Assembly (NCBI RefSeq): GCF_020423045.1
Contig: NZ_CP081943.1
Span: 806,001-870,000 of the forward strand
Direction of reading: 5' to 3'
Source: Pseudomonas sp. MM213
GTDB lineage: Bacteria > Pseudomonadota > Gammaproteobacteria > Pseudomonadales > Pseudomonadaceae
Length of the DNA stretch: 64,000 nucleotides
Shown one piece after another: positions 1-64,000 of this stretch; the stretch's first letter is position 1; each line of letters begins with the position of its first letter. Below the pieces are notes generated by a model that saw only the letters and a program-made list of their open reading frames with translations, made no database searches and was not told the DNA's origin. The translations under genes were made by a program, and so were the position numbers.

Positions 1-1053
1 TTCCAGGAAGTCTTCGAAATCCGCCGCCGAAAACACCAGCATTTCCCCGGCACCGTTGTGCCGCAGGAAATCGTCGCCCTGGCCGTAATGCGACGTGCCG
101 GTCCAGTTTTTGAAGTCAGTCAGCTCTTCCTTGGGTTTCTGCGTGAACAGGTTATAGGCGATCCGCACCGTCAGCTGTTGGTCTTTGGCCAGTTGCTGGA
201 TCACCTGATAGTCGTCCGGATAATTCTGATAACCACCGCCGGCGTCGATGGCGCTGGTGACGCCGAGGCGATTGAGTTCGCGCATGAATTGTCGGGTCGA
301 GTTGACCTGGTACTCCAGCGGTAGTTTCGGACCCTTGGCCAGGGTCGAATACAGAATCATCGCGTTAGGGCGCGCGATCAACATGCCGGTCGGGTCGCCG
401 TTGGCATCTCGCTGGATTTCACCGCCCGGCGGGTTCGGTGTGTCGCGGGTGTAGCCGACCACTTTCAACGCGGCGCGGTTGAGCAGGGCGCGGTCGTAGA
501 GGTGCAGCACGAACACCGGCGTATCCGGCGCGGCTTTGTTCAGTTCATCAATCGTCGGCAGGCGCTTTTCGGCGAACTGGAATTCGTTCCAGCCGCCGAC
601 CACCCGTACCCATTGCGGCGTGGGTGTACGGTCGGCCTGATCCTTGAGCATCCGCAAGGCATCGACCAAGGACGGCACGCCTTCCCAGCGTAACTCAAGG
701 TTGTAATTCAAGCCGCCACGGATCAAGTGCAGGTGCGAGTCATTGAGGCCGGGAATCACCGTGCGACCGTGCAGATCAATAATTTGCGTGCCGGGACCTT
801 GCAGGGCCATGGCCTGAGCGTCGCTGCCGACCACCACGAAGCGTCCGTCCTTGATCGCGACGGCACTGGCCTGGGGTTTCTTGCGATCGACGGTGTGCAG
901 GCGTCCGTTGTACAGAATGAGGTCGGCCGGGGCATCTGGCATGGTTTTACTCCCTGCGATTAGCGGGCTGATCCAGGCGCCGACGGCACCTGCCGTAAGG
1001 CCTTGCAGTACACGTCGACGGTTGAAACCGTCGTGCTCGTCAGGTGGGCTCAT
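1..1053 (-). CDS. YtcJ-like amidohydrolase family protein, 3' end outside the window
   Basis: The gene starts at the ATG at 1053 and runs off the left edge, so only the first 351 residues are visible. The N-terminus has a twin-arginine type signal (NRRRVLQGLTAGAVGAW), which suggests export through Tat. After it come a small beta domain (ADLILYNGRLHTVD) and the metal-binding strand VIPGLNDSHLHLIRGG, whose HxH pair is typical of metal-dependent amidohydrolases of the YtcJ/amidohydrolase_3 type. These enzymes hydrolyse C-N bonds with one or two zinc ions; the substrate cannot be read from the sequence. Identification to superfamily is firm, specific function is unknown. An internal ATG at 942 would remove the signal and is less likely. 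Confidence 0.85.
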   Translation of the reverse strand, partial: MSPPDEHDGFNRRRVLQGLTAGAVGAWISPLIAGSKTMPDAPADLILYNGRLHTVDRKKPQASAVAIKDGRFVVVGSDAQAMALQGPGTQIIDLHGRTVIPGLNDSHLHLIRGGLNYNLELRWEGVPSLVDALRMLKDQADRTPTPQWVRVVGGWNEFQFAEKRLPTIDELNKAAPDTPVFVLHLYDRALLNRAALKVVGYTRDTPNPPGGEIQRDANGDPTGMLIARPNAMILYSTLAKGPKLPLEYQVNSTRQFMRELNRLGVTSAIDAGGGYQNYPDDYQVIQQLAKDQQLTVRIAYNLFTQKPKEELTDFKNWTGTSHYGQGDDFLRHNGAGEMLVFSAADFEDFLE

Positions 1054-1170
1054 GCAGTGTTCTCCGCTCGGTTCTTTCATAGAAGAAAAAGGGGACAGAA
1101 CAGCCGATGTCTGACGCATGCGGCCAGAAGGAATATAGACCGCAAATTCACCGACAGCCGTTTTCCAAAG

Positions 1171-1210
1171 GTGAAAAACGACGAATCCCGCCACAAGGGG
1201 CGGGATTCGT
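1171..1210 (-). terminator. Intrinsic terminator of the SCP2 gene
   Basis: A perfect 12-bp stem (1181-1192 with 1199-1210, around ACGAATCCCGCC) is followed on the minus strand by CGTTTTTCAC. It lies downstream of the SCP2-domain gene on the same strand. A second hairpin (GGCTCCCG/CGGGAGCC, 1224-1243) lies between it and the gene but has no T-tract. Confidence 0.7.
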
Positions 1211-1249
1211 ATGCAACCAGAGAGGCTCCCGAGCGCGGGAGCCGCCGTC

Positions 1250-1564
1250 TTAGCTTGGGAACAGCTCGGACAGTTTCATGGCCAGCATCATGTCGCCTTC
1301 AGCGCGCAGTTTGCCGCCCATGAACGCTTGCATGCCGTCGGTCGAACCGTCAACGATGCCTTCCAGGGTTTCGCCGTCCATCACCAGAGTGACCTGGGCG
1401 TCCGGGTTTTCGCCTTCTTGCAGTTCGCAGGTGCTGTTCTTGACGATCAGCGAGAAGTTCTTGGTGTCGTCGATGCGGAAACCGAAAACCAGGTCCAGGC
1501 CTGCAGCAGCGGCTGGGTTGAACTTGGCTTTCATTGCTTGTACGGCATCAGCTACGGAGGTCAT
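1250..1564 (-). CDS. SCP2 sterol-binding domain protein
   Basis: A 104-residue protein consisting of one SCP2 (sterol carrier protein 2) fold: a helix (VADAVQAMKAKFNP), then strands containing FGFRIDDTKNFSLIVKN and DAQVTLVMDGETLEGIVDG, and an amphipathic C-terminal helix (GDMMLAMKLSELF). Proteins of this size in Pseudomonas bind lipids or acyl chains; no catalytic residues are expected. The start ATG at 1564 follows the purine-rich stretch AAAGGATCGAACC. It appears to be a single-gene unit, with the hairpin at 1171-1210 as terminator. Family assignment is solid; the physiological ligand is unknown. Confidence 0.88.
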   Translation of the reverse strand: MTSVADAVQAMKAKFNPAAAAGLDLVFGFRIDDTKNFSLIVKNSTCELQEGENPDAQVTLVMDGETLEGIVDGSTDGMQAFMGGKLRAEGDMMLAMKLSELFPS

Positions 1565-1628
1565 GGTTCGATCCTTTCTTGGGTAATTAGAGCTGGGTGA
1601 TTACAGCCAGGGTCACAATAGTCCGGAC

Positions 1629-2339
1629 TCAGCGAAACGTGATGAGTTCCGGTGCTTTCAACAGTTGCAGGTGCGCATGACTGTTGAAAGAAGCCAGTGC
1701 CACCTCGCGACCACGGAATTTCAGTTGGTTGAGCGAGGTGTTGACGATTTGCCAGTTCAGTTCAAAGGCCTGCCTGGCGGGCATTTGCGTAATGAGGTGG
1801 AGCAGGGCAGTGATGGTGCCGCCGGAGGTGAACACGGCGATTTTCTGGGTGTTGTCGGCGCTTTCGAGGATGCGATGCAGGCCGGCCTGCACCCGTTCGA
1901 CAAAGCCCAGCCAGCTTTCCAGGCCCGGCGTGTCATACGTACCGGCCAGCCAGCGCTCGATGATCAGCGCGAAAATACGCTGGAACTCGGCGCGGTTTTG
2001 CGCAGCGTTGCGCAGGATGTCCAGCGCTTCGGGCTCATCGTCGAGCATGGCCGGCAACAGCGCGCGGATGACCGCGTCGGCGTCGAATTCGTTGAACGCG
2101 GAATCGATTTCCACGGTCGGCACCGGCAGGCCCACGGCCGCGAACTGTTCCAGCGCGCTGTTGGCCGTATGCTGCTGACGGCGCAGGTCGCCCGAGAGGC
2201 AGCGGTCGAAGCTGATACCCAGTTCGGCGAGGTGCCGGCCGAGGACTTCTGCCTGGCGAATACCGGTCGGCGACAGGACGTCATAGTCGTCTGCACCAAA
2301 GGAGGCCTGGCCATGTCGAATCAAATAGATAGTGCCCAC
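1629..2339 (-). CDS. Histidine phosphatase family protein (phosphoglycerate mutase-like)
   Basis: The N-terminal IYLIRHGQASFG holds the catalytic RHG motif of the histidine phosphatase superfamily, with the phospho-acceptor histidine about ten residues from the start. The second active-site histidine of the family is near the C-terminus but I did not assign it with certainty. GTG at 2339 is chosen as the start because it puts VGTIYLIRHG at the N-terminus, as is usual in this family; a TTG at 2402 would add 21 residues that do not look like part of the fold. The result is 236 residues. The substrate could be a phosphosugar, a nucleotide or a phosphoprotein; the sequence does not decide. Confidence 0.8.
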   Translation of the reverse strand: MGTIYLIRHGQASFGADDYDVLSPTGIRQAEVLGRHLAELGISFDRCLSGDLRRQQHTANSALEQFAAVGLPVPTVEIDSAFNEFDADAVIRALLPAMLDDEPEALDILRNAAQNRAEFQRIFALIIERWLAGTYDTPGLESWLGFVERVQAGLHRILESADNTQKIAVFTSGGTITALLHLITQMPARQAFELNWQIVNTSLNQLKFRGREVALASFNSHAHLQLLKAPELITFR

Positions 2340-2542
2340 GTCCGCGTCATCCCGGTACGTTGAAGGTTCGGCGAGGTTATGAGGATGGCGGTGAGCTGTC
2401 AATGAAAAAACATACGCTTGTTTGAAATGCCCGTTACAGGCCTGTTGCCAGAGGTTTCACGGCTGGCCGCCGAGCCGGCGCATGGGTATGCTGATGGTAT
2501 CCCGCGCGCGTTTATGCAGCGCATTGTATTGAAGGAGTGACT

Positions 2543-3565
2543 GTGGATTTTCTGTCCGAGTACGCCAGTTTCCTGGCTAAAACCGTGACACTGGTGATCG
2601 CCATTCTGGTGGTCCTGGCCAGTTTCGCGGCATTGCGCAGCAAAGGTCGACGCAAGTCGGCCGGCCAGTTGCAAGTCAGCAAACTCAATGATTTCTACAA
2701 AGGGCTGCGCGAACGCCTGGAGCAGACCTTGCTCGACAAGGACCAGCTCAAGGCCTTGCGCAAGGTCGAGGCTAAATCCGAGAAAAAGCAAAAGAAGAAA
2801 CCCGAAGCAAAACCGCGGGTGTTCGTGCTGGATTTCGACGGTGACATCAAGGCATCGGCCACTGAAAGCCTGCGTCACGAGATCACCGCACTGCTGACCC
2901 TGGCCACGCCAAAGGATGAAGTGGTGCTGCGTCTGGAAAGCGGTGGCGGCATGGTTCACAGCTACGGCCTGGCATCCTCGCAACTGGCGCGCATCCGTGA
3001 TGCGGGTGTGCCTTTGACCGTGTGTATCGACAAGGTCGCGGCCAGTGGCGGTTACATGATGGCGTGCATCGGCGAGAAGATCATCAGCGCGCCGTTCGCG
3101 ATTCTTGGCTCGATCGGCGTGGTGGCGCAGTTGCCCAACGTCAATCGCCTGCTGAAAAAGCACGACATCGACTTTGAAGTCCTGACCGCCGGCGAGTACA
3201 AACGCACCCTCACCGTGTTTGGCGAAAATACCGAGAAGGGCCGTGAGAAGTTCCAGGAAGACCTGGACATCACTCACCAGCTGTTCAAGAACTTCGTTTC
3301 CCGCTATCGCCCGCAACTGGCCATCGACGAAGTGGCGACCGGCGAAATCTGGCTCGGCATCGCGGCGCTGGACAAGCAACTGGTGGACGAGCTCAAGACC
3401 AGCGATGAATACCTCGCCGAGCGCGCGAAGAAATCGGAGCTTTATCACCTGCACTACGCCGAACGCAAAAGCCTGCAAGAACGCATCGGCATGGCGGCCA
3501 GCGGTTCGGTCGACCGCGTATTGCTGAGCTGGTGGAGTCGGTTGACCCAGCAACGCTTCTGGTGA
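2543..3565 (+). CDS. sohB: Inner-membrane serine protease SohB
   Basis: SohB is a membrane-anchored peptidase of the S49 (signal peptide peptidase A-like) family. Residues 12-32 form one transmembrane helix, followed by a basic, lysine-rich linker and the S49 domain. The Ser-Lys dyad is visible: the nucleophile in VAASGGYMMA (about Ser168) and the general base in TAGEYKRTLT (about Lys220). GTG at 2543 is preferred over GTG at 2537 because the Shine-Dalgarno GAAGGAG (2531-2537) overlaps the earlier codon. The 340-residue length matches the family. It is followed by a strong terminator, so it is probably monocistronic. Confidence 0.92.
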   Translation: MDFLSEYASFLAKTVTLVIAILVVLASFAALRSKGRRKSAGQLQVSKLNDFYKGLRERLEQTLLDKDQLKALRKVEAKSEKKQKKKPEAKPRVFVLDFDGDIKASATESLRHEITALLTLATPKDEVVLRLESGGGMVHSYGLASSQLARIRDAGVPLTVCIDKVAASGGYMMACIGEKIISAPFAILGSIGVVAQLPNVNRLLKKHDIDFEVLTAGEYKRTLTVFGENTEKGREKFQEDLDITHQLFKNFVSRYRPQLAIDEVATGEIWLGIAALDKQLVDELKTSDEYLAERAKKSELYHLHYAERKSLQERIGMAASGSVDRVLLSWWSRLTQQRFW

Positions 3566-3594
3566 TTTTTCAAAACACCGTCGCCTGAAAAATG

Positions 3595-3624
3595 AAACCG
3601 TGGATAGCCTCCACGGTTTTTTTT
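3595..3624 (+). terminator. Intrinsic terminator of sohB
   Basis: A 10-bp stem AAACCGTGGA/TCCACGGTTT (3595-3604 with 3610-3619) with loop TAGCC runs into a T-tract (3617-3624), directly after sohB. Confidence 0.9.
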
Positions 3625-3756
3625 GCCTCTCGCAAGGCCGCGCTTTCCGTGCGCATGCAGCGAAATTTCCTATCGTCACTGTCAATCGGTCCGGCTTTTT
3701 CGGCAGCCCGGGTTCGGTAGGGTGGTGTTCCTGAAATGATTGCAATGGAATGCACC

Positions 3757-6700
3757 ATGAAAGAGCTCCCTCATAACAACGCTGCCGGCCCGCATCCAGC
3801 GCCCTCTGCACGAATGCGCGACGAACTGAAAGCCGCGCTGGATATCGCGCTGCCCCAGACCCCCGGCCAGTTTGGTGAACACCTGATCAAGGAGAAATGG
3901 GGGCAGGGGATTGATCCGCAGACAGCCTTGCTGGTTACGCTTGATTACAACTACAAGGGCCATCCTGCCATTGATGGTATTGAGCAAGGGCAAGTGGCGA
4001 GTTCCCGTTCGTTGCTGCAAACGCTGCTGACCAACTACCAGACCGTGGGTGACGGGCGTTTCGCTGAAACGGCATTCGGTCTGTACACGCCGCCGGATAT
4101 CGGGCCTGCCGTACGCATTGTGAAAAACGTCGATGAGTTCGCCGACCACGGCAGCGGCAATCACCAGACGTATGAAGGCATCTATCGCCAAACCACACCG
4201 CAAGTTTACGGGCCTTCAACGCAGATCAACCTGAGACCTGCCGATTACAAGAAATGGGTCTGGGAACTGGAACTGAAGGACTTGTACGAAGGGTATCTCG
4301 GTCAAGCCTGGCCAGCCGATGATGTGCTTGTTGCAGCCGAACCTTACGCGCTGAGGACGTCGGTCAAAGCGGCGTTCGTCATGGCCGCCTGGTTGCAGTT
4401 TCACGAACAACGGCTGTCGCCAAAAGGCCTGGAACTGGCGATGCGAGCGGCGGGTTTACCGCCCGATCAGCCATGGGAAACACTGACCATCGGGCAACTG
4501 CAAGCACCGACTCACGCGCCTTCCTCGGTCAGGATCGGCCGGCTAAAGCTCTACCGTTATACCGCAACCGATATCTGGGCCTTTCGCGACACCGCAAGCC
4601 CCAGAGTGCTGTTGTACATTCCCGGCAATTCTTCTCCGCTGCACGAATTCGCCGATGCCGTTCAACTGCACCAATGGATTGCCACTCAAGGCCGGGTGAG
4701 TGAGACCAGGCAGGCATTGGCCGCCCACTTTGCTGAAGATGACCGCGAAGACGGTACGTTTCATGCCGGTGTTCTGACGGCGCTGGATGGCATGGCGTTG
4801 TATCCGGCAAAACATTGGCTGACGAACAATGCCGGTTTTTTCAACAACGACGGCTACTGGGACCCGGACGAGTACATTGGCTACGACGATCCGGCATCTG
4901 ACACCGACCCGTTTGCCCAGTGCGTGCTGACGATGAAGCAGGCCGCCCGGGCCAGCATCAAAAGCATCCGTGACGATGCCCAGGTCAATCGTGACAATCT
5001 AAGCGCGGTCGTTGAGCCGCTTGTGCAGTGGGTGAACCGGTTCGGGCCCTTGGCGTTGTTCGTTCCGGGAGGCGAGGGAATACTGGCGCTGGCCGGTCTT
5101 ATCGATGCGGGCTACGGCATTGATCAGGTGGTCAACGCTAAGACATCCAGCGAACGGTCAGAGGGCGTGACGCGCACCGTTTTTGGCTTGCTCAATGCCT
5201 TGCCGATCGTCGCGGAGGTGGCGCAAAAAGGTGACGCAGTCATCGTCGATTCAGCAGAGGAAGGCGCAAGGCCCGTGCCGGAAGTGGCCGTTGCTCCAGC
5301 GCCAGGCCCTTCGAACGTGGTGCCGGCGACCCGCGTCGAACTCATTCGCGCAATTGGCCCCTCTGTGGCGTCGTTCAGCGATGAAGTGCTGGCGCAAATC
5401 GGCAAGGTCAGCACGATTGACGACGACATGCTGCGGTTGATCCAGACTGGCCGCTCGCCGACGCCCTTGTTGGCTGACACCATCAATCGCTTCAGGATCG
5501 ATCAGGATCTAGGGCCGGCCGGGGACCCAGTGCTATTCGGCCAACGTTACGCTGAACTGCAACGTTCAGAGCTTGAATGGGTCCGGTTGTTCCAGGAGCA
5601 GTACCCGGACCTGCCAACCAGCGCAATCGAACAAATGCTCGACCGCTATGGTGTGGATATCCAACGGACGCCTGAGATGGCCGAGGCCAGGCAGGTTTTC
5701 GCACGTCTGGACAGCAAGGCACGGCAGTACCAACAGCATGTGCGGCTCAATCGTGCCTATGAAGGCTTTTATCTGCGCTCGGTGGTGAACGTCGATTCGG
5801 ACAGGCTGGCGTTGCACTCCCTGAAAAACCTGCCCGGCTGGCCTCAGGATTTGCGGATCGAGGTCCTCGACGGTTCGTCCACTGGCCGGGTGCTTGACCG
5901 TTGCGGTCCTCTCGATACCCCGCACTCCCGAAATGTCATCAAGGTGGGAAACCGTTACCTGCGGCAAGGCCGGCAAACGGATTTCTACGACGCGATCCTC
6001 GGCGTGCTGTCGGAGGAAGAGCGCTCAGTGTTGCAACTCACGTCGCTGGAACCAGCCAGCGAGTTGCGGCTCAGCCTCAGCGATCATGCATTGTCCCGAA
6101 CCGAAACCCTGCTTGGCTTGCAAAGGCTCGACTCCGGGTTGACCTTCGAGCGGCAGGGGCTGCGCGGTGGGGGGTACCCGACGACGCCTCAGGGTGACGC
6201 CATGAAACTGCAGGCCACCCGGTTACAGATCAGGGACATTTACCCGAACTTCACCGACGCGGACGCGGATCAGGTCATACAGCGCGCGGGTGTATCCGTG
6301 CAGGCGCACATCGACGGGCTGAATCTGCAGTTGCACCAGCTCAACACCGAGTTGATTGACTGGGTCGATCAAGCCGCGCTAGACATTGCCGACATCGAAC
6401 TTCCCTTGCTGGCCATGGGCGACGAAGCCGCTGCGGGTATGAGCCATGCACAAATCGCCGTGCACAATGCGCATGTCCTGCAAACGGGCTTGAATGAGGA
6501 GCGAGCGATCAGGACTGAGCTTGCCGTAGAGCTTGTCGCCATTTGGCAAAAACGCGGGCCACCGCTAAATCGCCTGTACTCAGGCGAGCAACTGCGCGGT
6601 GTCAGGCTCGATCTTAACTTCGAGAACTATCACCGATTGCCTGCCCTGAATGTCCGGTTGGACGATGTGGTCGAATTGTCGATGCAAGGCTTCCATCTGA

Positions 6701-7602
6701 CCGAGGAGGACAGTTTGAACGGCTTTCTCGAAAGCTTCCCGAATCTTGAGACGTTGAATCTGGAAAACGTCGACTTGCGTCATTTCCACGAGGACGGCCA
6801 CGAGGGGTGCGCCTTGCCTCCTTCCCTTTGCGGGTTAAGACACCTGTCCACACTCAATCTGCGTGCCACCCAACTGGTATTCAGTGAGCGCGCCGCTTCA
6901 CAACTGACCGATCTGACCAGTCTGCAAAGCCTCGACCTGAGCGACAACCCGTTGGGCGTACCGCCGATGGTGCTCGGCTTGAATAACCTGCGCCGGCTCA
7001 ATCTGAGGAATACCGGAATAAGTCGATGCCCGGTCGGGATCAAGCATGAGCCGTACCTGACGACCCTTGATCTGCGCGATAACCAGATCACGCGGGTCCC
7101 CCAGGCGGTGCTGAACCAGGCCATCGCCAGGGATCGAGTGCTGCTGTGGAACAATCCGTTGACCGACGAAGACACGTTGCGGCGTCTGATTACGCATCGA
7201 GAACAAACGGGGATCAACTTGTGGTTGAGTGCGGCGGGGGCTGACTATGGGAATCCGGCGGCCTGGCTGAACGGGACTGAAGCAGGGCTGCGAGATGCCC
7301 GGCTGCAAATCTGGCAGCGACTGGCGCTTAAGCCAAGAGGAGGCCGGTTTTTAGGGACCATGAACACATTGACGCTCACCCCGGATTTCCAGGTCAATTA
7401 TCTGGACCTTCAGGCACGGGTATGGCGGATGTTGACGGAAGCAGACGCTTCGGAAGAATTGTGGGGGCGGTTGGCGCGAGATGTATCGATGCCGGAGGGC
7501 GCTTTCGATAACCCTCTTGCGGTTTTCGCGGCACTGGAAAACCGTGCGCAGCTATACCGGGACTGGGTGGCCTTGGGGCAACCGATTCCGATCGAACGAT
7601 AA
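3757..7602 (+). CDS. Large DUF6543/LRR protein with a degenerate NEL-like C-terminus
   Basis: A protein of about 1281 residues built like the large Pseudomonas proteins annotated as dermonecrotic-toxin (DUF6543) plus leucine-rich-repeat plus NEL E3-ligase proteins. The N-terminal half resembles the DUF6543 module and includes a hydrophobic stretch around GPLALFVPGGEGILALAGLI. Residues roughly 950-1130 carry LRR units such as LETLNLENVDL, LSTLNLRATQL, LQSLDLSDNPL and LTTLDLRDNQI. The tail (INLWLSAAG, LDLQARVWRML, SEELWGRLARD) resembles the start of an NEL ubiquitin-ligase domain, but it contains no cysteine after about residue 1115, so the catalytic CxD motif is missing. No signal peptide is seen. 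ATGs at 3736, 3745 and 3757 are in frame; 3757 has GGAA five bases upstream. The family link is from memory; the lack of cysteine is seen directly. Confidence 0.72.
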   Translation: MKELPHNNAAGPHPAPSARMRDELKAALDIALPQTPGQFGEHLIKEKWGQGIDPQTALLVTLDYNYKGHPAIDGIEQGQVASSRSLLQTLLTNYQTVGDGRFAETAFGLYTPPDIGPAVRIVKNVDEFADHGSGNHQTYEGIYRQTTPQVYGPSTQINLRPADYKKWVWELELKDLYEGYLGQAWPADDVLVAAEPYALRTSVKAAFVMAAWLQFHEQRLSPKGLELAMRAAGLPPDQPWETLTIGQLQAPTHAPSSVRIGRLKLYRYTATDIWAFRDTASPRVLLYIPGNSSPLHEFADAVQLHQWIATQGRVSETRQALAAHFAEDDREDGTFHAGVLTALDGMALYPAKHWLTNNAGFFNNDGYWDPDEYIGYDDPASDTDPFAQCVLTMKQAARASIKSIRDDAQVNRDNLSAVVEPLVQWVNRFGPLALFVPGGEGILALAGLIDAGYGIDQVVNAKTSSERSEGVTRTVFGLLNALPIVAEVAQKGDAVIVDSAEEGARPVPEVAVAPAPGPSNVVPATRVELIRAIGPSVASFSDEVLAQIGKVSTIDDDMLRLIQTGRSPTPLLADTINRFRIDQDLGPAGDPVLFGQRYAELQRSELEWVRLFQEQYPDLPTSAIEQMLDRYGVDIQRTPEMAEARQVFARLDSKARQYQQHVRLNRAYEGFYLRSVVNVDSDRLALHSLKNLPGWPQDLRIEVLDGSSTGRVLDRCGPLDTPHSRNVIKVGNRYLRQGRQTDFYDAILGVLSEEERSVLQLTSLEPASELRLSLSDHALSRTETLLGLQRLDSGLTFERQGLRGGGYPTTPQGDAMKLQATRLQIRDIYPNFTDADADQVIQRAGVSVQAHIDGLNLQLHQLNTELIDWVDQAALDIADIELPLLAMGDEAAAGMSHAQIAVHNAHVLQTGLNEERAIRTELAVELVAIWQKRGPPLNRLYSGEQLRGVRLDLNFENYHRLPALNVRLDDVVELSMQGFHLTEEDSLNGFLESFPNLETLNLENVDLRHFHEDGHEGCALPPSLCGLRHLSTLNLRATQLVFSERAASQLTDLTSLQSLDLSDNPLGVPPMVLGLNNLRRLNLRNTGISRCPVGIKHEPYLTTLDLRDNQITRVPQAVLNQAIARDRVLLWNNPLTDEDTLRRLITHREQTGINLWLSAAGADYGNPAAWLNGTEAGLRDARLQIWQRLALKPRGGRFLGTMNTLTLTPDFQVNYLDLQARVWRMLTEADASEELWGRLARDVSMPEGAFDNPLAVFAALENRAQLYRDWVALGQPIPIER

Positions 7603-7620
7603 CAGATTGGCGGAGCTGAT

Positions 7621-7650
7621 AAAGCCCTGACCCCATGGGGTCAGGGCTTT
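7621..7650. terminator. Bidirectional terminator between convergent genes
   Basis: A perfect 30-nt palindrome with arms AAAGCCCTGACCCCA and TGGGGTCAGGGCTTT. It sits 18 nt after the LRR protein stop and 6 nt from the stop of the convergent DUF934 gene, and it has T-runs on both strands, so it can serve both. Confidence 0.85.
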
Positions 7651-7656
7651 ATGTGG

Positions 7657-8151
7657 TCAGCGGCGACGGAACAGCGGCAGCGGTTCGTCGGTGGCGGCCT
7701 GATAGGTCACCGAGAAGTCCTTGAGACCTTCCAGGGCTTCGTACGGGTCTTTATCGGCGCGCACTGCAAACGCATCGAAACCGCAGCGATGCATGTAGAA
7801 CAACTGGTCGCGCAGCACATCGCCAATCGCCCGCAGTTCGCCTTTGAAACCGTAACGGTCACGCAGGAGGCGGGCGTTGGAGTAGTTGCGGCCATCGGTG
7901 AAGGCCGGGAAGTTCAAGGCGATGACCTGGAAACTCGCCACGTCTTCACCGATTTCTTCAGCTTCTTCGTCGGCATCCAGCCACACGCCCAGGCCGCCGT
8001 CGCGGGCCAGGAGCATGCGGCTGTGTTCGCGCCACAGCTGCAACGGGACGATGTAGTCGTCGCAGTTGGTGATCTCGTCGATGTTGAAATCCTTGGGCAG
8101 CAAGTGCCAGGTTTCGTCGACGACTTCGTTGTTCTTAATTATTCGCTGCAT
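7657..8151 (-). CDS. DUF934 protein coupled to sulfite reductase
   Basis: A 164-residue protein of the DUF934 family, which in pseudomonads sits immediately downstream of cysI. The start ATG at 8151 (MQRIIKNNEVV) lies inside the last codons of cysI, giving a 17-nt overlap and suggesting translational coupling. Recognisable blocks include DDYIVPLQLW, GVWLDADEE, FTDGRNYSNARLLR and DVLRDQLFYMHRCGFDAF. No cofactor motif is evident. The context implies a role in assimilatory sulfite (or nitrite) reduction, but the biochemical role is not known to me. The family call is strong. Confidence 0.88.
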   Translation of the reverse strand: MQRIIKNNEVVDETWHLLPKDFNIDEITNCDDYIVPLQLWREHSRMLLARDGGLGVWLDADEEAEEIGEDVASFQVIALNFPAFTDGRNYSNARLLRDRYGFKGELRAIGDVLRDQLFYMHRCGFDAFAVRADKDPYEALEGLKDFSVTYQAATDEPLPLFRRR

Positions 8152-9793
8152 AGACGCGTTCCTTGAAGAGGTCGATGCCAATACGCTGATAGGTGTCGAT
8201 GAAACGCTCGTCTTCGGTACGTTGTTCGATGTACACGTCGATCAGTTTCTCGATCACGTCTGGCATGGCGTCCTGGGCAAAGGACGGGCCGAGGATCTTG
8301 CCCAGGCTCGCATCACGGCTGGCGCTGCCGCCGAGGGATACCTGGTAGAACTCTTCGCCTTTCTTGTCCACCCCGAGAATACCGATGTGGCCGACGTGGT
8401 GGTGACCACAGGCGTTCATGCAACCGGAGATGTTCAGGTCCAGTTCACCGATGTCGAACAGGTAGTCCAGGTCGTCGAAACGGCGCTGGATCGATTCGGC
8501 GATCGGGATCGACTTGGCGTTGGCCAACGAGCAGAAATCGCCGCCAGGGCAGCAGATGATGTCGGTCAGCAAACCGATGTTCGGCGTGGCGAAACCTTGC
8601 TCGCGCAATTCGCCCCACATGGCGAACAGTTGGGACTGTTCGACGTCGGCCAGAATGATGTTCTGCTCGTGGGACGTACGCAGTTGACCGAAGCTGTAGA
8701 GATCGGCCAGGTCGGCCACGGCATCGAGCTGCTTGTCGGTGATGTCGCCCGGCGCAACGCCGGTCGGCTTCAGGGACAGGGTCACGGCAACATAGCCCGG
8801 TTTTTTGTGCGCCAGGGTGTTGCGGGTACGCCAGCGGGCGAAGCCCGGGTGTTGCTTGTCGAGCTCGGCCAGCTCGGCGGTCTGGTTGTCCAGCGCCTTG
8901 TAGTCCGGGTCGACGAAGTGTTTGGCGACGCGATGCACTTCGGCTTCGGTCAGCGTGGTCTGGCCACCGCGAAGGTGTTCCATTTCCGCGTCGACTTTTT
9001 GCGCGAAGACTTCAGGCGTCAGGGCCTTGACCAGAATCTTGATCCGCGCCTTGTACTTGTTGTCACGACGGCCATAGCGGTTGTACACGCGCAGGATGGC
9101 GTCGAGGTAGCTCAACAGGTCTTGCCACGGCAGGAATTCATTGATGAACGCCCCGACTACCGGCGTACGACCGAGGCCGCCACCGACCAGCACACGGAAA
9201 CCCAGTTCGCCAGCGGCGTTGTGCACCGGCTCAAGGCCGATGTCGTGGACTTCGATGGCCGCACGGTCGGAAGTCGAACCGTTGATGGCGATCTTGAACT
9301 TGCGCGGCAGGTAAGCGAATTCCGGGTGGAACGTAGTCCACTGGCGGACGATCTCACACCATGGGCGCGGATCGATCAGCTCGTCGGCAGCGACACCGGC
9401 GAACTGGTCGGTGGTGACGTTGCGCAGGCAGTTGCCGCTGGTCTGGATCGCGTGCATCTGCACGGTCGCCAGTTCGGCAAGGATGTCCGGGATGTCTTCC
9501 AGCGCCGGCCAGTTGAACTGCACGTTCTGGCGGGTGCTGATGTGGGCGTAGCCCTTGTCATAGTCGCGGGCAATCTTCGCCATCATTCGCGTCTGGCGCG
9601 AAGTCAGCTGGCCGTAAGGCACCGCCACTCGCAACATCGGCGCGAAGCGTTGGATGTAAAGCCCGTTTTGCAGACGCAGAGGGCGGAATTCTTCTTCGCT
9701 CAGCTCGCCTGCCAGATAGCGTCGGGTCTGATCACGGAACTGCTTGACGCGGTCCTCGATGATCCGCTGATCGTACTCGTCGTATACGTACAT
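8135..9793 (-). CDS. cysI: Assimilatory sulfite/nitrite reductase hemoprotein CysI
   Basis: A siroheme/4Fe-4S enzyme that reduces sulfite to sulfide with six electrons in cysteine biosynthesis. Two ferredoxin-like half domains are visible, with the N-terminal contact region HISTRQNVQFNW and SGNCLRN. The cluster/siroheme cysteines are in CCPGGDFCSLA (Cx5C) and SGCMNACGHHHVG (Cx3C). The 552-residue length matches the ferredoxin- or single-subunit-type enzymes of pseudomonads. The start ATG at 9793 (MYVYDEYDQR) has AGGA eight bases upstream; the reading frame stays open further upstream but that extension lacks conservation-like features. The DUF934 gene follows with overlap. A Fur-like inverted repeat lies about 190 bp upstream. 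Confidence 0.93.
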   Translation of the reverse strand: MYVYDEYDQRIIEDRVKQFRDQTRRYLAGELSEEEFRPLRLQNGLYIQRFAPMLRVAVPYGQLTSRQTRMMAKIARDYDKGYAHISTRQNVQFNWPALEDIPDILAELATVQMHAIQTSGNCLRNVTTDQFAGVAADELIDPRPWCEIVRQWTTFHPEFAYLPRKFKIAINGSTSDRAAIEVHDIGLEPVHNAAGELGFRVLVGGGLGRTPVVGAFINEFLPWQDLLSYLDAILRVYNRYGRRDNKYKARIKILVKALTPEVFAQKVDAEMEHLRGGQTTLTEAEVHRVAKHFVDPDYKALDNQTAELAELDKQHPGFARWRTRNTLAHKKPGYVAVTLSLKPTGVAPGDITDKQLDAVADLADLYSFGQLRTSHEQNIILADVEQSQLFAMWGELREQGFATPNIGLLTDIICCPGGDFCSLANAKSIPIAESIQRRFDDLDYLFDIGELDLNISGCMNACGHHHVGHIGILGVDKKGEEFYQVSLGGSASRDASLGKILGPSFAQDAMPDVIEKLIDVYIEQRTEDERFIDTYQRIGIDLFKERVYAANN

Positions 9794-9976
9794 ATAAGTC
9801 CTGTTCTCAGGCTTGGGCCGGTCGGATCCAGTTGCGTTTTTCGCCTGGAAAGTCTCCGATACTGCCTCGGCAATTCTGCGCGCACGGCCGCGCACTCCCA
9901 ACGGAGCCGGGGCAAGATACCAGTTTGGAGTTATGCGCAAAAGTGATGTTTGAGTATATGTAAAGAACCAAATCGA

Positions 9977-9993
9977 CTAACGAGAATCGTTAC
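9977..9993. promoter_or_regulatory. Possible Fur-type operator between cysI and the small membrane protein gene
   Basis: CTAACGAGAATCGTTAC contains the perfect repeat AACGA-GAA-TCGTT and agrees with 12 of 17 central positions of the textbook Fur box. It lies between divergent genes, so the target is unclear. This is inference from one site. Confidence 0.35.
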
Positions 9994-10086
9994 TACTAAA
10001 CCCGTATTTGTGGTGTGGGCAATCATCGTCTTAACTGTGGTCGAGTCTTTATGCAATCACCGATAAAACCGACAAGAGGCGATGCA

Positions 10087-10200
10087 ATGAGCAACCCTAC
10101 CAAAGCTTCAAAGCCTGACAGTACGGTCGATGCCTGGGCCATTCTGTTTCTGATCATTCTGGTCGTGGGGACAGCGGTATTCTGGGTCAGCCATCAATAA
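10087..10200 (+). CDS. Small single-pass membrane protein (37 aa)
   Basis: A 37-residue protein starting MSNPTKASKPDSTVDAW, followed by one clear transmembrane helix (AILFLIILVVGTAVFWV) and the short tail SHQ. The ATG at 10087 is preceded by AGAGG about eight bases upstream, better than an in-frame ATG at 10051. I do not recognise the family. The predicted topology is a short soluble N-terminus and a C-terminal anchor, as in many regulatory microproteins. It sits alone between cysI (opposite strand) and the binding-protein gene. The ribosome binding site and the coherent helix make it credible. Confidence 0.6.
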   Translation: MSNPTKASKPDSTVDAWAILFLIILVVGTAVFWVSHQ

Positions 10201-10222
10201 CCGACCCCGTCCGGGCCCGGTC

Positions 10223-10236
10223 CCGACAATTGTCGG
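10223..10236. promoter_or_regulatory. Perfect 14-bp palindrome upstream of the binding-protein gene
   Basis: CCGACAATTGTCGG is a perfect dyad about 45 bp upstream of the -10 element of the next gene. It could be an operator; no T-tract follows, so it is not a typical terminator. Confidence 0.35.
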
Positions 10237-10278
10237 ACAAAAACTGTAATAAACGCCGTTTTACGGGTGTTCGCTGGC

Positions 10279-10284
10279 TATAAT
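10279..10284 (+). promoter_or_regulatory. Consensus -10 element (TATAAT) for the binding-protein gene
   Basis: A perfect TATAAT lies 33 bp before the ATG at 10317. No good -35 hexamer is seen at 16-18 bp, so it may rely on an activator. Confidence 0.5.
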
Positions 10285-10316
10285 GCGCGGCGAATTTCCG
10301 GGGGCTCGGACGATCC

Positions 10317-11390
10317 ATGTTGAAGTTTTTCTACACCTTTCTGTTGCTGCTCGGCACGGTTTACGGCCCTGCTGCGCGAGCGGAATCGGTGTTGTTCCTG
10401 AATCCCGGGGAAACTGACGAAGCCTTCTGGGTCAGCTATTCGCAATTCATGCAAGCGGCCGCCACGGACCTGGGTATCGACCTGCGGATTCTCTATTCCC
10501 GGCGCATGCCGGAACTCACGCTGGCGCAAGCGCGCCGTGCACTGCAAGGTCCCGATCGTCCGGACTATCTGATTTTCGCCAACGAACAGTACATTGCCCC
10601 GCAAGTGTTGCGCCTGGCGCAAGGCAGCGGCGTGAAACTGTTTATGGTCAACGCGTCGCTGACGGCCAACCAAATGAGCCTGCTGGGTGAACGCCCTGAT
10701 CGACTGGGCAGCCTGGTGCCCAACGACGAGGAGGGCGGTTACCTGATGGCCAAGGAGCTGATTCGCCAGCATCCGCCCGTGGCGCCTGGTCAGGTGATCG
10801 AATTGCTGGCGTTCTCCGGCCTGAAGATCACGCCGTCGGCGCAACTGCGTGAGCAAGGCATGATGCGAGCGCTGGCCGAGCACCCGCAAGTGCGTTTACG
10901 GCAACTGGTTTACAGCGGTTGGACCCGCGAACGAGCGTATGAACAGGCAAAGTTGCTGTTTCGGCGCTACCCGAAGGTCTCGCTGGTGTGGTCAGCCAAT
11001 GACGAAATGGCGTTTGGCGCCATGCAGGCGTACTCGGAGGCGGGCGGTGTGCCCGGAAAGGACGCATTGTTCAGCGCGGTCAACACCTCGACGGCCGCGT
11101 TGCAGGCGAAGGTCGATGGAAAGTTGAGTGTATTGTTGGGCGGGCATTTCACTTTGGGCGGTTGGGCGCTGGTGCAGGTGCATGACCTTGATCGGGGCGT
11201 GGACATCAGCCAGTACGGCGGCCGTGACCGCCAGATCCCGCTGCTGCAACTGGTCGACAGGGCAACCGCCAGGCGAATGCTGGCCATGGGTGAGTCGCCG
11301 GACTACGGCGTGAACTTCCGCCGAATGTCGGCCAAGGGCCGGCCTGTGTCCTATCGCTATCCGTTCAGCTTGCAAACCCTGATGCGCTAA
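10317..11390 (+). CDS. Periplasmic sugar-type ABC transporter substrate-binding protein
   Basis: A 357-residue protein with a signal peptide (MLKFFYTFLLLLGTVYGPAARAES) and the periplasmic binding protein type I fold used by sugar-type ABC systems. Visible family features are DLGIDLRILYSRR, GPDRPDYLIFANEQ, LVPNDEEGGYLMAKEL and VSLVWSANDEMAFGAMQA, which contains the ligand-contact aspartate region. No permease or ATPase gene lies next to it, so it may be an orphan binding protein feeding a sensor or a distant transporter. The ligand is unknown. The gene ends 4 bp inside the convergent DUF2970 gene. Confidence 0.82.
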   Translation: MLKFFYTFLLLLGTVYGPAARAESVLFLNPGETDEAFWVSYSQFMQAAATDLGIDLRILYSRRMPELTLAQARRALQGPDRPDYLIFANEQYIAPQVLRLAQGSGVKLFMVNASLTANQMSLLGERPDRLGSLVPNDEEGGYLMAKELIRQHPPVAPGQVIELLAFSGLKITPSAQLREQGMMRALAEHPQVRLRQLVYSGWTRERAYEQAKLLFRRYPKVSLVWSANDEMAFGAMQAYSEAGGVPGKDALFSAVNTSTAALQAKVDGKLSVLLGGHFTLGGWALVQVHDLDRGVDISQYGGRDRQIPLLQLVDRATARRMLAMGESPDYGVNFRRMSAKGRPVSYRYPFSLQTLMR

Positions 11391-11605
11391 ACCCCGGCCA
11401 GCATGATCACCAGTTGCACGATGCCGTAGAGCGTCAATGCAAACACCGCCGTGAACAGAATCCCCAGAATCACGAAATGACTCGGCTTGCCGTGGGTGAA
11501 ATCCCGCGCACGGTTCTTTCCGCTTTGCACACCAAAAGCTGCCGCCATCACGCTGTGCAGCATTTGCCAGAAAGTAGGCGGCTTGTTGTCGACTGGATCG
11601 TCCAT
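11387..11605 (-). CDS. DUF2970 small membrane protein
   Basis: A 72-residue protein with MDDPVDNKPPTFWQMLHSV, then AAFGVQSGKNRARDF and one C-terminal transmembrane helix (FVILGILFTAVFALTLYGIVQ). This pattern is that of DUF2970, a family of small inner-membrane proteins of unknown function common in pseudomonads. ATG at 11605 follows GAGGGG, so the longer upstream reading frame, which runs into a REP repeat, is rejected. Its stop overlaps the stop of the convergent binding-protein gene by 4 bp. Confidence 0.8.
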   Translation of the reverse strand: MDDPVDNKPPTFWQMLHSVMAAAFGVQSGKNRARDFTHGKPSHFVILGILFTAVFALTLYGIVQLVIMLAGV

Positions 11606-11659
11606 AAACCCCTCGTCACTTGTGTGTGAATCGTAAGCATAGACATTCCAACCGGATCC

Positions 11660-11750
11660 TGTAGGAGCGAGGCTTGCCCGCGAAGAAGCCACCGCAGTCC
11701 TACAGGAAAACCGCGTCATCGTTCTTCGCGGGCAAGCCTCGCTCCTACAG
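11660..11750. repeat. REP pair (BIME), GTAGGAGCGAGGCTTGC type
   Basis: Two inverted copies (11660-11685 and 11723-11750) of the Pseudomonas REP sequence with core GTAGGAGCGAGGCTTGCCCG. They lie between the metH 3' end and the DUF2970 start. Confidence 0.9.
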
Positions 11751-11775
11751 AGGCGATGCTCAGCGCGAAGAGTGG

Positions 11776-15486
<3,711 letters not shown>

Positions 15487-15642
15487 TGGGACTACTCGGA
15501 AAGACCATGACGAAGGGGCGGAATCATAGCAAACCTGTGCGGTTTTAGAGCATGTCGGGGAATTGCATGAATATCGCTCATGTTGGTCGGCGCGCTGTCC
15601 CGGTAGAATCGCTGCGTTTTTTCAAGGATCGGGAACAGGGAC

Positions 15643-17940
15643 ATGTCGTATCGCGTCGTCATCAGCAGCGTACTGCTGTTTTTAAGCTGGGGCGCCGTGG
15701 CGCAGGGCCTGGCGCCTTCCGCTGCCATTTCCTACACCCGCGACATCCAACCGATCTTCACCGAAAAGTGCGTGGCCTGCCATGCCTGCAATGACGCCGC
15801 CTGTCAGCTCAACCTGGGCAGCGGCGAAGGCGCGGCGCGCGGTGCGTCGAAAGTCCCGGTTTACGACGGCGACCGCAGCCAGGCGGCCGCGCCGACCCGG
15901 TTGTTTTATGACGCCTTCGGCAAGCACGCCTGGCAGCAAAAAGGCTTCTATCCGGTACTTGACGCCCAGGGCAGCCAGGCCGCGTTGATGGCGCGGATGC
16001 TGGAACTGGGGCACAAAACGCCGCTGACGCCCAATGCCAAATTGCCGGAAGACATCGTCCTGGGCCTCAATCGTGAAAACATGTGCGCGATGCCGGCCGA
16101 GTTCGACGGTTACGCGGGCGCTCATCCGAAGGAAGGCATGCCGCTGGCGGTCACCGGCCTGACCGATCAGCAGTACCAGACGCTGCAACGCTGGCTGGCC
16201 TCGGGTGCGCCGATCGATGAACAAGGCCTGGTGCCTTCGGCGAAAGAAGCCTTGCAGGTGGTGCAGTGGGAAAACCTGCTCAACTCGCCGGGCGCCCGGC
16301 AGAGTCTGGTGGGGCGCTGGTTGTTCGAGCACTGGTTCCTTGCCCACATTTACTTCAAGGACGGTGAGCCGGGGCATTTCTTCCAGTGGGTGCGTTCGCG
16401 CACGCCGACCGGCCAGCCGATTGACCTGATCAACACCCGCCGCCCGAATGACGATCCGGGCACGCAGGTGTATTACCGGTTGTGGCCGGTGCAGGGCGTG
16501 ATCGTGCAGAAGACCCACATCACCTACCCGCTGAGCGCGGCGAAGATGGCGCGGGTCAAAAGCCTGTTCTACAACGGCAACTGGCAGGCCAATGCCTTGC
16601 CGGGCTACGGTCCGGAACGCCGGGCCAATCCGTTTGCCACGTTCGAGGCGATCCCCGCACAGGCGCGCTATCAGTTCATGCTCGATAACGCCGAATACTT
16701 CGTGCGCACGTTTATCCGCGGGCCGGTGTGCCGTGGGCAGATCGCCACGGATGTGATTCGCGATAACTTCTGGGCGCTGTTCCAGGCGCCGGAACATGAT
16801 CTCTACATCATCGACCCGATCTACCGCGGCCAGGCCACGCCGTTGTTGGCCATGCCGGGGCAGAACGACGATGTCGGCAGCGTGCTGAGCCTGTGGCATG
16901 ACTATCGCGACAAACGTAACGAGTATGAAGTGCTGCGCCGCGACAACTACGCCGACGCGCCCGCGCCGAGCTGGTCGACTTTGTGGGCCGGCAACGACAA
17001 CGCGCTGCTGACCATCTTCCGGCATTTCGACAGCGCTTCGGTGAACAAGGGCCTGATCGGCGATGTGCCGCAAACGATGTGGCTGTTCGATTTCCCGTTG
17101 CTGGAGCGCACCTATTATCAGTTGGCGGTCAACTTTGACGTGTACGGCAACGTTTCCCATCAAGCGCAGACGCGCCTGTATTTCGACCTGATCCGGAATG
17201 GCGCCGAGCAGAATTTCCTGCGCCTGATGCCCGCCGATTCACGCGACGACTATCTCGACGACTGGTACCAGAGCAGCGGTAAATTCAAGATGTGGCTGGA
17301 TTACGAGGCCATCGACAACGACAAGCCGACGGCACTGAACCTCGACGAAAAAGACCCGAAACGCGACTTTTCCATGCAACTGCTGGCCCGTTACGGTGAG
17401 CTCAATGCCAAGCCCGATCCGATCAACCGCTGCGACGGGGCCTATTGCTCGCGGCCGAACATCGACCCGGATTTGCAGAGCGCCGAGCAGGCCTTGAGTC
17501 GCCTGACCTCACGGCCCGCCGCCGGGCTGAAGGTTATTGATCAACTGCCGGAAGCGACGATGTTGCGTATCGAAGCCGCGAGCGGCAACCGCGAGGTTTA
17601 TAGCCTGTTGCGCAACCGCGCACACAGCAACGTCGCATTCCTGCTCGGTGAGTCGCTGCGTTATCAGCCGGGGCTCGACACGCTCACGATCTTTCCGGGT
17701 GTGCTCAGCAGCTATCCGAACTTCATGTTCAACATTCCCGCCGATCAGGTACCAGCCTTTGTCGAGGCGATGGAAAACGCCAAGGATGCCAATCGCTTCG
17801 AGAAAATCGTCGAACGCTGGGGGAATCGCCGCAGTCACCCGCAATTCTGGTTCTACTTCCATGACCTGAGCCGGTACGTCCACGAAACCGACCCGGTGGA
17901 AGAGGGCGTGCTGGACATGAACCGCTACGAGAATCTTTGA
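15643..17940 (+). CDS. cti: Fatty acid cis/trans isomerase Cti
   Basis: A periplasmic heme enzyme that converts cis-unsaturated membrane fatty acids to trans during solvent or heat stress. It has a signal peptide (residues 1-22), then the c-type heme motif CVACH at residues 43-47. Long blocks characteristic of Cti follow, such as RTPTGQPIDLINTRRPNDDPG and the C-terminal YPNFMFNIPADQVPAF. The 765-residue length agrees with the family. ATG at 15643 follows GGGAACAGGGAC. It is divergent from metH and followed by a REP pair, so probably monocistronic. Confidence 0.95.
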   Translation: MSYRVVISSVLLFLSWGAVAQGLAPSAAISYTRDIQPIFTEKCVACHACNDAACQLNLGSGEGAARGASKVPVYDGDRSQAAAPTRLFYDAFGKHAWQQKGFYPVLDAQGSQAALMARMLELGHKTPLTPNAKLPEDIVLGLNRENMCAMPAEFDGYAGAHPKEGMPLAVTGLTDQQYQTLQRWLASGAPIDEQGLVPSAKEALQVVQWENLLNSPGARQSLVGRWLFEHWFLAHIYFKDGEPGHFFQWVRSRTPTGQPIDLINTRRPNDDPGTQVYYRLWPVQGVIVQKTHITYPLSAAKMARVKSLFYNGNWQANALPGYGPERRANPFATFEAIPAQARYQFMLDNAEYFVRTFIRGPVCRGQIATDVIRDNFWALFQAPEHDLYIIDPIYRGQATPLLAMPGQNDDVGSVLSLWHDYRDKRNEYEVLRRDNYADAPAPSWSTLWAGNDNALLTIFRHFDSASVNKGLIGDVPQTMWLFDFPLLERTYYQLAVNFDVYGNVSHQAQTRLYFDLIRNGAEQNFLRLMPADSRDDYLDDWYQSSGKFKMWLDYEAIDNDKPTALNLDEKDPKRDFSMQLLARYGELNAKPDPINRCDGAYCSRPNIDPDLQSAEQALSRLTSRPAAGLKVIDQLPEATMLRIEAASGNREVYSLLRNRAHSNVAFLLGESLRYQPGLDTLTIFPGVLSSYPNFMFNIPADQVPAFVEAMENAKDANRFEKIVERWGNRRSHPQFWFYFHDLSRYVHETDPVEEGVLDMNRYENL

Positions 17941-17985
17941 TCTTTTGACAGCGGGCCGGTGCCGGTCTCTATGGGCGCCGCCCCC

Positions 17986-18080
17986 CTGTAGGAGCCGGCT
18001 TGCTGGCGATAGCGTCCTTGAAATCACATTGATGTTGAATGTGACGCCGCCATCGCCAGCAAGCCGGCTCCTACAGGGGG
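17986..18080. repeat. REP pair (BIME), GTAGGAGCCGGCTTGCTGGCGAT type
   Basis: Inverted copies at about 17986-18010 and 18050-18080 in the 351-bp gap between cti and nfuA. The remaining gap sequence holds only the candidate nfuA promoter. Confidence 0.9.
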
Positions 18081-18234
18081 TGGAGTGCCCGCCGTGTGCG
18101 CCGTGACCATTGGTTTGAGGTTGTGGGCAAATTTTGAATGGGTGGCGAAATGCAGCTATTGGTGGCTTAAAGCCCGGATTGACGGCGAATCACCGGGCCC
18201 TGGCGCGCTGGCGCTTTCCCGACAAAAATACTAG

Positions 18235-18876
<642 letters not shown>

Positions 18877-18894
18877 GGTGTTCGCTGCGACATG

Positions 18895-18925
18895 AAAAAC
18901 GGCGCCCCGTGAGCGCCGTTTTTTT
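18895..18925 (+). terminator. Intrinsic terminator of nfuA
   Basis: 11-bp stem AAAAACGGCGC/GCGCCGTTTTT (18895-18905 with 18913-18923) followed by more T, 18 bp after the nfuA stop. Confidence 0.92.
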
Positions 18926-18940
18926 ATGGGTGAAATTCAT

Positions 18941-19057
18941 TGGCCCCATCGTCGGAACGCCGCCCGGAGCCGGCTCACTCCCACATTAGATCTGTGGCGG
19001 ACACAAATCCCCTGTGGGAGCGAGCCGGCTCCGGGCGGCGCTCCGACGATGGGGGCC
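18941..19057. repeat. Long inverted repeat, divergent REP-like type
   Basis: Arms near 18941-18983 and 19014-19057 pair almost perfectly. The outer part (CCCATCGTCGGAACGCCGCC) differs from the other REPs in the window, while the inner part (GTGGGAGCGAGCCGGCTC) is REP-like. It borders the cobM stop. Confidence 0.75.
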
Positions 19058-19803
19058 TATGGCCGATACAAATGTGCATGCCCGGCGCGATACAGCGACG
19101 ACTCACTAAAGTGATCACTGCCCAACACCCGACCCACCAGAATCAACGCCGTGCGCCGAAACCCCTTCGCCTCAACCTTCCCGGCAATATCCGCAATCGT
19201 CCCCACCACCCAATCCTGATCCGGCCAGGTCGCCCGGTGAATCACCGCAATCGGACAATCCGCGCCGTAATGCGGCAGCAATTCCACCAGGATTTTCTCC
19301 AGGTGATTCACCCCCAAATGAATGGCCATGGTCGCCCCATGCTGCGCCAGGCTGCCCAGCTCTTCACCGGCCGGCATCGCGGTCTTGTCGGCGTAGCGGG
19401 TCAGGATCACGCTCTGTGACACGTCCGGCAGCGTCAGCTCCGCACCCAACAGCGCTGCACACGCCGCCGTCGCGGTAACACCGGGAATGATTTCAAACGC
19501 AATATCGAGTTCGCGCAGGTAACGAATCTGCTCGCCAATCGCGCCATACAGGCTCGGATCGCCGGAATGCACCCGCGCCACATCCTGGCCGTTGGCATGG
19601 GCGGTTTTGATCAGCTCGATGATCTGTTCCAGATGCAGTTCGGCGCTGTTGACCACCTGTTCGGCGTTGTGGCCTTCCAGTACGGCGGCGGGCACCAATG
19701 AGCCGGCGTAGATGATTACCGGGCAGCTGCGAATCAGCCGCTGCCCTTTGACGGTGATCAGTTCCGGGTCGCCGGGACCTGCGCCAATGAAATAGACGGT
19801 CAT
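19057..19803 (-). CDS. cobM: Precorrin-4 C11-methyltransferase CobM
   Basis: A SAM-dependent methyltransferase of the aerobic cobalamin pathway that methylates C11 of precorrin-4. The 248-residue protein shows the tetrapyrrole methylase signatures VYFIGAGPGDPELITVKG at the N-terminus, VARVHSGDPSLYGAIGEQ, the GVTATAACAALLGAELTLP segment and WPDQDWVVGT near the end. It is the last gene of the leftward arm cbtB-cbtA-cobE-cobM, after an 82-bp gap from cobE. The arm is expected to be repressed by cobalamin through the riboswitch at 21335-21536. Confidence 0.95.
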   Translation of the reverse strand: MTVYFIGAGPGDPELITVKGQRLIRSCPVIIYAGSLVPAAVLEGHNAEQVVNSAELHLEQIIELIKTAHANGQDVARVHSGDPSLYGAIGEQIRYLRELDIAFEIIPGVTATAACAALLGAELTLPDVSQSVILTRYADKTAMPAGEELGSLAQHGATMAIHLGVNHLEKILVELLPHYGADCPIAVIHRATWPDQDWVVGTIADIAGKVEAKGFRRTALILVGRVLGSDHFSESSLYRAGHAHLYRP

Positions 19804-19885
19804 CGTCGTTTCCTGTCAAAAAAGGGGCTGGGCAAGGCTTCAGATGAAGATTGCTCATGATCGAAGGCGAGGATTATCGGGGATT

Positions 19886-20299
19886 TTACGCAGCGCAGGC
19901 CAATGCCAGGGTCGCCTGGGCATATTTTTGTCGGGAAATCAGCAGTTTTGCCGGCGCCTGGGCCAGTTGTTCTGCAAGGGCGAGGGCGGCGCTTTCTGCT
20001 ACGCCGTAGCAGCCGGTGCGCTCAAAAGCGATTTCCGAACGGTGGCTGAGTTGCGGTTGATAACCGGCCAGTTCTTCACTGCTGAAGTACGTCAGCGGCA
20101 ATTCGAGTTGTGCGGCAAGCTCGATCAGGCCCGGTTCGTCGCGCTTCTGGTCGATGCTGGCCAACGCCGTGATCTGCTGAAGTCCGATTTGATGCGCCTG
20201 TAATGCCTGATCGAGTAACGCCCGAAGCGTGCTGACGGGGCAGCCGCGCTGGCAGCCCAGGCCGACCACTAACGTCGGCGCTGTGCTGGTGTCGCTCAT
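19886..20299 (-). CDS. cobE: Cobalamin biosynthesis protein CobE (CbiG C-terminal-like)
   Basis: A 137-residue protein of the CobE/CbiG C-terminal family. The N-terminal strand VVGLGCQRGCPVSTLRALLDQAL is the family hallmark, followed by SIDQKRDEPGLIELA and TGCYGVAESAAL. Its role in the aerobic pathway is auxiliary, near the cobalt/precorrin steps, and poorly defined. ATG at 20299 overlaps the cbtA stop by 4 bp (ATGA type), so translation is coupled. The open frame further upstream lies over cbtA and is not coding. Confidence 0.9.
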   Translation of the reverse strand: MSDTSTAPTLVVGLGCQRGCPVSTLRALLDQALQAHQIGLQQITALASIDQKRDEPGLIELAAQLELPLTYFSSEELAGYQPQLSHRSEIAFERTGCYGVAESAALALAEQLAQAPAKLLISRQKYAQATLALACAA

Positions 20300-21000
20300 G
20301 CGTGGTATTGACCATCGCTTTTGCGGCGGAACAACCAGGCGCTGATCAGGCCCAGGGCCAGCCAGAATCCGAGGTTGGTCAGCTGCGAAGCGATTTTGAA
20401 TTGCGTTTCCAGGGCTTGCGGCGCGAGCATCGAGTGCACTTCCGGTTGTGGTGCACCGATCACGTGAGGGACGGCGAGAATCGCCACGCCCAGGATCTTC
20501 ATCAGCCAGTGGCGGCTGAAAGCGATCAGCGCGATGCCAACGGCGGTGGACGCTGCAGTTCCGATCCACCAGATTTGCCGTTGTGCCAGGTCAGCTGCTG
20601 CCGTGCCCGGCAGTTCCGGCGGCAGGCCGAGGGTCGGTGCCAGTACAAACGTCGCGTAACCGGCCAGGCCCCAGAGCAAGCCCTGCGAGGTTTTGGTCGG
20701 CGAGCGCAGCGTGTAGAGGCCCGCGAGCATCAGGGCGAAACCGACAGCCACTACCAGGTTGCCGCCAGTCGTCGACAGCACGCGCTGCCAGCCGTCTTCC
20801 GGCTCCCAGGCTTCTGCATCGTGGGTGTGAGCGGCGGTACCGGCGGCGTGTTCATGAACTTCAACAGCGGCCGGCTCGGATTTTTCGTAAGTCTCGGCCT
20901 GCAGAATCAGCGGAGCGACCCAGAAGCTTTGCAGCAGAGTCAGCAACAGGGCGGCCAGCAGCCCTGTGAAACCTGCGGTTTGCGCAATACGCTTGATCAT
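20296..21000 (-). CDS. cbtA: Cobalt transporter subunit CbtA
   Basis: A 234-residue inner-membrane protein with five predicted transmembrane helices: AGFTGLLAALLLTLLQSFW, GNLVVAVGFALMLAGLYTL, GLLWGLAGYATFVLAPTL, IGTAASTAVGIALIAF, and a last one around GFWLALGLISAWLF. A His-containing loop (VHEHAAGTAAHTHDAE) fits metal handling. CbtA with CbtB is a predicted cobalt uptake system controlled by B12 riboswitches. The ATG at 21000 is 12 bp from the cbtB stop, and its own stop overlaps cobE. Confidence 0.93.
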   Translation of the reverse strand: MIKRIAQTAGFTGLLAALLLTLLQSFWVAPLILQAETYEKSEPAAVEVHEHAAGTAAHTHDAEAWEPEDGWQRVLSTTGGNLVVAVGFALMLAGLYTLRSPTKTSQGLLWGLAGYATFVLAPTLGLPPELPGTAAADLAQRQIWWIGTAASTAVGIALIAFSRHWLMKILGVAILAVPHVIGAPQPEVHSMLAPQALETQFKIASQLTNLGFWLALGLISAWLFRRKSDGQYHA

Positions 21001-21011
21001 GTCGACAGGTC

Positions 21012-21206
21012 TCAATGGCACGGGAAGGCGGAGCTGTGACGGGTATCGTGCGCAGCGTTGTGCACCGCTTCGATGTGCGAGAAACCGGCGAAATACACCA
21101 GGCACGCGCCTAGGATCGACGCGCAGACGGCGGCGGTCAGGCGTTGAGCCAGGGTGGTCGTGGTGGTGCTGGTGGATGTGTGGCCGGTGCTGCTGATGAT
21201 CGACAT
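21012..21206 (-). CDS. cbtB: Cobalt transporter subunit CbtB
   Basis: A 64-residue protein with one transmembrane helix (LTAAVCASILGACLVYFAGF) and the CbtB histidine signature at the C-terminus (HIEAVHNAAHDTRHSSAFPCH region), which probably binds cobalt. It is the first gene of the leftward arm, about 130 bp downstream of the riboswitch end, and starts at ATG 21206 after AGAGGGAAGCGCC. Confidence 0.93.
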   Translation of the reverse strand: MSIISSTGHTSTSTTTTTLAQRLTAAVCASILGACLVYFAGFSHIEAVHNAAHDTRHSSAFPCH

Positions 21207-21334
21207 GGCGCTTCCCTCTGGTCTGTCAGCGGGTGAATAGAGCGCATGGAAGACCCCTGCGAATCGGGCTCGCAGAGATTCAAACAGCGCCCGCCCACCG
21301 CGGGTTTGTTATTCAGTGAACGTAATCGTCACTT

Positions 21335-21536
21335 TGTGTTGCGGGCCGGTCTCCGGGCTCACGAGGGGCTTTGGCGTCAGCCGAAACCTGCAAGCGTCAC
21401 CTTCCCATGCCGAACTGCTGGCACAGTGGATCTGACGCTTCGCTCGCTTACCGTTGCGGGGGCAGCACCGGACTGACATGGCTTTGAGTAAAGCACATGA
21501 ATCACCGGTTTCCCGTTTCACCCTGTGAAGGGCACC
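21335..21536 (-). promoter_or_regulatory. Cobalamin riboswitch controlling cbtB-cbtA-cobE-cobM
   Basis: On the minus strand the leader opens GGTGCC...AGGGTGAAACGGGAA, contains GTGCTGCCCCCGCAACGG, GCATGGGAAGG, and ends near GAGCCCGGAGACCGGCC. These are the ordered conserved blocks of the B12 riboswitch. It lies 129 bp upstream of cbtB, so expression should fall when cobalamin is abundant. Confidence 0.93.
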
Positions 21537-21615
21537 CGTAACAAGGTGTGTAGGAGAGCATGGGCGGGGGTTGGGCGTCAATTGGCAAGGGTTCTCAACT
21601 CGGAACCGAGGTGGA

Positions 21616-21690
21616 TTCTTCGCGGGCAAGCCTCGCTCCTACAGGGGATCGCATTTCTCTGTAGGAGCGAGGCTTGCCCGCGAAGGGGCC
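21616..21690. repeat. REP pair between the two riboswitches
   Basis: Inverted REP copies (21616-21642 and 21661-21686, core GGCAAGCCTCGCTCCTAC) separate the two divergent cobalamin leaders. The promoters of both arms must lie in or next to the 211-bp gap 21537-21747; no consensus promoter stands out. Confidence 0.85.
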
Positions 21691-21747
21691 GGTACGGGCG
21701 CCACAAGACATTGACCCGCCCCCACACCATGCGTAGCCTTGCGCATT

Positions 21748-21935
21748 CGAGGTTCTTCGGCGTTTGCCGGAGCTAAGAAGGGAACGCGGTCGATGCCGCG
21801 GCTGCCCCCGCAACTGTGAACGGTGATGTTCGCTGCCACGCCACTGCAAACCTGTCCAACGGGTTCGCGGAAAGGCGCAGCCAACGCCAGTCTCGCGACA
21901 GGCACACCGTCAGCCAGGAGACCTGCCTCGACACG
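21748..21935 (+). promoter_or_regulatory. Cobalamin riboswitch controlling cobW-cobN-chelatase ATPase
   Basis: Plus-strand leader with AGAAGGGAACGCGGT, CGGCTGCCCCCGCAACTG, GCCACTGCA, CGCGGAAAGGCGC and the terminal GTCAGCCAGGAGACCTGCC. The order and spacing match the cobalamin riboswitch. It ends about 105 bp before the cobW start. Confidence 0.95.
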
Positions 21936-22040
21936 AATTCTCACTACAACCGGGCGGGGTGATCCGGTGGCGAACTCTTCCGCGCGCCTGTCGCTGCGGT
22001 CGTCGTCCCGCATGCCCGCCACCTTGCCAAAGGGCATCCG

Positions 22041-23108
22041 ATGAAAACACTGGCCAAACTCCCCGTCACCATCGTTACCGGCTTCCTCGGCTCGGGCAAA
22101 ACCACCTTGCTGCGGCACATGCTCGATAACGCGCAGGGCCGCCGCATCGCGGTGATCGTCAACGAGTTCGGCGAGCTGGGCATCGACGGCGAAATCCTCA
22201 AGCAGTGCTCCATCGGTTGCACCGAAGAAGAAGCCAACGGCCGCGTCTACGAACTGGCCAACGGCTGCCTGTGCTGCACCGTCCAGGAAGAATTTTTCCC
22301 GGTGATGCGTGAACTGGTGGCCCGTCGCGGCGACCTCGATCACATTCTGATCGAAACGTCGGGCCTGGCCCTGCCAAAACCTTTGGTCCAGGCCTTCCAG
22401 TGGCCGGAAATCCGCAGCGCCTGCACCGTTGACGCGGTGATCACCGTGGTCGACAGCCCGGCCGTGGCGGCCGGCACGTTCGCCGCGTTCCCGGACCAAG
22501 TGGATGCCCAGCGCAAACTCGACCCGAACCTGGACCACGAATCGCCGCTGCACGAGCTGTTCGCCGACCAACTGGCCAGCGCCGACCTGGTGATTCTCAA
22601 CAAGGCCGACCTGATCAGCGCCGAAGACCTGGCCCGCGTACGCCTGGAAGTCGCCGAAGAACTGCCGCCCGCCGTCAAAGTCATCGAAGCCAGCAGCGGT
22701 CGCCTGCCACTGGACGTGCTGATCGGTCTCGGCGCCGGCTCCGAAGAACACATCGACAGCCGTCATAGCCACCACGATCATCACCACGACGGCGATGACC
22801 ATGACGACCACGATCACGACGCGTTCGACTCCATTTCCATCGAACTGCCACAAGCCGACGAAAGCCTGTTGATGGACGCGCTGACGCAATTGGTGGTCAA
22901 GCACGGCATCCTGCGGGTCAAGGGTTTCGCGGCGATCCCGAACAAGCCGATGCGTCTGTTGATCCAGGGCGTGGGCACGCGTTTCGACAAGCATTTCGAC
23001 CGTCAGTGGGGCGCCGACGAAGCGCGCACCACGCGTCTGGTGCTGATCGGCCAGGCGCTCGACGCCGCGCAACTCGAAGCGCAATTGCGCGCCGCGCTCA
23101 GCGTTTAA
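22041..23108 (+). CDS. cobW: Cobalamin biosynthesis GTPase CobW
   Basis: A G3E-family P-loop GTPase proposed to chaperone cobalt to the chelatase. The 355 residues show the Walker A GFLGSGKTT (residues 14-22), the metal motif NGCLCCTV (CxCC), LIETSGLA, the guanine motif NKAD, and a long His/Asp-rich loop (HSHHDHHHDGDDHDDHDHD, about residues 239-260) that probably binds metal. A C-terminal CobW_C domain follows. cobN begins 3 bp after its stop, so the two are co-transcribed behind the B12 riboswitch. Confidence 0.95.
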   Translation: MKTLAKLPVTIVTGFLGSGKTTLLRHMLDNAQGRRIAVIVNEFGELGIDGEILKQCSIGCTEEEANGRVYELANGCLCCTVQEEFFPVMRELVARRGDLDHILIETSGLALPKPLVQAFQWPEIRSACTVDAVITVVDSPAVAAGTFAAFPDQVDAQRKLDPNLDHESPLHELFADQLASADLVILNKADLISAEDLARVRLEVAEELPPAVKVIEASSGRLPLDVLIGLGAGSEEHIDSRHSHHDHHHDGDDHDDHDHDAFDSISIELPQADESLLMDALTQLVVKHGILRVKGFAAIPNKPMRLLIQGVGTRFDKHFDRQWGADEARTTRLVLIGQALDAAQLEAQLRAALSV

Positions 23109-23111
23109 CCC

Positions 23112-26100
23112 ATGCACCTGCTCAGGACCCAGCCCGGCGGTTTCGTCTCGGATGACAACATTGCCGACCTTGGACAAACCCCTGCCGAGCTGGTGATCCT
23201 GTGCAGCGGCGATTCCAGCCTCGCGCTGCTCGCCGAAGCCGCGCAACAGTTGCCGGACGATTACCCGAGCGTGCGTCTGGCCAACCCGATGCAGGTGCAG
23301 AACCACGCCTCGGTCGATTTGTATGTCGACGAAGTGCTGCGCCACGCCAAGGTGATTCTGATCTCGCTGCACGGCGGCATTGCGTATTGGCGTTACGGCG
23401 TCGAGCGGTTGGTCGAGCTCTCACAGCGCGGCGTGCAACTGATTCTGGTGCCCGGCGATGATCGCCCGGACCCGGAACTCAGCGACCTGAGCACGGTGGT
23501 TGCCGAAGACCGCGACCGGCTTTGGCATTACTTGCGTCAGGGCGGCATGGCCAACGCGCTCGATCTGTTTCGCTGCCTGGCCAATCGCTGGCTGGAGCGC
23601 GACTACAAGTGGGCCGAACCGCAAACCCTGCCACGCACAGCGATTTACCATCCACAAAAAAGTCCCGCTGCACTGCAGGATTGGCAAGCCGACTGGCAGG
23701 CCGGTCAACCGGTGGCGGCGGTGCTGTTTTACCGCTCGCATTTGCAGGCGGCGAACACCGCGTTCATTGATGTTTTCTGCCAGCGTTTGCAAGCGGCGGG
23801 GTTGAATCCCTTGCCGATTGCCGTGGCCAGTCTCAAAGAGCCCGGCTGCCTCTCGGTGGTCGAGGACTGGCTGGATGACGTCGAAGCCTCGGTGATCCTC
23901 AACACCACCGGTTTCGCCCAATCCAGCCCCGAAGCGCCGCACTTGCGACCGTTTCGACGCAATATCCCGGTGATCCAGGCCATCTGCGCCCAGGACAACG
24001 AACCCGGTTGGCGTGCCAGCGAGCAAGGCCTCGGCCCGCGGGATCTGGCGATGCACATCGCGTTGCCGGAGCTGGACGGGCGGATCATCAGTCGCCCGAT
24101 CAGCTTCAAGGACCTGGCGTGGCGCAGCGAACGCAGTCAGTCCGACGTGGTGTGCTATCGACCACAACCGGAACGCATGGATTTTGTCGCCGAACTGGCG
24201 CGGCGCTGGATCGATCTGGCGCGGGTACCGAACAGCGAAAAACGCATCGCCCTGATCCTCGCCAACTACCCGACCCGCGACGGGCGCATCGGCAACGGTG
24301 TGGGCCTCGACACACCGGCTGCTGCACTGAATATTCTGCGTGCGCTGCATCAAGAAGGTTACCCGCTGCCGGCCGAACTGCCGGGCAGCGGCACCGAACT
24401 GATCCAGCAATTGCTCGGCGGCGTCAGCAATGACCTCGACACCCTCGACCAGCGCCCGTGCCAGCAAAGCCTCGCGCTGGATGATTACAACCTGATGTTC
24501 AACGCCTTGCCCGAGGCTAATCGCCAGGCAGTGCTGGAACGTTGGGGCACCGCGCAAAACGATCCGATGTTCCGTGACGGGCGAATGATGATCGCCGGCC
24601 TGCGTTTCGGCCTGACCTTCGTCGGCATTCAACCGGCGCGCGGTTATCAGGTGGACCCGAGCGCGGTCTATCACGACCCGGACCTGGTACCGCCCCACGG
24701 TTATCTGGCGTTCTATTTCTGGTTGCGCAACACCTACGGCGCCCACGGCCTGATCCACGTCGGCAAGCACGGCAACCTCGAATGGCTGCCGGGCAAAGGT
24801 GTCGGACTGTCCGAGCATTGCTGGCCGGACGCATTGCTCGGACCGCTGCCGAACATCTATCCGTTCATCGTCAACGATCCGGGCGAGGGCGCCCAGGCCA
24901 AGCGCCGCACGCAAGCGGTGATCATCGATCACCTGATGCCACCGCTGACCCGCGCCGAAACCTACGGCCCGCTGCGCAACCTCGAACTGCTCGCCGACGA
25001 GTATTACGAAGCGCAATTGCTTGACCCGCGCCGCGCCCGTGAATTGCAGCGCGACATTCTGCAATTGGTGCGCGACACGCACATCGACCGTGAGCTGCAA
25101 CTGGACGAGAAGCTCGACAGCGACGCCGATGCAGCGATCTGGTTACCGCGCCTGGACACGTATTTGTGCGATCTGAAGGAGTCGCAGATCCGCGATGGGC
25201 TGCACATCTTTGGTGAATCGCCGACCGGGCGTCTGCGCATCGACACGTTGTTGGCTTTGTTGAGGATTCCACGGGGCGATGGCCGTGGCGCGCAGTCGAG
25301 TTTGCTGCGGGCGTTGGCCAAGGCGTTTGGTTTGGGCTTTGATCCGCTGGATTGCGCGTTGGCTGAGCCTTGGGTTGGGCCGCGACCGATTGAACTGCAA
25401 TCTGTCAGCGACGAAGCCTGGCGAACTGCCGGCGATACCCGCGAACGCCTCGAACTGTTCGCCGCTCAACTGATCTCGCAAGTTCTCGATACCTGTGGGA
25501 GCGAGCCTGCTCGCGATGGAGTGTCAGCCACATTGGTGTCGACTGACACACCATCGCGAGCAGGCTCGCTCCCACAGGGGTCGGGGTGGTCTGATGTGAG
25601 CGCCATCCTCGACAACCTGCGCGAAGTCGTTGCGCCAAGGCTCGACGCCTGCGGTCCGGCGGAAATGCGCGGCTTGCTCGACGCCCTCAGCGGTCGTTTC
25701 GTCCCCGCCGGCCCCAGCGGCGCGCCGAGTCGCGGGCGGCTGGACGTGCTGCCGACCGGACGCAATTTCTATTCGGTGGACGTGCGCAACCTGCCGACCA
25801 CCACCGCATGGCGCATCGGTTTTCAATCGGCAGAACCTGATTCTCGAGCGGCACTTGCAGGACCACGGCGATCACCTGCGTCAGCTCGGCCTGTCGGTCT
25901 GGGGCACCGCGACCATGCGCACCGGCGGCGACGACATCGCGCAAGCCATGGCGCTGATGGGCGTGCGCCCGGTCTGGGCGACGGGCAGTCAGCGGGTCGA
26001 TGACTTCGAAATTCTGCCGCTGAGCCTGCTCGACCGCCCACGCGTGGACGTGACCTTGCGCGTGTCCGGGTTCTTCCGTGATGCCTTTGCCAATCTGATC

Positions 26101-26952
26101 CGCCTGTTCGATGCGGCGGTGCAGGCAGTCGCTGCGCTGGATGAACCGGACGATCTCAATCCATTGGCGGCCAAGGTCCGCGCCGAACGCGAGGCGCTGC
26201 TGCAATCGGGCCTTGATGAAGAAGCGGCCAAACGGCAGGCCGGTTGGCGCATCTTCGGCGCCAAACCCGGTGCTTACGGTGCTGGCGTGCAAGGGGCAAT
26301 CGATGGTCGTTTGTGGCAGAGCCGCGAGGACCTGACCGAGGTTTACCTCAACTGGGGCGGCTACGCTTACGGCGGTGCCGACGAAGGCACGGCGGCCCGC
26401 GAGCAGTTCGCCCAGCGCCTGAGCCAGGTTCAGGCCGTGCTGCAGAATCAGGACAACCGCGAGCATGATTTGCTCGACTCCAATGACTATTACCAGTTCC
26501 AGGGCGGTATGCTCGCGGCCGTGGAAAGCCTCAGCGGTGCAGCGGCTGCCAGTTACCATGGCGACCACAGCCAACCGGACTTGCCGAAAATCCGTACGCT
26601 GAAGGAAGAACTGAACCGGGTCATCCGCTCGCGGGCGGCGAATCCGAAGTGGATCGACGGCGTGAAGCGCCACGGCTACAAAGGTGCGTTTGAACTGGCG
26701 GCGACGGTCGATAACCTGTTCGCGTTCGACGCGACGACGCAGTTGATCGACGATCACCAATACGCGTTGCTGGCCGATGCGTATTTGCTGGACCCGGCGA
26801 CCCGGGATTTTGTCCGCGAGCACAATCCCCATGCGTTGCGCGACATGACGGAGCGGATGCTGGAAGCGCAGCAGCGCGGGATGTGGCAAGAGCCGGGCGC
26901 CTATAAAGAAGCACTGGAAAACCTGCTGCTGGACATAGAAGAAGACACCTGA
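23112..26952 (+). CDS. cobN: Cobaltochelatase large subunit CobN, interrupted by a one-base frameshift
   Basis: CobN binds hydrogenobyrinate a,c-diamide and, with its ATPase partners, inserts cobalt. Family blocks such as ALILANYPTRDGRIGNGVGLD, HVGKHGNLEWLPGKGVGLS and YGGADEGTAAREQ are present. The frame from 23112 is coherent to about 25832 (RIGFQSA), then turns to nonsense. From 25834 the +1 frame resumes NLILERHLQDHGDH and runs to 26952. Dropping one G at 25833 restores a product of about 1280 residues. The gene also contains an 87-bp REP pair in frame (25492-25578), translated as SEPARDG...SRAGSLPQG. Without the frameshift repair, the product would end at 26003 as a 963-residue protein lacking the C-terminal quarter. 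The shift could be a sequencing error or a real mutation. Confidence 0.9.
25492..25578. repeat. REP pair inserted in frame within cobN
   Basis: Two perfect 28-nt inverted arms (25492-25519 and 25551-25578, core GTGGGAGCGAGCCTGCTCGC) span 87 nt, exactly 29 codons. The translation is open and adds a basic, proline/glycine-rich segment between QLISQVL and VSAILDNLREVV. Confidence 0.9.
25833..25833 (+). other. cobN: Frameshift position in cobN (extra G)
   Basis: CAA TCG GCA | G | AAC CTG ATT CTC: removing the G gives QSANLILERH, which joins two otherwise continuous CobN halves. The exact base could be any that restores the frame within a few nucleotides. Confidence 0.75.
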
Positions 26953-26966
26953 CACACCGTAGATCC

Positions 26967-27063
26967 CCTGTAGGAGTGAGCCTGCTCGCGATAGCGTTGG
27001 GTCAGTCAATGTTGATTTGCCTGACACACCGCTATCGCCGGCAAGCCGGTCTCGCTCCCACAG
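26967..27063. repeat. REP pair between cobN and the chelatase ATPase gene
   Basis: Inverted REP copies (26967-26992, GTAGGAGTGAGCCTGCTCGC, and 27035-27063) fill most of the 148-bp gap in the operon. Confidence 0.88.
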
Positions 27064-27100
27064 TTAGAAGCATTTCACCGACCATGACCGAGATTTGATA

Positions 27101-28099
27101 ATGACCGACACCCCGCATTTCCCCTTATCCGCCGTGGTCGGCGCCGACGATCTCAAACTCGCTTTGTACCTCACCGCCATCGACCCGAAAATCGGCGGCG
27201 TGCTGATCGAAGGTCCACGCGGCATGGCCAAATCCACCCTGGCCCGAGGCCTCGCGGACCTGCTCGCCAGCGGTCAGTTCGTCACCTTGCCGCTGGGTGC
27301 CACTGAAGAACGCCTGGTCGGCACCCTCGACCTTGACGCCGCCCTGAGCGAAGGTCGTGCGCAGTTTTCGCCCGGCGTACTGGCCAAGGCTGACGGCGGC
27401 GTGCTCTACGTCGATGAAGTCAATCTGCTGCCCGATCACCTGGTGGACTTGCTGCTCGACGTCGCCGCCAGCGGCACCAACCTGATCGAGCGTGACGGCA
27501 TTTCCCATCGGCATTCGGCAAAGTTCGTGTTGATCGGCACCATGAATCCGGAAGAGGGCGAGTTGCGTCCGCAACTGCTCGACCGCTTTGGCCTGAACGT
27601 CGCCCTCAGCGGTCATACCGCACCCGCCCAGCGTGGGCAGATCATCCGTCGGCGGCTGGATTTCGACAGCGATCCGCAACGCTTCTGCGCCGAGTGGGAA
27701 AGCCAGCAGCAGTCTTTGCGTGAGCGTTGCCAGACAGCGCGCAGCACACTGGCGAGCATCCCCCTGGACGATGAGGCGCTGGCACAGATTACCGAGCGCT
27801 GTTTCGCCGCCGGTGTCGATGGGCTGCGCGCTGACCTGGTCTGGCTGCGTGCCGCCCGTGCCCATGCGGCGTGGCGGGGGGCGAGCGCCATTGCCGAGGA
27901 AGATATCGATGCCGTTGCCGAGTTCGCCTTGCGCCATCGTCGTCGCGAACAGTCGCCATCGGCGCCGCAACAGGCCCGGCAATCCGCGCCGCAACCATCC
28001 AGCCCGAGCGAAGGTCAGGGCCAATGGGGCGAAATGCCGGCGCAGGCGCTGCCGGTCGGTGCTCGACGTGAAGTGCCGAGCTGGCCAAAAAAGCCCTAG
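27101..28099 (+). CDS. Chelatase AAA+ ATPase small subunit (ChlI/BchI-type), zero-frame product
   Basis: A 332-residue MgCl-chelatase I-type AAA+ ATPase. Motifs: Walker A in IEGPRGMAKSTLARGLADLL, Walker B in GVLYVDEVNLL, sensor 1 in VLIGTMNPEEGELRPQLLDRFGLNV, and the sensor 2/C-terminal helices. A proline/glutamine-rich tail precedes the stop TAG at 28097-28099. ATG at 27101 is chosen; upstream TTG 27095 is unlikely. Next to cobW-cobN it probably supplies ATP hydrolysis for cobalt insertion in place of CobS. Its last codons lie on a slippery sequence (see 28087-28134), so it is probably the shorter of two products. Confidence 0.88.
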   Translation: MTDTPHFPLSAVVGADDLKLALYLTAIDPKIGGVLIEGPRGMAKSTLARGLADLLASGQFVTLPLGATEERLVGTLDLDAALSEGRAQFSPGVLAKADGGVLYVDEVNLLPDHLVDLLLDVAASGTNLIERDGISHRHSAKFVLIGTMNPEEGELRPQLLDRFGLNVALSGHTAPAQRGQIIRRRLDFDSDPQRFCAEWESQQQSLRERCQTARSTLASIPLDDEALAQITERCFAAGVDGLRADLVWLRAARAHAAWRGASAIAEEDIDAVAEFALRHRRREQSPSAPQQARQSAPQPSSPSEGQGQWGEMPAQALPVGARREVPSWPKKP

Positions 28100-28764
28100 G
28101 CATTCGCCCTCGATCTGACGCGGGGGCGAATGCCAGGCCCCGCGCCGGACGGCTGGACCACGGCAAGCAGGGTAAGCGTCATGCCGCCCGCAGCGGCTCG
28201 ATCAATTGGCCCGGCACCTTGCTCAACGGCCGCCCGCGCCAACGCCAGGATGTGCTGTTTCAATTGCGCACCCGTTCGCCCCATGAACTGTGGCTGGTGA
28301 TCGTCGACGCCTCGGCCTCGACGCGCCGACACCAGGCCTTGAGCGACGCCAAGGGGCTATTGGCGCAGTTGTTCGACGACGCTTACCGCCAACGTGCGCA
28401 CCTGGCGCTGCTGACGGCCAGCGGCCATGCGCCGAAGTGGCAAGTGCAAGGATTGAAAGCTTCCAGCGGGTTGCGCCACTGGCTCGATGGCCTTGGCGCG
28501 GGCGGCGGTACGCCGTTGCTGGCGGCACTGGGCGAAGCGGGGCGATGGCTCGCGGTCCGGCAAAAACGCTTTCCGGCGGAGCAGCAACGGTTGTTGCTGG
28601 TGACCGATGGCCGGTTGAAGGAGTGGTCGGGGTTGCCGGCGCTGGCGTGTCCGGGGCTGCTGATCGACATCGAGCGTGGACCGATCCGGCTGGGGCGGGC
28701 GCGGCAGTTGGCAGCGGAGCTGCAAACGGATTATCGGCATATTGATGAGCTGGTTTCAGGCTGA
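27101..28764 (+). CDS. Predicted -1 frameshift product: chelatase ATPase-VWA fusion (ChlD-like medium subunit)
   Basis: If the ribosome slips back one base at A AAA AAG (28087-28093), translation continues in the -1 frame to 28764 and gives about 554 residues. The fused part starts KALGIRPRSDAGANARP, passes a basic linker (GKQGKRHAARSGSINWPG) and enters a von Willebrand factor A domain with the MIDAS motif DASAS (VIVDASASTRR). ATPase plus linker plus VWA is the layout of ChlD/BchD. The VWA frame has no good independent start: between its upstream stop at 28069 and the domain there is no ATG or GTG, only a TTG at 28219 that would cut into the linker. The alternative is a separate TTG-started protein of 181 residues. 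Confidence 0.75.
28087..28134 (+). promoter_or_regulatory. Programmed -1 frameshift signal (slippery heptamer plus hairpin)
   Basis: A AAA AAG (28087-28093) is in the proper phase for tandem slippage. A 5-nt spacer (CCCTA) is followed by a perfect 11-bp stem GGCATTCGCCC/GGGCGAATGCC (28099-28109 with 28124-28134) with a 14-nt loop. The zero-frame TAG is at 28097-28099. Heptamer, spacing and stem resemble the E. coli dnaX signal. No convincing upstream SD-like enhancer was seen. Confidence 0.8.
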
Positions 28765-28787
28765 GTTTGCAGTGTCTGTGCTGGCCT

Positions 28788-28856
28788 CTTCGCGGACAAG
28801 CCTCGCTCCTACAGGGACAATGCGTAACCTGTAGGAGCGAGGCTTGCCCGCGAAGG
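28788..28856. repeat. REP pair after the chelatase gene
   Basis: Inverted copies CTTCGCGGACAAGCCTCGCT (28788 onward) and its partner ending at 28856, separated by about 15 nt. It probably stabilises or ends the cob operon transcript. Confidence 0.88.
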
Positions 28857-28937
28857 CATCACCTCGGTAACGAATACTCACGACCAATCTGCAGCGCTGC
28901 CCTATGCTCTGAAAGCAGCCATTCACAGGAGTGAAGC

Positions 28938-30584
28938 ATGCGTGTTCTAGCCACAAACAGTCAGGACGATTTCCGCGTCAAAGCCTACGCCGGCACCAAC
29001 GGCGTGCTGCTGGCCATGGACCTGGCCGAATCCCGCCGCAAGGGCCTGCTGGGTTTCGCCATCGAAAAACAGCAAGGCAGCAAACCCTGGTTGTTCCTGT
29101 TCAATAGCCTGACGTTCCCCGGCAAGGCTCATACGTTCCCGCAGTTTCACGCCACCCCAAGCGACCTCGCGCCGTTGCAGAAATTTCGCTGGGCCGATTA
29201 CGCGGTCAATCCGGGGATGACGATCCATTACCGAATCCACCTCGCCTATGGCAGCGCCGATGCACCGCAGCTGGGCGAATTTCTGGAGGTAACCGTCACG
29301 TCCGACAACGGCCTGCCGCACAATCAGAGTGTGATTTTCAACCGCGCGGTGGCCGCCAGTCAGGCATTCCAGCGCAAGTTTCCCGACCTCGACGCGTTGA
29401 TCAGCGCCAACAAGAACCTGCCCATCGAGGCCTGGCCCGATGCGCCGCGCCAGTGGCTGGAAAACGGTTTGCTCGGGCGCTTGCTGGGGTTTATCGAACG
29501 GGCGCTGGATGGTCAGTGGGCGCTGGACATTGCCATTTACGAGTACGAGTTGCAGGTGATAGTCGATGCCGTCAACGCGGCGTTCGAACGGGGTGTGAAG
29601 GTTCGCGTGCTGTATCACGCACAACCCGACGATGACGACACCGTCATCAACCAGGCCAGCCTGGAAAAAATCCCGGCGGCGAACAAGCGCGGGCGTGTCA
29701 CTCACAATATCTTCCACAACAAATTCATGGTGCTGAGCCAGGTTGATGCCGCCGGGCAGCTTCAGCCTGAAGCGGTGCTGTGCGGCAGCACCAACTTCAC
29801 GCCCAATGGCGTTTATCGACAGGCCAACGTGGTGCATGTGCTGGACGACGCGCGCATCAGCGCCAGCTATCTGCAGACCTTCGAGCAAGTCTGGGCGACA
29901 CCGGACGACGTCGGCGCCACCCGGCAATGGATCACGCAACACAACCCGATAGACCCGCAGCAACCGCTGTTCGCCGGGTTCTCACCGCGTTCGGGGCAGG
30001 GTGATTTGCGGGCGTTTGTCGAGATCATCAACGCCGCGAAAAAGGACGTGCTGTTTGTCACCGCGTTCGCCTTGCCCGACGACATTCTCAACGCGCTGCT
30101 CGGCCAGCCCCACGACGATATTTTGCGTTACGGCCTGCAAAACACCGCCAGTCGCATCACCGGTTTTCACGCTGATCGCAGCGCCGAATTTGCCGCGACT
30201 GCGCTGCTCAACACCGGGCTGGAAGGCTGGCTTCGAGAGAACATGAAGGGCCAGAAGGGCAATTTGCTGGTGCACACCAAAGCCGTGGTCACCGACTTCA
30301 CCAGCGACGCGCCGACGATCATCAGCGGCAGCCACAACCTCAGCGCTGCGGCCAGTAACGGCAACGACGAGAACTATCTGATCGTGCGCGGCGATACCGA
30401 TCTGGCTGATCGTTATGGTTTGGAGTTGCTGCGGTTTTACGAACATTACCGCTTTCGCTACTTCGCGAAGAAGCTTGCGCTCAAACAGGTGCAGCCGTTG
30501 AAGGTGGATGACAGCTGGACTGATGATTACTACCTGGCGGGGGATTTGCGGCAGCTGTCCAGATTGCGATTCTCCGGACGGTAA
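28938..30584 (+). CDS. Phospholipase D-like domain protein
   Basis: A 548-residue protein with two PLD-type active-site motifs: FHNKFMVL around residue 260, with CGSTNFTPNG after it, and VHTKAVVTDF around residue 445, with SGSHNLSAAASNGNDEN after it. The HxK...GS(x)N pattern in both halves indicates the pseudo-dimeric PLD fold, which cleaves or transfers phosphodiesters. The N-terminal 170 residues are a separate beta-rich domain (RVLATNSQDDFRVKAYAG). No signal peptide is present. AGGAG precedes the ATG at 28938. It stands alone between REP pairs. The substrate could be a phospholipid or nucleic acid; the sequence does not decide. Confidence 0.85.
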   Translation: MRVLATNSQDDFRVKAYAGTNGVLLAMDLAESRRKGLLGFAIEKQQGSKPWLFLFNSLTFPGKAHTFPQFHATPSDLAPLQKFRWADYAVNPGMTIHYRIHLAYGSADAPQLGEFLEVTVTSDNGLPHNQSVIFNRAVAASQAFQRKFPDLDALISANKNLPIEAWPDAPRQWLENGLLGRLLGFIERALDGQWALDIAIYEYELQVIVDAVNAAFERGVKVRVLYHAQPDDDDTVINQASLEKIPAANKRGRVTHNIFHNKFMVLSQVDAAGQLQPEAVLCGSTNFTPNGVYRQANVVHVLDDARISASYLQTFEQVWATPDDVGATRQWITQHNPIDPQQPLFAGFSPRSGQGDLRAFVEIINAAKKDVLFVTAFALPDDILNALLGQPHDDILRYGLQNTASRITGFHADRSAEFAATALLNTGLEGWLRENMKGQKGNLLVHTKAVVTDFTSDAPTIISGSHNLSAAASNGNDENYLIVRGDTDLADRYGLELLRFYEHYRFRYFAKKLALKQVQPLKVDDSWTDDYYLAGDLRQLSRLRFSGR

Positions 30585-30600
30585 ATCAGTGTATCCAATG

Positions 30601-30690
30601 GCCCCATCGCGAGCAGGCTCGCTCCCACATGGGATTTGTGTACGCCACCGACCAAATGTGGGAGCGAGACCGGCTTGCCGGCGATGGGGG
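30601..30690. repeat. REP pair, GTGGGAGCGAG type
   Basis: Inverted copies at about 30601-30632 and 30657-30690 (CCCATCGCGAGCAGGCTCGC and GAGACCGGCTTGCCGGCGAT) between two convergent genes. Confidence 0.88.
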
Positions 30691-30735
30691 CGACACGGTC
30701 TCCCCGCGTCAGTGGAACTTTGAACTTCCCCCTGA

Positions 30736-31959
30736 TTACTTCCCCATCGCCTGTCGGTACTGCCGCGTACGCCGGCCAATGTACAAACGGTCAAGGATCA
30801 GCGCCCAGACTGCCGATACCTCAGGCCGGGGCTTGCGGCCACGGCTCAGGCGCTGGAGCTGGAATTTCACCACAGCCATGCTCGCCAATGCCGCCAACGG
30901 TTTGCGTTTCCAGTGGATCGGCGGCAGTTGCGGATGGCTGTTCCGGCCTTCGCGCCAGTGTTTGACCAACTGCGGTTCGAGGGCCAACGCGGTGCCGATG
31001 CCGGCCATGGCGATGCCGCTGTCGAGCACTTGTTCGACGATCGCCAAACGCCGAATCCCGCCGGTCACCATTACCGGCATACGCGCCACGCTCGCCAATT
31101 CACCGGCCATTTCCAAAAAGTACGCTTCCCGCGCCAGGGTCCGGCCATCGCGTGCCTCGCCCTGCATGGCCGGTGCTTCGTAGCTGCCGCCCGACAACTC
31201 AAGCAAATCGATCGGCTGATCGTTGAGCCACTGGATCACTTGGCGGGCATCGTCGGCGTCGAAGCCACCGCGCTGGAAGTCGGCCGAGTTGAGTTTTACC
31301 GAGACGCAGAATTTCGGTGATACGGCCTGGCGAACGGCGCTGATCACGTCGAGCAACAAGCGTGCGCGATTCTCCAGGGATCCGCCCCAACGGTCGGTGC
31401 GGCGATTGGTCAATGGCGACAGGAACTGGCTGATCAGGTAGCCGTGCGCCGCATGAATCTGCACGCCGGTGAAGCCGGCCTTTTCGGCGAGGGCAGCGCT
31501 GGTGGCGAAGCGCGTGATTACCTCGGCGATATCGCCCTCGGACATCGGTTTGGGTTCGGCAAACATCTTGGAAAATGAACCGAGATCCAGTGCCACCGCC
31601 GAGGGCGCCCACGCTTGCTGGCCGAGGTTGGCCATGGTCTGGCGCCCCGGATGATTGAGCTGCACCCAGAATTGCGCGCCACCGGAGCGGCCAATCGTTG
31701 CCCATTGGCGAAAGCGTTCCATGTCGCGTTCATCTTCCAGCACCACGCCACCGGGGCCGGTCATGGCGCGGCGGTCGATCATCACATTGCCCGTCAGCAA
31801 CAACCCGGCTTCGCCCCCGGCCCAGGCCTGGTACAAGCGAAACAGTGCATCGGACGGCGCCTGCCCGGTGTCGGCAAGGTTCTCTTCCATCGCCGCTTTG
31901 GCAATGCGATTGCCGATTGTCTGGCCGTTGGGCAAATTCAACGCTTGGAAGGGCGACAT
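30736..31959 (-). CDS. NADH:flavin oxidoreductase (old yellow enzyme family)
   Basis: A 407-residue FMN-dependent TIM-barrel oxidoreductase. Family marks include NRIAKAAMEENLAD at the start, FWVQLNHPGRQ, the substrate-binding GVQIHAAHGYLISQFLSP with its HxxH pair, TDRWGGSLENRARLLLD, and the FMN-phosphate segment VMVTGGIRR. A hydrophobic or basic C-terminal extension (residues 350-407) is longer than in minimal family members. Likely substrates are electrophilic enones or similar compounds. The upstream promoter has a MerR-type 19-bp spacer (31987-32017), so induction by a MerR-family regulator is expected. SD GAGGAG precedes the ATG at 31959. Confidence 0.88.
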   Translation of the reverse strand: MSPFQALNLPNGQTIGNRIAKAAMEENLADTGQAPSDALFRLYQAWAGGEAGLLLTGNVMIDRRAMTGPGGVVLEDERDMERFRQWATIGRSGGAQFWVQLNHPGRQTMANLGQQAWAPSAVALDLGSFSKMFAEPKPMSEGDIAEVITRFATSAALAEKAGFTGVQIHAAHGYLISQFLSPLTNRRTDRWGGSLENRARLLLDVISAVRQAVSPKFCVSVKLNSADFQRGGFDADDARQVIQWLNDQPIDLLELSGGSYEAPAMQGEARDGRTLAREAYFLEMAGELASVARMPVMVTGGIRRLAIVEQVLDSGIAMAGIGTALALEPQLVKHWREGRNSHPQLPPIHWKRKPLAALASMAVVKFQLQRLSRGRKPRPEVSAVWALILDRLYIGRRTRQYRQAMGK

Positions 31960-31986
31960 GCTTGACTCCTCATCAGTGGAGAACAG

Positions 31987-32017
31987 AGGCTAAGCTTAAA
32001 GCTCACTTTAATGTCAA
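31987..32017 (-). promoter_or_regulatory. MerR-type promoter/operator of the flavin oxidoreductase gene
   Basis: On the minus strand: -35 TTGACA (32012-32017), a 19-bp spacer containing the dyad TTAAAGTGAGCTTTAA, then -10 TAGCCT (31987-31992). The over-long spacer with a central dyad is the hallmark of MerR-activated promoters. Confidence 0.75.
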
Positions 32018-32036
32018 GCAGGAAAACGAGACCGGG

Positions 32037-32084
32037 ATGGAAATTGGTGAATTGGCTCTGGCGCCCTTCAAGCCTTCGCGCTGA
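32037..32084 (+). pseudogene. 5' remnant of a MerR-family regulator gene
   Basis: ATG at 32037 begins MEIGELA, the usual N-terminus of MerR-family regulators, and is divergent from the MerR-type promoter. After seven codons the similarity stops (LAPFKPSR, stop at 32084) and the sequence overlaps the 3' end of the convergent MFS gene. The rest of the gene (about 120 codons) is absent, consistent with a deletion that joined the first codons to the MFS tail. The alternative, chance resemblance, is weakened by the adjacent operator. Confidence 0.6.
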
Positions 32085-33609
32085 TGGCGGCAGCCGATGG
32101 GGCGGGAATCGGATTGCGCATCAGCGTGCCCACCACCAACGCCCCCAGCAATGCGAGTAATCCGGCGACCAACAACAAGAGACTGAAGCCGCCGACGAAC
32201 GCCTGTCGAGCCAACGGTTCGACCACGCCGCGCGCGGCTTCCGGCAACAGGTCCAGCGCTGCCGGCATGTCACCGGCCACCACCCGCGACGCGATGCCTT
32301 GGGTCTGGGCGAGCCATTGCGCGCCTTGTGCCGACAAGTCTGCGCGCAACAACTGTTCGGCATGGCTGGACAGCAACGCGCCGTACACGCCGATGGCCAG
32401 CACGATCGCACTGAAACGCATGGTGGTGCTCATGCCCGAGGCCATCCCGGTGCGTTCCCTGGGCACGCAGGCCATGATGTTTTTCTGCGTGTCGCCATTG
32501 AGCAGCCCGGCCCCCGCGCCGGTGACGGCAATCGCCAGGGCAAAAGGCAGGTAACCGCCGCTGCTGACCGCCCAGGCACTGAGCAGATTGCCGCTGCCGA
32601 CCAGGGTCAAACCGGTCGCCATCAACGTGGCCGGGGCAAACCGACTGGCCAGACGCACGCCGATACGCGGGCAAATCAACATGGTCAGGGCAAACGGCAA
32701 CATGCCCAACCCTGAGGCGATGGCCGAGAAACCTAGGCCGTTTTGCAGATAAAACGGCAGCAACGTCATCATCACCTGCGCGCAACCGGCGTAGGCAAAC
32801 ATCCCCAGCAGCGCGCCGATGAAGCGTGGATGTTTGAACAATTGCAGGTCGACCATCGGCCGCCGCTGCATCCGCTCGATCACGACGAACAAACCCAGTA
32901 ACAGCGCACCGCCGATCAGTCGGGCGTAAGTGATCGGGTTGTTCCAGCCGATCCGGTTGGCCTCGATCAGGCCCCAGATCAGGCACAGCAAACTGCCACT
33001 GAACGCCAGGCTGCCCCACGGATCGAGGCGCGCGGATTGAGGGTCGCGGGATTCCGGCACCGCACGCCAGACCATGACCATCAGGAACAGGCCCACCGGT
33101 AAATTGAGGTAGAAGATCCAGCGCCAGCCAATGAACTCAGTGATCAAACCGCCGACGGTCGGCGCGGCGGTCATCGCCACGCCCATGCACGCGCCCCAGA
33201 ACGCCCAGGCTTTGGCTCGTTCCACTTCATCGTGAAACGTATGGCCGATAGAGGCCAGGGCCGAGGTTAGCAGCAACGCCGCGCCGACCCCCTTGATCGC
33301 CCGTGCGATGTCGAGGAACAACGCGTTGGGCGCAGCACCGCAACCGATGGACGCCAGAATGAAAATGCCCAGGCCACAGAGCAGGGTTTTCTGCCGGCCG
33401 AAGCGGTCGGCGATGCTGCCCGCCGGCAGCAACAGGGCGGCGAAGGCGAGCATGTAAGCGCTGACCACCCATTCGATGTCGGCAAAATTGGCACCCAGGT
33501 CCCGGGCGATCGTCGGCAGGGTGACGGCGACGATGTTGGTATCGAGGACGATCAACGAACACACGCCAGAGGCGGTCAGCAATGTGAGGCGCGGATTGAC
33601 GCGGCTCAT
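32068..33609 (-). CDS. MFS transporter of the DHA2 (14-TMS, EmrB/QacA) type
   Basis: A 513-residue exporter with fourteen predicted membrane segments. The family motifs LDTNIVAVTLPTIARDLG (motif D-like) and GSIADRFGRQKTLLCG (motif A) are near the N-terminus, and a GVGAALLLTSALASIG segment follows. Such proteins export drugs, dyes or metabolites by proton antiport. It is divergent from a LysR regulator 165 bp away, which probably controls it. Its stop codon overlaps the MerR remnant, so the 3' flank is rearranged. ATG at 33609; substrate unknown. Confidence 0.88.
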   Translation of the reverse strand: MSRVNPRLTLLTASGVCSLIVLDTNIVAVTLPTIARDLGANFADIEWVVSAYMLAFAALLLPAGSIADRFGRQKTLLCGLGIFILASIGCGAAPNALFLDIARAIKGVGAALLLTSALASIGHTFHDEVERAKAWAFWGACMGVAMTAAPTVGGLITEFIGWRWIFYLNLPVGLFLMVMVWRAVPESRDPQSARLDPWGSLAFSGSLLCLIWGLIEANRIGWNNPITYARLIGGALLLGLFVVIERMQRRPMVDLQLFKHPRFIGALLGMFAYAGCAQVMMTLLPFYLQNGLGFSAIASGLGMLPFALTMLICPRIGVRLASRFAPATLMATGLTLVGSGNLLSAWAVSSGGYLPFALAIAVTGAGAGLLNGDTQKNIMACVPRERTGMASGMSTTMRFSAIVLAIGVYGALLSSHAEQLLRADLSAQGAQWLAQTQGIASRVVAGDMPAALDLLPEAARGVVEPLARQAFVGGFSLLLLVAGLLALLGALVVGTLMRNPIPAPSAAAISAKA

Positions 33610-33774
33610 GAGCGGATTGCCTTTTGCACAAGGCTGCTTTCTGTAACGGCGAAAAGGGGTTTGACGTACATGCTGTGGGCTCTCTACTGTGATTGCCGAA
33701 TGAGCTTATCGCGACCGCTTGCCGGCTTCGTTAGCCGAAAACCGGCACTTCATTACCTTTGAGCTAATGCGCCC

Positions 33775-34641
33775 ATGGACATACGGCATTTCCGCTACTT
33801 TCTGGCCGTTGCCCGGCAAGGCAACTTCACGCGTGCTGCCGAACAACTCGGTATCGCACCGCCGACCCTGACTCGACAGATCCAGGACATGGAAAACGAA
33901 CTCGGCACGCGACTGTTCGTGCGCCAGACCCGTGAAGTCAGCCTGACCGAAGCCGGCGCCGCACTGCTGATCGAAGCCGAGGCGACGGTGCGGCAATTCG
34001 AGTACGCCCAACGCAACGCCCAGCGCGCCGGGCGAGGGGATATCGGTCATATCGAGTTGGGTTACGTGGCCTCTGCGGTGTACTCGGGCCTGCTGCAAAA
34101 GCAGGTGCAGGCGTTCAGCCGCGAATGCCCGGACGTCAGCCTCAACGTGCGCGAAAGCCCGATGGCGAGCTTGCCGGCGATGGTCCTCGAAGGCCGGTTC
34201 GATATCGGTTATGTGCGTTCACCCATGACGTTGCCCGAGGGGCTGGAAGCCATTCGCCTCGACGCGGAAGGTTTTGTGCTGGCGCTGTCGAGCGAGTCGT
34301 GGCTGTGCCGTTTGACCGAGATCGGCCCGGAGCATTTGCAGGGCGAGACGTTCATCCTGCCGGAGCAGATCAGCGGCACCTTGCAAGTCGCCGCCGAGGG
34401 CGGGTTTGCGCCGAAACTCGGGGCGCAACCCGGCGGGCTGGTGGCGGTGCTGGCGCTGGTGTCGCTGGGGCAGGGCGTGGCGGTGGTGCCGGAGTCGGTG
34501 GTCGGGCACGTCGGGTTGCCCGGTGTGGTTTACCGGTCGATCAAAGGGTGTGAGGCGAGCTCGTGGTTGTCGTTGGTTTATCGGCGGTTTGAGAAGTCAG
34601 CTGCGGTGGTGCGGTATATCGAGCGGGTGAAAAACCGTTAA
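33775..34641 (+). CDS. LysR-family transcriptional regulator
   Basis: A 288-residue regulator with the N-terminal winged helix-turn-helix (RHFRYFLAVARQGNFTRAAEQLGIAPPTLTRQIQDMENELGTRLF split over residues 4-48) and a periplasmic-binding-like effector domain from about residue 90 (IELGYVASAVYSGLL). It is divergent from the MFS exporter gene, the typical arrangement for a regulator and its target. The 165-bp shared promoter region has no binding site that I could assign. The effector is unknown. Confidence 0.9.
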   Translation: MDIRHFRYFLAVARQGNFTRAAEQLGIAPPTLTRQIQDMENELGTRLFVRQTREVSLTEAGAALLIEAEATVRQFEYAQRNAQRAGRGDIGHIELGYVASAVYSGLLQKQVQAFSRECPDVSLNVRESPMASLPAMVLEGRFDIGYVRSPMTLPEGLEAIRLDAEGFVLALSSESWLCRLTEIGPEHLQGETFILPEQISGTLQVAAEGGFAPKLGAQPGGLVAVLALVSLGQGVAVVPESVVGHVGLPGVVYRSIKGCEASSWLSLVYRRFEKSAAVVRYIERVKNR

Positions 34642-34922
34642 AAGATCGCAGCCTTCTACAGATTTTGTAATGATTTCTGGCTGTAGGAAAAGTCGCTTTC
34701 ACCTGTACGCTCCAAGGCCTTTTTCCTTTCAGGACTTGCATGAACACCCTCTCGGAGCCCCCCAGTTATCCTTCCCTTCAGCGCCATCGTGCGCGCCTGA
34801 TACACGCGAAACACCCGGTCTTTCGCCTTCCGAACACCCTTGTCATTGCAGCTCCACGGCCTCTGCGCCGCGCCTTGCCGTGCCCGGCATTCTGAATTCA
34901 CTGAAGAGATCGAGACGTTTTT

Positions 34923-36482
34923 ATGGAATGGATAGCTGACCCCACCGCGTGGCTGGGCCTGTTGACGTTGATCGTGCTGGAGCTGGTGCTCGGCATCGAC
35001 AACCTAGTGTTTATCGCGATCCTGGCGGACAAACTGCCGCCCGAGCAGCGTGACCGTGCGCGAATCATCGGTTTGTCCCTGGCCTTGCTGATGCGCCTGG
35101 GCCTGCTGGCGAGTATTTCCTGGCTGGTGACCCTGACCCAGCCGCTGTTCGAGGTGTTCGAGCACAGTTTCTCCGGCCGTGACCTGATCATGTTGTTCGG
35201 TGGTGTGTTCCTGTTGTTCAAGGCGACGATGGAATTGCACGAGCGACTTGAAGGCCATGTCGGCCAGCGCTCGTCCAACACGGCTTACGCGCTGTTCTGG
35301 CCGATCGTCGCGCAGATCGTGGTGCTCGACGCGGTGTTCTCCCTCGACGCGGTGATTACCGCCGTGGGCATGGTCGATGAGCTGGCGGTCATGATGATCG
35401 CGGTGATCATCTCCATCGGTCTGATGATTGTCGCCAGCAAGCCGCTGACCCGTTTCGTCAACGCACACCCGACGGTGATCATGCTGTGCCTGGGCTTCCT
35501 GATGATGATCGGCTTCGCGCTGACCGCTGAAGGCCTGGGCTTCCATATTCCGAAGGGCTACCTGTACGCGGCCATTGGTTTCTCGATCCTGATCGAGCTG
35601 TTCAACCAGATCGCCCGGGCGCGCCGCAAAAAGTCCATGCAGGGCCTGCGACCGATGCGCGAGCGCACGGCTCACGCGGTCTTGCGTTTGCTGGGTGGTC
35701 GCAAACTGGCGGTGGAAGAGGTCGGCGAAGAGATTGCCGACATGCTCGACAACGGCGAGGCGCCGAGCGAAGAGCTGTTCGACCGTCGCGAGCGGGTGAT
35801 GATCAGCGGCGTGCTGCAACTGGCCGAGCGCCCGATTCGCACGTTGATGACGGTCCGCGCCGACGTCGATCACATCGACCTGTCCGACGACGCAGAAGCC
35901 ATTCGTACACGGCTGATGCATTCGTCCTACTCGCGCCTGCCGTTGATACGCGACGGTGCGGTGGATGAGCCGCTGGGCTTCGTGCACAAGAAGGAATTGC
36001 TCAAGGAATACCTGGCCGGCAACGAGCCGGACCTTGAACATCTGGCGCGCAAGACCATCAACCTGCTGGACAGTTATTCGATCCTCAATGCCCTGGAACA
36101 GATGCGCCAGGCCTCGACGCACATCGCCTTTGTGGTCAATGAGTTCGGTGACTTCGTTGGCGTGCTGACCATGACCGACATTCTTGAATCGATTGCCGGT
36201 GAGTTGCCCGACGCCAGCGAAATCGAGGGGCCGGACGTGGTGGAAGAGCCGGGCGGGTTCAGGGTCAATGGTGCGTTGAACCTGATGCGGGTTCGCCAGC
36301 GGACCGGGTTCGCCGTAGAACCGACCGAGGACTATCAGACCTTGGCGGGGCTGGTGATGAGCATGCTGGATCGACTGCCGATGATTGGCGACAGCCATGA
36401 GTGGGAAGGCTGGCGCATGACGGTGATGGCGGTTGAAGAGCGGCGGGTGACGCGGGTGTTTCTGACGCGGATCGGCGGGTGA
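34923..36482 (+). CDS. TerC family membrane protein with CBS and CorC domains
   Basis: A 519-residue protein. Residues 1-240 form a TerC domain with seven or so helices, starting [24 protein letters not shown] split by the conserved acidic ELVLGIDN motif, with a second acidic motif in [22 protein letters not shown] pair follows ([16 protein letters not shown] to [14 protein letters not shown]), then a CorC/HlyC domain at the C-terminus. This YoaE/YegH-like arrangement is linked to metal (manganese/magnesium or tellurite) homeostasis. The 281-bp leader upstream is C-rich and has no match to the yybP-ykoY riboswitch that I can see. Confidence 0.9.
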
Positions 36483-36496
36483 TTATTCGTTGAGTT

Positions 36497-36524
36497 TGAG
36501 GGCCTCATCGCGGTGAGGCCCTCA
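36497..36524. terminator. Hairpin between convergent terC-like and kefC-like genes
   Basis: Perfect 11-bp stem TGAGGGCCTCA/TGAGGCCCTCA (36497-36507 with 36514-36524) with loop TCGCGG. T-tracts are weak on both sides, so terminator function is likely but not certain. Confidence 0.6.
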
Positions 36525-36532
36525 CATTCACC

Positions 36533-38341
36533 TCAACCCTTCGCGGATTGCTCTTCCAGCTGATCCGACTCAAACAGCTTCGCCAGTTCCGCCCTGGCCT
36601 CCTGCGCGGTCTGCAACACCTTCGCCGCATCGTCATACACCGCATGCTGCGCTTCCAGCACTTGCTCGTCGTGATGCTGGAAACGCTTGATCCGCGCATC
36701 GGCCTGCGCCTGGGTCAGGCCCAATCCCACCAGCGTGCGCCGGCTCATTTCCAGGCTCGAATAATAGGTTTCCCGAATCGCCTCGGCCCCCAGGTCCACC
36801 AACCGGTGTACATGCTGACGGTTACGGGCGCGGGCGATGATCTTGATGTGCGGGTACAGCCGGTGCACCACCTCGGCGGTCTTGATGTTGGTGTCCGGGT
36901 CATCGGTGGCGATGATGAAATATTCCGCGTGCTCGATCTTGGCCGCGCTGAGGATTTCCGGGCGCATCGGGTCGCCGTAGAACACCGGCACGCCGCCAAA
37001 GCTGCGCGACAGTTCGATGGTTTCCACCGAGGTGTCGAGGGCGACGAACTTGATGTTCTGCGCGCGCAGGATACGGGCGACGATCTGCCCCATCCGGCCC
37101 ATGCCGGCAATCACCACACGCGGCTCGTCGGTGTCGATCTCGCGGAATTTCTCCGGCACCACCACCGGCTGTACCTTGGGGCTGACCAGTCGCGCGCAGA
37201 TCAGCAACAACAACGGCGTCACCGCCATGGACAGGGTGATGGTCAGCACCAGCAGATCGTACAGGCGCGGTTCGAACAAACCCTGGTCGCGACCGATCTT
37301 GAACACCACAAACGCAAACTCACCGCCCGCCGCCAGTACGATACCGAGACGAATCGCACTGACCTTGCCCAAACCGCCAGCCAGCCGCCCCACGACAAAC
37401 AGCAGCGGCAGCTTGATGGCGATCAGCAGCAGGGTCAGGCCCAGCACCGTGATCGGCGCGCTGAGCAGCAGGCTGAGATTCGCGCCCATGCCGACGCTGA
37501 TGAAAAACAGCCCCAGCAGCAGGCCTTTGAACGGTTCGATCTGCGCTTCCAGTTCGTGGCGGTATTCGGAATCCGCCAGCAGCAAACCGGCGAGGAACGC
37601 GCCCAGTGCCATCGATACGCCGACCAGATCCATCAGCCACGCCGTGCCGATCACCACCAGCAACGCGGTGGCGGTGGAAACCTCCGGCAGACCGGTGCGG
37701 GCGACCACACGGAACACCGGCCGCAGCAGATACCGTCCGCCGATCACCACCACGGCGATGCTGCCCAAAACGCGCAAGCCGTGGTTCAAATCCTCGGTCG
37801 CGGTGGTGGTGTGATCACCGCCCGCCAGCAACGGCACCATGGCGATCAGCGGGATCGCTGCGATGTCCTGGAACAGCAGAATCGCGAATGCCAGACGCCC
37901 ATGGGGGCTGGTCAATTCCTTGCGTTCGGCCAGGCTTTGCAGGCCGAAGGCCGTGGAGGACAGTGCCAGGCCCAGCCCCAGCACAATCGCGCTGTTCAAC
38001 GGCTGGCCAAACACGAACAGCGCCACCACGCCAATCACCGATCCGGTCAGCAGCACCTGCGCCAGACCGACGCCAAACACCGATTTGCGCATCACCCACA
38101 AGCGTCGCGGCGACAGCTCCAGGCCGATGATAAACAGCAGCAACACCACGCCGAGTTCGGAAATATGACTGACGCTTTGCGGGTTGCCGATCAGCCCCAG
38201 TACCGACGGCCCGATGATCACCCCGGCAAACAGATAACCCAGCACCGCCCCGAGTTGCAGGCGCTTGGCTAAAGGAACGGTGAGCACCGCCGCGAACAGG
38301 AACACGACAGCGGCTTGCAACAGGTTGCCTTCATGGGGCAT
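36533..38341 (-). CDS. CPA2-family monovalent cation:proton antiporter (KefC-like) with TrkA-N domain
   Basis: A 602-residue protein. Residues 1-380 form an Na+/H+ exchanger domain of 12-13 helices (AAVVFLFAAVLTVPLAKRL, LGVVLLLFIIGLELSPRRL), then a cytoplasmic TrkA-N/RCK domain from about 395 with the nucleotide-binding motif VVIAGMGRMGQIVARIL and the acidic end of beta-2 in FVALD. It resembles glutathione-gated K+ efflux proteins KefB/KefC, but the ligand and ion cannot be fixed from the sequence. A coiled, charged tail (EAQHAVYDDAAKVLQTAQEA) follows. ATG at 38341. Confidence 0.9.
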   Translation of the reverse strand: MPHEGNLLQAAVVFLFAAVLTVPLAKRLQLGAVLGYLFAGVIIGPSVLGLIGNPQSVSHISELGVVLLLFIIGLELSPRRLWVMRKSVFGVGLAQVLLTGSVIGVVALFVFGQPLNSAIVLGLGLALSSTAFGLQSLAERKELTSPHGRLAFAILLFQDIAAIPLIAMVPLLAGGDHTTTATEDLNHGLRVLGSIAVVVIGGRYLLRPVFRVVARTGLPEVSTATALLVVIGTAWLMDLVGVSMALGAFLAGLLLADSEYRHELEAQIEPFKGLLLGLFFISVGMGANLSLLLSAPITVLGLTLLLIAIKLPLLFVVGRLAGGLGKVSAIRLGIVLAAGGEFAFVVFKIGRDQGLFEPRLYDLLVLTITLSMAVTPLLLLICARLVSPKVQPVVVPEKFREIDTDEPRVVIAGMGRMGQIVARILRAQNIKFVALDTSVETIELSRSFGGVPVFYGDPMRPEILSAAKIEHAEYFIIATDDPDTNIKTAEVVHRLYPHIKIIARARNRQHVHRLVDLGAEAIRETYYSSLEMSRRTLVGLGLTQAQADARIKRFQHHDEQVLEAQHAVYDDAAKVLQTAQEARAELAKLFESDQLEEQSAKG

Positions 38342-38478
38342 GGGGAAACTCCAGAACTCGGTACGGCGGGGGGTACAAGGATAAAGGCTGAGACGACGGG
38401 CGCAAGCCAGGCCTGCAATGATTGTATGAATGGCGCGAGTGCAACAATCGGGACTGTTTCAGTGCACTCGAAGTCCGA

Positions 38479-39558
38479 TCAGGTTGATTCGACACGACTG
38501 TGGCTCAACCCCTGCTCACCCAACCGATACTGATTATTCCCGCTGCGCTTGGCTTCATACATCGCCAAGTCTGCAATATGAATCAACCGGTCCATGCTCG
38601 GCGCATGATCGGGGAACACCGCGACGCCCAGGCTGGTGCCGATGTGGCGCTGGTCATTGCCGATGGTCACGGGGGGAGAGAGTTCGACGAAGATTTTCTG
38701 GCAGATGTTGCGGGCTTCGTCTTGCAAACTGCCGCCTTGCGGCAGGCCCTGGAGGATGACCACGAATTCGTCGCCACCGATGCGGGCGACGGTGTCGGTT
38801 GAGCGCAGGATTCGCTTCAGGCGCGTGGCGGTGGTGACGAGTACGCGGTCGCCGGCGGCATGGCCGTAACGGTCGTTGATCGCCTTGAAACCATTGAGGT
38901 CGACGAACACCAGTGCTACTCGGGTGGCGGTGATTCGGGCTTGTTCCAGCGCCTCGGACAAACGCTCTTCAAGCACCAGCCGGTTGGGCAGGCCGGTCAA
39001 CGGGTCGAAATGGGCCAGGTGCTGCAGGTAACTGGCGGAGGCTTTTTCCTCGGTGATGTCGCGGACCACGCCCATCATCTTGATCGTTTCATCGTGGTTG
39101 TTTTTCACCACGTTGCCGGTCTCGCGCAACCAGCGGATGGTGCCGTCGGGCCAGATGACCCGGTATTCCTCGTCATGGTTCTCGCCGGTTTCCAGGCATC
39201 GCAGCTCACCGGCCCGGACCCTGACCCGGTCGTCGGGATGCACGCAGGCGCAAAACAAGGCGTAGGAGGGCGTCACTTCGCCGATCTTGAAGCCGAACAT
39301 GCCGTAAATCGCGTCCGACCAGTAGAGCCGATCGGTGTCGACATCCCAGTCCCAGGTGCCGATTCGGGCGAAATACTGGCTGCGTTTGAAGCGTTCGGCG
39401 TCGCTGTCCTGATGGATGTTTTGTCGTTCGGACAGGTGGGTGATGAGCACGCGATATTCGTCGAGCTGCTTTCGCAGCGAACGCTCGCGACAGATCAGCG
39501 CGATAATCAGGGCAAGCAGCAACGCGCAAATGGCTGCGCCGGTCCAGACATGAATCAT
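38479..39558 (-). CDS. Membrane-anchored PAS-GGDEF diguanylate cyclase
   Basis: A 359-residue signalling protein that should make cyclic di-GMP. One N-terminal transmembrane helix (residues 5-23) is followed by a PAS domain of the PAS_3 type (WDWDVDTDRLYWSDAIYGMFG, ending DGTIRWLRETGNVV with a PAC segment) and a GGDEF domain. The active-site RIGGDEFVVIL is intact and the inhibitory I-site RSTD lies five residues before it, so both activity and product inhibition are expected. No EAL domain. It appears to be a single gene; the PAS ligand is unknown. Confidence 0.92.
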   Translation of the reverse strand: MIHVWTGAAICALLLALIIALICRERSLRKQLDEYRVLITHLSERQNIHQDSDAERFKRSQYFARIGTWDWDVDTDRLYWSDAIYGMFGFKIGEVTPSYALFCACVHPDDRVRVRAGELRCLETGENHDEEYRVIWPDGTIRWLRETGNVVKNNHDETIKMMGVVRDITEEKASASYLQHLAHFDPLTGLPNRLVLEERLSEALEQARITATRVALVFVDLNGFKAINDRYGHAAGDRVLVTTATRLKRILRSTDTVARIGGDEFVVILQGLPQGGSLQDEARNICQKIFVELSPPVTIGNDQRHIGTSLGVAVFPDHAPSMDRLIHIADLAMYEAKRSGNNQYRLGEQGLSHSRVEST

Positions 39559-39721
39559 GCAGAGGTTGCCGTCATGGCGTTTTGATTCCTAGGGTAGGTG
39601 CTGCATATCTTAGTTCACGCCTAGTGACAGAAACAGGCCGTATGGGTTGCCAATCGCGCACGTTTCTGGGAAAACGGCGCCGTTACGTCCAATTGGGCGA
39701 ATGAACAATAGAGTGAACATG

Positions 39722-40060
39722 ATGAATGATGAACTGCAGGTAATCGATCTTGAAGCGGGCGACGGCAAAGCTGCCGTCAAAGGTGCACTGATCACCACCC
39801 AGTATCGTGGCTGGCTGGAAGACGGTAGCGAGTTCGATTCTTCCTACAGCCGGGGCAAACCTTTCCAGTGCGTGATCGGCACCGGACGTGTGATCAAAGG
39901 CTGGGATCAGGGGATCATGGGGATGCAGGTCGGTGGCAAGCGCAAATTGCTGGTGCCGGCGCATCTGGGCTATGGCGAGCGCACGATGGGGGCGATCCCG
40001 CCGAACTCGAACCTGATTTTCGAGATTGAATTGCTGGAAGTTTTGACGCGGGATGATTGA
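39722..40060 (+). CDS. FKBP-type peptidyl-prolyl cis-trans isomerase
   Basis: A 112-residue single-domain FKBP that speeds proline isomerisation during protein folding. Key FKBP residues are visible in YRGWLEDGSEFDSSYSRGKPF, the VIKGWDQGIMGMQVGGKRKLLVP loop and HLGYGERTMGAIPPNSNLIFEIELL. There is no signal peptide, so it is cytoplasmic. ATG at 39722 gives the usual N-terminus MNDELQVIDLEAGDG; ATGs at 39719 and 39701 are also in frame, with AGAG just before 39719. Confidence 0.92.
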   Translation: MNDELQVIDLEAGDGKAAVKGALITTQYRGWLEDGSEFDSSYSRGKPFQCVIGTGRVIKGWDQGIMGMQVGGKRKLLVPAHLGYGERTMGAIPPNSNLIFEIELLEVLTRDD

Positions 40061-40095
40061 TTGGCGCGTCAGGGGGAGGTGTGTTGTTTGTCATG

Positions 40096-40148
40096 CCGCC
40101 ATCGCCGGCAAGTACGCAATCCCTGTAGGAGCCGGCTTGCTGGCGATG
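40096..40148. repeat. Degenerate REP element
   Basis: One full copy (CCTGTAGGAGCCGGCTTGCT, 40121-40148) with a truncated inverted partner (GCCATCGCCGGCAAG, 40096-40111). Confidence 0.75.
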
Positions 40149-40187
40149 AACGATAACGCGGTCGATCAGGCGTTCGGCGAATTGGGG

Positions 40188-41219
40188 CTAACCCTGAAAC
40201 GTCTCCCGGTACGCATACAACCCCGGTGTCCCGCCCGTCATCACAAACAACACGTTGTCCCCGGCGCGAAAACGTTCTTGCTTGAGATCCGCCACCAACC
40301 CGGCAAACGCCTTGCCGGAGTACACCGGGTCGATCAACAAGCCTTCGGCGCGAGCCATCAGCCGCACGGCGTCTTGCATGGCTGGCGTCGGCAGGCCGTA
40401 TCCCTCGCCCAACTGACTGCCGTCGATCACAACCTCTTCTGGCCGCACGGTGGCGGTGTTGCCCAGTAAAGCCAGGGTGTCCTGGGTCAATTTCAGGGTT
40501 CTGGCGGCTGACGATTCCCTATCTGACAACACCGAGTAAGACTTGACCATCGAGGCCCCTCGGTCCAGCAACTGGAAGCCTGCCGCGAGCCCGGCGTGGG
40601 TGCCGGCGCTGCCGTTGGGCACCACGACCTGATTGAAGACCAGGCCGAGTGCCGTCTCCTGCTGCATGATTTCTGCGGCGCAACGTGCATAACCGAGACT
40701 GCCGAGGGGCGTTGAGCCGCCCATGGGAATCACCAGCACCTTGTGTCCCGCGTCCCGAAGTTGCGCCGCGCGAGCCTCGGCCCGAGCGAGCGAGTCGGTG
40801 CCTCCCGCCAGCACTTGCAGTTGCGCGCCAAACAATTGGTCGAGCAGCACATTGCCGTTGAGTTCGTAATCCACATCAGTCTTGGGGACCGAGCGCGTCA
40901 GGATCAATTCGCAGGCGATGCCCAGGCGTGCGCAGGCTGCGGCGGTCAGGCGCGCATGGTTGGACTGCACGCCGCCGACAGTAATGACCGTATCAATGCC
41001 GGCCTGCTGCGCCGCACCGATATGGAATTCGAGTTTGCGCAGTTTGTTGCCGCCACCGCCCAGCCACATGTGATCGTCGCGCTTGAGGAACAGGCGAATT
41101 CCCCGCGCCCCCAGGCCCAACAGCTGTTCGAGGCGTTCGGCTCGTTGAATGGGCGTGGGGCCTTGCAGAAGGTCTGCTCGCGCAAATGCGCTCAGGGCTT
41201 TGTCCAGTTGGGTTTGCAT
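40188..41219 (-). CDS. dcyD: D-cysteine desulfhydrase / ACC deaminase-family PLP enzyme
   Basis: A 343-residue fold-type II PLP enzyme. The Schiff-base lysine is in GGGGNKLRKLEFHIG, followed by TVGGVQSNHARLTAAAC and the phosphate-binding PNGSAGTHAGLA. These are shared by D-cysteine desulfhydrase (D-cysteine to pyruvate, sulfide and ammonia) and ACC deaminase; the family balance favours DcyD but the two cannot be separated with certainty here. ATG at 41219 (MQTQLDKALSAFARADLLQG). The neighbouring P450 gene on the same strand lies 116 bp upstream. Confidence 0.82.
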   Translation of the reverse strand: MQTQLDKALSAFARADLLQGPTPIQRAERLEQLLGLGARGIRLFLKRDDHMWLGGGGNKLRKLEFHIGAAQQAGIDTVITVGGVQSNHARLTAAACARLGIACELILTRSVPKTDVDYELNGNVLLDQLFGAQLQVLAGGTDSLARAEARAAQLRDAGHKVLVIPMGGSTPLGSLGYARCAAEIMQQETALGLVFNQVVVPNGSAGTHAGLAAGFQLLDRGASMVKSYSVLSDRESSAARTLKLTQDTLALLGNTATVRPEEVVIDGSQLGEGYGLPTPAMQDAVRLMARAEGLLIDPVYSGKAFAGLVADLKQERFRAGDNVLFVMTGGTPGLYAYRETFQG

Positions 41220-41335
41220 CGATGGCGCCTCGCTGACGTTTATCAGAGTGACTCTAGGGAGAAAGTCACTCGCGATAAACGCATTGCCAGTCATTACACC
41301 CTTAACCTGATGTAACAAATACGCCGGTATGCTCT

Positions 41336-42448
41336 TCACGAGAACAGCGGGATTCGGCCATTCAGGGAAGGACGGTAGCGCCAGGTCAATCGCTCCAGCG
41401 CGGGTTTCAATGCCAGAATCTGCGCCAGCGTGGCGCTGGCGATACTCATGGCCAGCACCTGCCCCGGGCATTGATGACGACCGGCACCGAAGGTGAAACT
41501 GCGTCGCTGCGGGCGTTCAAGCATGAATGCATCAGGCTGCTCATTGAACTGCGGATCGCGATTGGCCGACGCCAGCATTACCAGGATCACATCGCCCGCA
41601 TTGAAGTTCATACCCTCGATTTCACAGGATGCGGCGACGAAGCGACGGGTGTTCTGTACCGGCGGATCGAAGCGCTGGACTTCGGCCAGCAGGTCGTCAA
41701 TGTTGATCGAATCGTTCAGCCACTGCGGATGTCGAATCAACGCCAGTAACGCATTGCCGATCAGCCCCGCGGTGGCTTCATAGGTTTGGGAGAACAGGCC
41801 GATGAGGTTGGCAATCAGGGCTTCGCTGTCGGCGGAGGTTGCCGAAAACCGCTGGCGGATACCGGCAAGAAGGGCGCTTTGGTTGTCCGGGTCGTCCAGC
41901 AACTCAATGAAATAACCGCGCAACTGTTCCGCCGCCGCATGGGCAGCGTCCAGGTGTGCCTGAGCGCTGAGGGGCGACAGGCACGCGACGAAATCCCCGG
42001 TCAGCTCGCTGATCACCCGAGCCTGTGCGGGCGAAAACCCCAACAACGCCGCCACTACGCACACCGGGCCAAGAAACATTGCCTTGTGCAGCCCTTCGGC
42101 GTCGGGGCTGAGCAGCCGCGCGCCGACCAACGCGTTGACTTCCTCCCCGTCAATAAGCGCCACCTCCGGCTGGATCGCCGATCTTGGGCAACGCTGGCGT
42201 TCGCCCTCGTTCATCCGCATCAACTGACTGAAGACCTTGCCCGCCATGCCACTGGCAATGGCCTTGGGCACTGGTTCGTGAGTCGGCCGCACGTGACAGT
42301 CAGGATGCGCCAACACCGCCGCCACGGCTTTGGCGCTACTGGCCACCCACAGTTTCAGTCCCTGGTGAAAAACCAGTCCGCCTTGAGCGCGCAGTTGCGC
42401 GTAATAAGGATAAGGATCGGCATGAGTCGCAGCGATGATCGGGTCCAT
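41336..42448 (-). CDS. Cytochrome P450
   Basis: A 370-residue soluble bacterial-type P450 monooxygenase. The heme-cysteine loop FTFGAGRHQCPGQ lies near residue 325, the K-helix ExxR is in LLAEVQRFDPPVQNTRRFV, and the I-helix reads SQTYEATAGLIGN, so the usual A/G-G-x-D/E-T oxygen-activation motif is altered to YEATAG. The ATG at 42448 (MDPIIAATHADPYPYYAQLR) gives a P450 N-terminus; the open frame further upstream overlaps the divergent regulator. No ferredoxin or reductase gene is adjacent. The substrate is unknown; the divergent ArsR-type gene is the probable regulator. Confidence 0.9.
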   Translation of the reverse strand: MDPIIAATHADPYPYYAQLRAQGGLVFHQGLKLWVASSAKAVAAVLAHPDCHVRPTHEPVPKAIASGMAGKVFSQLMRMNEGERQRCPRSAIQPEVALIDGEEVNALVGARLLSPDAEGLHKAMFLGPVCVVAALLGFSPAQARVISELTGDFVACLSPLSAQAHLDAAHAAAEQLRGYFIELLDDPDNQSALLAGIRQRFSATSADSEALIANLIGLFSQTYEATAGLIGNALLALIRHPQWLNDSINIDDLLAEVQRFDPPVQNTRRFVAASCEIEGMNFNAGDVILVMLASANRDPQFNEQPDAFMLERPQRRSFTFGAGRHQCPGQVLAMSIASATLAQILALKPALERLTWRYRPSLNGRIPLFS

Positions 42449-42459
42449 GGGTCGCAGCC

Positions 42460-42490
42460 TTGTTCGTGGTGGGAAAAGTGTTGCTACTAT
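42460..42490 (+). promoter_or_regulatory. Candidate promoter of the ArsR-family gene
   Basis: Extended -10 TGCTACTAT (42482-42490) with a weak TTGTTC 19 bp upstream (42460-42465), 40 bp before the start codon, in the gap shared with the P450 gene. Confidence 0.35.
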
Positions 42491-42530
42491 CTCCAGTCCG
42501 AAAAGGGCTTGATTCGTCCGGGAGCGAAAT

Positions 42531-43361
42531 ATGAACGCAGAACCACACGACCTCGGTGTTTCACAGGTGGCGGCGGCCATTGCCGAACCGGCCCGGACCA
42601 AAATGTTGTGTTCTTTGATGGATGGCCACGCCCGCACCAGCACCGAGTTGGCGGCGATTGCCGAAGTCAGCGCTTCCACTGCCAGCGCGCATCTGGCCAA
42701 ACTCAAGGACCTGGCGCTGCTGCGTCTGCATGTTCAAGGGCGTCATCGCTATTACAGCCTCGCGGACAAACGCGTGGCCCAGGCGCTGGAAGCGTTGATG
42801 GTGATCGGCCAGAACACCGCGCCGACCTTCAACCCTCGCACTCCGGACCGCCTGCAATTTGCCCGCACGTGCTACGACCACATGGCCGGCACGCTGGCGG
42901 TGTTGCTGCATGACCGGCTGCTGGAAAAAGGCTGGTTGCTGGAAACCGATGAGCAGGCTTATCGGCTGAGTGACAGCGGCGAGGCGTTGTTCGAAGGGCT
43001 GGGTATTGAAGTCAACGACCTGACCACGCAGCGCCGACGGTTTGCCTGCCCGTGCCTGGACTGGAGCATGCGCCGACCGCATCTGGGTGGTTCGTTGGGC
43101 GCGGCGTTGCTGCAAACGGCGATCAAGCGCAAATGGGTGACGCAGGATCTGGACAGCCGGGCGCTGACGTTGACCGCGTTGGGCCGCAAGGAAATCGGCG
43201 CCCGGTTTGACCTGAAGCAAAATCTGCCCGTAGGCACGCTGATTCCGGGATTGATCACCCAGGCCGGTCAGGTCAGCGGCATCAAGGGCAGGGTGGGCAA
43301 GCGCCTCACACTGGCAAACGGAGTTCCTGACACGGACTCTCGGGAAACACAGAACCTGTAG
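42531..43361 (+). CDS. ArsR-family winged-helix regulator with a long C-terminal domain
   Basis: A 276-residue protein. Residues 18-80 are an ArsR-type winged helix (AIAEPARTKMLCSLMDGHA, STELAAIAEVSASTASAHLAKL, LLRLHVQGRHRYYSL). The rest contains a second helical region with CYDHMAGTLAVLLHDRLLE and the cysteine pair FACPCLDWS, which could sense metal, a ligand or redox state. It is divergent from the P450 gene, which it probably represses. The final residues (ETQNL) end at a TAG that belongs to the following REP element, so the C-terminal extension past about residue 235 may be accidental. Confidence 0.85.
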   Translation: MNAEPHDLGVSQVAAAIAEPARTKMLCSLMDGHARTSTELAAIAEVSASTASAHLAKLKDLALLRLHVQGRHRYYSLADKRVAQALEALMVIGQNTAPTFNPRTPDRLQFARTCYDHMAGTLAVLLHDRLLEKGWLLETDEQAYRLSDSGEALFEGLGIEVNDLTTQRRRFACPCLDWSMRRPHLGGSLGAALLQTAIKRKWVTQDLDSRALTLTALGRKEIGARFDLKQNLPVGTLIPGLITQAGQVSGIKGRVGKRLTLANGVPDTDSRETQNL

Positions 43362-43456
43362 GAGCCGGCTTGCTGGCGATGGACTCCAGTGCACCGCGGT
43401 GAACCAGTCAGTAAGCGTTATCGTTAACGACCATCGCCAGCAAGCCGGCTCCTACA
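43355..43456. repeat. REP pair that supplies the ArsR-family stop codon
   Basis: Inverted copies CCTGTAGGAGCCGGCTTGCT (43355 onward) and the partner ending at 43456. The TAG in the first arm (43359-43361) is the stop of the upstream gene. Confidence 0.88.
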
Positions 43457-43485
43457 GTTCTGAGGCGAATGGAATGTCTGGCTCA

Positions 43486-43524
43486 TAAAAAAAAGCCCCC
43501 CATCGCCAAGACGATGGGGGGCTT
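43486..43524 (-). terminator. Intrinsic terminator of ilvE
   Basis: 13-bp stem AAGCCCCCCATCG/CGATGGGGGGCTT (43493-43505 with 43512-43524) followed on the minus strand by eight T, 20 bp past the ilvE stop. Confidence 0.93.
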
Positions 43525-43543
43525 GGATGCAGCAGAGGTCAGG

Positions 43544-44563
43544 TCAAACCTTGACGATCCAGCCTGCTGGCGCTTCGATCTCACCGGTTTGCACGCCAGT
43601 CAGCTCTTTGTAGAGCTTCTGGGTGACCGGGCCGACCTCGGTTTCGCTGTGGAACACGTGCAGGTGGTCGTTGTAGCTGATACCGCCGATCGGGGTGATC
43701 ACGGCAGCCGTACCGCAAGCGCCGGCTTCCTTGAAGTCGGACAGCTTGTCGATGAACACGTCACCTTCAACCACTTCCAGGCCCAGACGCGTCTTGGCCA
43801 GTTCGATCAACGACAGACGGGTGATGCCCGGCAGCACCGACGGCGAGTTCGGGGTGACGAACTTGTTGTCGTGGGTGATCCCGAAGAAGTTGGCCGAACC
43901 GACTTCTTCGATTTTGGTGTGGGTCATCGGGTCCAGGTAGATGCAGTCGGCAAAATGCGCCTTCTTGGCCTGGGAGCCAGGCATCAGGCTGGCGGCGTAG
44001 TTGCCACCGACCTTGGCTGCGCCGGTGCCTTGTGGAGCGGCACGGTCGTAGCTGGAGATCAGGAAGTTGTGCGGGGTCAGGCCACCTTTGAAGTAAGCGC
44101 CGACCGGGATGCAGAAGATCGAGAAGATGAACTCGGGTGCGGTACGCACGCCGATGTTGTCACCCACGCCGATCACGAACGGGCGCAGGTACAGCGCGCC
44201 GCCGGTGCCGTAAGGCGGGATGAAACGCTCGTTGGCGCGGACCACTTCCTTGCACGCTTCGATGAACTGCTCGGTCGACACATGCGGCATCAGCAGGCGG
44301 GCGCAGCTGCGCTGCATGCGGGCGGCGTTCTGGTCCGGGCGGAACAGGTTGATCGAACCGTCCTTGCAACGGTAGGCCTTCAGGCCTTCGAAGCATTGCT
44401 GGCCATAGTGAAGGGCAGTCGAGCCTTCGCTGATGTGCAGCACATTGTCTTCGGTCAGGGTGCCTTTGTCCCACTCGCCATTACGCCAGTGCGACAGATA
44501 GCGCTTGTCTGTCTTGATGTAATCAAAACCCAGCTTGTCCCAATTGATGCTTTCGTTACCCAT
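43544..44563 (-). CDS. ilvE: Branched-chain amino acid aminotransferase IlvE
   Basis: A fold-type IV PLP aminotransferase, final step of valine, leucine and isoleucine synthesis and first step of their breakdown. Visible are HYGQQCFEGLKAYR at the N-terminal part, the PLP-lysine region GGNYAASLMPGSQAKKAHFADCIYLD, EEVGSANFFGI and the ITRLSLIELAK segment. The 339 residues match BCAT type II. ATG at 44563 has AGAGGG upstream. It lies beside the bkd operon, whose keto-acid substrates this enzyme produces, but on its own transcription unit ended by a strong terminator. Confidence 0.95.
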   Translation of the reverse strand: MGNESINWDKLGFDYIKTDKRYLSHWRNGEWDKGTLTEDNVLHISEGSTALHYGQQCFEGLKAYRCKDGSINLFRPDQNAARMQRSCARLLMPHVSTEQFIEACKEVVRANERFIPPYGTGGALYLRPFVIGVGDNIGVRTAPEFIFSIFCIPVGAYFKGGLTPHNFLISSYDRAAPQGTGAAKVGGNYAASLMPGSQAKKAHFADCIYLDPMTHTKIEEVGSANFFGITHDNKFVTPNSPSVLPGITRLSLIELAKTRLGLEVVEGDVFIDKLSDFKEAGACGTAAVITPIGGISYNDHLHVFHSETEVGPVTQKLYKELTGVQTGEIEAPAGWIVKV

Positions 44564-44707
44564 GACACCCTCTATCACTTAACAACCGTCGAAACGGTTC
44601 AAGGCTTCTGACGTTTTTTGGATGGGGACAACAATACTTCATTCCGGGCCTAAATCGCAGCCCGGACTATCGGATGACAGACAGATAAATTGTGTTGGCC
44701 TCAAGAA

Positions 44708-44771
44708 ATCGCTAGCAGGCTAGCTCCCACAGGAGAACGCATTCCAAAGTGGGAGCTAGCCTGCTAGCGAT
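44708..44771. repeat. REP-like pair with GCTAGC core
   Basis: Inverted arms ATCGCTAGCAGGCTAGCTCC (44708 onward) and the partner ending at 44771. The core differs from other REPs in the window by GCTAGC substitutions. Confidence 0.85.
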
Positions 44772-44804
44772 GGGGCCATCTCTGCCGCCATCCATTGTTC
44801 TGAA

Positions 44805-46187
44805 TTACAGGTGCAACGCATGCCCCAACGCACGCAACGCCGCTTCCTGGACGGCTTCGCCCAAGGTCGGATGCGCATGGATGGTACCGGCGATGTCTTC
44901 CAGTCGGGCGCCCATTTCCAGGCTTTGGCCAAACGCGGTCGACAATTCCGAAACACCCACGCCAACGGCCTGCCAGCCAACAATCACGTGATTGTCCCGG
45001 CGAGCGACCACTCGCACGAAGCCGCTTTTCGATTCCAGCGTCATCGCCCGGCCATTGGCCGCGAACGGGAAGCTTGAAACGATGCAGTCCAGGCCCGCGG
45101 CCTTGACCTCGTCCGGGGTCTTGCCGACCACCACCAGTTCCGGGTCGGTGAAGCACACGGCAGCGATAGCCGTCGGGTTGAATTCGCGGGTTTTACCGCT
45201 GATCAGCTCGGCCACCATCTCGCCTTGAGCCATGGCCCGGTGCGCAAGCATCGGTTCACCGCTGAGGTCGCCGATGGCGTAGACGTTGCGCATGCTGGTC
45301 TGGCAACGGTTGTCGATCTTGATCGCCGAGCCGTTCATGTCCAGATTCAGCGCTTCGAGGTTCCAGCCCTGGGTGTTGGGTTTGCGGCCAACGGCGACCA
45401 GTACCTGATCGGTTTCCAGGTTCAGGGTTTCGCCGTTCGGTTCGAGAACCTGCAACGTATTGTTATTGGAATCAAAGCCTTGGACGCTGTGCTTCAAGTA
45501 AAGCTTCACACCAAGTTTCTTCAATTCATCATGAACAGGCTGGGTCAGTTCAGCGTCGTAGGCCGGCAGGATGCGATCCTGCGCCTCGACCACGCTGACG
45601 TCGGCGCCGAGCTTGCGATAGGCAATCCCCAGTTCCAGACCGATGTAACCGCCACCCACCACGACCAGCCGTTTCGGTACCGATTTTGGCGCCAAGGCTT
45701 CGGTGGAGGAAATGATCGGCCCGCCAATTGGCAGCATCGGCAGGTTGACGCTTTTCGATCCGGTGGCGAGCACCAGGTGTTCGCACTGAATACGCGTGTC
45801 GCCGACTTCTACGGTTTTACCATCGATAACTTTCGCAAAACCTTGAATAACCTGAATTTTGTTCTTTTTCAGCAACGCCGAAACGCCTGTGGTCAGGCGA
45901 TCAACGATGCCGTCCTTCCATTCGACGCTTTTGCTGATATCGAGGGTCGGTGCCGAGACGCTGATGCCCAACGCAGAATGTTTGCTGTGGTGCTGCGTCT
46001 GGTGGAACTGCTCGGCAACGTGGATCAGCGCCTTCGACGGGATGCAGCCGATGTTCAGGCAGGTACCGCCCAACGATTCGCCTTCCACCAGAATGGTCGA
46101 GATGCCCAGCTGACCGGCACGGATCGCCGTCACATAACCGCCAGGACCGCCGCCGATGATCAGCAGCGTGGTGTTCAAAATCTGCAT
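44805..46187 (-). CDS. lpdV: Dihydrolipoyl dehydrogenase of the branched-chain keto-acid complex (E3)
   Basis: A 460-residue FAD disulfide oxidoreductase that reoxidises lipoyl groups of the branched-chain 2-oxoacid dehydrogenase. FAD-binding [18 protein letters not shown], redox disulfide [18 protein letters not shown]-binding [16 protein letters not shown] and the C-terminal [14 protein letters not shown] (catalytic histidine-glutamate) are all present. Last gene of bkdA1-bkdA2-bkdB-lpdV, 3 bp after bkdB, which identifies it as the LPD-Val form. Confidence 0.96.
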
Positions 46188-46190
46188 GCC

Positions 46191-47462
46191 TTACTCCACA
46201 AACAAGGTAGCGGGTTGTTCGAGCAAGCCACGAACGGCCTGGATGAATTGCGCCGCGTCCATGCCATCGACCACGCGGTGATCGAAGGAGCTGGAGAGGT
46301 TCATCATCTTGCGGATCACGATCTGGCCTTTGACCACCATCGGGCGTTCGACGATTTTGTTGACGCCGACGATCGCCACTTCCGGCAGGTTCAGCACCGG
46401 GGTGCTGACGATTCCGCCCAATGCGCCGAGGCTGGTCAGGGTGATGCTCGAGCCGGACAATTCATCGCGGCTGGCCTTGCCGTTACGCGCGGCGTTGGCC
46501 AAACGGGAGATTTCGGCGGCGTTGTCCCACAGGCTGCGGGCTTCGGCGTGACGCACCACGGGCACCATCAAACCGATGTCGGCTTGAGTGGCGATGCCCA
46601 CATGCACCGCGCCGAGGCGGGTGATGACCTGGGCTTCGTCGTCGTAACGGGCGTTGATCTGCGGGAAGTCGCGCAGGGCGACAACCAGGGCACGGACCAA
46701 AAATGGCAACAGGGTCAGCTTGCCACGGGTCGCACCGTGTTTTTCGTTCAGGTGCGCACGCAGTTCTTCCACGGCCGTGACGTCGATTTCTTCGACATAA
46801 CTGAAATGGGCGGCGCGCTGGGTGGCGTCCTGCATGCGCTGGGCGATCTTGCGGCGCATGCCGATCACCGGGATCTGTTCTTCGTCGTTACGCTGGGCGT
46901 AAGCGGCGGTGGCAGTCGTTGCATTCGACTGACCTTGCGCCAGATAGGCGTCCAGGTCTTCGTGCAGCACGCGACCGGCAGGGCCGGTGCCGCGCACCAG
47001 GCGCAATTGAATGCCGAGGTCCAGTGCATGTTTGCGCACGGCCGGGGAGGCCAGCGGACGCTCGTCAGCTTCGCGAGCCACCATCGGGCCCTGGCAGACG
47101 GCCGCTCGCGGCGCTGCGGCAGGAGCCGGTTTGGTTGCTGCAACAGCTTCGACTTTGGGTGCCGGTGCTTCTTTCGCGGCGGCAACCACAGGCTGGGCCG
47201 ACTCTTTAACGTTGCCCGCACCTTCGACTTCAATGCTGATCAGGATGCTGCCAACCGCCATGACTTCGCCGGGCACGCCGCCCAGCGCAATCACCTTGCC
47301 GTGCACCGGCGAAGGGATGTCGACCATCGCCTTGTCAGTCATGACATCGGCCAGTACCTGATCTTCGACGACCATGTCGCCGACTTTGACGTGCCACACC
47401 GACAGTTCAACTTCTGCAATGCCTTCACCAATGTCCGGCATTTTAATAACGTGCGTGCCCAT
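46191..47462 (-). CDS. bkdB: Lipoamide acyltransferase of the branched-chain keto-acid complex (E2)
   Basis: A 423-residue E2 core subunit. One lipoyl domain at the N-terminus has the lipoylated lysine in MTDKAMVDIPSPV. An Ala/Pro/Lys-rich linker follows, then a peripheral subunit-binding domain (VRKHALDLGIQLRLVRGTGPAGRV) and a catalytic domain with HxxxDG in FDHRVVDGMDAAQ. It transfers branched acyl groups to CoA. It starts immediately next to the bkdA2 stop and is followed by lpdV. Confidence 0.96.
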   Translation of the reverse strand: MGTHVIKMPDIGEGIAEVELSVWHVKVGDMVVEDQVLADVMTDKAMVDIPSPVHGKVIALGGVPGEVMAVGSILISIEVEGAGNVKESAQPVVAAAKEAPAPKVEAVAATKPAPAAAPRAAVCQGPMVAREADERPLASPAVRKHALDLGIQLRLVRGTGPAGRVLHEDLDAYLAQGQSNATTATAAYAQRNDEEQIPVIGMRRKIAQRMQDATQRAAHFSYVEEIDVTAVEELRAHLNEKHGATRGKLTLLPFLVRALVVALRDFPQINARYDDEAQVITRLGAVHVGIATQADIGLMVPVVRHAEARSLWDNAAEISRLANAARNGKASRDELSGSSITLTSLGALGGIVSTPVLNLPEVAIVGVNKIVERPMVVKGQIVIRKMMNLSSSFDHRVVDGMDAAQFIQAVRGLLEQPATLFVE

Positions 47463-48521
47463 TCAGACCTCCATAACCCGATGCAAAGCCGCGCCCACTC
47501 GGGACGGACCAGGGAAATACGCCCACTCTTGCGCGTGCGGGTAGGGGGTGTCCCAACCGGTGACGCGTTCGATCGGCGCTTCCAGGTAGTGGAAGCAGTG
47601 CTCTTGCACCAGGGCAGCCAGTTCGGCACCGAAACCGCAGGTGCGGGTCGCTTCGTGAACGATCACGCAGCGGCCGGTTTTCTTCACCGACTTGGTGATG
47701 GTTTCCAGGTCCAGCGGCCACAGGCTGCGCAGGTCGATGACTTCAGCGTCGATCCCGCTTTCTTCAGCGGCGACTTGCGACACATAAACGGTGGTGCCGT
47801 AAGTCAGGATGGTCACATCCTTGCCCGGGCGGGTGATGGCGGCGACGTCCAGCGGCACGGTGTAGTAACCGTCCGGGACTTGCGCGGCCGGGTGTTTCGA
47901 CCATGGCGTGACCGGACGTTCGTGGTGACCATCGAACGGGCCGTTGTACAGGCGTTTTGGCTCCAGGAAGATCACCGGGTCATCGTTTTCGATGGAGGCA
48001 ATCAGCAGGCCCTTGGCGTCGTACGGGTTGGACGGCATCACCGTGCGCAAGCCGCAGACCTGGGTAAACATCGCCTCGATACTCTGGCTGTGCGTCTGGC
48101 CACCGTAGATGCCGCCGCCGCAAGGCATGCGCAGGGTCATCGGTGCGGTGAACTCGCCGGCCGAGCGATAACGCAGGCGGGCGGCTTCGGAAATGATCTG
48201 GTCCGACGCCGGGTACACGTAGTCGGCGAACTGGATTTCGGCCACCGGACGCAAACCGTAGGCGCCCATGCCCACGGCAACGCCGACGATGCCGCTTTCG
48301 GAGATCGGCGCATCGAACACGCGGGAGGTGCCGTACTTGTTCTGCAAGCCTTCGGTGCAACGGAACACGCCGCCGAAGTAGCCAACGTCCTGACCAAACA
48401 CCACGACGTTGTCGTCACGTTCAAGCATCACATCCATGGCCGAGCGCAGGGCCTGGATCATGGTCATGGTGGTCGTGGTCATGGCGGTTTCCGGTTGAAT
48501 ATTGTTGTTGTGATCGTTCAT
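47463..48521 (-). CDS. bkdA2: Branched-chain 2-oxoacid dehydrogenase E1 beta
   Basis: A 352-residue transketolase-like beta subunit of the E1 decarboxylase. Typical segments are VVVFGQDVGYFGGVFRCTEGL (glutamate/aspartate near the cofactor), FDAPISESGIVGVAVGMGAYG, GGGIYGGQTHSQSIEAMF and the C-terminal transketolase domain (VIVHEATRTCGFGAELAALV). The ATG at 48521 is 1 bp from the bkdA1 stop. Forms the alpha2beta2 E1 with BkdA1. Confidence 0.96.
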   Translation of the reverse strand: MNDHNNNIQPETAMTTTTMTMIQALRSAMDVMLERDDNVVVFGQDVGYFGGVFRCTEGLQNKYGTSRVFDAPISESGIVGVAVGMGAYGLRPVAEIQFADYVYPASDQIISEAARLRYRSAGEFTAPMTLRMPCGGGIYGGQTHSQSIEAMFTQVCGLRTVMPSNPYDAKGLLIASIENDDPVIFLEPKRLYNGPFDGHHERPVTPWSKHPAAQVPDGYYTVPLDVAAITRPGKDVTILTYGTTVYVSQVAAEESGIDAEVIDLRSLWPLDLETITKSVKKTGRCVIVHEATRTCGFGAELAALVQEHCFHYLEAPIERVTGWDTPYPHAQEWAYFPGPSRVGAALHRVMEV

Positions 48522-48522
48522 G

Positions 48523-49803
<1,281 letters not shown>

Positions 49804-49917
49804 TCATTCCACGTGTTATGGAAATCTTGTCCTACAAACATCATAGGCCCGGCGCAGGAGAATATTTATCTGTGTTTCGTTGCGTTGGTGGTCATTTGAG
49901 GTTAAAAAATCTGCATA

Positions 49918-49932
49918 AACAAAAATAACAGG
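49918..49932 (+). promoter_or_regulatory. Crc/Hfq catabolite motif over the bkdR ribosome binding site
   Basis: AACAAAAATAACAGG matches the AAnAAnAA motif bound by Hfq-Crc and merges with the SD (ACAGGTGG). Crc control of BkdR has been reported in Pseudomonas, so this is a likely translational repression site. Confidence 0.65.
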
Positions 49933-49944
49933 TGGTTTTTTCTC

Positions 49945-50433
49945 ATGCGCAAATTGGACCGTACCGATATCGGCATTCTCAACAGCCTTCAAGAGAACGC
50001 GCGCATCACCAACGCCGACCTCGCACGCTCGGTGAATCTGTCGCCGACGCCGTGCTTCAACCGGGTCAAGGCGATGGAAGAATTGGGACTGATTCGCGAA
50101 CAAGTGACGCTGCTGGACGCCGACCTGTTGGGGCTGCATGTGAATGTGTTCATTCATGTCAGCCTGGAGAAACAGGTGGAGGAGGCGTTGCAGCATTTCG
50201 AGGAAGCGATCTCGGATCGCCCGGAAGTGATGGAGTGCTATTTGATGGCGGGTGATCCGGATTATCTGATCCGGGTGCTGGTGCCGACCATTCAGTCGCT
50301 GGAGCGTTTCATGATGGACTTCCTCACCAAAGTGCCCGGTGTGGCGAACATCCGCTCAAGCTTTGCGCTCAAGCAAGTGCGCTATAAAACCGCGCTGCCG
50401 CTGCCGGCGAATGGATTGACCCTGACCAATTGA
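49945..50433 (+). CDS. bkdR: Lrp/AsnC-family activator BkdR
   Basis: A 162-residue Lrp-type regulator. The helix-turn-helix spans about residues 8-60 ([35 protein letters not shown] in two parts) and the C-terminal RAM domain ([40 protein letters not shown]) binds amino acids. It activates the divergent bkd operon in response to branched-chain amino acids. Translation is probably controlled by the A-rich Crc/Hfq motif just upstream. Confidence 0.95.
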
Positions 50434-50455
50434 CCGAACCCTCAACACCACATAA

Positions 50456-50740
50456 CTGTAGGAGCCGGCTTGCTGGCGATGGCGGCGCATCAGCCACCAT
50501 CATTGTTGCCTGACACACCGCCATCGCCAGCAAGCCGGCTCCTACAGGTTTTGTGGTGGGGTCGGATTGGTGCGGCACCGCGCAATTGTGGGAGCCTGGC
50601 TGGCCAGCGATGGCGGCTTCGGAATCGCCATCGCCAGCAAGCCGGCTCCTACAGGTTTTGTGGTGGGGGCGGGTTGGTGTGGCACCGCGCAATTGTAGGA
50701 GCCAGGCTTGCCAGCGATGGCGGCTTCGGGATCGCCAGCA
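50456..50740. repeat. Cluster of REP elements between bkdR and the MBL gene
   Basis: At least five REP copies in alternating orientation occupy nearly the whole 311-bp gap: inverted pairs at 50456-50547 and 50588-50662, and further copies to 50740. The spacer TTTTGTGGTGGGG...GGTGTGGCACCGCGCAATTGT is itself repeated (about 50549-50587 and 50663-50697), showing tandem growth of the cluster. Confidence 0.9.
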
Positions 50741-50744
50741 AGAG

Positions 50745-51608
50745 TCAGAGTTTGTTCAGGGGGATTTTCAGGTAGGTGACGCCGTTTTCTTCGGGCGGCG
50801 GCAAATTCCCGGCTCGTACGTTGACCTGAATCGCCGGTAACAACAGCGTCGGCATGCCCAGCCCCGCATCGCGCCGGGTGCGCATTGCGACGAATGCCGC
50901 TTCGTCGATGCCGTCATGGATGTGGATGTTGCTCTTGCGCTGCTCGCCCACCGTGGTCTGGCACTGGGGCTTGCGATTTTCAGGCGGATAGTCGTGGCAA
51001 ACGTAAAGCCGCACGCTGGCCGGAAACGCCAGCAGCTTCTGGATCGAGGCGAACAGTTGATTGGCATTCCCGCCGGGAAAGTCGCAGCGCGCAGTGCCGA
51101 CATCCGGCATGAACAACGTATCACCCACCAGAATGACGCTGCTGTCGATCAAATAGGCCATGTCCGCCGGCGTGTGACCGGGTACGTGCAACGCCGTGGC
51201 CTTGAGATTGCCGATCATGAACGATTCGTCGGGGGCGAACAGGTGATCGAACTGCGAACCGTCCACGGCAAATTCCGGTTCAAGGTTGAACAGGCCTTTG
51301 AACACGCCCTGCACCTTGCTGATCGACTGACCAATCGCAATCCTGCCGCCCAGCTCCCGACGCAGATAAGGCGCGGCAGACATGTGATCGGCGTGGGCAT
51401 GGGTTTCCAGCAGCCATTGCACCTGCAACTGATGTTCACCCACGAAGGCGATGATTTTATCGGCCTGGGTGGTGGCGGTTCGCCCGGCGGCCGGGTCGTA
51501 GTCGAGCACGGGGTCGACGATTGCACACTGGCTGCCGTCGGCCTCGTAAACCACGTAACTGTAGGTCGATGAGGCGGGGTCGAGGAAGGCTTCAATCAAG
51601 GCGGGCAT
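50745..51608 (-). CDS. MBL-fold hydrolase, persulfide dioxygenase-like (Blh/ETHE1 group)
   Basis: A 287-residue metallo-beta-lactamase-fold protein. The metal motif THAHADH is at residues 69-75, followed by VPGHTPADMAYLI, LVGDTLFMPDVGTARCDFPGG and the late CHDYPP histidine. The DTLFMPDVGTARCDFPGG block is typical of the ETHE1/Blh group, which oxidises glutathione persulfide to sulfite. The divergent TauE/SafE exporter supports this, since sulfite would need removal. No rhodanese domain is fused. ATG at 51608. Confidence 0.85.
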   Translation of the reverse strand: MPALIEAFLDPASSTYSYVVYEADGSQCAIVDPVLDYDPAAGRTATTQADKIIAFVGEHQLQVQWLLETHAHADHMSAAPYLRRELGGRIAIGQSISKVQGVFKGLFNLEPEFAVDGSQFDHLFAPDESFMIGNLKATALHVPGHTPADMAYLIDSSVILVGDTLFMPDVGTARCDFPGGNANQLFASIQKLLAFPASVRLYVCHDYPPENRKPQCQTTVGEQRKSNIHIHDGIDEAAFVAMRTRRDAGLGMPTLLLPAIQVNVRAGNLPPPEENGVTYLKIPLNKL

Positions 51609-51768
51609 GGTGGCCGTTTCTTTTGGGACAGGTGTTCAGGGTAGTTTCATTTTCCCTGCGCTGACCAGCCCCGATCAATTCAATGCAGGAAAAAAGCTGC
51701 GCGGGCTCTATCCTGTCAGTCATCGATACCGGGCGTTCCCGGCTCTTCTCACGGATCACGAGCGTTTT

Positions 51769-52587
51769 ATGTTGCTGGCAAGTTTTTTTGGTGTGGCCAT
51801 GGGCCTGGTCCTCGGATTGACCGGTGCCGGTGGCGGCATTCTTGCGGTTCCGGCCCTGGTGCTGGGGTTGGGTTTGACCATGACACAAGCGGCCCCCGTT
51901 GCATTGTTTGCGGTGGGCAGCGCGGCGGCGGTCGGGGCCGTCGATGGGTTGCGCCATGGCCTGGTGCGTTATCGCGCAGCGTTGTTGATCGCCTTGCTGG
52001 GGGCGATTTTTTCCCCGGTCGGCATCTACTTTGCCCATCAACTGCCGGAAAAAATCCTGATGATTCTGTTCAGCCTGCTGATGGTCATGGTGGCCTGGCG
52101 GATGCTGCGCCGCGAGCGCCATGAAGAAGGGCCGAGCGACCACGGCCACGCCAACTGGGGTCAGAAAAACTGCATGCTCGATCAACAGACCGGGCGCTTT
52201 TCCTGGACCGCCAAATGCACCGCAACCCTGGCCGCACTCGGCGCGGTGACCGGCGTGGTCTCCGGGTTGCTCGGGGTCGGCGGCGGGTTTCTGATCGTCC
52301 CGGCGTTCAAGCAACTGACCGATGTGCAGATGCGCGGGATCGTCGCGACGTCTTTGATGGTCATCAGCCTGATTTCCGCCATCGGCGTGATCGGTGCATT
52401 TCATGCCGGGGTGCGGATCGATGGTCTGGGGGTGGCGTTCATTGTCGCGAGCGTCGTCGGTATGTTGGTTGGTCGGCGAATCTCCTCTGTAGTGCCTGCA
52501 CGGTCATTGCAAGTAAGCTTCGCGTCGGTATGTTTCCTGATCGCCGCTTACATGCTGTTCAGAAGCGCTCTTTGGACGTTGTTTTAA
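51769..52587 (+). CDS. TauE/SafE family sulfite/anion exporter
   Basis: A 272-residue membrane protein with two TauE/SafE half repeats: FFGVAMGLVLGLTGAGGGIL and later GAVTGVVSGLLGVGGGFLIVP, with about eight helices in total. These proteins export sulfite, sulfoacetate or related anions. It shares a 160-bp divergent promoter region with the persulfide-dioxygenase-like gene, so the pair probably deals with sulfide/persulfide. ATG at 51769 begins at the first membrane segment; the open frame upstream has no transport-like features. A hairpin terminator follows. Confidence 0.88.
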   Translation: MLLASFFGVAMGLVLGLTGAGGGILAVPALVLGLGLTMTQAAPVALFAVGSAAAVGAVDGLRHGLVRYRAALLIALLGAIFSPVGIYFAHQLPEKILMILFSLLMVMVAWRMLRRERHEEGPSDHGHANWGQKNCMLDQQTGRFSWTAKCTATLAALGAVTGVVSGLLGVGGGFLIVPAFKQLTDVQMRGIVATSLMVISLISAIGVIGAFHAGVRIDGLGVAFIVASVVGMLVGRRISSVVPARSLQVSFASVCFLIAAYMLFRSALWTLF

Positions 52588-52674
52588 TAACAAGGTTATG
52601 CGGGTTTGTTGTGGGTGCCTTTTTTATGTTGGGATTCAACTCCTGTATTGTGTAGTAATTTATTTGTAGTGAGT

Positions 52675-52726
52675 GGGCTTCTGGTAATGGATGTTTTGTT
52701 AGTTCCATTGTAGAAGCCCTCTTTTA
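52675..52726 (+). terminator. Probable terminator of the TauE/SafE gene
   Basis: Stem GGGCTTCT/AGAAGCCC (52675-52682 with 52712-52719), extended by AATGGA/TCCATT inside, followed by TCTTTT. It also marks the left edge of the AT-rich segment. Confidence 0.65.
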
Positions 52727-52734
52727 ATAAAATA

Positions 52735-55458
52735 TTATTGGCTCTTTTTTTTGGGGGCTGGCTCTAATTGAATTAAGTCGGCTTCATTTAGGTTTAGTGA
52801 ATGTGTTTCCTTGTTCGGTTCTGATGAATGCAATTTGCAATATGTCAGAAGCATGGGTACCGAAGTGCCTTGGGAAATCAGCCCCAACATGAAGTATCCG
52901 CTTTCACCTTCTGCGGTGACGTCCCATTCATAGTCGATTTGGAAGGTATCAAGTGGGGGGGAACTGGTTGCGAAAGTTTTCTCTTTGTGGATGGGGGTGC
53001 ATGACAACAATACTGGAATCCCTGCTAATGGACTGCCCGCTTTAGGTGTCATTGTCAGTCGTTGGGATGACCCAGGGACGAACGTATTGCCCTCTGGAGG
53101 AATGGGCAAACCATTTATTTTGATGTCCACCTCTTCTGCCAAATTGTTGGATATAAGTTTGTTGTCTCTTATGGTTATGGGTGTGTCCATGCCTTGGCCA
53201 CTCAAAATCAACTGAAACGTTCCGCTGTTGGTTTTCCCTGTAACGTTCCAGAGATACTCGCCTTGTGGGGTATCGAGTGGGGGGCTACTTGTAATGTTAT
53301 CCGGGTCCAAGTTGCCAACTTTGCATGTCAAAGTGAGCGGATGAGGGTACAGAGGGCTTTCTGGGTAAGGGATAAACTCTAGGGAGCGGGTTACATTTCG
53401 TATAAACACATTTCCTTGCGGCGAAATTGGGGAGTTGGAGATTTCTACGTGGCCTTCATGAGAGAGGTTTTTGGACAATAATTTACTTTCAGGTATATGG
53501 AATACTGTAGTCATTCCTTCGGCCGCAAGGATCAGCTGGAAAATGCCACTATTGGTTTCCGCTCCTGTTACTTGCCAGCGGTGAGAGGTTTGTGGGGTAC
53601 TGAAATCCGGCCTACTCGTCACATGGGTCGGATCCAGGCCGCTTATGAAGCGGCAGCTCAACGACATCGGGTGACCGGCCAACGCACTTTCGATTTTGTG
53701 CTTGAGTACAACGAGGCTCGGTTCTGTCCGGAAGAACGTGCTACCTTCCTGGGTAATTATCCGGCCATCAATTTCGATGTCAATCATAATCAGTTCATCA
53801 TTTATATCTCTGGATAGCAGACGACTAGGCAGTGGGAACCACTCATCAGTTTCGGTAAATTCAAATTGAAGACCAAACAAGCCACTTTTACTGCATCCTG
53901 TAATGGTCCACTTTGCCGTGCCGGTTTCCGGAATGATCTGCGTCTCTCCAATTAATGGGTCAAACATCATTCCCAAGTCTGGGTAGGTATCATCTTGAAC
54001 CAAGGCGACGCTCATGCCTGGTAATGATCCGAGTGGTTGCGCTTCCAATTCCAATACATAAGTCCCCGCACGAAAAAAAACCAGATTGGGATTGCTTGGA
54101 TCAATTTCGTCACCGTTGATCTTGATGGATTTGAACTGACTCGACGTGACTTTTTCGATCAGCCGGCTATTGATGGTCAGTGGTGTGGTGAAGTTTTCAC
54201 CTATGACTTGTAGCGTGAACGAACCAATATTGCTACCGCCGGTAACTTTCCACTCCAGTGTAAGGTTGTCTGGAACTTGTCGGTATGTCTTCAATAAAGG
54301 TTCATAATCCATGCCTAAATTGGGCGAGCCGACTTCATCCAGTTGGATCTTCAATCCGTGCATCCAAGGTTCAAAGGTTAGCTTCAGTACCGAGGTTTCT
54401 CCGGGGAAAAACAGTGCCCCAGTATTGGTAATCGGCCGGTCGCGAACATCTACTCTTATCACTTCATCGGTCAGGTTTTCTGAGATCACTCGAGCGGAAA
54501 TATTCTCCCAGTCTCTTTTTAGTTTAGAGCAGGCGAGATTGAGGTTGAAAAAACCACTTTTAGCGTTACTGGATGATGAGTTGATAGCCCATTCGGTATC
54601 TGGTCCGTTAACGGTTTTTTCAAGACCTAAATCAGGGACGGTAATGCCTAAGGCCGCGAGGTCGCTTGAGGAGCTCAATGTCATTGTCGAATCATCAAGT
54701 AACAAATCCGGATTTACCAGTTTCAAAATTCGGGACTTGCCGTTGACGAAAATCAGGCCCAAATCATCCGGTGTAGTGGATGGCTCAGGGGCAAGTTCCA
54801 ATGTTGCGTTGTTGTTCCACGGGGTTTTGAGCAACGCGTGAACCAATACATCAACAGTGGAAATACCTGTCTTGTAATACAAGCTAGGTACTTCCAGAGA
54901 GATACCGTGTCGGCCTTCAGTTGTCGGTGCAAAGACAATAGGCGTGACTGAACCGTTTTCTCCAGGTATGGCAGGGCCAAGCTCTTTGCCCTCCAGCATC
55001 CAACGTGCCGGGAAGGGCATTGCCATTTGGCTGTAGTAACTTACCTCGCGAGCATAGAGTGTGGTTTGTTCGTTATACTCGATAACCTGAAATTGCTCGT
55101 TACCGCTGATATCGACAAACTTCAGTCGGTGATGTCCCAACGAGCTTTCAACTTTGTACGCGCGTGCGGTGTGCTCGGTCTGAATCCATAGTTCGAAATT
55201 TGTGACCGGGGCTGAAGGCGCGGCATCCGGAAAGTTCAAACTCCAGGCTATACTGTCCTCATCGAATTTTTGTAAGATACCGACTTCGGGCGTACTTGTA
55301 AAATCTATCTTAGGCATGTCTGGATCACGCTCCAGTTTCACACCTTGATTAATCCATGGGCTGTCATCTACTGCATTAATGCGAAATTCGTGACTTGCGG
55401 CATGACAGAAATATACGCACTCGGGGGCAGGGATTTCTGATTTTTGATTTTTTAGCAT
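52735..55458 (-). CDS. Large repeat protein of unknown function (907 aa) in AT-rich DNA
   Basis: I do not recognise this gene. The N-terminal 220 residues are unique (CVYFCHAASHEFRINAVDD). From about residue 230 to 890 there are about six units of 105-120 residues. Each has, in order, an IxINGxPIxP-like hinge, an FxPG.S..L segment, PxPL.GxPVxLSC-like text, a (S/T)SPPLDTPQ-like strand, a tryptophan strand ending W.VTG or W.ITG, SGxFxLxLxxxG and a final L.S..L.xE. The pattern suggests tandem beta-sandwich (Ig-like) modules. No signal peptide, membrane segment or catalytic motif is seen. Base composition and codon use are clearly AT-richer than the flanks, indicating horizontal origin. It lies 108 bp downstream of the 122-residue gene, likely one transcription unit. 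Confidence 0.7.
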   Translation of the reverse strand: MLKNQKSEIPAPECVYFCHAASHEFRINAVDDSPWINQGVKLERDPDMPKIDFTSTPEVGILQKFDEDSIAWSLNFPDAAPSAPVTNFELWIQTEHTARAYKVESSLGHHRLKFVDISGNEQFQVIEYNEQTTLYAREVSYYSQMAMPFPARWMLEGKELGPAIPGENGSVTPIVFAPTTEGRHGISLEVPSLYYKTGISTVDVLVHALLKTPWNNNATLELAPEPSTTPDDLGLIFVNGKSRILKLVNPDLLLDDSTMTLSSSSDLAALGITVPDLGLEKTVNGPDTEWAINSSSSNAKSGFFNLNLACSKLKRDWENISARVISENLTDEVIRVDVRDRPITNTGALFFPGETSVLKLTFEPWMHGLKIQLDEVGSPNLGMDYEPLLKTYRQVPDNLTLEWKVTGGSNIGSFTLQVIGENFTTPLTINSRLIEKVTSSQFKSIKINGDEIDPSNPNLVFFRAGTYVLELEAQPLGSLPGMSVALVQDDTYPDLGMMFDPLIGETQIIPETGTAKWTITGCSKSGLFGLQFEFTETDEWFPLPSRLLSRDINDELIMIDIEIDGRIITQEGSTFFRTEPSLVVLKHKIESALAGHPMSLSCRFISGLDPTHVTSRPDFSTPQTSHRWQVTGAETNSGIFQLILAAEGMTTVFHIPESKLLSKNLSHEGHVEISNSPISPQGNVFIRNVTRSLEFIPYPESPLYPHPLTLTCKVGNLDPDNITSSPPLDTPQGEYLWNVTGKTNSGTFQLILSGQGMDTPITIRDNKLISNNLAEEVDIKINGLPIPPEGNTFVPGSSQRLTMTPKAGSPLAGIPVLLSCTPIHKEKTFATSSPPLDTFQIDYEWDVTAEGESGYFMLGLISQGTSVPMLLTYCKLHSSEPNKETHSLNLNEADLIQLEPAPKKKSQ

Positions 55459-55566
55459 GATAGTGGGTGTCTCGGCTTTGTTAGTGTGATTTAAAGAAGA
55501 TGGAGCGCGCTCACAGGATTAGTCTGATATTTGAGTAAGTTTTATGCATTTGGTTGTTGGCTTAAG

Positions 55567-55935
55567 TCAGGTTTTAATCGTGCGAATAATTATTGGTTGA
55601 GATAATTTTGTTTCATCTTTCAGATAGTAATAAATAACAGCCACACCTGTTTCCGAGAGGCGCTCGAAGTTGTATCGGTGGATATTGATTTCTTCCTCGT
55701 CGGCGCTTTTGCTTTGATAAAACCAGCCAGGTTGATAAATTTCCTTAGGGTAGAGCCCTGAAAACCATAATACGGGTATGTAAATCATCTGGCCTGCGGC
55801 TTTTCCTACATAGTTTATTTTTCCTATGACAAAAGTTTCTACTTTTCCCAGATCAATTATGCCGTCTTCAGCTTGAGGAAATATAAGGGGCGGGTGAAAA
55901 AAACTATTTTGAATACTTGGCTCGAAAATATTCAC
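55567..55935 (-). CDS. Hypothetical protein (122 aa), AT-rich, upstream of the repeat protein
   Basis: A 122-residue protein from GTG 55935, with GGAG six bases upstream. Text such as EDGIIDLGKVETFVIGKINYVGKAAGQMIYIPVLWFSG and VAVIYYYLKDE (read as separate segments) suggests a single beta-sandwich domain with aromatic strands, perhaps a lone unit related to the neighbouring repeat protein. No signal peptide or membrane segment. It shares the AT-rich composition of the 907-residue gene and not of the core genome. Function unknown. Confidence 0.6.
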   Translation of the reverse strand: MNIFEPSIQNSFFHPPLIFPQAEDGIIDLGKVETFVIGKINYVGKAAGQMIYIPVLWFSGLYPKEIYQPGWFYQSKSADEEEINIHRYNFERLSETGVAVIYYYLKDETKLSQPIIIRTIKT

Positions 55936-56006
55936 GGATTACTCCAAAGGAGTTAGATAGTTGGTGATGATTGTTGTTGTCAGAGTTAATGCTAGGAGTT
56001 TTATTT

Positions 56007-56034
56007 TCGCTACTGTCATTAATGACAGTAGCGA
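56007..56034. repeat. Perfect 28-bp palindrome near the right edge of the AT-rich segment
   Basis: TCGCTACTGTCATT followed by its exact complement. T-runs (TTTTATTTT) lie only on the left on the plus strand, which would be A-runs in the minus transcript, so it is not a normal terminator. The 390-bp gap 55936-56325 also holds a small hairpin (56170-56191); no gene was seen. Confidence 0.6.
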
Positions 56035-56152
56035 CAGACGGTACACGTCTGACTTTAATCTTCCGCTAGCGCAATCCTCCTTCTGAGTCGAAACAGAACA
56101 TCCACTGCGTCGTGCTCGCCGGCCCCAGGCTGTTCAGCACAAGAGCTACAGA

Positions 56153-56200
56153 GTCTTACACCTTAAGTTCCGGGCCCTCGTCGTGGCCCGGTCTTACACC
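56153..56200 (+). repeat. Direct repeats flanking a hairpin in the porin leader
   Basis: GTCTTACACC occurs at 56153-56162 and 56191-56200, on each side of a 7-bp stem CCGGGCC/GGCCCGG (56170-56176 with 56185-56191). Could be a regulatory site; unproven. Confidence 0.4.
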
Positions 56201-56325
56201 GAACTTGCTGCACGCCACCGGCCACGCCAAAGCACTTCACAACCACCCCCAAGGCAGCGTATGACGCCGCCGGTCCGCTTTCGATAATCGCCTCCGACAT
56301 CCAGTCCCCCGCTGCGGAGCGCGTC

Positions 56326-57510
56326 ATGCACAACAATAAGAATTTCAAGCACCGTTACTTGCCAGCCTTCATCGCCAGCCTGTCGACCCTGGGTTTGAGC
56401 TCAATGGCCGAAGCCGAAATCATGCTGTACGACAAGGACCAGACTACGTTTTCCACCGATGGCTACATCAACGCCTTCTATGTGAACAGCGACGTCGACC
56501 GTGCCGGCGAGCAGTTCGACCGTCGACAGGCGCGGGTGAAAATGGGCTTTTTGCCCAACTACCTGGGCTTCAACATGGGCAAGCAGGTCGACGACCTCAA
56601 GCTCGGCGCCCGGGCGTCGTTCTGGGTGACCATCAACGACAGCGAAACCAACGGCACCGACACCGCCATCGACGTGCGGCAGTTCTACGGCACGGTGGCC
56701 AACCCGGAATGGGGCGAAGTGCTGGTCGGCAAGGACTTCGGCCTGTTTGCCCGTTCCAACATTCTGCTCGATGAGTTGCTGGCCGGTTACGGCCAGGTCA
56801 GCGACACGCTCGGGTTGGTGGATGGCGGCGGGGTGTCGTTCGGCAACATCGGCAGTGGCTATCCGTACCCGTTCCCGACGTCGCAGATCACTTACCGCAC
56901 CCCGGTGATGGACGGCCTGCGAGTCGCGGTGGGGATCATGGACCCGGTGGACACCAACGACAGCAGCGCGACCGGCAAGGCCTATCAGGAAAACCCGCGC
57001 ACCGAGAGCGAGATCACCTATCAGTTCGACCTCGCCGGGGCGAAGATTTACAGCTGGGTGAACGGCAGCTACCAGACTTCGGACAACACCGATTCCACGG
57101 TGCAGTCCGTGACCTCCAAAGGTTTGGGCTATGGCGTGCAGGCGAAAATGGGCGGTTTGTCGCTGACCGGTTCGGGCTTTCAGGCCAAGGGTATCAACCC
57201 GTTCTTCACCAACAACGCTGGCGAACCGACGTTGCGTAATGTCGACAGCGACGGCTACCTGTTGCAGGGCTCGTACAAGCTGGGCAAAAACCGCCTGGCC
57301 TTGTCCTACGGCAAGACCAAGGACGACGGCAACGGCGTGGTGGGCAGCGGCGCGGACTATGAGACTCGCGGCATTGCGCTGTTCCATGACGTCAACGACA
57401 ACCTGAAACTGGTGGCCGAGTACAACCAGTTCGAAATCAATGGCCACGAAACCAGCGCGCAAAACGAAGACACCGACACCTTCGCGGTGGGGGCGGTGTT
57501 GACCTGGTAA
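56326..57510 (+). CDS. Gram-negative outer-membrane porin
   Basis: A 394-residue porin. A signal peptide (MHNNKNFKHRYLPAFIASLSTLGLSSMAEAE) is followed by beta-barrel strands with alternating hydrophobic residues, the constriction-loop region SDTLGLVDGGGVSFGNIGSGYPYPFP and a C-terminal strand ending VGAVLTW with a terminal aromatic residue, the outer-membrane insertion signal. It stands next to the NosP-NahK-AgmR and CXXCW genes, where such porins probably admit alcohol or aldehyde substrates, but the substrate is not known. GGAG precedes the ATG. A Crc/Hfq motif overlaps the first codons. Confidence 0.88.
   Translation: MHNNKNFKHRYLPAFIASLSTLGLSSMAEAEIMLYDKDQTTFSTDGYINAFYVNSDVDRAGEQFDRRQARVKMGFLPNYLGFNMGKQVDDLKLGARASFWVTINDSETNGTDTAIDVRQFYGTVANPEWGEVLVGKDFGLFARSNILLDELLAGYGQVSDTLGLVDGGGVSFGNIGSGYPYPFPTSQITYRTPVMDGLRVAVGIMDPVDTNDSSATGKAYQENPRTESEITYQFDLAGAKIYSWVNGSYQTSDNTDSTVQSVTSKGLGYGVQAKMGGLSLTGSGFQAKGINPFFTNNAGEPTLRNVDSDGYLLQGSYKLGKNRLALSYGKTKDDGNGVVGSGADYETRGIALFHDVNDNLKLVAEYNQFEINGHETSAQNEDTDTFAVGAVLTW
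56332..56342 (+). promoter_or_regulatory. Crc/Hfq catabolite motif at the start of the porin gene
   Basis: AACAATAAGAA, three to six codons into the gene, matches the AAnAAnAA Hfq-Crc target and lies within the ribosome footprint. This suggests carbon catabolite repression of porin synthesis. Confidence 0.55.
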
Positions 57511-57520
57511 CCCCCAATCC

Positions 57521-57745
57521 CTTGTAGGAGCCGGCTTGCTGGCGATGACGGTGTATCAGTCAACATCATTGTCGCCTGACACACCGCCATCGCCAGCAAG
57601 CCGGCTCCTACAGGTTTTGTGTCATGCAGAAAATGGTGCGCCGGGCGCGGAATTGTAGGAGCCGGCTTGCCGGCGATGACGGACTGTCAGTCACCATCAT
57701 TGTTGCCTGACCCACCGCCATCGCCAGCAAGCCGGCTCCTACAGG
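57521..57745. repeat. Two REP pairs between the porin and nosP
   Basis: Inverted pairs at 57521-57615 and 57653-57745, each with core GTAGGAGCCGGCTTGC; the central spacers (GTCAACATCATTGTCGCCTGA and a near copy) are also similar. They fill most of the 360-bp gap; no gene lies there. Confidence 0.9.
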
Positions 57746-57870
57746 TTTTGTGGTGTTTGCTGGAACTCTCATCCCATCGAAGCGCCTGACCGCTACCCAA
57801 GTAGCATACGTCGCCGTCCGCTGCCTTCGTACACTCCAACCTCACACATGCGCACCTGCGGGAGGCGACG

Positions 57871-59034
57871 ATGCAGCAGGTTCAGAGCGACGGGGTCGTC
57901 AGTGCGATGTCCCAGGCGACCGATGCCCAGCAGGCGGCCCAGGAGCTGGCGCGGCAATTGTTGCACCCGCATTTGGGCTTTGTGCTGTTTTTCTGCTCCG
58001 CCGAGTACGACTTGCAGGCGCTGGGCCAGGCCTTGCAGCAGAGCTTTGGCGGTATCCGTCTGGTCGGTTGCACCAGCGCCGGGGAAATCACCCCGCTGGG
58101 CTATGGGCGCAACTGCGTGACGGCGGTGGGTTTCGACCATCGGCATTTTTCCATCGACGCCGAATTGATCGACGAGATGGAGCGCTTCAGCCTGATCGAC
58201 GCCCAGCAAATGGTCGAGCGTCTGGTCAGTGGTTGTCGCAGCAACACCCTGGCGCCGATCAAGGGCAACAGCTTCGCCCTGACCTTGCTCGATGGTTTGT
58301 CCAGCCGTGAAGAAATGGTGCTCGCGGCGTTGAGCGCGGCGCTGGGCGACATCCCGCATTTCGGTGGCTCGGCCGGCGACGACAATTACCTGACCCACAC
58401 CCACGTTTACTTCGGCGGCGAGTTCCACAGCGGCGCGGCGGTGGTGGTGCTGGTCAACACCTGGCTCGACTTCGAAGTTTTCACCACCCACCACATCCTG
58501 CCGAGGGCGGAAAAACTGGTGGTCACTGGCGCCGACAGCGCCTCGCGCCGGGTCTTCGAACTGAATGCCGAACCGGCCGCCGAGGAGTACGCCCGGCACA
58601 TCGGCGTGCCCGTGGCGGAACTCGATCATCGGATCTTCGCCGCCCACCCGCTGGCGGTGCGGATCAACGATCAGTATTACGTGCGGGCCATCCAGCAGGT
58701 GCACCCGGACTTGAGCCTGAGTTTCTACTGCGCCGTGGAAAACGGCATCGTCCTCACCGTCATGACCCCAGGGCCGATGCTGCCCAATCTGCAAACCCTG
58801 TTCGACGGTTTGCAGGAGCGCCTCGGTGACCTGTTGTTGACCATCGGCTGCGACTGTTTTCTCAGGCGCCTGGAACTGGAAGACGGCGGCAATCTGGAGC
58901 AGATCGGCAGGTTTTTGCGCGACCAGCGGGTGATGGGTTTCAACACCTACGGAGAACAGTTCAATGGCATGCACATCAACCAGACCTTCACCGGGGTTGC
59001 CATTGCCCGAGGCCGCTCCCCTGGACATCGCTGA
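57871..59034 (+). CDS. nosP: FIST-domain nitric oxide sensor NosP
   Basis: A 387-residue protein made of FIST (residues about 30-230) and FIST_C (about 235-370) domains. Marks are GIRLVGCTSAGEITPLGY, FGGSAGDDNYLTHTHVYFGG and GCDCFLRRLELE. In P. aeruginosa the FIST gene paired with this kinase is NosP, a heme protein that binds NO and regulates NahK; the same gene pair is present here. GGGAGG precedes the ATG at 57871. Its 3' end overlaps nahK by 71 bp, so the two are translationally coupled. Heme ligands were not identified from sequence. Confidence 0.85.
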   Translation: MQQVQSDGVVSAMSQATDAQQAAQELARQLLHPHLGFVLFFCSAEYDLQALGQALQQSFGGIRLVGCTSAGEITPLGYGRNCVTAVGFDHRHFSIDAELIDEMERFSLIDAQQMVERLVSGCRSNTLAPIKGNSFALTLLDGLSSREEMVLAALSAALGDIPHFGGSAGDDNYLTHTHVYFGGEFHSGAAVVVLVNTWLDFEVFTTHHILPRAEKLVVTGADSASRRVFELNAEPAAEEYARHIGVPVAELDHRIFAAHPLAVRINDQYYVRAIQQVHPDLSLSFYCAVENGIVLTVMTPGPMLPNLQTLFDGLQERLGDLLLTIGCDCFLRRLELEDGGNLEQIGRFLRDQRVMGFNTYGEQFNGMHINQTFTGVAIARGRSPGHR

Positions 59035-61597
59035 GCTTGCGGCTCAAGTCGCCAGCCTGCGGCACGAAAACCACAAATTGCAGCGCATCAATGCTGCGCT
59101 GATCGAACGGATCGAGTCCGGCATCACCCGCGGCAACGACCCGTACGCGGCGTTCCAGCATTCGGTGGTGCTGGCCGAACAGGTGCGTGAGCGCACCGAT
59201 GCCTTGAACCAGGCCATGGCCGAACTGAAATCAGGCAATCACTTGCTCAGCGAAGCGCGTCTGCGCGCGGAAACCGCGCATCAACACCTGATCGACGCCA
59301 TCGAGAGCATTTCCGACGCCTTTGTATTGTTCGACGCGGAGCAGCGGATCGTGCTGTTCAACAGCCGCTTCAAGGCGTTCTGGGGTAGCAGCCGGGTGCG
59401 AATCAACGCCGGCATGCGCCTGGCCGAGGTCAAGCGGCTGATGCTGTCCACCGGTCTGTTCACCGAAGAACCGCGTGGGCAGGCCGACGAGAACCTGCTG
59501 TTCCGCTTGCAGGACGGTCGCTGGCTGCAAGTCAGCGAACGGCCGACCCAGGAAGGCGGGCGGGTGATCCTGTTCACCGACATCACCGACGTCAAACTCA
59601 GTGAAACCGTGCGCCGCGAGCAGGCCGTGGCGCAGAAATCGCATTTGCTGCAACGGGCCGTGGACAACCTGTCCCAAGGCGTGGCGATGGTCAACGCCGA
59701 GGGCATTCTGGAGTTGTGGAACCGGCGCTTCCTTGAACTCAGCGGCCTGGCGCCGGTGGCGGCGCATCGACCGTTCGCGGAAGTGATCGCCGACAGCGAG
59801 TTGAACCTGCTGACCCCGGCCAGCCGCGACGGCAACGGGCGCCCGGTGCAGGAATGCGAGCAGCGACTGTACGATGGCCGGGTCCTGGAAATCCGCACGC
59901 ATCCGTTGCCCACCGGCGGCTTCGTCAACACCTTCACCGACATCACCGAGCGCTACCAGCACGCCGAAGCGCTGAGCGAAAGCGAGCGCTGGATTCGCCT
60001 GATCACCGACCACGTACCGGCGCTGATCGCCTACCTCAATGCCGATCTGGTCTACGAGTTCACCAACAAGGTCTACGAAGAATGGTACTGCTGGCCACGT
60101 GGCGTGATGCTCGGGCAGAGCCTGCGCGAAGTGCATAGCGAGCAGCATTATCAGCGCCTGGAAGCCTATGTGGCGCGGGCGTTGGCCGGTGAAAGCGTGA
60201 CGTTCGAGTTCGCCGAAACCAACATCAACAACCAGGAGCGCTACATGCTGCGCTCCTACGTGCCCAATCGGCTGGTAACCGGCGAAGTGGTGGGGATTTT
60301 CGTGTTGATCCGCGACATCACCGAGCGCCGCCGCACGGCCGAGGCGTTGCACCAGGCCTATCAGAACCTCGAACTGCGGGTGCGCGAACGTACGGCGGAG
60401 CTGACGACCCTCAATGACCAGTTGCTGCGCGAGATCGACGAACGTCGGCGGGTAGAATCACGCCTGCGCGAGGCCAAGCTCGAAGCCGAGCAGGCCAACC
60501 TGTCGAAGACCAAGTTTCTTGCCGCCGTCAGCCACGATTTGCTGCAACCGCTGAACGCCGCGCGCCTGTTTACCGGCGCCTTGCTCGAACGCCGGGAGCC
60601 GCTGGCCAACGAGATTCTGGTGCGCAACGTCAGCAATTCCCTGGAAGACGTGGAGAATCTGCTCGGCACGCTGGTCGACATTTCCAAACTCGATGCCGGG
60701 GTGATCAAGGCCGACATCGCGCCGTTCGCCTTGAGCGAGTTGCTGGAAAACCTCGCCGCCGAGTACACCCAGGTCGCGCGTAGCGAAGGGCTTGAGCTGC
60801 ATTTTATCAGGTGTTCGGCGCTGGTGCGCAGCGACATTCAGTTGCTTGCGCGGATCTTGCGCAACCTGTTGAGCAACGCGATTCGCTACACCTACAGCGG
60901 CCGCGTAGTGCTCGGTTGCCGGCGGCATCATCAGCGTCTGTCGATCGAGGTCTGGGACAGCGGCATGGGCATCGCCGAAAACCGTCTGGAAGAGATTTTC
61001 CAGGAGTTCAAACGCGGTGATGTGCAACGTCCGGATCAGGATCGCGGGTTGGGGCTGGGGCTGGCAATCGTCGAGAAAATTGCCGGGATTCTCGGGCACC
61101 GCATTCACGTGCGTTCGTGGCCGGGCAAGGGCTCGGTGTTTTCCGTCGAGGTGCCTTTGAGCGCGACGGCACCCAAGGCACTGCCGAGCCTGTTGATGAG
61201 TGAGCCGATGCTCGAACGCCTGCGCGGTGCGCGGGTATGGGTGCTGGATAACGATGCGGCGATTTGCGCCGGCATGCGCACCTTGCTCGAAGGGTGGGGT
61301 TGTCTGGTGGTGACGGCGCTGTCGGAACAGGATTTGGCGCGGCAAGTGGACAATTATCACGCCGAGGCGGATTTGCTGATTGCCGATTACCACCTGGATG
61401 ACGATCAGAACGGCGTGGATGCCGTGGCGCGGATCAACGCCCGGCGCGGCTCAGCCATTCCGGCGATGATGATCACCGCCAATTACAGCAATGAGCTCAA
61501 ATTGCAGATTCGAGAGCTGGGGCACACCTTGATGCATAAGCCGGTGCGGCCGATGAAGCTGAAGACGGCGATGAGTCATTTGCTCGGCCGGCCTTGA
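58964..61597 (+). CDS. nahK: Hybrid PAS sensor histidine kinase NahK (ErcS'-like)
   Basis: An 877-residue soluble hybrid kinase. An N-terminal coiled coil (EIAAQ-like, residues 20-110) is followed by three PAS domains (AIESISDAFVLFDAEQRIV; VDNLSQGVAMVNAEGILEL; ITDHVPALIAYLNADLVYEF), then HisKA with the phospho-histidine in AAVSHDLLQPLNAARLF. A HATPase domain (LLSNAIRYT; WDSGMGIAE; GLGLGLAIVEKI) and a C-terminal receiver with the acceptor aspartate in LLIADYHLDDDQNG complete it. No transmembrane helix, so input must come from a partner such as NosP. GGAGA lies eight bases before the ATG at 58964. Confidence 0.92.
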   Translation: MACTSTRPSPGLPLPEAAPLDIAELAAQVASLRHENHKLQRINAALIERIESGITRGNDPYAAFQHSVVLAEQVRERTDALNQAMAELKSGNHLLSEARLRAETAHQHLIDAIESISDAFVLFDAEQRIVLFNSRFKAFWGSSRVRINAGMRLAEVKRLMLSTGLFTEEPRGQADENLLFRLQDGRWLQVSERPTQEGGRVILFTDITDVKLSETVRREQAVAQKSHLLQRAVDNLSQGVAMVNAEGILELWNRRFLELSGLAPVAAHRPFAEVIADSELNLLTPASRDGNGRPVQECEQRLYDGRVLEIRTHPLPTGGFVNTFTDITERYQHAEALSESERWIRLITDHVPALIAYLNADLVYEFTNKVYEEWYCWPRGVMLGQSLREVHSEQHYQRLEAYVARALAGESVTFEFAETNINNQERYMLRSYVPNRLVTGEVVGIFVLIRDITERRRTAEALHQAYQNLELRVRERTAELTTLNDQLLREIDERRRVESRLREAKLEAEQANLSKTKFLAAVSHDLLQPLNAARLFTGALLERREPLANEILVRNVSNSLEDVENLLGTLVDISKLDAGVIKADIAPFALSELLENLAAEYTQVARSEGLELHFIRCSALVRSDIQLLARILRNLLSNAIRYTYSGRVVLGCRRHHQRLSIEVWDSGMGIAENRLEEIFQEFKRGDVQRPDQDRGLGLGLAIVEKIAGILGHRIHVRSWPGKGSVFSVEVPLSATAPKALPSLLMSEPMLERLRGARVWVLDNDAAICAGMRTLLEGWGCLVVTALSEQDLARQVDNYHAEADLLIADYHLDDDQNGVDAVARINARRGSAIPAMMITANYSNELKLQIRELGHTLMHKPVRPMKLKTAMSHLLGRP

Positions 61598-61910
61598 GAT
61601 TTTTGTTGATGTTGAGGGCCTCATCGCCGGCAAGCCGGCTCCTACAGGGGATCGCGTTGTTCCTGTAGGAGCCAGCTTGCTGGCGATTTGCTTGGCCGGC
61701 CCTGAAATTTGTGCGGGGGCTGAGGGCCTCATCGCCAGCAAGCCGGCTCCTACAGGGGATCGCGTTGTTCCTGTAGGAGCCAGCTTGCTGGCGATTTGCT
61801 TGGCCGGCCCTGAAATTTGTGCGGGGGCTGATGGCCTCATCGCCGGCAAGCCGGCTCCTACAGGGGGTTGCGTTGTTCCTGTAGGAGCCGGCTTGCTGGC
61901 GATGGGCACG
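61579..61910. repeat. 108-bp tandem duplication carrying the nahK 3' end plus a REP pair
   Basis: Near-identical units start at about 61579, 61687 and 61795 (period 108). Each contains ATTTGC(T/C)(T/C)GGCCGGCC followed by a GAGGGCCTCATCGCC junction and one inverted REP pair. The first unit includes the last codons and stop of nahK, so the duplication copied coding DNA into the 321-bp gap before agmR. Confidence 0.85.
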
Positions 61911-61918
61911 GCGCGGTC

Positions 61919-62584
61919 TCAACGCCGTAGATAAGAGCCGAAATCAATATCCCCGGCACTCAGGATCGCCTGCACCCGATTGTGCACGTTGAGTTTGCGC
62001 AAGATCGCCGAAACGTGGGCCTTGACCGTGGTTTCAGCGATTTCCAGGGTGTAGGCGATCTGTTTGTTCGACTCGCCTTTGGTCATGCGCTCCAGCACCA
62101 GCAACTGTTTGCGGGTCAGGGCCTGGAGCAGTTCCGGCGGGAAGCTCGGGGTGTCGTTCATCCGGCGGTGGGTGCCGCTTTTCTGCGTGCGGATGATGTC
62201 CGGCGGCAGGTAGACGTTGCCATTGAGAATCTGCTGGATCGCCTCGGTCATCTGCACCCGTGGCGAGGACTTGGTGATGAAACCCACCGCGCCATAGGTG
62301 ATGGCTTGCAGCACGATCTGCTTGTCCTGTTCCGCCGAGACGATCACCACTGGAATGGTCGGTGCCTCGTTGCGCAGGTTGATCAGGCCATTGAGACCGT
62401 GCATGCCGGGCATGTTCAGGTCGAGCAGGATCAGGTCCAGGTCGTCGTGGTCCTGAGTCAGCGCCAGGGCGCTGTCGAGGTCGGCGGTTTCCATGACCTC
62501 GCTGCCCGGGAATCCATCGCTGATGACGTTATGAATGGCTTCGCGAAACAGCGGGTGATCGTCGGCAATCAGAATTTTGTACAT
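61919..62584 (-). CDS. agmR: NarL/LuxR-type response regulator AgmR/ErbR
   Basis: A 221-residue response regulator. The receiver domain has the acidic pocket [10 protein letters not shown] and phospho-acceptor [13 protein letters not shown], and the lysine is in GFITKSS. A LuxR-type helix-turn-helix follows ([35 protein letters not shown] in two parts). The sequence closely matches what I recall of AgmR/ErbR, which activates PQQ-dependent ethanol oxidation (exa/ped genes). It lies opposite nahK, consistent with the P. aeruginosa order. ATG at 62584. The closest named homologue should be checked. Confidence 0.88.
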
Positions 62585-62640
62585 AGCCTTTCACCTCATT
62601 ATTTTGATTATGGTGTGGCAACAACACGCACGCGTAAAGG

Positions 62641-63198
62641 TCAGGGAAAAGGTTCGGGCAGGGCGGGTGTCACGGGCAGGTTCGCCGCTTGCCAGGCATC
62701 CAGGCCATCGCGATACCAATACAGAGTCTTATAGCCCATGGCGGCGGCGCGTTTGACCGCATTCCAGCTCAACCAGCAATCGGACCGGCAGTAAAAGACC
62801 AGCGGTTGCCGGGGATCGCCGGCGGTGAATTTTTGCAGATTGCGCGAGAAGTAATCCTGCCAGTCGGGTGTCAGGTCGCCATCGCCGGTGTTGGCCAGCC
62901 AGTGGCTGCCGGGCAGGTTTTCGTGGGGCTGGTCTTCGATGAAACGCCCTTGCAGCCATTGGCGGCGGTAGACATCGATCAACACTGGGCGAGGCGTCTG
63001 GGTGAGCAGGGTTTGCAGGGCGGCGGTGTCGATGATGGTGGCCCCCTCGGCCTGATTCGGCGTGGGGCTGCGGTACAGGCCGATGCGGTAGCCATCAGCG
63101 GAGAACAGCGGTGTTTCGGCGTGTGCGACGCCCAGCAACAGGCTCAGCGATAACACAGCGAGGGAAGGGCGCAGCAGAACACGTCGGGCACGCGGCAT
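62641..63198 (-). CDS. PQQ-dependent catabolism-associated CXXCW motif protein
   Basis: A 185-residue exported protein with a rhodanese-like fold. A signal peptide (MPRARRVLLRPSLAVLSLSL, cleavage after about VAHAE) is followed by VLIDVYRRQWLQGRF, LPGSHWLANTGDGDL and the diagnostic YCRSDCWLSWNAVKRAAAMGY, where CRSDCW is the CXXCW motif. This family occurs with PQQ alcohol dehydrogenase systems; the molecular role, perhaps redox handling of quinoprotein or cytochrome cysteines, is not established. ATG at 63198 is used; the open frame upstream enters a REP pair. Confidence 0.9.
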   Translation of the reverse strand: MPRARRVLLRPSLAVLSLSLLLGVAHAETPLFSADGYRIGLYRSPTPNQAEGATIIDTAALQTLLTQTPRPVLIDVYRRQWLQGRFIEDQPHENLPGSHWLANTGDGDLTPDWQDYFSRNLQKFTAGDPRQPLVFYCRSDCWLSWNAVKRAAAMGYKTLYWYRDGLDAWQAANLPVTPALPEPFP

Positions 63199-63318
63199 GG
63201 GTTCAGTCCTTATAGTTATGAGCCCATTACATGCCAGTCGCGGTGCGTTGGGAATGCGACGATAGACAGGAAAACCAGTACTAAAGTAGTAATTTTGCCA
63301 TGTTTGATGGAGATCCAA

Positions 63319-63417
63319 TTGTGGGAGCGAGCCTGCTCGCGATGAAGCCATCACATCCGGCATTGATGTCGGCTGACACTCCGCCATCGCCGGCAAGCCG
63401 GTCTCGCTCCCACAGGG
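63319..63417. repeat. REP pair, GTGGGAGCGAGCCTGCTCGC type
   Basis: Inverted arms at about 63319-63345 and 63384-63417, between the CXXCW gene and the ABC permease. Confidence 0.88.
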
Positions 63418-63429
63418 GGATTTGGGTGG

Positions 63430-64000
63430 TTAGTTGGCTTTGCGCAGGGCGGCATGCTGCGGGTTGAAGGTGAGTACCGCCAGCAGCGCGAACACCAGCG
63501 TCAGCCCCACACACACTGCCAGCGCCAATGGATTGAAGCGTTCATACAGCGCAAACCTCACCAGCTCCACTGCATGGGTAAACGGGTTCAACGCACACAA
63601 CCCGTACAACCACTCGCTCGACTCGCGCATCTTCCACAGCGGGTACAGCGCCGACGACAGGAAAAACAGCGGGAAGATCACGAAATTCATCACCCCGGCG
63701 AAGTTCTCCAGTTGGCGGATCGCGTTTGACAGCAACAACCCCAACGCACTGAGCATCAACGCCACCAGCAGCAACGCCGGCAAGGCGATCAACAGGCCCA
63801 TGGCCGGCGGCTGCACGCCGTACACCCAGGCAATCGCCAGAAAGGCATACACCTGCAACAGCGAAATCAGTGACGTGGCCAACAGTTTGCTGCACAGCAG
63901 AAACGTGCGGGGCAGGGGGCTGGTGAGCAGTACACGCATGCTGCCCATCTCCCGGTCGTAGACCATCGACAGCGAACCTTGCATGCCGTTGAACAACAGG
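63430..64000 (-). CDS. ABC-2 type transporter permease (PedC-like), 5' end outside the window
   Basis: The visible 189 C-terminal residues hold most of an ABC-2 permease: the conserved loop GSLSMVYDREMGSMRVLLTSPLPRTF read as DREMGSMRVLLTSPLP, then helices LLATSLISLLQVYAFLAIAW, LLIALPALLLVALMLSALGLL, FAGVMNFVIFPLFFLSSALYP and LALAVCVGLTLVFALLAVL. NPFTHAVELVRFALY is the typical motif before the last helix. Next to the CXXCW gene it matches the alcohol-related ABC permease (PedC type) of PQQ clusters; its ATPase partner should lie beyond the window end. The stop is at 63430. Confidence 0.85.
   Translation of the reverse strand, partial: LLFNGMQGSLSMVYDREMGSMRVLLTSPLPRTFLLCSKLLATSLISLLQVYAFLAIAWVYGVQPPAMGLLIALPALLLVALMLSALGLLLSNAIRQLENFAGVMNFVIFPLFFLSSALYPLWKMRESSEWLYGLCALNPFTHAVELVRFALYERFNPLALAVCVGLTLVFALLAVLTFNPQHAALRKAN

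Follow-up and report, generated by a model that had tools for sequence, protein, structure and literature searches.

In the genome of Pseudomonas sp. MM213, an open reading frame (ORF) for an AAA+ ATPase, located behind cobN, ends at a TAG codon, and a VWA domain follows in the -1 frame, which raises the question of how the two frames are expressed and how many proteins they specify. In the current work, this question was addressed by analysis of the 64,000 nt stretch of DNA that contains the locus (hereafter “the window”, whose coordinates are used throughout), followed by comparison with related genomes. As judged from the sequences, the two frames very probably represent a case of programmed -1 ribosomal frameshifting of the fs-chlD type, by which a short and a long chelatase subunit would be obtained from a single gene. 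Such frameshifting accounts for both the split appearance of the cobaltochelatase gene and the missing small-subunit gene. The basis for this interpretation consists of the architecture of the locus, its conservation, a predicted stem, a codon freeze at the slippery heptamer and in part of the stem, and the lack of a conserved alternative start; on this basis we infer that slippage takes place in vivo at some rate, that the products assemble with CobN and that cobalt is the metal.

Table 1. Coordinates of the two-frame gene, its putative recoding signal and the genes preceding it
Feature	Position	Strand	Basis or remark
Cobalamin riboswitch, 5' of cobW-cobN-chlD	21733..21944	+	Rfam RF00174, 95.4 bits
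cobW	22041..23108	+	TIGR02475, 531.9 bits, over cut-off
cobN, 5' part (large chelatase subunit)	23112..25835	+	TIGR02257, 1102.6 bits; PF02514 positions 1-738
cobN, 3' part, other frame	25837..26952	+	PF02514 positions 739-1086
Zero-frame ORF, 332-aa AAA+ ATPase (small, ChlI-like subunit)	27101..28099	+	ATG 27101, TAG 28097-28099
Slippery heptamer A_AAA_AAG	28087..28093	+	AAAAAAG; ATPase-frame codons CCA AAA AAG
-1 frame extension, basic linker and VWA domain	28093..28764	+	223 codons and stop; PF13519, TIGR02442
5-nt spacer CCCTA	28094..28098	+	sequence reading
Zero-frame stop TAG	28097..28099	+	last base opens the stem
Predicted stimulatory stem-loop	28099..28134	+	14 pairs (28099-28112 with 28121-28134), outer 11 perfect, 8-nt loop
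MIDAS motif DASAS	28306..28320	+	sequence reading of the -1 product

Reading frames, products and partner genes

Direct reading of the window agrees with the initial annotation in that the ATPase gene ends at TAG 28097-28099 and that the -1 frame is open from 28072 (immediately preceded by TGA 28069-28071) to 28764, the extension running from GCC 28093 to TGA 28762-28764. The product lengths of 332 and 554 residues that it had given are also those obtained here (331 + 223 codons), codons 1-331 followed by the extension specifying a predicted ChlD-like subunit of ATPase-linker-VWA order. The VWA domain with MIDAS motif DASAS had been correctly placed in the -1 frame, as the extension is matched from position 28294 by the Pfam VWA_2 family (PF13519; 30.2 bits, cut-off 27). 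A DxSxS motif is present in the -1 product of all 168 loci that share the frame arrangement (see below), and a Walker A motif in the form GPxGxxK[ST] in 152 of 167 loci. The ATPase ORF scores 414.6 bits against TIGR02442 (best stretch at positions 88-333) and 337.4 bits against TIGR02030, and the extension matches TIGR02442 at positions 458-641, all three matches being under the respective whole-protein cut-offs. In addition, the ATPase matches the ChlI family, its nearest solved chains being ChlI and the 38-kDa magnesium-chelatase subunit. Because of these TIGR02442, ChlI and VWA_2 matches, the two frames appear to correspond to the two halves of a single cobaltochelatase subunit model.

CobN had been proposed as a partner encoded upstream, and the gene had been described as lying behind a B12 riboswitch; both statements hold, with CobN matches at 23112-26952 and an RF00174 match preceding cobW, cobN and the chlD-type gene. 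In this assembly, the cobN frame is broken at approximately 25836 (25835-25837) by a one-base offset. Among named relatives (the best 80 of 234), cobN runs in frame across the break point in all 77 that could be scored, the remaining three not being scorable; in L254 it occupies several frames elsewhere, and some genomes of the genus match CobN in two or three pieces. The break may be either an artefact of the assembly or a genuine loss of the strain; if genuine, the chelatase complex may not work there because its cobN is broken. The genome contains one CobN, detected as two adjacent matches in two frames. No match to CobT was found in the genome and none to CobS over the cut-off (one weak match of 28.9 bits versus a cut-off of 558.55), nor was a second close ChlI found, the next-best ATPase match being 30% identical (E = 8.8e-8). 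Therefore, a single gene for the small and medium subunits is the natural reading.

Several further features of the surroundings were noted. A second cobalamin riboswitch (21327-21554, minus strand) is situated divergently, approximately 180 bases from that on the plus strand (21733-21944), and faces genes that resemble cobalt-uptake and cobalamin genes. The cobN gene contains, at 25490-25580, a REP-like inverted repeat (GTGGGAGCGAGCCTGCTCGCGA with its complement) that keeps the reading frame, and a similar peptide insert occurs in cobN of a few relatives (L207, L210 and L212); a regular-expression scan for the insert returned a parse in 10 of 81 rows, the other 71 rows not being informative. 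Similar repeats were seen by eye in the intergenic stretches at around 26965-27060 and 28780-28860. Downstream, positions 28938-30584 encode an apparently unrelated 548-aa protein with PLD-like domains (PF13091).

The slippery site and the stem-loop among relatives

The VWA protein was matched in 234 of 249 genomes of the genus and CobN in 239 of these 249, while a search at family level matched 85 of 148 genomes. From these, 178 loci were assembled (30 from the genus VWA search, 120 fetched stretches and 28 from the family search), of which seven were dropped as the ATPase or the VWA part was missing from the stretch (L136, L139, L141, L142, L143, L149 and L155), leaving a final set of 171 Pseudomonadaceae loci in which genomes G168, G188 and G234 are each entered twice. 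The named contigs, being the best 80 of 234, overlap with the set of genus genomes.

The sequence AAAAAAG is by itself unremarkable, with seven occurrences in the window versus 5.98 expected. What goes beyond chance is the phase of the heptamer, its position just before the stop, the stability of the fold that follows and its recurrence: A_AAA_AAG, which the initial annotation had placed in the correct phase at the junction, is in phase in 168 of the 171 loci, the VWA frame being at -1 in each of them. The alignment of homologues that had been suggested as a check is thus favourable with regard to the heptamer, which is also present, together with TAG, in all 80 named closest relatives (best 80 of 234). 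The run preceding the G comprises six A’s in the window and in 165 of the 168 loci, and seven in the other three. The zero-frame stop starts 3 nt after the heptamer in 165 loci, directly after it in one (0 nt; L064) and 21 nt after it in two, which places it within 3 nt in 166 of 168; it is TAG in 130, TGA in 35 and TAA in 3. In the two loci with the distant stop (L108 and L111), CAG replaces the usual stop codon, the heptamer is retained and the next zero-frame stop is located in the loop region. As determined by a similarity search of the genome, as distinct from a full tRNA scan, the two best tRNA-Lys matches both carry the anticodon UUU, the only Lys kind found.

The three exceptions are L054 and L056, each with a run of five A’s, and L072, in which the heptamer is kept and another indel is present in the ATPase. 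In L054 (G034) and L056 (G216), the heptamer is lost in these assemblies because the run contains five rather than six A’s, which reflects either a homopolymer error or a real change. An in-frame call that would make L054 a fusion was rejected, the ATPase match being partial and the A run one short; as cobN of G034 is also in two pieces, these features fit indels in that assembly. Long frames covering the VWA part in some genomes (e.g. of 565 codons) had similarly suggested fused genes, and in L169, L173 and L177 turned out to be long -1 overlaps in which the heptamer is kept. A class-level search with TIGR02442 (E up to 1e-20) gave matches in 17 of 274 genomes. A scan of nine class loci for A runs identified runs of 10, 7, 7 and 6 in L277, L280, L281 and L282, respectively, with a stop 10-13 nt from the start of the run and a long -1 frame, a pattern absent from the other five (L275, L278, L279, L283 and L284). 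From match coordinates alone, most or all of TIGR02442 is matched in one frame in L268, L269 and L275, and five class genomes contain two separate matches, the first halves being L270-L274.

Synonymous heterozygosity was scored among sequences sharing the residue, and compared to gene means per residue that include the codons in question. The two Lys codons of the heptamer yielded values of 0.00 and 0.02 (gene mean 0.15), and the Ala codon immediately following the Lys pair a value of 0.04 (0.49). Within the stem, Gly GGC (0.00; mean 0.56), Ala GCG (0.01; 0.49) and Asn AAT (0.00; 0.32) are frozen and Arg CGC is at 0.14 (0.61), whereas codons for Ile (0.47; 0.35), Pro (0.63; 0.44) and another Arg (0.61; 0.61) are not. 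The expectation that synonymous sites would vary less than usual was therefore borne out for the heptamer and for some of the stem codons, which are near-invariant, but not for the other stem codons, which vary freely. Upstream of the heptamer, AGC (0.02 versus 0.45) and CCA (0.09 versus 0.51), whose last base doubles as the first A of the heptamer, vary unusually little, and another upstream role is therefore possible. The 20 nt upstream contain no conspicuous Shine-Dalgarno-like stimulator: the duplex with the 16S 3' end is at -3.70 kcal/mol in the window and at -3.63 kcal/mol on average over the 168 loci, versus -2.79 kcal/mol (sd 2.12) in controls, the junction median being reached by 572 of 2341 control stretches.

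Reading also bore out a spacer of 5 nt followed by a perfect 11-bp stem: GGCATTCGCCC (28099-28109) is the exact reverse complement of GGGCGAATGCC (28124-28134), and three further pairs (28110-28112 with 28121-28123, one being U.G) bring the total to 14. The segment 28087-28150 has a predicted folding energy of -34.6 kcal/mol (z = -4.06; equalled in stability by 1 of 200 shuffles), the predicted fold additionally pairing 28093-28095 with bases just 3' of the stem. The mean for the junction fold is -28.4 kcal/mol (n = 168) versus -15.8 kcal/mol for 4689 controls taken from these loci, the junction median being reached by 35 of them, although the fold is weaker and interrupted in L144, L146, L153 and L154. 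The C-rich 5' arm and the G-rich 3' arm are kept in most of the loci compared. Counted over 153 distinct 62-base sequences, with a register taken from one of them that introduces some bias in its favour, standard pairing at the 14 positions extends to 91.3% of cells, compared to 32.6-52.1% if one arm is shifted by 1-3 positions. The predicted start of the stem is less uniform, the first paired base in free folding being 5 or 6 nt after the heptamer in just 60 of 168 loci and nearer in 108, since free folding adds pairs in the spacer.

Pairing is weakest at the outermost position (113 of 153 sequences) and at the three innermost ones (124-125 of 153), and pair 28104-28129 is U-A in 67, C-G in 57 and U-G in 24 of the 153 sequences. 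On a tree of 167 loci built without the junction, parsimony assigned to the stem 10 two-sided pair-preserving, 63 one-sided, 43 pair-breaking, 34 pair-restoring and 23 unpaired-to-unpaired changes, the slid controls giving 2-6, 26-59, 25-57, 30-47 and 55-94, respectively. One-sided and pair-breaking counts do not separate the stem from these controls; covariation on the tree is modest to weak, only the two-sided excess and the small number of unpaired-to-unpaired changes standing out.

Production of the VWA protein

In the proposed mechanism, ribosomes that keep the frame would stop at TAG 28097 and release the ATPase, being the small subunit, while a fraction of ribosomes would meet the stem-loop and slip back one base on A_AAA_AAG through re-pairing of two tRNA-Lys. 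The latter ribosomes would read on to produce the 554-aa ATPase-linker-VWA protein, being the medium, ChlD-like subunit, and both subunits would assemble with CobN to form an aerobic cobalt chelatase.

Alternatively, the locus may consist of two overlapping genes, the VWA protein being translated without slippage by coupled re-initiation or from an internal start (TTG 28219, GTG 28252 or GTG 28297), which we consider unlikely. Between the junction and the MIDAS motif, the -1 frame contains these three codons and TTG 28264, and no ATG. The initial annotation had stated that neither ATG nor GTG precedes the VWA domain, which is correct for ATG, and a conserved start is indeed lacking, but GTG 28252 does precede the Pfam match, GTG 28297 being located inside it. 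Two of the columns are frequently occupied by a possible start (TTG at 28219 in 111 and GTG at 28297 in 145 of 168 loci), and every one of the 168 loci contains some ATG, GTG or TTG before the MIDAS motif, just four being without ATG or GTG. However, no start-codon column is universal among the 168 loci: position 28252 is GTG in only 19 and TTG in 16, and position 28219 is otherwise mostly CTG, TTA or CTC, with 55 of the 166 loci that keep Leu employing CTG, TTA, CTC, CTA or CTT, while a protein initiated at GTG 28297 would start within the Pfam VWA match. Moreover, a separate start leaves the conserved heptamer, its codon freeze and the stem unexplained. If the frameshift interpretation is true, it would be wrong to annotate a separate VWA gene that starts at TTG 28219.

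Transcriptional slippage on the A run, in place of ribosomal frameshifting, is less likely still. The run is placed where such slippage would require it, reaching seven A’s in 3 of 168 loci and ten in L277, which belongs to another family of the class. A conserved RNA stem at such a position is typical of ribosomal frameshifting, and the presence of one here argues against slippage during transcription. Furthermore, the six A’s of the window and of 165 of 168 loci are below the An with n > 7 for which transcriptional realignment is given in PMC3711429. Finally, a recent frameshift mutation or a sequencing error in an ordinary fused chlD gene, a notion to which the frame-broken cobN of the same assembly might lend itself, has a negligible probability and is refuted by the comparison, as the frame relation recurs in 168 of the 171 loci and the site in all 80 of the named ones (best 80 of 234).

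Comparison with known recoding systems

Genes of the fs-chlD type make up the ‘magnesium chelatase’ frameshift cluster, which was reportedly also treated by Antonov in 2020. The statement in the initial annotation that frameshifting had been reported in chlD-type genes is correct according to PMC3711429, PMC5009743 and PMC9227772, and most of the novelty is thereby removed. Antonov 2013 groups 23 fs-genes, Pseudomonas included, in a magnesium-chelatase cluster characterised by -1 frameshifts, with reporter cassettes of three members yielding 63, 40 and 10% frameshifting in E. coli for A runs of 11, 9 and 7, respectively (PMC3711429). Kuznetsov 2022 describes fs-chlD for cobalt chelatase (PMC9227772). 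A 2016 review names Pseudomonas, reports the A_AAA_AAR site to be under purifying selection, prints the P. protegens stem, describes sequence conservation of the structure as not strong, and suggests that it might form a triplex or bind divalent cations (PMC5009743). That the stem senses a divalent metal or another ligand, in which case the ratio of small to medium subunit would follow cobalt or cobalamin status, appears improbable to us.

The locus displays the features of fs-chlD genes: a ChlI-like ATPase ORF followed by a VWA ORF in another frame, a conserved in-phase A-rich slippery site at their overlap (168/171 loci; 80/80 among the best 80 of 234 named), a predicted and retained downstream RNA structure as putative stimulator, and a cobN gene (frame-broken here) in a genome where no separate small-subunit gene was found. 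As described in PMC3711429 and PMC9227772, ATPase and VWA ORFs are joined in these genes by -1 frameshifting at an A-rich site, and the small and medium chelatase subunits thus obtained from one gene are used with cobN. In contrast to the cassettes of 2013, with 7, 9 or 11 A’s, the window carries A_AAA_AAG (PMC3711429). It shares A_AAA_AAR with the P. protegens site, the printed stem of which (CTAGGCATCCGCCCCCG...CGGGGGGCGGATGCC) matches that of the window in position and design, while a few stem and loop bases differ, the changes in the stem keeping the pairing as judged by eye (PMC5009743).

The signal had been called dnaX-like, an apt description as far as the A_AAA_AAG heptamer, the closely following 3' hairpin and the proposed production of two subunits from one gene are concerned. 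According to PMC3711429, frameshifting in E. coli dnaX yields the short product, whereas here the shift would yield the longer one. The upstream Shine-Dalgarno-like stimulator of dnaX is also without a clear counterpart in the window. Given a published cluster that includes Pseudomonas and a near-identical P. protegens stem, the locus is a well-supported example of a mechanism already described, in a genus for which it is known. The frameshift device is sound but already in print for Pseudomonas, and the current work adds breadth and numbers, for which no priority is claimed, in the form of a broad set of loci with which to compare a recoding signal that is already in the literature.
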